Below are positions 1 through 32,563 of a stretch of 32,563 bases of DNA, in pieces. The notes beneath the pieces are model-generated. The model saw nothing but the letters and a program-made list of their open reading frames with translations. It ran no database searches and had not been told where the DNA came from. The stretch comes from Chlorobiota bacterium. GTDB taxonomy: Bacteria > Bacteroidota > Ignavibacteria > OLB7. Made by a program: the position numbers and the translations under genes. Where the stretch lies: assembly GCA_016788565.1 (NCBI GenBank), contig JAEUSP010000076.1, positions 1 through 32,563 on the forward strand. Reading direction: 5' to 3'. Numbering within the stretch: the first letter of the stretch is position 1; each line of letters starts with the position of its first letter.

Positions 1-157
1 AAACGTGATCACCCGTGGATTCATTGCGGTAGTTTTTTTGATAAGTAGTTGCTTGATAATGGCTTCTGTGCAAGCGATGCCGCGCAAACGGCGGCGTTTC
101 AGTGTTGTTCAACGCTTGGCGCGCCACGAATTGTTCCCAATATGCCGAAAACTCCCG

Positions 158-188
158 TTGGGCGATCCGGCCAACTCTTCTATTTTTG
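158..188 (+). promoter_or_regulatory. Bacteroidota-type promoter for the B12 uptake operon
   Basis: TTGG at 158-161 and TATTTTTG at 181-188 are separated by 19 nt. They fit the Bacteroidota primary-sigma consensus (-33 TTTG/TTG, -7 TAnnTTTG). Transcription would begin near 192, just before the cobalamin riboswitch, which supports the call. Bases 1-157 contain no gene I can support. Confidence 0.55.
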
Positions 189-257
189 TCAATCGTTGCT
201 CCGATGCTTCTCCGGTTGGCCGCCGTGGCCAGCCTTGCAGACGCGCGCAACGACCGA

Positions 258-460
258 TCGAACGGTGCCCCAGCGCGTTGCTGGGGAGAATAGGGAATGC
301 CGTGCGTCCCCCCAACTAACCAAAGGGACAATTCGGCAGCGGTTGCGCCGCTGTGACGGGCGACGCTTCTTTCCACACCACACGCCACTGCTTCAAACCA
401 TTGAAGCGGGAAGGCCGGAAAGGAAGCGAATGACCCCGAAGCCAGAAGACCTGCCGTCCG
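258..460 (+). ncRNA. Cobalamin riboswitch (B12 element)
   Basis: The conserved blocks of the cobalamin aptamer occur in the right order: GGTGCC near 264, GAGAATAGGGAATGCCGTG near 286-304, the GCCACTG segment at 384-390 followed by GCGGGAAGG, and the B12 box AGCCAGAAGACCTGCC at 440-455. Cobalamin riboswitches normally repress B12 transport or synthesis genes when adenosyl- or methylcobalamin binds. Here the element precedes a B12-uptake-like operon ending in btuB, so aptamer and genes support each other. Exact ends were set by eye. Confidence 0.9.
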
Positions 461-664
461 ATCCTCATCACGATCCCAACCGGGATCAACCCCTGCGCCA
501 ACAGGGGCGGTGAGGAGATGACCTCTGGATGACTTCTGCCGAATACTCGTTGCTTCCCCGCGCTGCGCGGAAGCCGTGCAAGCTCTCCACCACGTCGTTT
601 CCCCATCCACACATTCTTGACCGTTTCCGGCTTGGCATCGGAAACACCATCCATGTGAGGTTCC
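461..664 (+). promoter_or_regulatory. Riboswitch expression platform and long 5' leader
   Basis: Several hairpins follow the aptamer: GATCCC/GGGATC around 472-487, CCCCTG/CAGGGG at 490-507, and GTTTCCG/CGGAAAC at 623-629 and 639-645. TCCTCA at 461-466 could pair with TGAGGA at 511-516, which would hide a GAGGAG ribosome-binding-like sequence. No U-run follows any hairpin, so translational control is more likely than termination. A GTGAGG near 654 precedes the first cistron. The leader also contains an ATG at 529, spaced 11 nt from GAGGAG, whose frame overlaps the first gene out of phase; I do not call it a gene. Confidence 0.5.
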
Positions 665-3031
665 ATGACGGTTTCTACCAACAACATCCGCTTCGCCAGC
701 AACGTTGCAAACAACGAACGGGGCGGGTCATTTCGTGCGGCAATTCTTGCCGCAATCCTTTCTGCGTTTGCCCTGATTGCGGCCAACACACTCCATGCCC
801 AAGTGGCTCACGTGAACGTTGGCAAAGGCCCGGCGTTCCTGTTTGCCGACACGGCGCGCAACCGTGTTCACCTGATTTCTGCCGGGGTTGATGCCAACTT
901 CAACGGCCTGCTGGACGAAGGCGAGGCCGCGCCCACCTGGTCGGTGATTGATGGCGCAACCCACCGCGTTGTTGATTCGGTAACGTTCGATGCCTTCCTT
1001 AATTCCTATCCGATTCGTGTTGGAGTGAATGCTTCGGCGGCGGAACTCTATCTGCCGCTTGGCGGGAAGGTGCAAGCCTTCGATCTGCAAACGCTGAAGC
1101 AGAAACGTGATGTCAGCTCCATTCCGGCGGTGGCGGCTTCCTTCGATCCGCTCAGCGGCCTGCTCTACCTCACCACCCGCGACCCCGGCTTCACCGGCCC
1201 AGGGGTGGTGACGGCGGTTGAGCCAGCCACCGGCACTGTTTTGGGGAAGATGGAAACGGGGGTGAACCCAGGAATGGTGGCCAGCGTGTTCGACCCCACA
1301 ATCTACGCCCCGGGCAATTTCATTTTGAACGAAGGGGCGTTTGGAAAAGGGAACGGATCAGTTACTTACACCGCAGGCAATCCGGATATCTACAAGGCGG
1401 TGAACGGCGAGAACGTTGGCGGGGGCGCAAACTTTCTTGCGACCCGTGGTGAGCGCGCCTACCTGGTGCTTGGCGGAACCCACCAAGTGCGGATTATCAA
1501 CACCCTTACTCACCGCGACGTTGCTCCATCGCCAATCGCAACCCTGACCTCCGGCTTCGATAGCCCACGCGCGGTTGCCTTCCAGGGGGATAGCCTGCTG
1601 ATTGTGGCCACCTACGCCAACGACATCCGCCGGTTTGAAACCGCCACCGGCACGCTGCGCGATAGCATCAAGCTGCAGGGGAAAGTGGAGTCGGTGGTGG
1701 TGCGCGATTCGCTGCTGTTTGCGGCAATCAAATACACTGCCGGAACCTACACCCCCGATTCGGTGGTGGCGGTTGTGAACCTGAACAGCGGCGTGGTGGT
1801 GGATACCATCGTGGTTGGCCGCGACCCGGGATTGCTTCTGCTGGACAAGCGCGGCGACGTTCACGCCATTGGCTACGGAACCGGAACCGCCGACCGCTGG
1901 TGGAAAGTCATTGACGGAACCACCCACGAAGTGAAATGGAGTCGCCAACTGAGTGGCTCCCTCGGCTTCCCGCTGCGCGCCGCCTACGATGCCGTGCGCG
2001 ACACACTCTACCTTGCGCTGGCCGATACTCTGTTCGGGTTCCCAGCTTCCACAAGCCAGGGGGCGGGGCGGGAAATCTATCACGATGCCACCGCCGCCGG
2101 GAATTTGGCCAACGTCACCGATGCCGGCAACTGGCTGTTGGTGCATGAGCTTGCAAAAGATTTTGCCCCAGGCCCAACCTACATCCACATTGTTGATAAA
2201 ACGACCGGCCACAGCGTTGGCCAATTCCGCTCTGGCGATTTCTTGACGATGGCAATCCCCGTTTCCACCGACCGCGACGGCGCAATCCGCTTGTATGCGT
2301 TGAACGAAGGGACGTTCGGTGCGGCAACCTCCAGCATCACCCTGTTCGATTACAAGGCAAATGCTTTTGGCGATTTGGGCGACGGCGCAAACCACCTGTT
2401 CGCCAACGAAAACACGGTGGCTGTCACGATGAACGGAACACACGAAGTTGCCGTGCTGGACCCCGCAACCTTCACGGTGCGGCGGCGGATTCCCACCGGA
2501 ACGTCGTCGCTGGATGGCCCGCGCGAGACGCTCCTTCTGCCAAACGGCCAGCTGCTGACCACCACCTACGCCGGCGATATCCGATTGCTGAACGACGACA
2601 CCGTGGAAGCCGTGATCCCCGTTGGCGGAAAAGCCGAAGGAATCGCCATGCTGAACAACGAACTCTACGTGGCCAACGCCTTCCTGGCCGGAACCTACAA
2701 CGCCGATTCGCGGGTGGCGGTGGTGAGCTTGGGTGTGCTGTCGGTGGAGCGGAGCGGCCAGGCCGCTGCAAGCGCGTCGCTGTCGGAAAGCGTCCCGAAC
2801 CCGGTGCGCGACCAGGCGGCGATTACCTTCAACGTGGCGCGGCAGGGGGATGTGCGGATTTCGGTGGTTGCGGTGGACGGAACCCACATCGCCACACTGG
2901 TGGATGAGCAAATGGAGCCGGGCCAATACACCGTCCGATTCGATGCCAGCACGATTCCGTCCGGAACCTACCTCTGCGCGCTGCAAACCGGAGGCAAACT
3001 GCTGACACAGATACTGAAGGTGGTGCGATGA
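665..3031 (+). CDS. T9SS-secreted double beta-propeller, BtuG-like B12-binding candidate
   Basis: The 788-residue protein has a signal peptide (hydrophobic about 24-42, likely cleaved near LHAQ at 46), two homologous halves, and a T9SS type A C-terminal sorting domain (about 705-788, ending in an SGTYLCAL...ILKVV pattern). The duplication is visible: LNEGAFG near residue 221 and LNEGTFG near 546, and both halves end in a GTYxxDSxVAVV motif. The NEGxFG motif and repeat style match YncE-like/DUF5074 propellers, the family containing BtuG, the surface lipoprotein that captures cobalamin and hands it to BtuB in Bacteroides. The upstream B12 riboswitch and downstream btuB support this role. It differs from BtuG in having two propellers and T9SS export rather than a lipidated cysteine. 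Its stop overlaps the next start (ATGA), implying translational coupling. B12 binding is inferred. Confidence 0.8.
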   Translation: MTVSTNNIRFASNVANNERGGSFRAAILAAILSAFALIAANTLHAQVAHVNVGKGPAFLFADTARNRVHLISAGVDANFNGLLDEGEAAPTWSVIDGATHRVVDSVTFDAFLNSYPIRVGVNASAAELYLPLGGKVQAFDLQTLKQKRDVSSIPAVAASFDPLSGLLYLTTRDPGFTGPGVVTAVEPATGTVLGKMETGVNPGMVASVFDPTIYAPGNFILNEGAFGKGNGSVTYTAGNPDIYKAVNGENVGGGANFLATRGERAYLVLGGTHQVRIINTLTHRDVAPSPIATLTSGFDSPRAVAFQGDSLLIVATYANDIRRFETATGTLRDSIKLQGKVESVVVRDSLLFAAIKYTAGTYTPDSVVAVVNLNSGVVVDTIVVGRDPGLLLLDKRGDVHAIGYGTGTADRWWKVIDGTTHEVKWSRQLSGSLGFPLRAAYDAVRDTLYLALADTLFGFPASTSQGAGREIYHDATAAGNLANVTDAGNWLLVHELAKDFAPGPTYIHIVDKTTGHSVGQFRSGDFLTMAIPVSTDRDGAIRLYALNEGTFGAATSSITLFDYKANAFGDLGDGANHLFANENTVAVTMNGTHEVAVLDPATFTVRRRIPTGTSSLDGPRETLLLPNGQLLTTTYAGDIRLLNDDTVEAVIPVGGKAEGIAMLNNELYVANAFLAGTYNADSRVAVVSLGVLSVERSGQAAASASLSESVPNPVRDQAAITFNVARQGDVRISVVAVDGTHIATLVDEQMEPGQYTVRFDASTIPSGTYLCALQTGGKLLTQILKVVR

Positions 3032-3978
3032 GGGAGCGAAAAACTTCATCGCCATTGTGTTTCCTGTTCGGCGCGTTCCTGCTGTTGGCGATTTCCACCT
3101 CGGCCGTTGCCCAACGCCATGCCGATACTGTTGTGATGTTCCGGCCCGGAAGCGGGCCGGGCATCGGCAGGGAAGCCGCATATTTCCCGAACAATGTTTT
3201 GGGATTACCCGACAGCAACGCCCGCCCAACCGTTCCGTCGGTGGACCCCGTGCAAATCCTTTCGCTGGGGTTGGGGGGGGAGATTGTTCTTGGATTCAAC
3301 GCGCCAATCGTGGACGGCCCGGGCCCAGATTTCACCGTGTTTGAGAACGCTTTCTTCTACAATCTTGGCGGGAAGCAGCGCACCTTTGCCGAGCCAGCCG
3401 CCGTGGCCGTCAGCCGCGATGGAGTAAGCTTCACCCAATTCCCGTTCGATTCCGTGACGCTGCTTGGTTGCGCCGGAATCACCCCCACCGATGGCCGCGC
3501 CAACCCGTTTGATCCTACCATTTCCGGCGGCGACCAGTTCGATCTTTCCACCGTTGGCCTTGACTCGGTCCGCTACATCCGCCTTCGCGACCTGACGGGA
3601 ATCGTTCTCAACAATTCCGCTCACCCGTTCTGGGACCCGACGCTTACCAGCTTCGATCTTGATGCTGTGGTGGCCTTGCACACCGCCTCCCCCGGGAACG
3701 GCAACGCCGACACCGGAGCGATTTCGCAGCCAATCTCACTCCAAATTGGCCGCGATGGCCAGGCGGTGGTGATGTTCCAAGTTTCGCAGCAATCGCAAGT
3801 GCGAGTGCGACTTTGGAACAGGCTTGGCCAGCAATCGGAGCAAGTGGTGGATGCCACGCTTCCGGCGGGGATTCACACGGTTCCGTTCCACCCGGCGGCT
3901 GGCTCCGGTATCTGGTTTTTGACGTTGGAGGAGTCGGGCAAACTGGTGGCCACCTACCCCTTTGGGGTGATGCGGTGA
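3028..3978 (+). CDS. Secreted T9SS-tailed surface protein of the B12 operon, function unknown
   Basis: This 316-residue protein begins with a signal peptide (hydrophobic 11-27, cleavage near AVAQ at 29). A globular domain follows, rich in the pattern SLGLGGEIVLGF...DGPGPDFTVFENAF, which I recognise from uncharacterised 'cell surface proteins' that recur beside btuB in Bacteroidota. The last ~80 residues read like a T9SS sorting domain (VRVRLWNRLGQ...LPAGIHTVPF...GIWFLTL). The start overlaps the previous stop and its own stop overlaps the GTG of btuB, so all three genes should be translated in a coupled way from the riboswitch-controlled mRNA. A role as an accessory B12-capture or surface-complex protein is inferred from position only. 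Confidence 0.75.
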   Translation: MRERKTSSPLCFLFGAFLLLAISTSAVAQRHADTVVMFRPGSGPGIGREAAYFPNNVLGLPDSNARPTVPSVDPVQILSLGLGGEIVLGFNAPIVDGPGPDFTVFENAFFYNLGGKQRTFAEPAAVAVSRDGVSFTQFPFDSVTLLGCAGITPTDGRANPFDPTISGGDQFDLSTVGLDSVRYIRLRDLTGIVLNNSAHPFWDPTLTSFDLDAVVALHTASPGNGNADTGAISQPISLQIGRDGQAVVMFQVSQQSQVRVRLWNRLGQQSEQVVDATLPAGIHTVPFHPAAGSGIWFLTLEESGKLVATYPFGVMR

Positions 3979-5990
3979 AACCTGGGCTTTGGCTGATGCA
4001 ATCGGTGGTTGCTGCTCTGGTGATTTTCGCGCCAATCCTTGCCCAGCAACCCGCCCCGCCCGACACGGCTACGCCCTCCGTCCGCGACACCACACGGGTG
4101 GTTCGCGGGCGTGAGGTGGTGGTGCAATCGGCCAGCGTGTTGATTCGTGAGTTGCGTTCGGCGCAGCCGGTGGCGGTGGTGGAGCGGCCACAGATTGAAG
4201 CCGCAAACGCCCGCGACCTTTCCGATGCCGTTGCCCTTTCCCCGGGGGTTTCTGTTCGGCAGTATGGCGGCCACGGCGGGCTTCGGACCGTCTCGGTGCG
4301 GGGAACGTCGGCCCAGCAAACGGTTGTGCTGATTGATGGCCTTCGCTACGGAAGCAGTGCCGGCGATGCCTTCGATTTCAGCAACATCCCCGCCGCCACG
4401 CTTGAGCGGGTGGAGGTGCTGCGCGGCGGGGATGCCGCACGGTTTGGGGCCAACGCGCTGGGGGGCGTGGTGAACATTGTCACCGCCCCCGGAAGCACCA
4501 CGTCATCCCGCGCAACCGGAACCTTGCACGTTGGTTCGTTCGGCGATTTTGGCGTTGGCGCGGGGGGGGCTGGCGGCGTTGGCAACCACCACCGGCTTGA
4601 TGGAGCTATCCATTTCACACGGGCTTCCGGGAAATATCCATTTCAGTATTCCGAGTTCGGAACCCGGCAAACTCGCCACCGCCAGAACGCTGATTTTTCC
4701 AACGTGTTTGCCCGTGGCGGGTGGTCTTTTTTGAAAGATGGGACGCGGGTTTCAGCATCGGTCCAGGGGTTCAGTTCGGAGCGGGGAACGCCAGGGGCGG
4801 TGGTGCAGGGAAGCCTTGAGCAATCGGAAGCGCGGCTGGCCGAGCGGGACTTGTTCGGCGTGGCAACCGCTTCCCTGTTCGATGCTGAATGGATGGGAAC
4901 AATCGGCGGAACAGCCCGCGCCAACTGGCTGAACTACGACGACCCCGAATCGCGACTTACCGGCCCGGAAGGAACTCACTCCCGTTTCCAGCGAACCGAA
5001 GGGACCGTTGCCGCACGGCTGCGGCGGCAGTTCGGCAGCGATGGCGCGAACGAGCGAGCGAACGATGGAGCAGTGGAGGCCAGCCTGGAGCTAAGCCACG
5101 CGCGGCTAACGGGCAACAACCTTGATCCTTCCGTTGGCCAGCGGGTGGCCCGCACGCAGTTCAGCGCGGCCGTGGCCACCGACTGGTTGTTGCAGCATCT
5201 GGTTGCCAACGATGAACTGATTCTGGAAGCCGCAATCCGTGCCGATGTTTTCTCCGATGTCGGGAACTCCATCAGCCCTTCGGTCGGGTTGAACTACCGC
5301 CCAACCGAGCTTCCGCTCCGGTTCCGATTTCACGCCTCGGGGAATTTCCGCGCCCCCAGTTTCACCGAGCAGTACTACCTCAATTATGGCAACGCAAACC
5401 TCCGCCCGGAACGCTCGATCAGCGTAGATATTGGCGCGGTGTATCAGTTCAGCGAGCGGTTCCTTGCCGACGGAACTCTATTTTTGATTGAGACGAAAGA
5501 CCTGATTCTATCGGTTCCCCGAAGCCCCGTTAGCTGGAGCGCGATGAACGTTGGCCGCGCCCGCTCGCGCGGGGCCGAGCTTGGTGCGTCGGGGACGTTG
5601 ATAGAGGATTGCCTGCGGCTACGGCTTGCCTGGACCCAGATGGACGCAAGCGACGAAAGCAGCGGAATCTTTCACGGGAAGGAGCTGCCATATTCGCCAC
5701 GGCAAACCGCAAGCGGTGTCTGCCAAGTGAAATTTGGGGAAGTCACCTGCGGCGTAATCGTCAGCTATTCCAGCTATCGTTACTCACTCCCCTCCAACTC
5801 CGTCGAATCACTCCTTCCTGGCTACTGGCTTGCGGGGGGGAACGTGGCGTATCAGTTCGCGGTTGCTTCGGTGCGGGCGGTTGCCACCGCCCAGGTGCAG
5901 AATCTGTTCGATGCTGAATATCAGGGCATCCGCAACTACCCAATGCCGGGGCGAAGTTTCCGGTTGGGGGTGGAGTGCAGGGTGAGGTGA
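3975..5990 (+). CDS. btuB: TonB-dependent vitamin B12 receptor BtuB
   Basis: An outer-membrane TonB-dependent transporter of 671 residues. The GTG start at 3975 overlaps the preceding TGA and gives a normal signal peptide (hydrophobic 5-22, LAQQ near 25); an ATG at 3996 is the alternative. The plug domain spans about 60-170 with the hallmarks LSPGVSVRQYGG, VSVRG, VVLIDGLRYG, ERVEVLRGGDAARFG and GGVVNIVT. The rest is the 22-strand beta-barrel, with NFRAPSFTEQYY and NPxLRPE-like (NANLRPERS) barrel motifs and a strand-like end. Plug and size resemble the BtuB/CirA class. Substrate assignment rests on the cobalamin riboswitch and the BtuG-like partner. No btuF/btuC/btuD inner-membrane genes follow, so the ABC importer must be elsewhere. 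Confidence 0.88.
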   Translation: MKPGLWLMQSVVAALVIFAPILAQQPAPPDTATPSVRDTTRVVRGREVVVQSASVLIRELRSAQPVAVVERPQIEAANARDLSDAVALSPGVSVRQYGGHGGLRTVSVRGTSAQQTVVLIDGLRYGSSAGDAFDFSNIPAATLERVEVLRGGDAARFGANALGGVVNIVTAPGSTTSSRATGTLHVGSFGDFGVGAGGAGGVGNHHRLDGAIHFTRASGKYPFQYSEFGTRQTRHRQNADFSNVFARGGWSFLKDGTRVSASVQGFSSERGTPGAVVQGSLEQSEARLAERDLFGVATASLFDAEWMGTIGGTARANWLNYDDPESRLTGPEGTHSRFQRTEGTVAARLRRQFGSDGANERANDGAVEASLELSHARLTGNNLDPSVGQRVARTQFSAAVATDWLLQHLVANDELILEAAIRADVFSDVGNSISPSVGLNYRPTELPLRFRFHASGNFRAPSFTEQYYLNYGNANLRPERSISVDIGAVYQFSERFLADGTLFLIETKDLILSVPRSPVSWSAMNVGRARSRGAELGASGTLIEDCLRLRLAWTQMDASDESSGIFHGKELPYSPRQTASGVCQVKFGEVTCGVIVSYSSYRYSLPSNSVESLLPGYWLAGGNVAYQFAVASVRAVATAQVQNLFDAEYQGIRNYPMPGRSFRLGVECRVR

Positions 5991-6002
5991 GGGTGGGGGG
6001 CG

Positions 6003-6022
6003 TGGTGGTCAGTGGTCAGTTG
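6003..6022 (-). repeat. Short CTGACCA-type heptamer repeat, inverted orientation
   Basis: GTGGTCAGTGGTCAGTTG is the reverse complement of the CTGACCA units found in the composite repeats at 21450, 24679 and 28074. It lies 12 nt after the btuB stop. About two and a half units are present. Confidence 0.6.
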
Positions 6023-6024
6023 CC

Positions 6025-6249
6025 CCGTCATTGCGAGGAGTCTTCGACGAAGCAATCTCGCGGGTTTCTGGGAAGTTATACTCCAAACAGAATGGTTTGC
6101 GAAAAATCTAGTCGTTGTCATTCCCGCGAAAGCGGGAATCCATACCATACCTAGCTGAGTAGAGTTTCGCAAACCAATTTCATCCGAGTATATCGGACAC
6201 ACTGCCAGCCGCGAGATCGCCACGTCGCTATCGCTCCTCGCGATGACGG
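6025..6249. repeat. Nested inverted-repeat element (outer and inner palindromes)
   Basis: The outer arms at 6025-6063 and 6209-6249 are imperfect inverted copies (CCGTCATTGCGAGGAG... against ...CTCCTCGCGATGACGG). Inside, 6077-6192 has its own terminal inverted repeats (TATACTCC...AATGGTTTGCGAAA against TTTCGCAAACCA...GAGTATA) around the central palindrome ATTCCCGCGAAAGCGGGAAT. A close relative of the inner part lies at 17463-17565. This looks like a small non-autonomous mobile or REP/MITE-type element; no transposase is present. It occupies most of the 394-bp gap between btuB and pdxB. Confidence 0.75.
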
Positions 6250-6256
6250 TTCATGA

Positions 6257-6306
6257 TTCGGTGGCTCCTGCTCATACTTCGACGTGGCTCAGCATGAGCG
6301 GAGGGC
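6257..6306 (-). repeat. Dispersed ~49-bp repeat (copy 1, inverted)
   Basis: This block (TTCGGTGGCTCCTGCTCATA...GAGCGGAGGGC) is the reverse complement of three blocks at 31758, 31843 and 32220. It differs at only a few positions, one being CGTGG where the others imply CGAAG. It abuts the nested inverted-repeat element. Confidence 0.8.
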
Positions 6307-6384
6307 TGTTTCGGTGCTGGGTGCTACTGGCCATTGTACTCACATCAGTGTATAAATTTCAAAACTCACCAAACCTCCACTTCC

Positions 6385-7506
6385 ATGACCATCATCGCCG
6401 ATGAAAATATCCCCTTTGCCAGCAAGGCTTTTGGGCAGTTTGGGGCGGTGCGGCTGCTACCGGGCCGCCAGATCAGCCGCCGTGATTTGGATGATGCCGA
6501 CGCGCTGATTGTCCGCTCGGTGACGCAGGTCAACAGCGGGTTGCTTGGCGGAACTGGTGTTCAGTTTGTGGGAACCGCCACCATCGGAACCGAGCATCTG
6601 CAGCAAGATTGGTTGCGCGGGCAAGGGATCGCCGTTGCCGATGCTGCCGGCTGCAACTCCCGCTCCGTTGCCGAATATCTGGTTGCTGCGCTATTGCAGT
6701 TGCGGCGGTTAGGTCGGCTTCCCATCCCCGGCGGAACGCTTGGGATTATTGGCATGGGAAGGATTGGAACCCTTGTTGCCAGCATGGCGGAAATTGTGGG
6801 GCTGCGGGTGATCCCGCACGACCCACCCCGCAGCCAGCGTGAGGGATTCCAATCGGCCACGCTGGCCCAGGCGTTGGGGTGCGATGCCGTCACGCTGCAC
6901 GTGCCGTTGGTGCGCAACGGAGAACATCCAACCGTTCGCTTGCTGGATGCTTCCCGGCTTGCGATGCTGCAACCGGCAAGCACACTAATCAACACGGCGC
7001 GGGGTGGAGTGGTGGATGTACCGGAATTGGTTGCCGGGCTGGAGCAAGGGTTGTTCCATGCGATTGTGGATGTTTGGGAAGGCGAGCCAGAAATCCCTGT
7101 TGGCCTGGCGCGCAACGCCACCATTATCACACCGCACATTGCTGGATACTCGCTTGAAGGAAAACTGCGAGGGACCGAGATGATGGCCGACGCGCTGGCC
7201 GCGTTCGTTGGGGGAACAAACAATTGGAAAATGGAGGAACACCTGCCCCCTTCCCCCGAACCGATTGCGCTGCCAGATGTTGGGATGAATGGTGTGGAGT
7301 ATGCCGTGCGGAAAGCGTTCGACATCCGCGTTGATGATGCAGCCATTCGGGGGGTGATGGAGGAAGAGGCAGCCGAACGCCGCAACCAGTTCGATGCCTT
7401 GCGGAAGGGCTACCGGACCCGGCGCGAGTTCACCGCGTTTACCGTCGCCGGTGCCGACGCAGCCACCGCTGGAGTGCTTGCCTCGCTTGGTTTTCGGTTG
7501 GGCTGA
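6385..7506 (+). CDS. pdxB: Erythronate-4-phosphate dehydrogenase PdxB
   Basis: This NAD-dependent D-2-hydroxyacid dehydrogenase-family enzyme oxidises 4-phosphoerythronate in the DXP-dependent pyridoxal 5'-phosphate pathway in the cytosol. The 373-residue length matches the family (about 380). The N-terminus MTIIADENIPF is typical of PdxB, and GTATIGTEH and AAGCNSRSVAEY are PdxB signatures. The nucleotide-binding GMGRIG lies at 123-128, with catalytic Arg206 (NTARGG), Glu in EGEPE near 232-234 and His251 (TPHIAGYS). The C-terminal ~100 residues form the PdxB dimerisation domain. I chose the ATG at 6385 because upstream in-frame codons give an unrelated extension. There is no clear Shine-Dalgarno. 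Confidence 0.93.
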   Translation: MTIIADENIPFASKAFGQFGAVRLLPGRQISRRDLDDADALIVRSVTQVNSGLLGGTGVQFVGTATIGTEHLQQDWLRGQGIAVADAAGCNSRSVAEYLVAALLQLRRLGRLPIPGGTLGIIGMGRIGTLVASMAEIVGLRVIPHDPPRSQREGFQSATLAQALGCDAVTLHVPLVRNGEHPTVRLLDASRLAMLQPASTLINTARGGVVDVPELVAGLEQGLFHAIVDVWEGEPEIPVGLARNATIITPHIAGYSLEGKLRGTEMMADALAAFVGGTNNWKMEEHLPPSPEPIALPDVGMNGVEYAVRKAFDIRVDDAAIRGVMEEEAAERRNQFDALRKGYRTRREFTAFTVAGADAATAGVLASLGFRLG

Positions 7507-7541
7507 GTGCATTCCCCCCGGCAGCATTCATCAATAGAGCA

Positions 7542-8222
7542 ATGAATGCCTTTGATTCGGCGACTATAGCAGGGTGGGATGACAGCGAAGAAGCAGCAAA
7601 CCAGATACTTGATAGTTCTAATGCGTGGTACTATCAAGAGGTTGGAGATACTGTAACCGTACCTTCGCGTGCGGAGGCAGTGGCCTATCTGAAGGATGTA
7701 GCAGTGGGGAATGTTACGCTTGATAGTCCGTGGAACGACACGAAGAATGATACTGCTATCATGGCTCATATTTCTGCCACAGAAGAAGCATTTATGGACT
7801 CCTGCATAGCTGTATTTGGAGCGATGGATCTTAGCTCTTATTCGTATTTCCAAGCTGCAGTTGCGATTCGTGATAAAGCTAATGCGCTTATTACTGTATG
7901 GGGGAGTAAAAATTTTGGATCTGAACCAGCAGATGGCGAACTTTCCCGCGGATTCCTTGATGTAGCAGCATCGTCGGCTGATTATTGGAAAGATAGGGGA
8001 GAAGAATTTCCCATTCCCAGTTATGGCATCGTTGCAGCTGTAATTTGGATGGATGGCATCGGATACGTTGTAGGATGGGTCATAGCTGTAGCTACTGAGT
8101 TGATTAAAACTGGTGCATTGGATGAAGATAATGAGTGGCAAAGGATAGGGACTGGAGGGCAATATGCATTCACAGCAAGCATGCTCAAATATGGTGGAAT
8201 CAAAAACCCTTTTGAGAAATAG
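7542..8222 (+). CDS. Low-GC protein of unknown function with glycine-rich hydrophobic segment
   Basis: A 226-residue product I do not recognise. The first ~160 residues are acidic and soluble-looking with no signal peptide. Residues about 163-192 form a hydrophobic, glycine-spaced stretch (GIVAAVIWMDGIGYVVGW) that could insert into a membrane or form a glycine zipper. GC content is visibly lower (about 45 % in sampled lines) than pdxB and rpmA on either side, with AT-ending codons, which suggests recent acquisition. It starts 35 nt after pdxB, and a small two-helix membrane protein follows 5 nt after its stop. A toxin/immunity or bacteriocin-like pair fits this layout but is only a guess. Confidence 0.6.
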   Translation: MNAFDSATIAGWDDSEEAANQILDSSNAWYYQEVGDTVTVPSRAEAVAYLKDVAVGNVTLDSPWNDTKNDTAIMAHISATEEAFMDSCIAVFGAMDLSSYSYFQAAVAIRDKANALITVWGSKNFGSEPADGELSRGFLDVAASSADYWKDRGEEFPIPSYGIVAAVIWMDGIGYVVGWVIAVATELIKTGALDEDNEWQRIGTGGQYAFTASMLKYGGIKNPFEK

Positions 8223-8227
8223 CTCCA

Positions 8228-8410
8228 ATGAACACAAATAACAAAAAAGTGGTGTCTCAGGCCGTTTTTATGTTCGTTGGCATGTTCGTTGTGCTATGCG
8301 TGTGGGATTGGGTGGAGTCGGGCAATAGTAAGTTCCTTGCTAATGCTATAGCAGCAGTATTGGTCGCCTTCGGTTCTGTGTATGTGGATAAGGTACTGCT
8401 GAAGCAATAA
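8228..8410 (+). CDS. Small two-helix membrane protein, unknown
   Basis: A 60-residue protein with a polar, lysine-containing N-terminus and two hydrophobic segments at about 12-27 (AVFMFVGMFVVLCVW) and 36-53 (FLANAIAAVLVAFGSVYV), so a small inner-membrane protein is likely. It begins 5 nt after the previous stop and shares its lower GC, so the two appear to form one cassette. Small membrane partners beside an unknown larger protein are often immunity or anchoring subunits, but nothing in the sequence proves this. Confidence 0.6.
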   Translation: MNTNNKKVVSQAVFMFVGMFVVLCVWDWVESGNSKFLANAIAAVLVAFGSVYVDKVLLKQ

Positions 8411-8444
8411 AATGAGGGGAGGGTGGTGGTACTGACTCGAGCAA

Positions 8445-8481
8445 CAACGCCGCTGTCATCGCATAGATGACAGCGGCGTTG
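8445..8481. terminator. Bidirectional terminator hairpin between convergent genes
   Basis: A perfect 16-bp stem (8445-8460 with 8466-8481) closes a GCATA loop. It lies between the plus-strand cassette ending at 8410 and rpmA ending at 8508 on the minus strand. Only short T-runs follow on the plus side (GTTTTCGGTTT). Confidence 0.8.
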
Positions 8482-8507
8482 CTGTACGTTTTCGGTTTAC
8501 GGTTGGC

Positions 8508-8765
8508 TTAGGCGTTCGGAAGGATGTTCACCGTTTTGCGGGTGCGGCCTTTGCGGCCGAACTGCACGGTCCCATCAATCAGCGCGAACAAAGTGTCGTC
8601 GCTGCCGATGCCCACGTTCAGCCCCGGATGGAACTTGGTTCCCCGTTGGCGAACAAGGATATTGCCAGCGCGAACAACTTGCCCGCCAAAACGCTTGATG
8701 CCAAGATATTGCGGGTTGGAATCACGCCCGTTCTTTGTTGAGCCTGCCCCTTTTTTATGAGCCAT
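8508..8765 (-). CDS. rpmA: 50S ribosomal protein L27
   Basis: An 85-residue L27 of normal length. It starts directly with [16 protein letters not shown], so there is no Firmicutes-type cleavable N-terminal extension. The N-terminal arm reaches the peptidyl transferase centre. Typical blocks are [22 protein letters not shown] and FHPGxNVGxGxDxTLFAL. A strong AGGAGG lies about 8 nt before the ATG. It is downstream of rplU in the usual rplU-rpmA pair and ends at the convergent terminator. Confidence 0.97.
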
Positions 8766-8843
8766 GGTTCATTGCCTCCTGAAAGAATATCTGTGCTATG
8801 CTTGTTGAGTGATGCTGCCGATTACCGAGTGCTGCGCCTGTGG

Positions 8844-9140
8844 TTAGGCCGCGATTCCGGTAATCTGGATTTTGGTGTAGCCCTGGCGGTGGCCGTTCAG
8901 CTTTTGATAGCCTTTGCGGCGTTTTTTGTGGAACACCAGAACGGTTTCCCCTTTGCCATGCTCCAACACTTTTGCGGTGACGGTCGCGCTGCTTAGGCCC
9001 AACGAGCCGTCAGCGAAGGTTGCCAACACGTTGCTGAACTCCACGGTGGAGTCAAGATCATTGCTGAGCCGTGGGACAACGATGGTGTCCCCATTTTGGA
9101 CGCGGAATTGCGAACCGGCGATATTTACGATAGCGTGCAT
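8844..9140 (-). CDS. rplU: 50S ribosomal protein L21
   Basis: A 98-residue L21 starting MHAIVNIAGSQFRV, where the start of L21 is expected; AGGTGA lies 6 nt upstream. The family signature KKRRKGYQKLNGHRQGYTKI near the C-terminus contacts 23S rRNA. An in-frame upstream ATG would add 19 residues unlike L21 and is rejected. rpmA follows after 78 nt. Confidence 0.97.
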   Translation of the reverse strand: MHAIVNIAGSQFRVQNGDTIVVPRLSNDLDSTVEFSNVLATFADGSLGLSSATVTAKVLEHGKGETVLVFHKKRRKGYQKLNGHRQGYTKIQITGIAA

Positions 9141-9194
9141 GATTTCACCTACGGAAAATATGCTGTGAAACGGATGTCTGCTTTTGAAGAGCGA

Positions 9195-9226
9195 CAAAGA
9201 TACGCCCGCGCCGTTCGGTCTTCCAA
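9195..9226 (-). promoter_or_regulatory. rplU-rpmA promoter
   Basis: On the minus strand TTGG (9226-9223) and TATCTTTG (9202-9195) are 20 nt apart, matching the -33/-7 Bacteroidota consensus. The predicted mRNA start is about 50 nt before the rplU ATG. Confidence 0.65.
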
Positions 9227-9416
9227 GAAGAGTTTGCCGGAATCCGTTCCCATTTTGTAACGGCTAACGGCGATCCCGAAGAACCACTATTTTGCCGGGG
9301 CCGGAACCGGCGGGGAAAAGCGGGTTTGGCGGGGTGGCTTCTCCGGCACAAACAATGCGGGTAACCTGGCCTTGTTTTCAGCAACGCAACCAACTGGCAA
9401 CCAACGAATCCCAACC

Positions 9417-9758
9417 ATGCCAACCATTTTTTCCAAAATCATCAGCGGTGAAATTCCGGCTGACATTGTTTACCAGGACGAGCAAGTGCTGGCCTTCCGC
9501 GACATCGCGCCGCAAGCACCAACGCATATTCTGATTATCCCGAAAGAGGAGATAGCAACCGCCAACGATCTTACCGAACAGCATGAGCCTTTAATCGGCC
9601 ACTTGGTTCTGGTTGCCGCACGCATTGCCCAACAGTTGGGCATTGCCCAGGGGGGCTACCGCTTGGTGATGAACTGCAATCGGGATGGAGGGCAGGAGGT
9701 CTATCACCTGCATCTTCATCTGCTTGGCGGGCGCAAGTTGGCGTGGCCGCCGGGGTGA
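9417..9758 (+). CDS. HIT-family nucleotide hydrolase (HinT-like)
   Basis: A 113-residue histidine-triad protein. [19 protein letters not shown] is the classic HinT start, and the active site [11 protein letters not shown] lies near residues 98-108. Bacterial HinT proteins hydrolyse adenosine phosphoramidates and lysyl-AMP. The ATG at 9417 was chosen over an earlier in-frame ATG because it gives the standard length. It is a single gene, divergent from rplU and convergent with the HU gene. Confidence 0.93.
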
Positions 9759-9809
9759 AACGAACGGCGCAACCAGCCGGACGCAAACTGTCCGGCCCCA
9801 AAAATAGAG

Positions 9810-9844
9810 CAGCGGGCCGTTGCATTTGGCGCAACGGCCCGCTG
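9810..9844. terminator. Bidirectional terminator between the HIT gene and the HU gene
   Basis: CAGCGGGCCGTTGC at 9810-9823 pairs perfectly with 9831-9844 across a 7-nt loop. On the minus strand the stem is followed by CTATTTTTGG, a reasonable U-tract for the HU gene; on the plus strand TGTGTTTAC follows. Confidence 0.85.
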
Positions 9845-9887
9845 TGTGTTTACGGGTCCAGGAAAAAGTAGCGAGCCACTATCTGGC

Positions 9888-10265
9888 TTACTTCTTCTTT
9901 GCAGCTTTGGCTGGTGCCTTTGCGGCAGCTTTGGCTGGAGCAGCTTTTGCTGCTGGTTTTGCCGCGGCTTTCTTCCCCTTTGGAGCCAACGCAGCGTTGA
10001 CCGAATCTTTGAGCGATTTGCCAGCCGAAAACTTCACTGTTTTGCTGGCTGCGATCATAAGTGCCTCGCCAGTTTTGGGATTACGCCCCTCACGTGCTGC
10101 ACGGTCCCCGACACCAAACGTGCCGAAGCCAACAATCTGCACGGAGTTCCCACTTTTCAGCGTGTTGCTGATAGCATCAAGCATTCCCTTCACGGCACTT
10201 TCGGCCTGTGCATTCGTCAAGTTTGCGGCGGTGGCCACTGCGCCCACCAGATCACCTTTGTTCAC
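9888..10265 (-). CDS. HU-family nucleoid protein with lysine/alanine-rich tail
   Basis: A DNA-binding HU/IHF-family protein of 125 residues. The start is GTG, 9 nt after a GGAGG. Residues 1-95 are a complete HU fold: NKGDLVGAVA at the start, VGFGTFGVGDRAAREGRNPKTGE (40s to 60s) including the DNA-binding arm, and FSAGKSLKDSVN at the end. Residues 96-125 are an added low-complexity tail of K, A and P resembling eukaryotic histone H1. HU bends and compacts DNA; the tail should raise nonspecific affinity. A longer upstream reading (GATHLST...) is not homologous and is excluded. Confidence 0.93.
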   Translation of the reverse strand: MNKGDLVGAVATAANLTNAQAESAVKGMLDAISNTLKSGNSVQIVGFGTFGVGDRAAREGRNPKTGEALMIAASKTVKFSAGKSLKDSVNAALAPKGKKAAAKPAAKAAPAKAAAKAPAKAAKKK

Positions 10266-10689
10266 TTCAGAACCTCCAGAAGTTGATAGATGTGTTGCCC
10301 CCCACAGGGGCAGTTGGATTGGTTGATCGCGAACATACACCACCAACACCCCCAAACGCAAGAGGGAAACGCCCGCGAAGGTAGATTTTTCAAGGCTTCG
10401 CGGGGGAAAAGTTCACTTTTTTCGGGGAGCGGAAGCCATCGAATCTTGGGAACGGAGATGCGTTGCTTTCCCATGCTTGAAAAACAGCCTGAACCTTGCG
10501 GATAATTCTTGCACTTCACCACTTTCTTTTGCCTCCCCTATTGATAACCACATCTCTGCGCCGTATAATCACAGGCCAATCGTTTGACACGTTCCCTGGC
10601 TCCATTTCTGCCGTGGGAAACGCCTTCCGTCGGCACTGAACTTGCGCATGTGACACTTCAACATTTAACAACCTACATGGAGGTATCAG
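10266..10689. promoter_or_regulatory. Divergent intergenic promoter region (HU gene / EF-G paralogue)
   Basis: This is a 424-bp gap without a gene. On the minus strand TACCTTCG (10383-10376) is a near match to the -7 box and would give the HU mRNA a leader of about 107 nt. On the plus strand TTGAAA (10477-10482) and GATAAT (10501-10506), 18 nt apart, resemble a sigma70 promoter but do not fit the TAnnTTTG type. GGAGG near 10679 is the ribosome-binding site for the GTG at 10690. Nothing else recognisable was seen. Confidence 0.4.
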
Positions 10690-12843
10690 GTGGCAGCAGA
10701 AACCAGATCGGAGAACGTCCGCACCATTGTGCTTGCGGGGCATGGTGGTGCCGGCAAAACAACCCTTGCCGAAGCAATGTTGTACGCGGCAAAGGAGACC
10801 AACCGCATGGGGCAAATCCCCGATGGATCAACCGTAAGCGATTACCACCCCGATGAGATTGAGCGTGGCATTTCGCTGATGCTTTCGGTGCTTCACGCAA
10901 ACTGGCGTGGGCACAAAATTAACCTGCTTGATGCCCCCGGATTCCCCGATTTTATCGGCGATCTGAAATCCGCCGTTCGCGTGGCCGACACCATGGTGAT
11001 GGCGGTGGATGCCAGCACCGGCGTGGGGTTCGGTGCCGATGCTGCGTGGGAATTTGCCGGCGAAACAAAAGTCCCTGTGTTGTTTGCCCTCACCAAAATC
11101 AACACCGAGCAAGCGCATTTTGAGGAGACGTTGGACTACCTGCGCGAGCATTTCAGCCGCGACATTGTCCCGCTGGAATATCCGGTGTATCAGGACAAAC
11201 AGATTTCCGCAGTGGTGAACATCTTGGAAATGAAGGCAATGAAGTTTGCCGACGACGGAAGCGGTTCCCACACCGACACCGCCGACATTCCCGCCGAGGT
11301 GCAAGCGCGCTGTGCCGAAATCCGCGAGGGGCTGATTGAAACGCTGGCCGAATCGGACGAATCACTGCTGGACAACTTCTTCAACAACGGCACATTAACC
11401 GAGGAAGAGATCGCCAAAGGGCTGAAGGCCGCGCTGCTGCAACGGAAAATCTTCCCGTTGTTTGCTGTCAGCAGCACCCAAAATATCGGCGTTACTCCGC
11501 TGATGGATTTCATCGTGGATTACTGCCCAAGCCCCATGGACCTTCCTGCGCCACCAGCTGCGGTTCCGAACAGCCCGAACGCCGTCAGCCTTCCCAAAAC
11601 ATCAGAAGGGGAGCCGGTGATTTTCATCTTCAAAACCATCAGCGAGCCGCACGTTGGCGAGCTATCCTTCTTCCGCGTCTTCCACGGCAAAGTGACCCCG
11701 GGCCTTGATTTGGTGAATGTTGATAGCGGCACAACCGAGCGGCTGAACCAAGTTTATGTGGTCAATGGCAAAAACCGCAAGGACGTTCCCGCGCTGAACT
11801 ACGGCGACATTGGCGCGGTGGTGAAATTGAAAAACACTCACACCAACAACACCCTTGCTCCAAAAGGGAAGACCGTAAAAATTCCCACCATCTGGTATCC
11901 CGCGCCAATCACCGACGCAGCCTTAATCAGCAAGGGGAAGGGGGATGAAGCAAAGGTGGCCGAAGCACTGCACGTGATGCACGAGGAGGACCCAACCTTC
12001 AGTGTCCACATGGACCCCGAGTCGCACCAGACGGTGATTAGCGGGCTGGGGGAATTGCACCTGGATGTAGTGGTGAAACGCCTGACCAACAAATACGGTT
12101 TGCACGTGGAGATGAAACCGCCCCGCATCCCTTACCGCGAAACGATTCGCGGAGCGGTGGCCACAAGCTACCGCCACCGCAAGCAGACCGGCGGGGCAGG
12201 GCAGTTTGGCGAAGTCCATTTCTACATTGAACCATACGAGGAAGGCCGCCCTGTGCCGTCGCAATATCAGGTTCGCGACCAGGAACTTGAGCCGCTTCAG
12301 TGGGGGGGGCATTTCCATTTCATCAACTCCATTGTGGGGGGGACGATTGAGGCCCGGTTTGTCCCGGCGGTGAAGAAAGGCATTCTGGAAATTCTTCGCG
12401 GTGGGGCGTACGCCGGCTACCCAATGTCGAACGTCCGTGTGGTGTTGTTCGATGGCAAGATGCACGCCGTAGATTCCAACGAAAACGCCTTCAAGACCGC
12501 AGCGCGGATGTGTCTGAAGCAAGGCATCAAAGAATGCCGACCGCAGCTGATGGAGCCGATCTGGAACGTGGAAATATCTGCCCCAGCTGACTACATGGGG
12601 GACATCATGGGGGATTTAAGCAGCCACCGTGGGCGAATCATGGGGATGGACTCCAAAGGTGCGGCACAGATCATCAAAGCCCAGATTCCGCTGGCCGAGC
12701 TCTACGGATATGCTGCCCGGTTGCGCTCGCTAACCCAGGGTCGCGGAAGCTACACCCGCGCATTCAGCCACTATGAAGAAGTGCCGAAAGAGGTGGAAGC
12801 CAAAATTGTGGCCGCCGCCGACTTGAAGGATGAGGAGGAGTAG
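10690..12843 (+). CDS. Elongation factor G-like GTPase (EF-G2 type paralogue)
   Basis: A 717-residue EF-G paralogue with a GTG start after GGAGG. The domain order is that of EF-G: G domain, domain II, III, the IV region with the YRETIRG and GGAGQFGEV motifs, and V near the end (MDSKGAAQIIKAQIPLAELYGY). G1 is intact (GHGGAGKT, 17-24), but G3 is DAPGF (81-85) where translational EF-G has DTPGH, so the GTP-hydrolysis His is Phe. G4 is TKIN (135-138) instead of NKxD. The window also encodes the canonical fusA at 28155, so this is the second copy. Paralogues of this class are described in several bacteria with roles distinct from canonical translocation or not established. Own promoter and terminator; it is monocistronic. 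Confidence 0.9.
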   Translation: MAAETRSENVRTIVLAGHGGAGKTTLAEAMLYAAKETNRMGQIPDGSTVSDYHPDEIERGISLMLSVLHANWRGHKINLLDAPGFPDFIGDLKSAVRVADTMVMAVDASTGVGFGADAAWEFAGETKVPVLFALTKINTEQAHFEETLDYLREHFSRDIVPLEYPVYQDKQISAVVNILEMKAMKFADDGSGSHTDTADIPAEVQARCAEIREGLIETLAESDESLLDNFFNNGTLTEEEIAKGLKAALLQRKIFPLFAVSSTQNIGVTPLMDFIVDYCPSPMDLPAPPAAVPNSPNAVSLPKTSEGEPVIFIFKTISEPHVGELSFFRVFHGKVTPGLDLVNVDSGTTERLNQVYVVNGKNRKDVPALNYGDIGAVVKLKNTHTNNTLAPKGKTVKIPTIWYPAPITDAALISKGKGDEAKVAEALHVMHEEDPTFSVHMDPESHQTVISGLGELHLDVVVKRLTNKYGLHVEMKPPRIPYRETIRGAVATSYRHRKQTGGAGQFGEVHFYIEPYEEGRPVPSQYQVRDQELEPLQWGGHFHFINSIVGGTIEARFVPAVKKGILEILRGGAYAGYPMSNVRVVLFDGKMHAVDSNENAFKTAARMCLKQGIKECRPQLMEPIWNVEISAPADYMGDIMGDLSSHRGRIMGMDSKGAAQIIKAQIPLAELYGYAARLRSLTQGRGSYTRAFSHYEEVPKEVEAKIVAAADLKDEEE

Positions 12844-12901
12844 ATACTCCGCTGGAACATCCCAGCCGCTGCAGAGGTTCCAAACCAGATATCCAACAAC
12901 G

Positions 12902-12938
12902 AAAAACGGGCGAAGCAGTTCTTGCTTCGCCCGTTTTT
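12902..12938. terminator. Strong bidirectional terminator
   Basis: A 16-bp perfect stem (12902-12917 with 12923-12938) is flanked by AAAAA on the left and TTTTT on the right. It therefore gives a U-tract on both strands and serves the EF-G-like gene and rlpA, which converge here. Confidence 0.92.
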
Positions 12939-12963
12939 GATTTCTGCTGGAGTAGCCAGCAGC

Positions 12964-13854
12964 TTATGAGTTCGCGGCTGAGTCGGCTTGCTTCTGAGCC
13001 AGTTGCTGGTTGGTTGGCAACCCTTTGGTGAACTGCACAATTTCTGCCGAAGCATATTGCCCGGTAAGCTCAATCAGCAGACTTTTTGCAAGCGCGTCGC
13101 TGCTGAACAGCCCGACCGAAACGCTGTACTTGCGGCTATCCCCCTGGCGGGTTTCCACAATGAAGACGTTATCGTAGCCTTGCTCAATCAGGCGTTGCTG
13201 CAAGGTGATCGCCTCGTCAAAATCTGATTGACCGGCCAGGCTGACGGTGCGTCCATGCAGCCGGATGCTGCGCCCTTCGGCATCGAATGCGCGGATGGCC
13301 GAAGCCCCCTTGCTGGCATAGACCTCCATTTTCACCGCTCCGGTTCCGCTCCCTTTAATTCCAACCCGCCCGGCAGCCCCTTCGGAAAGGTCAAGAACGC
13401 GGCCACCACAATATGGCCCGCGGTCGTTGATGCGAACCAAAACGGAACGTCCACTTTTTTCGTTCACCACCCGCACCAGCGTTCCAAAGGGAAGCGTTTT
13501 GTGGGCGGCCGTCATCTCATGTTTGTTAAATCGCTCGCCGTTGGCAGTGCGGCGGCCATGAAAGCCAGGACCATACCAGCTGACCCGTCCCGATAGCGTC
13601 TGCGATGCAGGAATCGCCATGGCGTAGCTGGTGTCGGTCGCTACTTCCTCGGAAGCCTTTGCGGCGTACAGCGAATCCATGTTTACTTCGGCAGTAGCAT
13701 TCGCGACCCCGTTTGTGCTGGGTTCGGTGGCACTGGCCGACCATGTGAGCGCCGCAACGACGCTTGCTCCACTCAGTGTGGCTGTTAGCAGAAGAGCGAT
13801 AAGGCCTGTGCGGCTTCGCTTCCGGCTGCTACTGGTAGCTTCAACTGATGTCAA
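12964..13854 (-). CDS. rlpA: RlpA-like septal lytic transglycosylase with SPOR-like domain
   Basis: A 296-residue envelope protein. An N-terminal signal or anchor segment lies at about 17-42. The double-psi beta-barrel RlpA domain lies at about 88-180 with SWYGPGFHGRRTANGERFN, AAHKTLPFGTLVRV, INDRGPYCGGRVLDLS. The C-terminal 90 residues look like a SPOR domain (repeated beta/alpha pattern with QQRLIEQGYDNVFIVE and YSVSVGLFSS). RlpA enzymes cleave glycan strands stripped of peptides at the septum, and SPOR domains bind such glycans. There is no clear lipobox, unlike E. coli RlpA. The ATG follows GGAGGGA, and a TATCTTTG box lies about 83 nt upstream. Confidence 0.9.
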   Translation of the reverse strand: MTSVEATSSSRKRSRTGLIALLLTATLSGASVVAALTWSASATEPSTNGVANATAEVNMDSLYAAKASEEVATDTSYAMAIPASQTLSGRVSWYGPGFHGRRTANGERFNKHEMTAAHKTLPFGTLVRVVNEKSGRSVLVRINDRGPYCGGRVLDLSEGAAGRVGIKGSGTGAVKMEVYASKGASAIRAFDAEGRSIRLHGRTVSLAGQSDFDEAITLQQRLIEQGYDNVFIVETRQGDSRKYSVSVGLFSSDALAKSLLIELTGQYASAEIVQFTKGLPTNQQLAQKQADSAANS

Positions 13855-13936
13855 GGTTCCCTCCTCAATTAGTTCAACGTATCATTCGCTTCGTACTTCG
13901 GCTGCCACGTGGGGGGCTGCACTTTTTGAAGCGGGG

Positions 13937-13944
13937 CAAAGATA
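13937..13944 (-). promoter_or_regulatory. Candidate -7 box for rlpA
   Basis: TATCTTTG on the minus strand is a perfect TAnnTTTG match, 83 nt before the rlpA ATG and in the gap after the GNAT gene. I see no good TTTG -33 partner at 19-21 nt, so the promoter is less certain than that of rplU. Confidence 0.5.
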
Positions 13945-13967
13945 GGTTGTGCCTAACCGCCGGGGTC

Positions 13968-15101
13968 TTAATTCTTTTTAATGATTTTGTCGTACAGGCG
14001 ATAACGCTTGTACAACTCACCGTTCATCATCTGGGCGGCGCGGTTCATCATCACGTTATCTTCCACCACCCACGACGCTTCCCCTTCGCGATATCCCTTC
14101 CCATCCACCATTCGGGTTCCGACTTCATAATAGAGTACGGCATCAATTCCAAGCCGCTGAAACTGCGGAATTACGCCCAAAATGAAGATTCTTCCACGGT
14201 TCACCCGTTTGCGAAACCGCAGCATTGCCAGCACCGCGCCAAGCAATCCCCCCTTTTTGTTGCGGATCAACACTTGGTTGATGTCGGGCAATCCCAGCGC
14301 AAAGCCAACTGGCTTCCCCTGGGCTTCGGCAATCAGCACAAAGTCGGGGTCGGCCAATTGTTTCAAGTCTTTGGCAATGAAGTCAAACTCCGCATCGGTC
14401 ATCTTCACGAACCCCCAGTTGGCTTGCCAGGCCAGGTTGTAGATTTCCTTGATGATCGCCACATCACGCTGAAACGCCGATTTATTGCTGAAATCCACGT
14501 TTCTGATAGTTAGCCCCTCCCGCTGGCGAACCGCAGCCTGCACCCGTTTCACCTTCTCCGTCAGGAAAGAACGGGTCAAACGGTAGGCGAACATGTCCTT
14601 CGATTTGGCCAGCCCAAACGATTCGATTACGGCACTGTAATATTTGGGGTTGTAGGTCATCAAGATTTGCGGGGGGTCATCGAAGCCTTCCACCAGCAAT
14701 CCGGCCTCGTCATTCAGCGAAGGATTCACCGGCCCGCGCATCACCTCCATCCCCCGTTCGGCCAGCCATTGCTGGGCGGCAGCAAGCAGTCCGTTGGCAA
14801 CTTCTTGGTCGTTGATCGCCTCGAAAAAACCGAAGAAGCCAACCTTGTCGTTGTAGGTATCGTTGTGATTGCCGTTGATGATCGCTGCGATTCGGCCAAC
14901 AACGTGGCCATCACGTTCGGCAAGGAACATCTCCATTTGGGAGTGCTGCCAGAACGGGTTCTTCTCTCGGTTCAGCAATCGCTTCCGGTCGAACTTCACC
15001 GGCGGAACCCAGTTCGGGTCCCCCTTGTAGATAGGCCAGACCATTTCGATGAAGCGATTCACATCGCGGTTGCTGCGGACGGGGATAATTGAAATTGGCA
15101 T
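13968..15101 (-). CDS. GNAT-family N-acetyltransferase-like protein
   Basis: A 377-residue protein of a conserved bacterial family annotated as GNAT-type acyltransferases of unknown substrate. The N-terminal half has DPNWVPPVKFDRKRLLNREKNPFW and MRGPVNPSLNDEAGLLVEGF, typical of this family. The C-terminal half carries the acetyl-CoA-binding-like region (FVLIAEAQGKPVGFALGLPD, ILGVIPQFQRLGIDAVLYYEV). The ATG at 15101 is preferred over an upstream TTG because the family begins near MPISIIPV. A TACTTTTG box ends 3 nt before this ATG, suggesting a leaderless mRNA. Upstream of rlpA on the same strand, which probably has its own promoter. Confidence 0.85.
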   Translation of the reverse strand: MPISIIPVRSNRDVNRFIEMVWPIYKGDPNWVPPVKFDRKRLLNREKNPFWQHSQMEMFLAERDGHVVGRIAAIINGNHNDTYNDKVGFFGFFEAINDQEVANGLLAAAQQWLAERGMEVMRGPVNPSLNDEAGLLVEGFDDPPQILMTYNPKYYSAVIESFGLAKSKDMFAYRLTRSFLTEKVKRVQAAVRQREGLTIRNVDFSNKSAFQRDVAIIKEIYNLAWQANWGFVKMTDAEFDFIAKDLKQLADPDFVLIAEAQGKPVGFALGLPDINQVLIRNKKGGLLGAVLAMLRFRKRVNRGRIFILGVIPQFQRLGIDAVLYYEVGTRMVDGKGYREGEASWVVEDNVMMNRAAQMMNGELYKRYRLYDKIIKKN

Positions 15102-15104
15102 GAG

Positions 15105-15112
15105 CAAAAGTA
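15105..15112 (-). promoter_or_regulatory. -7 box adjoining the GNAT start codon
   Basis: The minus-strand TACTTTTG fits TAnnTTTG exactly and leaves only 3 nt before the ATG at 15101. A TTTGG lies 16 nt upstream, slightly close for a -33 box. If used, transcription starts at or next to the A of ATG. Confidence 0.45.
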
Positions 15113-15416
15113 GAGAGAAGAAGCGAGCCAAAGAAGAAGGTGGCTGGGGCAACGGCTACCAACCGAGGGGTTTTGACGATAACTTGACAACCCGGCAGCA
15201 TGGCTCAGACCTCTTCTTCTTCCCCCTGAAGAGGAGAAAAAACCACAGAGGCACAGAGAGCAAAGAGGGAAGAAAGAGAGAGGGAGAGTTGGGATATCAC
15301 CGCCCGCGAACTCTACGATGAGCCAAAAAATCTTGCCGATGGGTCATGCAGATAAAAGCTGGAATGACGAACTTGCGAACGACACTGGTTGCACCATTGA
15401 TGAATCCCGGAAATCC
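15113..15416. other. Non-coding divergent intergenic stretch
   Basis: About 300 bp between divergent genes. It holds a purine-rich block around 15227-15290 containing AACCACAGAGGCACAGAGAG, a sequence type that recurs as a dispersed repeat in many environmental bacterial genomes, and a short CCTCTTC/GAAGAGG hairpin near 15211-15235. An open frame with ATG at 15318 reads into the next gene but has no signal-peptide sense until 15417. I found no convincing -33/-7 pair. Confidence 0.4.
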
Positions 15417-17465
15417 ATGAAACGCCTTCTGATCCCGACGCTTCTATTACTGCTTCCAATGATGACGCTGCTGGCTCAGGTTCCGCCGCGTGTGACGGTG
15501 CGGCTGCAACAGCCGCCGCCAAACCAGTTGCGGGTTTCGGACATGTGGAAAATCACCCTGACCAATTCGGGGAAAACCACCGTCCGAATCTACTTGCAGG
15601 GGATTGCTACCGAGGTCCGCGATGGCCAGATTGTGGACGCACAAACCGCCCCGTTCGATCTTCCCCCCGGAACAAAACGATTAACCGGACGCGATGTCGA
15701 GCCAGTGAAAGTCAACAGCAGCAACAGCCGCTACAAGAATGTTATGATGCAAACCGGCTTTGTCCCCTCGGGCGATTACACCGTCTGCGTCTATGCCAAG
15801 CAGGTAGGCAACGATGATGTGGTGGGGAGCGATTGCTTCAACCAGGAAATCCAAAACGTTAGCCTTGTGCTGATTGCCCCCGACAACAGCACAAGCATCG
15901 GCGATGAACTCCCCATGTTCAACTGGACTACTGCACCGTTGATAACCACCGGCGCAACGTACAGCATCAAAATTGTGGAGATGTTCGGGGAGCAAAGCCC
16001 CATCAGCGCAATCGGGTCCAACCCCGCATACTTCCGGCAGGAGAACATCAGCACCAGAAACCTGACCTATCCAATCTCTGCATCGAAATTCAAAAGTGGC
16101 CAGCAGTATGCGTGGCAGGTGGCGTTGTTCAACGATGGAGTGAAGGTTGCCGAAAGTGAGGTCTGGTCCTTCCTGTATGTAAAGTCGCCAATCACCCCAC
16201 CATCGCCGAAGCTGGCCGCCGCGTTGTCCAGATTTATGAAAGCGTATGGTGGCGGATCGTTCGACCAACTCTACTCCATTGCTTCCACGTCGGACAGCGG
16301 CTACATCCTTGCCGGAAAAACCCGCAGCTTTGGTGCCGGCGGGGACGATGCCTACTTGGTGAAAGTGGATAACAGTGGGAACGTGCAGTGGTCCCGCGCA
16401 TTTGGCGGAAGCAACGACGACGCAGCCTTTGGCGTGGCGCAAGCGCACAACGGCGGCTACATTGCCGTTGGCTACACCCGCAGTTTCAACGCCATGTTCG
16501 ACGACATCTACGTGGTGAAAACCGACCCGCAAGGGAATTTGCAATGGTCCCGAACCTACGGCGGCGGCGGACACGACGCGGGGTACAGCATCATCCCGAC
16601 GGGGAACAACAGCTACACCATTGCCGGCGTTCTGGGAACCGGCGACAGCTACGACGGCTATCTGATCCGCATTGAAGCCAACGGCGCGTTGGTCTGGAGC
16701 CGCAGCTTCGGGGGGGATCAGTACGACATCCTGAAATCAGTTATCGAGCATGGCGAAGCGTTGTACGCCACCGGATGGACCCGCAGTTTTGGCAATGGGA
16801 ACGACGACATGATGGTCGCAAAAGTCAGCCCCGACGGAGCGGTGATGTGGGTGAAATCCTGGGGAACCAACCGCGCCGAACGGGGGACCGCAATCGCCGG
16901 CGGGCCATCGGGGTTTGCGGCGGCCGGATACACGCTGGGGAGGTTGGCCGAAACAACGGAGTTCAAGTTGCTGGCGGTTGGCTTCACTAACGATGGCAAC
17001 GACCAGGGGAAAGTGATTGCCCGCGCCGGGCTGTACAACGAAGCACTCGGGATTGCTGCCGACAAAAAAGGGGCGTTCTACCTTACCGGCTACGCCAAAG
17101 GGACCGACCCAGCCAACGTTGGCGGAACATTAATGATGAAACTAAGCGGCAACGGCACGCTGGAATGGGCAAAGGTCTATCAGTCCACAGCCGTAAGCGA
17201 AGGGCGCGGGATAACAACCACCCGCGATGGAGGAATAGCCGTTGCCGGATTCACCGAAGCGATTGGGGCGGGCGATGGGTTGCTGCTGAAAACCGACGGA
17301 GCAGGCGTTGCCAACTGCGCCGAACTGGACCCCAAAGCCGTGGCGGATATGACCTCGCTCACGGCAAAGGACCTCACCATCTTTGGCGTAGGCTCGGTGG
17401 TGACCCCACGGGTTTCGGTTGCCGCCACCGCCACCACGATTGAGACGCTGCTTTGCCCGAAATAA
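15417..17465 (+). CDS. Secreted repeat protein (propeller-like), unknown function
   Basis: A 682-residue protein starting with a clear signal peptide (MKRLLIPTLLLLLPMMTLLAQ). Residues about 22-290 form an N-terminal beta-rich region, including an Ig-like segment with IAPDNSTSIGDELPMFNW and QYAWQVALF. From about 290, repeats of ~50 residues carry the pattern GYIxAGxTRSFGAGxDDxYLVKxDxxGNxxWSRxFGG, likely the blades of a beta-propeller. I see no T9SS sorting domain; the end is ETLLCPK. The start at 15417 is chosen because earlier in-frame codons would bury the signal peptide. Proteins with these repeats are common among secreted FCB proteins with no assigned activity. Confidence 0.8.
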   Translation: MKRLLIPTLLLLLPMMTLLAQVPPRVTVRLQQPPPNQLRVSDMWKITLTNSGKTTVRIYLQGIATEVRDGQIVDAQTAPFDLPPGTKRLTGRDVEPVKVNSSNSRYKNVMMQTGFVPSGDYTVCVYAKQVGNDDVVGSDCFNQEIQNVSLVLIAPDNSTSIGDELPMFNWTTAPLITTGATYSIKIVEMFGEQSPISAIGSNPAYFRQENISTRNLTYPISASKFKSGQQYAWQVALFNDGVKVAESEVWSFLYVKSPITPPSPKLAAALSRFMKAYGGGSFDQLYSIASTSDSGYILAGKTRSFGAGGDDAYLVKVDNSGNVQWSRAFGGSNDDAAFGVAQAHNGGYIAVGYTRSFNAMFDDIYVVKTDPQGNLQWSRTYGGGGHDAGYSIIPTGNNSYTIAGVLGTGDSYDGYLIRIEANGALVWSRSFGGDQYDILKSVIEHGEALYATGWTRSFGNGNDDMMVAKVSPDGAVMWVKSWGTNRAERGTAIAGGPSGFAAAGYTLGRLAETTEFKLLAVGFTNDGNDQGKVIARAGLYNEALGIAADKKGAFYLTGYAKGTDPANVGGTLMMKLSGNGTLEWAKVYQSTAVSEGRGITTTRDGGIAVAGFTEAIGAGDGLLLKTDGAGVANCAELDPKAVADMTSLTAKDLTIFGVGSVVTPRVSVAATATTIETLLCPK

Positions 17466-17565
17466 ACTCAGGACAAAATGGCTTGCGGAAATAAACCGCA
17501 TGGATTCCCGCTTTCGCGGGAATGACAGTGATGCGGTTCTCGCAAACCACTTTCATTGGAGTATA
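17463..17565. repeat. Second copy of the palindromic element
   Basis: The arms (TAAACTCAGGACAAAATGGCTTGCG... and CGCAAACCACTTTCATTGGAGTATA) and the central GGATTCCCGCTTTCGCGGGAATGAC match the inner element at 6077-6192. Its left end supplies or overlaps the TAA stop of the preceding gene, so insertion may have trimmed or replaced the original 3' end. Confidence 0.75.
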
Positions 17566-17613
17566 AAAACATCAGTAGGCCAAAGGCTTGCTTCGGCCTA
17601 CCGACTGTGTGAC

Positions 17614-17648
17614 AAGAGGGGGACAGCACCATCTACTATCCCCCTCTT
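17614..17648. terminator. Hairpin between convergent genes
   Basis: AAGAGGGGGA (17614-17623) pairs with TCCCCCTCTT (17639-17648) across a 15-nt loop. A second palindrome, GTAGGCC...GGCCTAC, lies just upstream at about 17575-17602. There is no strong U-tract, so these are structured 3' ends rather than textbook terminators. Confidence 0.45.
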
Positions 17649-17682
17649 CACCCTTCCCGTTTCCCCCTGTTGTGTGCCCCCT

Positions 17683-17925
17683 TCACACTCGCGTTCCGCA
17701 ATGCGGGCAGTAGTTGGCGATTTGGTGGCGGATTGCCGCGCCACATCGCCGGCACTTGCGGGGCAGTTGCACGCCACAGCAGACGCAGAACCGCTCCCCC
17801 ATGAACCCTACCGCACCACAATGCAGGCATTGGACGGTTTGTTGTGGAACCCGCCGAAGCCCGATCTGGATTCCGGTGTTGGTTCCGCTGATTGCCGACT
17901 TCACGGCTGGCTGTGCAGAGATCAT
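17683..17925 (-). CDS. Double zinc-ribbon protein
   Basis: An 80-residue protein with four CxxC knuckles: CLHCG, CVCCG, CRRCG and CPHCG. This is the spacing of a double zinc ribbon (DZR-type). The first ~30 residues are not conserved in any way I recognise. GGGAGG lies about 15 nt before the ATG. Such small proteins usually bind two zinc ions and mediate protein or nucleic-acid contacts; nothing indicates a specific partner. It is divergent from the large STAND gene, with 158 bp between them. Confidence 0.7.
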   Translation of the reverse strand: MISAQPAVKSAISGTNTGIQIGLRRVPQQTVQCLHCGAVGFMGERFCVCCGVQLPRKCRRCGAAIRHQIANYCPHCGTRV

Positions 17926-18083
17926 AGCTCTAAGATATCCTCCCCTTCTTACGCATTCCGGTTATTCATCTTACGGCTGGTTGTTCTTCTTCCAGAATTT
18001 CTCATTTTGCTCCCCTCCTCTCCCGTTCCTTCCACGCGCTGCCTTTCCTTCCCTTCCCAATTATCACGCGATAAGGATTCGCT

Positions 18084-21000
18084 ATGCAAACCCTTGTTGA
18101 TTTCCTAAACCACGGCACGTTGCCGATGATTGGCCGCCAAGCGCTGATCGCCCGAATCTTGCAGACAGTGCAGAGCGCGGCCGAAAGCGAAGGACTGCAC
18201 ACGTTGCTTCTGATTGGGGAAGCGGGAATCGGGAAAAGCAGAGCCGTGGAAGGGGCGTGCCAGCAGATAGAAGAAACCGGCGGCTTGGTGATTGCCACGC
18301 GGATAGTGCCAGAAGCAACCCTAACGCTTGCCCCCGCGCTTGCCCGCGCGCTGGAGCAATCGGAAACCGCGCAAGAGTTGCTGCGCCACGATGTCCCCGC
18401 AAATCTTAACGATGTTGTGGCCGGGCTGCGCCGATTGTCGCGGCTGCGGCCCACGCTGGTTGTGGTTGAGGATACCCACCTGTTGGAAGGGGATGGTATC
18501 CGGCAGCTTGGGTTGCTTCTGGAAGGATTGTCGGATGAGACCCTGACGCTCCTTTGCTCGGCACGCCCGTCGGCAAACGTGGTGGGAACTTTGCTGGAGC
18601 AGTATCCATTCCAGCAGATGGAGTTGGCAGGGTTGCTTCCATCAGAAATCGAAGAGTTGTGGGGACGATTGTTCGGTGTTATTCCCGATCCGGCAATCAC
18701 CGCCATGCTTGCCCGGCTGACAACCGGCAATCCGCTTGCGCTGCGGTCGGCGCTTCGCGGGGCGGTTACGGCCGGGATCATCGTCCAAACCGCAGGATCC
18801 GGCCGGTATGTGGTGGATTCCGATAGCGAAACGTTTATCGCCCACATTGAGCGAAGCTCCAAACGAATCGGCGAGGGGATGGCGGCCCACCTGATGCCGG
18901 ATGAACGCGCCGCTGCCGAACGCCTTGCATGGCTGGGGGAAGCGTTCGCCCGCGAAACTGCCGCGCACGCCTTGCAAGAAATGCCGCAAGCCGAATTGCT
19001 TCTGGAACGATTGCTCTTCCGGGGGATTCTGCAACCTCATCCAATGCCGGCTACTCCGCTGCCAGGTATCCACTCGGAAGGGAACGACTTTCCGGCAAGC
19101 GCGCTTCCGCTTCTCTCCTTCACTCACACCCTTCTGCACCGCTATTTTTTGGATCACGCCCCCCCACATCTTGGGCGGTTGTGCGCCATTGTTGCTGCCG
19201 ATCTTCCCCTCTACTCCTACCTCCCAGTGGACATCATCGGCGAGCGCGTTGGCCAGATTTCCGAGCCGGAGCAAACGCTGCTGCACCTGCTTGGGCGAAT
19301 ACGGAAAATGGCTGCCGGGGCATTGGAAACCAGCGACCTTGCAGCAATGCGCCGCATGGCTAATCACGCCCAGAAGATGTTCCAGCGGTTTGGCGAAGGG
19401 AGCCACAGCGAAGCATGGCAAGCCGAACAGGTTCACCTGCTGGTGATGGAGTACGTGATGGCCCGCGCCGACACCGATGCCGAACGCTGCATCGCAATTT
19501 GTGCCCAACTTGAGGCACTGACGGCTGCACCAACCACCGAACACCACGCTGGGCTTCGGATTGTTGCGCTGGTGCGGCTGATGGCGCAATATCCCCGCCA
19601 GCGGCCCCACTACGCAGCCCAGGCATTGGAGCTTGCCGAGCGGTTCCCGCAGATTCGGGCCTCACGGTTTTTTCTTCTTCTGCTTGCCAACGTTGCCTTG
19701 CGGGCCAGCAACGAAGGGCGGAACGACGAAGTGCGGCTGATTGAGCAGGAGTTCCAGCGTGCCCGCCAGCTTCCGATGGGGAAGAAGCAGATCGAGATGC
19801 TGTGGGGGTATATCGGGCCGCCGCTGCTGCGGGTGTTCGACACCCCCGACGAACTGCAGGAACGCCGGATGTTGCTTGCCGATCTGCAAGGCCGCCACGG
19901 GTGGAATATCCTTCAGCGGGAAAGCCTTGCCAAGCACTCCATCGCTTTTCACGATGCCATTGGCGAACCGGACGCGGCACTGCGGGTGCTGGAAAGTTGG
20001 CAGGAGGTGATCCGCGAACACGACGGGGTATCGGCCTACTACGGCTCGCAGATTGTTCGCATTCATCTGCTTGCCGCGCTTGGCGCGCCGCTGCTCCAAC
20101 TTCAGGAAGCCGCAAACGCCATGCTGCAAGAATGCCCCGCCGAACACCAGAACATTCTGCGCCATTTTATCGGGTCCTCGTTTGCTACGGTTGGGTTGCT
20201 TCGCGGGGAGCGGGAGTGGGGGATGGAGATGCTGGCGCAGTTCCCAGAAGGGAAGGGGATACTGCTCCCTTCCACAGCGTTGGGGGTGATGCTCTGTTCC
20301 GGGGTAGCCGAACTGCCGGAAGCATCCGAGCGATCCGACCCCCCGCAGGTTGCCGATGATCTTGGGCTGCTTCTGCGGCTGCTTGCCGAAGCTGCTTCGG
20401 GCGACTCCATCCTTCCGGTTGCCGAACGACTGCTTGCCCGCCCACTGCTTCGGATTGACGACCTGACGCGGTTCCACACCATAATCCACCTGATAGAATG
20501 GAAGCCGGAACCGGCGTTGTGGCAAGGATTGCAACTCACTCTGCGCCGCGCAATCACCCAGGGGCTTACCTGGCTACAAACCCAGCGGATTGCCGCGTAC
20601 ATGCCGCCACTGATTGCACTGGCCGAGAAATTTCTTCCAGCAAAGGAGGTGAAAGCGTGGCGGGGAAGCTGCGCAGCAATCCAGCGGGAACGTGATGCAC
20701 AGTTGCGGGCGATGAAAGGAACTGGGCAGATTTCAATCACCATGATTGGGGCCATTACTGTGCAGCTGCCGGGGCAAGAACCACGCAAAATTTCTGGGGC
20801 GCGTGCACGCACGGTGCTGGGGCTGATGGTTGCTGCCCAGCTTGCCGACCGCCCATTTTCGCACCGTGATTTCTGCGCCATTGCCACCGGCGACCAGGAC
20901 CCCGACCGCGCACGCAACGTCGTCTATGTTCGGCTGCACGACCTGCGTGAGTTGCTGGGGCCGGATGCAATCATCACCGAGCCGGAGCTTGCCCCACGGC

Positions 21001-21395
21001 TGGACCCTGCCACCGTTCGCGTGGATATTCTGGAAGCATACCAGCACTTGCTCCAGGCCAAGAAGGCGTTGCGGGGAGGGGCGTTGCTGCGGGTTGTTCC
21101 GGCGTTGCTCCAGGCTCAGCAATTGCTGCGGGGTGAGGTTCCCTTTCCTGGGTTATACGAGGAAATATTCGAGGCAGCGCGAGAAGAAATAGAAACCATG
21201 CTGCGTGGCCTGGCGATTCGCACAGCCCGCGCACTGCTGCGCGAAGGGGACACCCAGAACGCCATCCGGTTGCTGAACAACCTTCTTCAGGCAATGCCCG
21301 AAGATGAGGAGGCCTCGGGGCTGCTTCAGCAAGGGCTGGCAGAGCAGGGGAAGCGCACCGAAGCCGAGCGGGTGAGAACAGTAACCGCCGAGTGA
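18084..21395 (+). CDS. STAND-type AAA ATPase with C-terminal SARP-like (wHTH-BTAD) module
   Basis: A predicted cytoplasmic signal-transduction ATPase of 1103 residues. MIGRQALIARI near 15 and Walker A GEAGIGKS (45-52) open an AAA/NB-ARC-like domain; Walker B LVVVEDTHLL is near 123-132. GNPLALRSAL is the sensor-like motif of LuxR/MalT-type STAND ATPases. The central 500-odd residues are helical, likely TPR-like. From about 880, IGAITVQLPGQEPRKISGARARTVLGL... begins an OmpR-like winged helix, followed by a BTAD helical domain to the end. In classical SARP regulators that module is N-terminal, so the order is reversed here. AAGGA precedes the ATG. It is probably a ligand- or protein-responsive transcription regulator; no target is evident. 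Confidence 0.85.
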   Translation: MQTLVDFLNHGTLPMIGRQALIARILQTVQSAAESEGLHTLLLIGEAGIGKSRAVEGACQQIEETGGLVIATRIVPEATLTLAPALARALEQSETAQELLRHDVPANLNDVVAGLRRLSRLRPTLVVVEDTHLLEGDGIRQLGLLLEGLSDETLTLLCSARPSANVVGTLLEQYPFQQMELAGLLPSEIEELWGRLFGVIPDPAITAMLARLTTGNPLALRSALRGAVTAGIIVQTAGSGRYVVDSDSETFIAHIERSSKRIGEGMAAHLMPDERAAAERLAWLGEAFARETAAHALQEMPQAELLLERLLFRGILQPHPMPATPLPGIHSEGNDFPASALPLLSFTHTLLHRYFLDHAPPHLGRLCAIVAADLPLYSYLPVDIIGERVGQISEPEQTLLHLLGRIRKMAAGALETSDLAAMRRMANHAQKMFQRFGEGSHSEAWQAEQVHLLVMEYVMARADTDAERCIAICAQLEALTAAPTTEHHAGLRIVALVRLMAQYPRQRPHYAAQALELAERFPQIRASRFFLLLLANVALRASNEGRNDEVRLIEQEFQRARQLPMGKKQIEMLWGYIGPPLLRVFDTPDELQERRMLLADLQGRHGWNILQRESLAKHSIAFHDAIGEPDAALRVLESWQEVIREHDGVSAYYGSQIVRIHLLAALGAPLLQLQEAANAMLQECPAEHQNILRHFIGSSFATVGLLRGEREWGMEMLAQFPEGKGILLPSTALGVMLCSGVAELPEASERSDPPQVADDLGLLLRLLAEAASGDSILPVAERLLARPLLRIDDLTRFHTIIHLIEWKPEPALWQGLQLTLRRAITQGLTWLQTQRIAAYMPPLIALAEKFLPAKEVKAWRGSCAAIQRERDAQLRAMKGTGQISITMIGAITVQLPGQEPRKISGARARTVLGLMVAAQLADRPFSHRDFCAIATGDQDPDRARNVVYVRLHDLRELLGPDAIITEPELAPRLDPATVRVDILEAYQHLLQAKKALRGGALLRVVPALLQAQQLLRGEVPFPGLYEEIFEAAREEIETMLRGLAIRTARALLREGDTQNAIRLLNNLLQAMPEDEEASGLLQQGLAEQGKRTEAERVRTVTAE

Positions 21396-21402
21396 GTTTT
21401 GG

Positions 21403-21614
21403 GAATGTCGAATGTCGAATGTCGAATGTCGAATGTCGGATTCTTTCAACTGACCACTGACCACTGACCACTGACCACTGACCACAATCCATCAGTGAGG
21501 GGAATGCCGAATGTCGAATGCCGAATGCCGAATGCCGAATGTCGGATTCTTTCAACTGACCACTGACAACTGACTACAATCCATCAGTGAGGGGAATGTC
21601 GAATGCCGAATGCC
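21403..21614. repeat. Composite heptamer repeat array (two tandem composites)
   Basis: Five GAATGTC units (21403-21437), a spacer GGATTCTTTCAA, five CTGACCA units (21450-21484), then CAATCCATCAGTGAGGG. The whole block then recurs with six GAATGYC units (21502-21543), the same spacer, three degenerate CTGACMA units and the same tail, followed by three more GAATGYC units. It fills the gap between two convergent genes. No coding sense: a 7-nt unit gives the same 7-residue peptide repeat in every frame. Confidence 0.92.
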
Positions 21615-21661
21615 GAATGATGGAGTTGCCCCGAACCTCACTCTCTGCTTCTGCTGGGTCG

Positions 21662-23494
21662 CTACGGAACCAATCGCCGCGCGGCGATGCAGCGTTCCAG
21701 CCAGTCCTTTTTTTTCAGCAGTTCGTTGATGCTCAGTTCTTCTTGGGCTTTTGCAAACCGCCGTTTTGCCTCGCCGTGGATAAAGTTGATCTCCACAATC
21801 TGCCCATGCGATTTCAGGATGAACGACAGCCGCGAAGCCAGCGCGGCGCACTCCTGCCGAAGTTCATGCTCGCGCTGACTGACGTTCAGGATGTAGTCCT
21901 TCTGCTGGGCTGGCGCGTTTGGCTGTGCGGGTTGGTCGGGCATCGGCTTGGCAAGTTCGGGGAACAGCTCAAGGGTGTATCGCTGCATATCGCGGTGTTC
22001 AACGTCGCGCAGTTCCCAGCCACTTTCGCCGGCGGCGTTGCGGGTAAGTTGTTCGTGGCGTTCGCGCTCCTCCTTCATTTTTACCCCCATTTGTTCTTCG
22101 CTGCTAATCCACTCCAACGTTGTCACCACCTCGGAATCGTTGGCGGCGTAGATGTCGCACAGGTTCCCCTGTTCGCCGAAGCCGTCGTAGTAACGCATCC
22201 CCCGGAAAATTTGCTGCAAGGTTTTGGAGTAGGCCCGCACAAGGTCCGCTTTCACAATCACGCTGATCGGCTTGATGTCGGTCCCTTCGCCAATCATATC
22301 CACTTGTGCCATCACGTCAAGCTGCCCGTTGCGGTATTGCTCCAGCAGGCGCTGGCGTTCTTCGGCGGGAACGTCCTGGCCAATCCGCGCCGCACTCCAC
22401 TGCGGAAACCGGCGTTGCACAAACTCCAGAATTGCCTGGGCGTGGCGGTTGCTCATGGCGATGATCAGCATCTGGTGGTTGCGGGCATCGGCTTTTTTGA
22501 TGGATGGATTGGCCGATAACTCGGCATCGCGCTGCTTCCGTTTCTCGGCGAAACACTCGAATGCCGGGGCCAGAAGCGACTCTAGATAGACCTCATGGAA
22601 CCGAAGTTTCCGGCGCGCCAGGAAGGCATCAACATCACTTTTGTTTTTGGTCATCTCCACCATCTGCGACAGCGACAACTCCACAATCTGCCCTGTCTCG
22701 GCATGGGCTAACTTCAGCCGGTAATCAATCACGTGGGCATGAACCCGCTTCAGGATGTTCCCTTCGGCGTGGGCATCGCGCATGGTGACTTCGTGCAGGG
22801 CGCGGTAGTACTGATCGCCATCGTTCCCAAGCTCGAACGGCACGCCGAACAACGTTTTATTGTCCGATCGCATCGGCGTTCCGCTTAGTGCCACGCTGCA
22901 CGCGCAGGGGAATTGGTCAATCTTGGTGGCCCAAGTTCCGTCGTCGGAAAGGTGGTGGACTTCGTCGAACACAAACATGCAGGGGGCTGATTCGCAGAAC
23001 CGGAGCAATGCCTTGTGCCCGCCCCGCCCGCTGGCATACTGGTAGGTGGTGACAATGATGGAGGTGTCCATGTTCTTCAGAAACACCTTCTCCGAATCGG
23101 CCACGCAAAAGGAGAACCGAGGCGCGCCGATGCTTTGGAACACACGATTGAGTTCTTGCGGGTCGGCGTACTGGTCGCGCAGGTTTCCGCGCGGGACAAA
23201 CACCACTAACTTTTTGGCAACGCCAGCGGCGTGCGCAACCACAAATGCCGACAGCGCGGTGATGGTTTTGCCGTAGCCCGGCACAAACACGCCAAGCTGG
23301 TTCAGTTGGCCGGAACCAAACGCAGCGGCCAGCTTGGCAAGAAACTCCTGCTGGCCACGGCGGAACCGGAATCCGTTGCGCGGGGTGATGCCCGGAAGCA
23401 GTGGGGAATGTTGGGTGTTGGTGTCCTGTGGTTGTTGGGTTGGATGTTGGAGTGTTGGTTGTGAGATGATTGCAGGGCTTGCTGTATGTGACAT
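21662..23494 (-). CDS. Superfamily 2 DEAD/DEAH-type helicase
   Basis: A 610-residue nucleic-acid-dependent ATPase. Motif I is GYGKT (73-77), motif II DEVH (177-180) and motif III SGTPMR (204-209). Motif V/VI regions include MIGEGTDIKP and QQIFRGMRYY near 430, the shape of type III restriction/UvrB-like SF2 enzymes. The last ~120 residues are charged and coiled-coil-like. No nuclease or methyltransferase domain is visible and no such gene lies next to it, so a restriction function is not supported. A Q/T/P-rich, probably disordered stretch lies at 12-30. ATG 23494 is preferred to a TTG at 23575. Confidence 0.85.
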   Translation of the reverse strand: MSHTASPAIISQPTLQHPTQQPQDTNTQHSPLLPGITPRNGFRFRRGQQEFLAKLAAAFGSGQLNQLGVFVPGYGKTITALSAFVVAHAAGVAKKLVVFVPRGNLRDQYADPQELNRVFQSIGAPRFSFCVADSEKVFLKNMDTSIIVTTYQYASGRGGHKALLRFCESAPCMFVFDEVHHLSDDGTWATKIDQFPCACSVALSGTPMRSDNKTLFGVPFELGNDGDQYYRALHEVTMRDAHAEGNILKRVHAHVIDYRLKLAHAETGQIVELSLSQMVEMTKNKSDVDAFLARRKLRFHEVYLESLLAPAFECFAEKRKQRDAELSANPSIKKADARNHQMLIIAMSNRHAQAILEFVQRRFPQWSAARIGQDVPAEERQRLLEQYRNGQLDVMAQVDMIGEGTDIKPISVIVKADLVRAYSKTLQQIFRGMRYYDGFGEQGNLCDIYAANDSEVVTTLEWISSEEQMGVKMKEERERHEQLTRNAAGESGWELRDVEHRDMQRYTLELFPELAKPMPDQPAQPNAPAQQKDYILNVSQREHELRQECAALASRLSFILKSHGQIVEINFIHGEAKRRFAKAQEELSINELLKKKDWLERCIAARRLVP

Positions 23495-23665
23495 GGGAGA
23501 TGATTCACCGCATAAGAGAGTATCCAGCCGCCACGTTGCCCCCCTTCTGGTTTTGAACGGCGCGAAGATAATCAAATCGGGAAATGAAGATCATCGGGAT
23601 TGCCCTCCGGCAACCTTCCGATTGGCCGCAGTCGGTATCGCCACGCCCCGATTCACCACACAGCC

Positions 23666-23699
23666 TTTTGGTGCAAACCGGTTTGCAACGCTAACTTGC
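23666..23699 (+). promoter_or_regulatory. Candidate promoter of lipM
   Basis: TTTTGG (23666-23671) and TAACTTGC (23692-23699, near TAnnTTTG) are exactly 20 nt apart. The -7 box ends 5 nt before the ATG at 23705, so the mRNA would be essentially leaderless, in line with the absence of a Shine-Dalgarno. Confidence 0.45.
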
Positions 23700-23704
23700 C
23701 CACC

Positions 23705-24478
23705 ATGATAGATGAAACAACAACCGCCGCGAAGCCCACCGGAAGTGAGCCGCATGAGTGGCAGTGTGCGATTGAGCCGAACTGCGAAGGGGGGGCAAAC
23801 ATGGAGCGTGACGAAGCAATGGCCCAGGCCTGCGCTGCCGATGGCATTCCACGATTGCGATTCTACAGTTGGCAACCCTGGGCGTTATCGCTGGGCTACA
23901 ACCAGGACATTGCACAGATTAACGTGCAGGAAGTGGAGCGGCGTGGCTACGGAATTGTGCGGCGGCCAACCGGCGGGCGCGCTGTCTTTCATGCGGAAGA
24001 GATCACCTACTCAGTGGCAATGGTGGGGAAGGGGGAAGGGGTTCAGGGGAGTTATGCGGCAATCAACCAAGCGTTGCTGCGGGGGTTCCAGCTGCTTGGG
24101 GCAGCGGGGATTGAGTTCAACCGCTCGCAACCGGATTTCCGCGAACATTATGCCAGCAGCGAATCGGCCAGCTGTTTCAGTGCTTCGGCGTTAAGCGAGT
24201 TAGTGTGGCAAGGGCGGAAGCTGGCGGGATCGGCGCAGCGGCGATACTCCGATGTTCTGCTTCAACACGGATCCATTTTGCTGGGCGATGCTCACCTTGA
24301 AATCATTGATCTTCTGAACAACACCAGCAACGACCCCAACCGCCGCGAGCGGATGCGCCAGATGCTCCGCAGCCGCACCGCAACCCTTGCCGAGGTTTTC
24401 AACGGGGCTACTCCATCCTTCACCCAAATCGCCCAAGCCTTGCGCGAAGGGTTCATCCAGATATTCTCACCCCGTTAA
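23705..24478 (+). CDS. lipM: Octanoyltransferase LipM / lipoate-protein ligase family
   Basis: A 257-residue cofactor transferase of the BPL/LplA/LipB fold. RRPTGGRAVFHAEEITYSV (86-104) is the substrate-binding motif shared by LplA and LipM. SCFSASALSELVWQGRKLAGSAQRR (156-180) contains the Cys (157) expected as the acyl-thioester nucleophile of LipM/LipL and the conserved Lys (172). LLQHGSILL follows. LipM moves octanoate from acyl carrier protein to lipoyl domains (GcvH or E2). LplA-like ligase or LipL amidotransferase function cannot be fully excluded from sequence alone. The ATG at 23705 lies right after the promoter-like boxes. Confidence 0.82.
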   Translation: MIDETTTAAKPTGSEPHEWQCAIEPNCEGGANMERDEAMAQACAADGIPRLRFYSWQPWALSLGYNQDIAQINVQEVERRGYGIVRRPTGGRAVFHAEEITYSVAMVGKGEGVQGSYAAINQALLRGFQLLGAAGIEFNRSQPDFREHYASSESASCFSASALSELVWQGRKLAGSAQRRYSDVLLQHGSILLGDAHLEIIDLLNNTSNDPNRRERMRQMLRSRTATLAEVFNGATPSFTQIAQALREGFIQIFSPR

Positions 24479-24487
24479 TCGGCACTG

Positions 24488-24737
24488 AAATGCCGAATGT
24501 CGAATGCCGAATGTCGAATGCCGAATGTCGAATGCCGAATGCCGAATGTCGAATGCCGAATGTCGAATGTCGAATGCCGAATGTCGAATGCCGAATGTCG
24601 AATGCCGAATGTCGAATGCCGAATGTCGAATGCCGAATGTCGAATGTCGAATGCCGAATGTCGAATTGATTCTTTCAACTGACAACTGACCACTGACCAC
24701 TGACAACTGGCCACAATCCATCAGTGAGGGGAGTGTC
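24488..24737. repeat. 25-unit GAATGYC array with CTGACMA tail
   Basis: Exactly 25 heptamers (24488-24662), reading GAATGCC or GAATGTC (the first is AAATGCC), are followed by GAATTGATTCTTTCAA, about six CTGACMA-like units and CAATCCATCAGTGAGGG. This is the same composite order as at 21403. Unit types mostly alternate C,T,C,T with three breaks, implying amplification of a 14-bp pair. It lies between convergent lipM and the methyltransferase-like gene. Confidence 0.93.
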
Positions 24738-24771
24738 GAGTGTTGAAGAAGCTCCCACCTCACTCCACCGC

Positions 24772-25350
24772 TTACGCCCACCGAATCAAACTCCATTTCC
24801 CGATCATCAGCACCAGCGCAATGCCAAACGCCTGGAAGGTCCGCCGCTCGCTGCGGAACGCGGTGCTCCAGTGGATTGCCGTGGAGCGGTCGCCGTGGTA
24901 GGGGGTTAGGCGGGGAAGAAATCGGGGGACATTTTGGCGGAACTCTTCGTACTCCTTCCCAAATGCTTTCGCCAAAAACTCCTCCTCGCGAGCAACGATC
25001 AGGTGATATTGGAACACGAACCAGGCAAACGTCAGCGCAACCAACCACCACAGGTTGGCCATCACCCCAAAGCCGGTGTAGAGTAGGATATTCCCCACGT
25101 ACAACGGGTTCCGCACGTAGGCAAACGGCCCCGAGACCACCAGCCGCGAGGCCCCCACACGTTCGGTGACGCGGGTTTCGTAGCTGGCATGGCCAACCCC
25201 CCAAAAGCGAATGGACTCGCCAAGCAGCGCGCACGCGAACCCAGCAATCAAGCTGGCAATCGTTGGCTGGCCAAACGCCAAGCCAGCAAGAAGAAAAGGG
25301 ATGGGGGTGTAACTGCGCCAAGTAAACAGTCGGTCGCGGAAGTCAGGCAT
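24772..25350 (-). CDS. Isoprenylcysteine/phospholipid methyltransferase-like membrane protein
   Basis: A 192-residue integral membrane protein with about four or five hydrophobic segments. The family signature GPFAYVRNPLYVGNILLYTG (74-93) and the downstream EEEFLAKAFGKEYEEFRQNVPRF block match the ICMT/PEMT-type S-adenosylmethionine methyltransferases, whose C-terminal half binds SAM. Bacterial members mostly have unknown lipid or peptide substrates. It follows the YgjP-type gene by 39 bp on the same strand, and a 16-bp tandem repeat lies between them, so co-transcription is possible. Confidence 0.8.
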   Translation of the reverse strand: MPDFRDRLFTWRSYTPIPFLLAGLAFGQPTIASLIAGFACALLGESIRFWGVGHASYETRVTERVGASRLVVSGPFAYVRNPLYVGNILLYTGFGVMANLWWLVALTFAWFVFQYHLIVAREEEFLAKAFGKEYEEFRQNVPRFLPRLTPYHGDRSTAIHWSTAFRSERRTFQAFGIALVLMIGKWSLIRWA

Positions 25351-25382
25351 TCGTTGGTTAGATCAGTCGTTGGTTAGGTCAA
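25351..25382. repeat. 16-bp tandem repeat just upstream of the methyltransferase-like ATG
   Basis: TCGTTGGTTAGATCAG and TCGTTGGTTAGGTCAA are adjacent, differing at two positions. They fill nearly the whole spacer between two co-oriented genes. Either an operator-like direct repeat or a slip duplication. Confidence 0.6.
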
Positions 25383-25389
25383 AATTGTG

Positions 25390-26136
25390 TTACCGTAAAT
25401 CCCGTTCGTAGCGTGCGGCGTGCTTTTTCAGCCATGCGACGGAGGTTCTGAAGTCGGGATCGAAGTGTTCCACCAAGCTCCAGAATTTTGGTGAGTGGTC
25501 GAAGTGCTGCAAGTGGCACAGTTCGTGGATAACAATGTACCGCCGCACTTCCTCCGGGAAAAGAATCAGCCGCCAGTTGAGCGATATGTTCCCCTGTTTC
25601 GAACAGCTACCCCACTTCGTTTTCTGGTCGCGGATGGTGACATTCCCATATTTATTCACCAGCCCCATTCGCGTGGCTTCCTGCCGGACATCGCGGTACA
25701 GCGCGGTTGCGGCCTCGGATTGCAGCAATTCCCGCAGCGTTTCGCGGATTGTGCAGTCGTGGTTGGGGGGAAGGTTCAAGTGCAGCTGGCCATCTTCGAC
25801 GGTGAAGTGTGGTCTTTTTCCAACATCACGATTCACGCGCAAGCGTAGCGGTTGGCCACGGTAGTAGATTTTCGAGCCATCCCGAATCTGGGCCGCTGGC
25901 CGGGCCGGTTTCACTTCTTGCAGGTTACGAAGCACCCAATCTTGCTTCTCGCGCAAAAAATCTTCCGGGTTGACGTACCGATTCAGCCGCGCCGGAAGCG
26001 TTATCACAACACCACTTTGGGCCGAGATGGTGATCCGCATATTCCGCGCACGCGGGCTGCGGCGCACGGTGTAGCTGACCGGAACACCGTTCAGCATCAC
26101 GGTGGAGGTCTCTGGTTTTGGTGGTTGGAAGTCCAT
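25390..26136 (-). CDS. YgjP-like (DUF45) metallopeptidase
   Basis: A 248-residue protein with the zinc site HELCH (204-208) and a third ligand His at 214 (HFDHSPKFW), plus the family block KWGSCSKQGNISLNWRL (174-190). This is the YgjP/SprT-like minigluzincin fold. The first half is beta-rich with RRSPRARNMRITI, also typical. Physiological substrates are unknown for most members. ATG 26136 begins MDFQPPK; the upstream in-frame extension is unlike the family. A perfect TATTTTTG box ends 4 nt before this ATG, again pointing to a leaderless mRNA. Confidence 0.88.
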   Translation of the reverse strand: MDFQPPKPETSTVMLNGVPVSYTVRRSPRARNMRITISAQSGVVITLPARLNRYVNPEDFLREKQDWVLRNLQEVKPARPAAQIRDGSKIYYRGQPLRLRVNRDVGKRPHFTVEDGQLHLNLPPNHDCTIRETLRELLQSEAATALYRDVRQEATRMGLVNKYGNVTIRDQKTKWGSCSKQGNISLNWRLILFPEEVRRYIVIHELCHLQHFDHSPKFWSLVEHFDPDFRTSVAWLKKHAARYERDLR

Positions 26137-26140
26137 GTCG

Positions 26141-26148
26141 CAAAAATA
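26141..26148 (-). promoter_or_regulatory. -7 box adjoining the YgjP-like gene start
   Basis: TATTTTTG on the minus strand is an exact TAnnTTTG box, 4 nt before the ATG at 26136. I found no strong -33 partner at the standard distance. Confidence 0.4.
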
Positions 26149-26245
26149 CGATTCGGCAAACCCTTGCTGATAGCCATTGCTGAAGTTCCTTGCAAGAAAC
26201 CGCCGACGTTTACAAATCCTTATCGGCAATGCCCCGCTGCAAACA

Positions 26246-26276
26246 TTGCCCGCGCTGGCGAAAGGTGGTAGGTTTA
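26246..26276 (+). promoter_or_regulatory. Candidate promoter of the lipoprotein gene
   Basis: TTGC (26246-26249) and TAGGTTTA (26269-26276) are 19 nt apart, a one-mismatch fit to the -7 box. The leader would be about 95 nt. Confidence 0.35.
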
Positions 26277-26376
26277 TTCAGGCGCGTGGGTTCATCCCAG
26301 AAATTCGTCAGGTTGGCTTGCGGCTGATGTGCGGTGCTTCGTCAGAAATTCCTTCAACCTCTATTTCTCACAAACC

Positions 26377-26961
26377 ATGAAAGGATCATCCTTCACCTCA
26401 GTTTGCCGGCTTTGGTTGCTGGCCGGGGTGTTCTCCGCGGCATTGGCGGCGTGCGGCGAAATCGCCCCTGACCAAAACAAGCCAAGCGTTCAGCAGGGCT
26501 ACACCCAGATGGTGGAAACAATGCGGACGGGGGATGGAGCCAAGATTTACGACCTTTTTGATAGCGACCAGCAACGCCAGCTAGATATGATGATTGCCGG
26601 CCAAGCCATAAATATGTCGTTGGATTCCACCCGCCAGAGCGAAGCGGCCATGCTGAAAGGGCTGAAAGGGAAGGAGGCGTTTGCCAAGTATATCCAGATG
26701 TATGGTGAGGATTTCACCGGCAAGTTCCAAGGCGATTTCAAGATTCTGCAGGTGGATACCCTTTACTCCATCGTTGTTCGTCATCGCGATCGCCCGGCGG
26801 AAATTTTAATGGTTCGGTGGGAAAATGGAGCTTACCGGGTGGCGGCTCCACCAAATCCACAGGATGTAGAACGCAGGGTGGAGCAAGGCAATGGGAGCGC
26901 TGCTTCGCCAAGCCCCAACGCCCCTGTGCCGTTGCCAGCCAATCCCGACACAACCAGATGA
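26377..26961 (+). CDS. Putative lipoprotein, unknown function
   Basis: A 194-residue product with a lipoprotein signal: hydrophobic 12-25 ending in the lipobox LAAC with Cys26. The mature part (YTQMVETMRTGDGAKIYDLFDSD...) is an alpha/beta domain that resembles small NTF2/DUF4878-like stress lipoproteins in length and style, but I cannot place it in a family. The C-terminal ~30 residues are Pro/Ser/Asn-rich and probably disordered. A single gene upstream of the str operon, with its own candidate promoter. Confidence 0.75.
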   Translation: MKGSSFTSVCRLWLLAGVFSAALAACGEIAPDQNKPSVQQGYTQMVETMRTGDGAKIYDLFDSDQQRQLDMMIAGQAINMSLDSTRQSEAAMLKGLKGKEAFAKYIQMYGEDFTGKFQGDFKILQVDTLYSIVVRHRDRPAEILMVRWENGAYRVAAPPNPQDVERRVEQGNGSAASPSPNAPVPLPANPDTTR

Positions 26962-27045
26962 TCCCCAAAAGCCAATCCAACATGGCCGCTCTCGTAACAA
27001 TGGTTGTCACAACCAAGAATGACCTGTTTCATGCGGTAAGGCATC

Positions 27046-27077
27046 TTGCCCACGTAAACAGGGCAGTGCTATCTTTG
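27046..27077 (+). promoter_or_regulatory. str operon promoter
   Basis: TTG at 27046-27048 and a perfect TATCTTTG at 27070-27077 are 21 nt apart. The predicted start is near 27081, giving a 45-nt leader before rpsL. It is the best plus-strand Bacteroidota promoter in the window. Confidence 0.7.
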
Positions 27078-27126
27078 CGCTCTTCTTTGTAAAAACCGAA
27101 GTCTAACAACACACAACAGTCAAGCT

Positions 27127-27501
27127 GTGCCGACAATCAATCAGTTAGTTCGCAAGGGTCGTCAGGAGGAGTTGTACAAGAGCAATTCCCCGGCATTGGA
27201 CCGTTGCCCGCAACGCCGTGGCGTTTGCACGCGCGTTTATACCACCACACCGAAGAAGCCGAACTCGGCGCTTCGGAAAGTGGCAAAGGTGCGTTTAAGC
27301 AACCAGCAGGAAGTGATCGCCTACATCCCGGGAGAAGGTCACAACCTTCAGGAGCACTCCATTGTGCTGATCCGTGGCGGCCGCGTGAAGGACCTTCCTG
27401 GTGTCCGTTACCACATCGTTCGCGGCACGCTTGACACACAAGGGGTTGCCAAACGCCAGCAAGGGCGTTCCAAGTACGGCGCAAAGCGTCCAAAGAAGTA
27501 A
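27127..27501 (+). CDS. rpsL: 30S ribosomal protein S12
   Basis: A 124-residue S12, full length. The start is GTG ([11 protein letters not shown] follows), with no Shine-Dalgarno. The decoding-centre loop [19 protein letters not shown] is present with the streptomycin-sensitive lysine, as are [10 protein letters not shown] and the [18 protein letters not shown] block. First gene of the str operon; rpsG follows after 27 nt. Confidence 0.98.
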
Positions 27502-27528
27502 TCAACGAACATCTACTGCATAGAATCC

Positions 27529-27996
27529 ATGAGAAAGAAACGCGCAGAAAAGCGGTGGATCTCGCCAGACCCACGCTTCAACGACGTGACCATCGAGCGG
27601 TTTATCAACAACCTGCTGCTGGATGGGAAAAAAAGCACAGCCCGCGACATCCTGTATGGCGCGTTGGACCTTGTTGCCGAGCGTACCCAGCAAGACCCGC
27701 TGGAGGTGTTCCGCAAAGCATTGGCCAACGTCTCGCCAGCGGTTGAAGTCCGTTCGCGCCGCGTGGGTGGTTCCACCTACCAAGTGCCGATGGAGGTTCG
27801 CCCCGAGCGCCGCGTTGCGCTGGGCATCCGCTGGTTGATTAAATACGCTGACGACCGCCGCGAAAAAACCATGCGCGACAAATTGGCCGGCGAACTCATC
27901 GCCGCTTCCAACGGCGAAGGTTCTGCCGTGAAGAAGCGCGAAGACGTTCACCGCATGGCCGATGCAAACCGTGCATTCGCTCACTTCCGTTGGTAG
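27529..27996 (+). CDS. rpsG: 30S ribosomal protein S7
   Basis: A 155-residue S7 of standard length that nucleates assembly of the 30S head. Typical motifs are [42 protein letters not shown] and [15 protein letters not shown]. It ends at the shorter S7 terminus. The 158-bp gap to fusA is unusually long and carries heptamer repeats. Confidence 0.98.
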
Positions 27997-28000
27997 GTAG

Positions 28001-28102
28001 TGATTGGTGATTGGTGATTGGTAAGGAACAACACAACACGTTGTTCTCTTCTACTAACGATTTCCCAAGAACTACTGACCACGAACAACTGACAACTGAC
28101 CA
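28001..28102. repeat. Heptamer repeats inside the str operon (TGATTGG and CTGACMA types)
   Basis: Three tandem TGATTGG units (28001-28021) begin right after the rpsG stop. A short AACAAC/GTTGTT hairpin follows. Then degenerate CTGACMA units run from 28074 to about 28100, ending in CCAATCC as in the other composites. The TGATTGG units are partly complementary to the ACCAATCC end, so the two halves could pair in the mRNA. Confidence 0.75.
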
Positions 28103-28154
28103 ATCCGCTGTTTAGGCACTGTTATTCATAGTTAACCGAAGCTAATTCTCGATT

Positions 28155-30269
28155 ATGCCACGCCTGTATCCACTCGATAGAGTTCGCAACATCGGCATCA
28201 TGGCGCACATTGATGCCGGCAAAACAACAACAACCGAACGCATCCTGTACTACACCGGTGTGCTTCACCGCATTGGTGAGGTCCACGATGGTGCTGCAAC
28301 CATGGACTACATGGAGCAGGAACAGGAGCGCGGTATCACGATCACATCGGCAGCAACAACCTGCTTCTGGAAAGGATCAAAATCCCATTTCCCAGAGCAC
28401 CGCATCAACATCATTGACACCCCAGGCCACGTTGATTTCACCGTCGAGGTGGAGCGTTCGCTTCGGGTGTTGGACGGCGCGGTTGCCCTGTTCTGCTCGG
28501 TTGGCGGTGTGGAACCCCAATCCGAAACGGTGTGGCGGCAAGCCGATAAATACAACGTCCCGCGTATCGCCTTTGTGAACAAGATGGATCGTGTTGGTGC
28601 CGACTTCCTGAAGGTTGTCGGGATGATCCACGACCGGCTTGGCGCAAACGCTGTCCCGCTGCAATTGCCAGTTGGGCAGGGTGATATGTTCAAGGGGATT
28701 GTTGACCTGATTGAGTGGAAAGCCTACATCTTCGACGACTCGAGCCAGGGGGCAAAGTGGGATGTGATTGATATCCCCCACGACATCGAAGAGCAAGCAA
28801 AAGAGTACCGCACCAAGATGCTGGAAGCGGTTGCCGAAGTTGATGACACCCTGTTGATGAAATATCTGGACGGGGAAGAAATCTCGCCGGAAGAAATCCG
28901 CAAAGTGTTGCGCGAAGCCTGCTTGCAGGTGAAGATCATTCCGGTGATGCTTGGCTCCAGCTTCAAAAACAAAGGTGTGCAACAGTTGTTGGATGCCGTC
29001 TTGGAATTCCTTCCATCGCCGATGGATGTGGGAACCACGCCGGGCCACCACATGGACTCCGACGATCACGTCGAGCGTCAGCCATCCGATGCCGAGAAGT
29101 TTTCCGCACTGGCCTTCAAGATTATCACCGATAAATTCGTTGGCAAGCTGACATTCATCCGCTTGTACTCCGGAACTCTGTCGGCTGGCTCCTACGTTCT
29201 GAACACCATCACTGGCAAGAAGGAGCGCGTTGGCCGTCTGCTGCGGATGCACGCCAACCACCGCGAGGACATTGACGAGGCATACACGGGGGACATCGTT
29301 GCAGTGGTCGGTTTGAAGGCAACAAAAACCGGCGACACGCTCAGCGATGAGGCAGATCCGATTGTGCTGGAGAAAATGGAGTTCCCAGACCCGGTGATTG
29401 ACCAGGCAATCGAGCCAAAAACAAAGGCCGACCAGGACAAGTTGGGCGAAGCTCTTGCCAAGCTCAGCGAAGAGGATCCAACCTTCCGCGTGAAGACCGA
29501 TGAGGAGACCGGGCAGACGATCATCTCCGGCGTTGGCGAGCTTCACTTGGACATCATCGTGGATCGTATCCGCCGTGAGTTCCGTGTGGAAGCAAACGTT
29601 GGCAAGCCACAGGTTGCCTACCGCGAAACCATCCGCGAGACGGTGAACCAGGACACCAAGTTCGTCCGTCAGTCGGGTGGTAAAGGGCAGTATGGCCACG
29701 TGGTGATTGAGTTCGGCCCGAACGAACCAGGCAAAGGCTTCGAGTTCGTCAATGCCATTGTTGGCGGTGTGATTCCAAAAGAATACATCAAGCCGGTGGA
29801 GCAGGGGATTACCGAGGCATTGCGTAATGGTGTGCTTGCTGGCTTCCCGGTGGTGGACATCAAAGCAAAGCTCCATTTCGGTTCCTACCACGACGTGGAC
29901 TCATCGGAAATGGCCTTCAAAATTGCCGGATCCATGGCATTCAAGGAAGCCTGCCGCAAGGCAAAGCCGGTGCTGTTGGAGCCGATCATGGCAGTGGAAG
30001 TGGTGACACCGGATGAGTACATGGGCGACGTGATGGGCGACCTTTCCAGCCGCCGTGGCCGCATTGAAGGGATGGTGCAACGCCACGATGCCCAGGTGAT
30101 TCGGGCAATGGTTCCCCTTTCGGAGATGTTCGGCTACGTTACCACGTTGCGCTCCATCACGCAAGGCCGCGCAATCCCTTCGATGACCTTCGACCACTAC
30201 GAAGCCGCGCCAAAATCGGTGCAGGAAGAAGTGGTGGAGAAAAGCGGCAAGGCAGCAATCGCAGCCTAA
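28155..30269 (+). CDS. fusA: Elongation factor G
   Basis: The 704-residue canonical translocase. G1 is AHIDAGKT (17-24), G2 region QERGITI (57-63), G3 DTPGHVDF (88-95) with the catalytic His, and G4 NKMD (142-145). Domain IV and V motifs ([30 protein letters not shown]) are intact. It contrasts with the paralogue at 10690, which lacks the G3 His and NKxD. No Shine-Dalgarno precedes the ATG; tuf follows after 109 bp. Confidence 0.98.
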
Positions 30270-30378
30270 CCCAGCAGAGAGCCTTCTTCGGATAGGCCGA
30301 CGGCACACAGAGCAACAGACACACGGTTTCAAAATCAACAATACTTAACACACACTTCTCGTAGAGGAGACATCAGGA

Positions 30379-31584
<1,206 letters not shown>

Positions 31585-31610
31585 GCCGTAACGCTTACTC
31601 CAACCAAACC

Positions 31611-31653
31611 AAAACCCGCCCCGCTCAAGAACACGAGCGGGGCGGGTTTTTTT
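31611..31653 (+). terminator. Rho-independent terminator of the str operon
   Basis: A 16-bp GC-rich stem (31611-31626 with 31635-31650), an 8-nt loop, and seven T residues. This is the strongest intrinsic terminator in the window and lies 26 nt after the tuf stop. Confidence 0.96.
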
Positions 31654-31686
31654 GTGGCCTGATTGAAGCATGAAGCGGAGCCGCTG

Positions 31687-31714
31687 GAATGTCGAATGTC
31701 GAATGTCGAATGTC
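31687..31714. repeat. Four-unit GAATGTC heptamer array
   Basis: Four perfect GAATGTC units lie downstream of the str terminator, without the CTGACMA half of the composite. This is the shortest GAATGYC array in the window. Confidence 0.9.
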
Positions 31715-31757
31715 GAATCAAGAATGAGAAGAATCTTGGAGTTGTTCCCGAACGCCG

Positions 31758-31806
31758 CCCTCCGCTCATGCTGAGCTTCGTCGAAGTATGAGCAGGAGCC
31801 ACCGAA
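31758..31806 (+). repeat. Dispersed ~49-bp repeat (copy 2)
   Basis: CCCTCCGCTCATGCTGAGCT...GAGCCACCGAA with an internal CTTCGTCGAAG palindrome. It matches copies at 31843, 32220 and (inverted) 6257. The flank TCTCCATCACCCCACCGCG, starting near 31817, is shared with the flank after the copy at 32220. Confidence 0.85.
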
Positions 31807-31842
31807 GGTCGAAGTATCTCCATCACCCCACCGCGAACGCCG

Positions 31843-31891
31843 CCCTCCGCTCATGCTGAGCTTCGTCGAAGTATGAAGCGGAGCCACCGAA
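31843..31891 (+). repeat. Dispersed ~49-bp repeat (copy 3)
   Basis: Nearly identical to the copy 85 bp upstream, differing in GAAGCGGAG versus GAGCAGGAG near the end. The two form a short direct tandem. Confidence 0.85.
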
Positions 31892-31908
31892 CGGGGCGAA
31901 GCCCTGCA

Positions 31909-32003
31909 AGCCCCGTAGTGGGCGAAAGTGATTAGCCCAATGGCGTAAGCCTTGGGGAATGGGACAAACGCTCAGGATGGCATAGCCCCGTAGCGGGCGA
32001 AAG
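31909..32003. repeat. Direct repeat pair AGCCCCGTAGYGGGCGAAAG
   Basis: The 20-mer occurs at 31909-31928 and 31984-32003, one mismatch apart. Between them CCCAATGGCGTAAGCCTTGGG can form a hairpin. This is the kind of non-coding repeat scattered through FCB and planctomycete genomes; no coding sense. Confidence 0.7.
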
Positions 32004-32118
32004 GAAGACGGATGCTGGTGAACCTTATCTCCAGAAGCGTTGCACGAGGTGGCATCGCGAAGCAACGGAGAAGCCCATCTGGCGCGTGCTAGCGTGTCCG
32101 ATGCTCTCTCTCAGCCAA

Positions 32119-32180
32119 CCGCGAGATGGGCTAGCGCCGCTGCTTCGCGGTGCTTCGTCGAAGACTCCTCGCAATGGCGG
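32119..32180. repeat. Relative of the outer arm of the 6025 element
   Basis: CCGCGAGAT at the left and CTTCGTCGAAGACTCCTCGC followed by AATGGCGG at the right echo the arms at 6025-6063 and 6209-6249. AGCCCATCT near 32072 and AGATGGGCT near 32124 are also inverted copies, so this stretch can fold back on itself. Confidence 0.55.
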
Positions 32181-32219
32181 TGAGATGAACTACCCCCCCT
32201 GCGTCCACCGCGAATGCTG

Positions 32220-32268
32220 CCCTCCGCTCATGCTGAGCTTCGTCGAAGTATGAAGCGGAGCCAGCGAA
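32220..32268 (+). repeat. Dispersed ~49-bp repeat (copy 4)
   Basis: It matches the 31843 copy closely (GAGCCAGCGAA instead of GAGCCACCGAA). The following ~36 bp repeat the sequence after copy 2, and the RHS-like reading frame begins at the end of that shared flank. Confidence 0.85.
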
Positions 32269-32304
32269 CGGCGAAATATCTCCATCACCCCACCGCGAAC
32301 GCCG

Positions 32305-32563
32305 CTTGCCATCTGGTACGATACCCTCCCCGAACGCATCGGCGGTATCTGGGCCAACTTCCCCGAGTACAGCAAGTGGGATACCCTTGCTCCAAAAGGA
32401 AAAATCAGAAATATGAAGGGGCATGAGGTGGCCGTTGCTTGGCGCGAGCATGGCGGCGAACCGTACCACTACTCCGTGATGAGCTACGACGAACGTGGCC
32501 GAGTAGAAGCCCTCCTCCGCTACACCGAAAGCCTGGGCTTCGACGCGGTGTATTACCGCTACA
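32305..32563 (+). pseudogene. 5'-less RHS/YD-repeat protein fragment, runs off the window
   Basis: From 32305 the frame reads LAIWYDTLPERIGGIWANF..., then YSVMSYDERGRVEALLRYTE and GFDAVYYRY, a YD-repeat pattern as in RHS and related secreted toxin-shell or surface proteins. The frame is closed by a TGA at 32251 and there is no start codon before an internal ATG at 32413. The coding sense begins exactly where the dispersed repeat flank ends. Most likely the gene was cut by repeat insertion or recombination and this is an orphan 3' cassette; a downstream start at 32413 with a real short product is possible. The remainder lies outside the window, so intactness downstream is unknown. Confidence 0.65.

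Follow-up and report, generated by a model that had tools for sequence, protein, structure and literature searches.

Each half of a 788-amino-acid protein encoded behind a cobalamin riboswitch in a Chlorobiota bacterium is a circular permutation of the vitamin B12-binding propeller BtuG, in which the later blades precede the blades carrying the NEG motif. In most of the genomes that encode it, the permuted protein is an addition to a classical BtuG.

Organization of the riboswitch-controlled operon

The window, that is, the whole stretch of 32,563 nucleotides that was analyzed (GenBank assembly GCA_016788565.1, contig JAEUSP010000076.1), contains the following features:

246-472 (+), cobalamin riboswitch aptamer RF00174 (cmscan 101.1 bits, E 2.1e-24, full model 1-189)
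473-664 (+), leader between the aptamer and the 788-aa gene, with a stable CCCCTG/CAGGGG hairpin adjoining the aptamer
665-3031 (+), 788-aa predicted secreted protein with signal peptide, two permuted BtuG-type propellers, and T9SS tail
800-1798 (+), propeller 1 (residues 46-378), C-part first and NEG-part second; 446 bits with unit profile A2, which includes this half among its own rows
1298-2278 (+), segment straddling both halves, in classical BtuG order (profile A10)
1799-2755 (+), propeller 2 (residues 379-697), permuted order as in propeller 1; 406 bits with unit profile A2, again including this half
2795-3001 (+), T9SS type A C-terminal sorting domain (residues 711-779; PF18962, E 3.5e-6)
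3028-3978 (+), 316-aa predicted secreted protein; NF033170 match below cut-off; homologs adjoin BtuB and/or BtuG genes in other families
3975-5990 (+), BtuB-type TonB-dependent receptor (TIGR01779, E 5e-54; BtuB1 8blw_A, E 3e-46)

A first-pass annotation of this DNA had proposed a B12-regulated gene beside btuB, and both the upstream riboswitch and btuB as the third gene were recovered, although the start of the element had been placed too early, at position 158 instead of 246. A genome-wide scan found a single copy of RF00174 in the 4.58-Mb genome, the one at 246-472. The leader has a fold z-score of -2.6, and its hairpin is a possible expression platform. The three genes behind the riboswitch overlap end to end, with btuB overlapping the preceding gene from a GTG start at 3975. 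The btuB product carries the TonB plug and barrel domains (PF07715 and PF00593); TIGR01779 is its top NCBIfam match, below the family cut-off, and its nearest relative among solved structures is BtuB1 of Bacteroides thetaiotaomicron. The gene at about position 6385 is erythronate-4-phosphate dehydrogenase-like and unrelated to the B12 operon.

A Pfam search of the 316-aa protein returned no domain. NF033170, the LIC_13355 lipoprotein family, matches all eight aligned family members below its cut-off (best E 9e-10), and in several families its homologs adjoin a gene for BtuB, a BtuG-type gene, or both. By these sequence comparisons it appears to be a distant relative of the LIC_13355 lipoproteins that recurs in the B12 loci of the class, and it is probably an accessory of B12 uptake. 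It had been described as a second T9SS-tailed protein; secretion is retained and a tail is likely, as TIGR04183 matches four of the eight aligned relatives, but the evidence for the tail is weaker than was stated. An AlphaFold2 model of this protein had a pLDDT of 54 and was discarded.

Two propellers and a T9SS tail

The two halves of the 788-aa protein, residues 46-378 and 379-697, are homologous, as had been noticed before, with 31% identity (E 5e-28). The NEG motifs, previously placed at about 221 and 546, begin at residues 222 and 547, and the sequences GTYTPDSVVAVV and GTYNADSRVAVV lie at residues 360 and 676, respectively. A DANFNGLLDEGE loop occupies residues 76-87 in propeller 1; propeller 2 is without this DANFNG loop.

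Structure prediction, which had been proposed as a check, was performed with AlphaFold2 on residues 44-788 with 21 alignment rows (pLDDT 84.5, pTM 0.59). In VIA-align comparisons, positions 1-333 and 330-648 of the model matched whole single propellers with Z-scores of up to 29.7 and 29.3, respectively, and each half aligned with whole seven-bladed propellers such as YncE and WDR5 at Z-scores of 28-30 and rmsd values mostly of 2.2-2.9 Å. The model thus predicts each half to be one complete, closed seven-bladed propeller, while the mutual placement of the two is uncertain at this pTM. BtuG chains are absent from the 50 VIA-align rows shown, which list YncE and WD40 proteins, and from the top 50 Foldseek matches in the PDB, where large double propellers rank first; neither list is evidence against a relationship to BtuG. 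An arrangement with propellers straddling the halves (about residues 216-540) was considered and rejected, since the model closes the propellers at 44-376 and 373-691 and single-propeller relatives share these unit limits.

The N-terminus resembles a signal peptide and is devoid of cysteine, and hence of a lipobox; a T9SS tail is present instead. The tail reported before scored 27.6 bits with PF18962 at a gathering cut-off of 27, and T9SS tail matches occur at more than 100 places in the genome at E-values of up to 1. The 788-aa protein is therefore predicted from its sequence to be T9SS cargo, presumably held at the cell surface or released. Pfam and NCBIfam barely recognize the permuted propellers.

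Both halves are circularly permuted relative to BtuG

The relationship of the halves to BtuG that had been claimed was evident from the segment straddling them (1298-2278), whose profile matched the solved structures of BtuG1 (8ptf, E 2.7e-30) and BtuG2 (8baz, E 9e-17); this segment is in BtuG order because each half is circularly permuted. The unit profile matched BtuG with E 6e-22. When the whole 788-aa protein was compared with solved BtuG, the match started at residue 218, so that the BtuG N-terminus corresponds to the middle of the first half. A profile of one half matched classical BtuGs as two pieces whose order was exchanged, and after rotation of the profile at the NEG boundary most classical BtuGs were matched in one piece. 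For example, one classical BtuG (L017) scored 108.9 bits over model positions 6-326 with the rotated profile, compared to 70.9 and 24.1 bits for the two pieces obtained with the unrotated one, and the classical BtuG of the window's own genome (L091) was matched over positions 6-324 with 75 bits.

As the blades of a propeller are internal repeats, shifted partial matches are common, and the permutation could in principle be an artifact of blades aligned out of register. This is very improbable, because a scan of rotations in 12-column steps, with bits summed over 12 classical BtuGs, gave one smooth peak with a single maximum at columns 180-192, the NEG boundary (688 and 679 summed bits, compared to 559 without rotation and 361 for the worst rotation), because matches at the best rotation have a mean span of about 280 out of 331 positions, rising to 318-321 for the best proteins, and because the matches listed outside the class, in a search of 395 phylum-wide genomes, comprise the NEG part alone or follow the classical order. 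Relatives with one propeller (425-536 aa) show this permuted order too, with the same limits as the halves in the window, and the permuted unit is therefore a real domain.

The first-pass annotation had missed the circular permutation of both halves. A search of open-licence papers returned none on circular permutation in connection with cobalamin propellers.

A classical BtuG is usually present as well

The genome of the window also encodes a classical BtuG lipoprotein of 377 aa (C20:33644-34708, corresponding to L091:6624-7709) with a lipobox-like LFVGC sequence, which matched the classical-BtuG profile with E 3e-105. Its gene adjoins an RNA methyltransferase gene, and neither btuB nor a riboswitch was found within the stretch examined. 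Permuted units, in the form of one or two propellers, were present in 75 of 391 genomes of the class, and a strong classical BtuG match was found in 66 of these 75, both figures having been counted by hand from the match listing. For the other 9 genomes no strong classical match was listed, and the permuted protein could therefore be the sole one in some species.

The two types of gene can share an operon. Loci L070 and L071 contain a riboswitch followed by genes for a permuted double propeller, the 316-aa homolog, BtuB, and a classical BtuG lipoprotein in one operon, and L080 has the same set with BtuB ahead of the 316-aa homolog. A permuted single propeller, the 316-aa homolog, and a classical BtuG are encoded in L081 and L082. 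In five loci (L072, L074, L076, L078, and L079) the permuted gene is followed by BtuB, and in three (L073, L075, and L090) it lacks an adjoining B12 partner. Finally, in L097 and L099 (genomes G055 and G019) BtuB, the 316-aa homolog, and classical BtuG form one operon, and the permuted gene is located elsewhere. The proposal that this lineage uses a T9SS-secreted protein instead of a lipid anchor does not agree with these observations, as the lipoprotein occurs in the same genome and sometimes in the same operon.

Distribution, riboswitch linkage, and duplication

Among the matches listed for the 391 class and 395 phylum genomes, the permuted form was found only in this class. Relatives belonging to the same families are cataloged under Candidatus Kapaibacterium, Chlorobiota, Ignavibacteria, and unplaced Bacteroidetes MAGs, and the closest one under "Armatimonadetes". 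The host therefore belongs to a Kapaibacteria-like branch of the Bacteroidota, its exact rank being provisional. Our search of open-licence papers for Kapabacteria together with cobalamin yielded nothing on point.

The riboswitch linkage survey suggested by the first-pass annotation showed the permuted gene immediately 3′ of a cobalamin riboswitch in every one of the 41 distinct genomes scanned, the window included. This number was obtained from four sets (6 of 6 for L003-L008, 21 of 21, 20 of 20, and 5 of 5 for L110-L114) after removal of repeats; L088 was left out of the scan. The linkage is not due to chance, because the genome of the window has one such riboswitch in all.

In the family of the window the first halves cluster together, and so do the second halves (SH-aLRT 99-100); the duplication therefore predates that family. 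In other families the doubles tend to cluster with singles. Placing all first halves in one clade was mildly rejected by the AU test (p 0.038), and holding all double halves together was not (p 0.12). These results suggest more than one independent duplication.

Putative cobalamin pocket

Two loops of BtuG2, N54-T64 (NEGNFQYSNAT) and β5A with Tyr239, grip cobalamin like pliers, and hydrogen bonds to it come from blades 1-4 (PMC10404256). Both halves of the 788-aa protein have kept the NEG loop, as NEGAFGKGNGS in half 1 and NEGTFGAATSS in half 2. In a low-identity alignment, which serves as a lead only, E55 (BtuG2 numbering throughout) is found in 8/8 first halves, 6/7 second halves, and 22/23 singles, E180 in 8/8, 7/7, and 21/23, respectively, and P132-R133 in all aligned permuted units, aromatic residues are common at the positions of W194 and W272, and a D-x-N-F-[ND]-G loop aligns with loop β5A in the Y239 region. 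The D236 position of this last loop is retained in 23/23 singles and 8/8 first halves; the loop is missing from four of seven second halves, that of the window included. It resembles calcium-binding loops. The retained positions are consistent with the cobamide binding that we propose for the permuted protein.

In certain relatives one half no longer has the NEG motif (half 2 in L005 and in L006). Together with the lack of a β5A-type loop in half 2, this means that one of the propellers may not bind, and the missing clamping loop, as judged from the alignment, weakens the idea of two binding sites. There is a sizable chance, somewhat below even, that propeller 1 alone binds cobamide and propeller 2 has been repurposed for BtuB docking or surface holding. 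The distribution of the β5A-type loop described above would be explained in this way, but the second halves retain E55, P132-R133, E180, and the aromatic residue at position 194, and a comparison of the two species in the genus of the window shows no greater divergence in half 2 than in half 1 (90% and 89%). Binding by propeller 1 only is compatible with the role that we propose in the following section.

Proposed role in cobamide capture

We consider it likely that the permuted double propeller provides extra cobamide capture, at the surface or in released form, which feeds BtuB. A BtuG-type propeller would have undergone permutation and tandem duplication and acquired a T9SS tail. At low B12 the riboswitch would permit expression of the B12-repressible cobamide-uptake operon, and the T9SS would carry the double propeller across the outer membrane, either to the surface or into the medium. 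There, the permuted propellers would catch cobamides via a BtuG-like NEG-loop pocket and pass them to the BtuB of the same transcript, directly or via the classical BtuG lid; this hand-over route is conjectural. With a classical BtuG lipoprotein still encoded in the genome, the permuted protein would add capture capacity, like BtuH and BtuJ in Bacteroides, rather than serve as the lid. The genome encodes a B12-dependent methionine synthase, whose match contains one apparent in-frame stop, and a search for CbiC gave no match, which fits a B12 importer.

An unlikely alternative is that the permuted double propeller takes the place of BtuG at this locus as lid of the downstream BtuB, and that the classical BtuG, which is unlinked, works with a different receptor or is a relic. 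The permuted gene is indeed the BtuG-type gene beside btuB here and in L072, L074, L076, L078, and L079, and the neighborhood of the classical gene in the window's genome, with its RNA methyltransferase gene, would fit this as well. However, the operons of L070, L071, and L080 also encode a classical BtuG lipoprotein further downstream, and L097 and L099 pair btuB with the classical gene. Moreover, the BtuG lid hinges on a lipidated N-terminal linker (PMC10404256), whereas the permuted protein has its chain ends at a different blade and its tether at the C-terminus.

Slightly more doubtful still is a two-site scavenger released by the T9SS, which would load two cobamides, leave or decorate the surface, and deliver its cargo to a gate formed by classical BtuG and BtuB. 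If so, the permutation would shift the tether to the other chain end, off the lid hinge. That the protein binds another ligand, for instance as an adhesin, and is merely B12-regulated is improbable: the ligands of propellers are diverse, and the highest structural Z-scores belong to propellers of the YncE type, but the sequence homology is specifically to BtuG, pocket positions appear to be retained, and btuB is next in the operon in many relatives.

Comparison with known B12 capture systems

The closest known counterparts of the permuted propellers are the surface lipoproteins BtuG2 and BtuG1 of B. thetaiotaomicron (PDB entries 8bmx, 8blw, 8ptd, and 3dsm). The seven-bladed propeller, sequence homology, riboswitch control, and linkage to btuB are common to both, as are, judging from the alignment, the NEG clamp loop and several pocket positions. 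The top structural match, E. coli YncE, is likewise a seven-bladed propeller (Z 29.7) with 15% identity over the alignment, and it is not known to have any connection with B12. BtuG starts with the NEG blade and the permuted protein does not; the latter is also in tandem, has a T9SS tail in place of a lipobox, and occurs beside a classical BtuG. In earlier descriptions BtuG is a lipoprotein found in the Bacteroidetes alone, and the lipidated linker at its N-terminus may act as a hinge for the lid of BtuB (PMC6143338, PMC10404256).

Precedent for two sites per molecule is provided by BtuG1 with its fused BtuH domain in B. thetaiotaomicron, which combines two B12-binding domains in one surface protein (PMC10404256); its second domain has the BtuH fold, and it is a lipoprotein. 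BtuH, BtuJ/DUF4465, and BtuK are extra B12-binding lipoproteins of B12-regulated Bacteroides operons (PMC8941943, PMC12751083, PMC13398666) and are likewise capture proteins beside BtuG, but they are not BtuG-type propellers.

Delivery of a BtuG by the T9SS had been regarded as the departure of this lineage. The predicted tail stands, but other Bacteroidota carry T9SS-tailed BtuGs, too: seven proteins from other classes of the phylum (L100 and L102-L107) are in classical order, begin with an ordinary signal peptide, and end in a T9SS-type tail, and their genes adjoin that of a BtuB-type receptor, in L103 with a riboswitch upstream within the stretch examined. They share the tail and the BtuB neighbor with the protein described here but are single and not permuted. 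Our search of open-licence papers found none that links the T9SS with BtuG or BtuB, so that this type is undescribed there.

What is new is therefore the circular permutation, often duplicated, and not T9SS delivery alone. By moving the chain ends and swapping the anchor end, the permutant would separate the catching of B12 from the closing of the gate, which are joined in BtuG, and it may serve as a natural test of which BtuG role needs the anchor. B12 scavenging in deep branches of the Bacteroidota appears to involve more kinds of capture protein than have been cataloged.

Secreted protein family encoded beside btuB

3028-3978: gene for the 316-aa secreted protein, distantly related to the LIC_13355 lipoproteins

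Homologues of the 316-aa protein were found at ten loci (L070, L071, L077, L080, L081, L082, L094, L097, L099, and L113), and btuB and BtuG-type genes are repeated neighbours of this family, which is a candidate new component of B12 uptake.

Other features of the window

about 6077-6193: dispersed repeat of ~117 bases, behind btuB
21403-21541, 24489-24714, 31687-31726: short arrays built from 7-base units
10690-12843, 28155-30269: two different EF-G-type genes

The dispersed repeat, with about 40 genomic copies of 88-100% identity, appears to be a small mobile element or a REP-like one. The array units are GAATGTC, GAATGCC, or ACTGACC, and the longest array spans 178 bases. An EF-Tu gene adjoins the second EF-G-type gene.

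Permuted and classical propellers

890-925: DANFNGLLDEGE loop, residues 76-87 of the 788-aa double-propeller protein

This loop, which is similar to calcium-binding loops, is kept in the first halves of double-propeller proteins and in single permuted propellers, and its position is that of the mobile B12-clamping loop in BtuG2. In genome G383, one riboswitch is followed by three consecutive permuted double-propeller genes (L114:775-7956).

In other Bacteroidota classes, seven loci (L100 and L102-L107) encode a classical-order BtuG with a T9SS-type tail, adjoining a BtuB-type receptor gene; there, T9SS appears to have been swapped in for the lipid anchor of BtuG.
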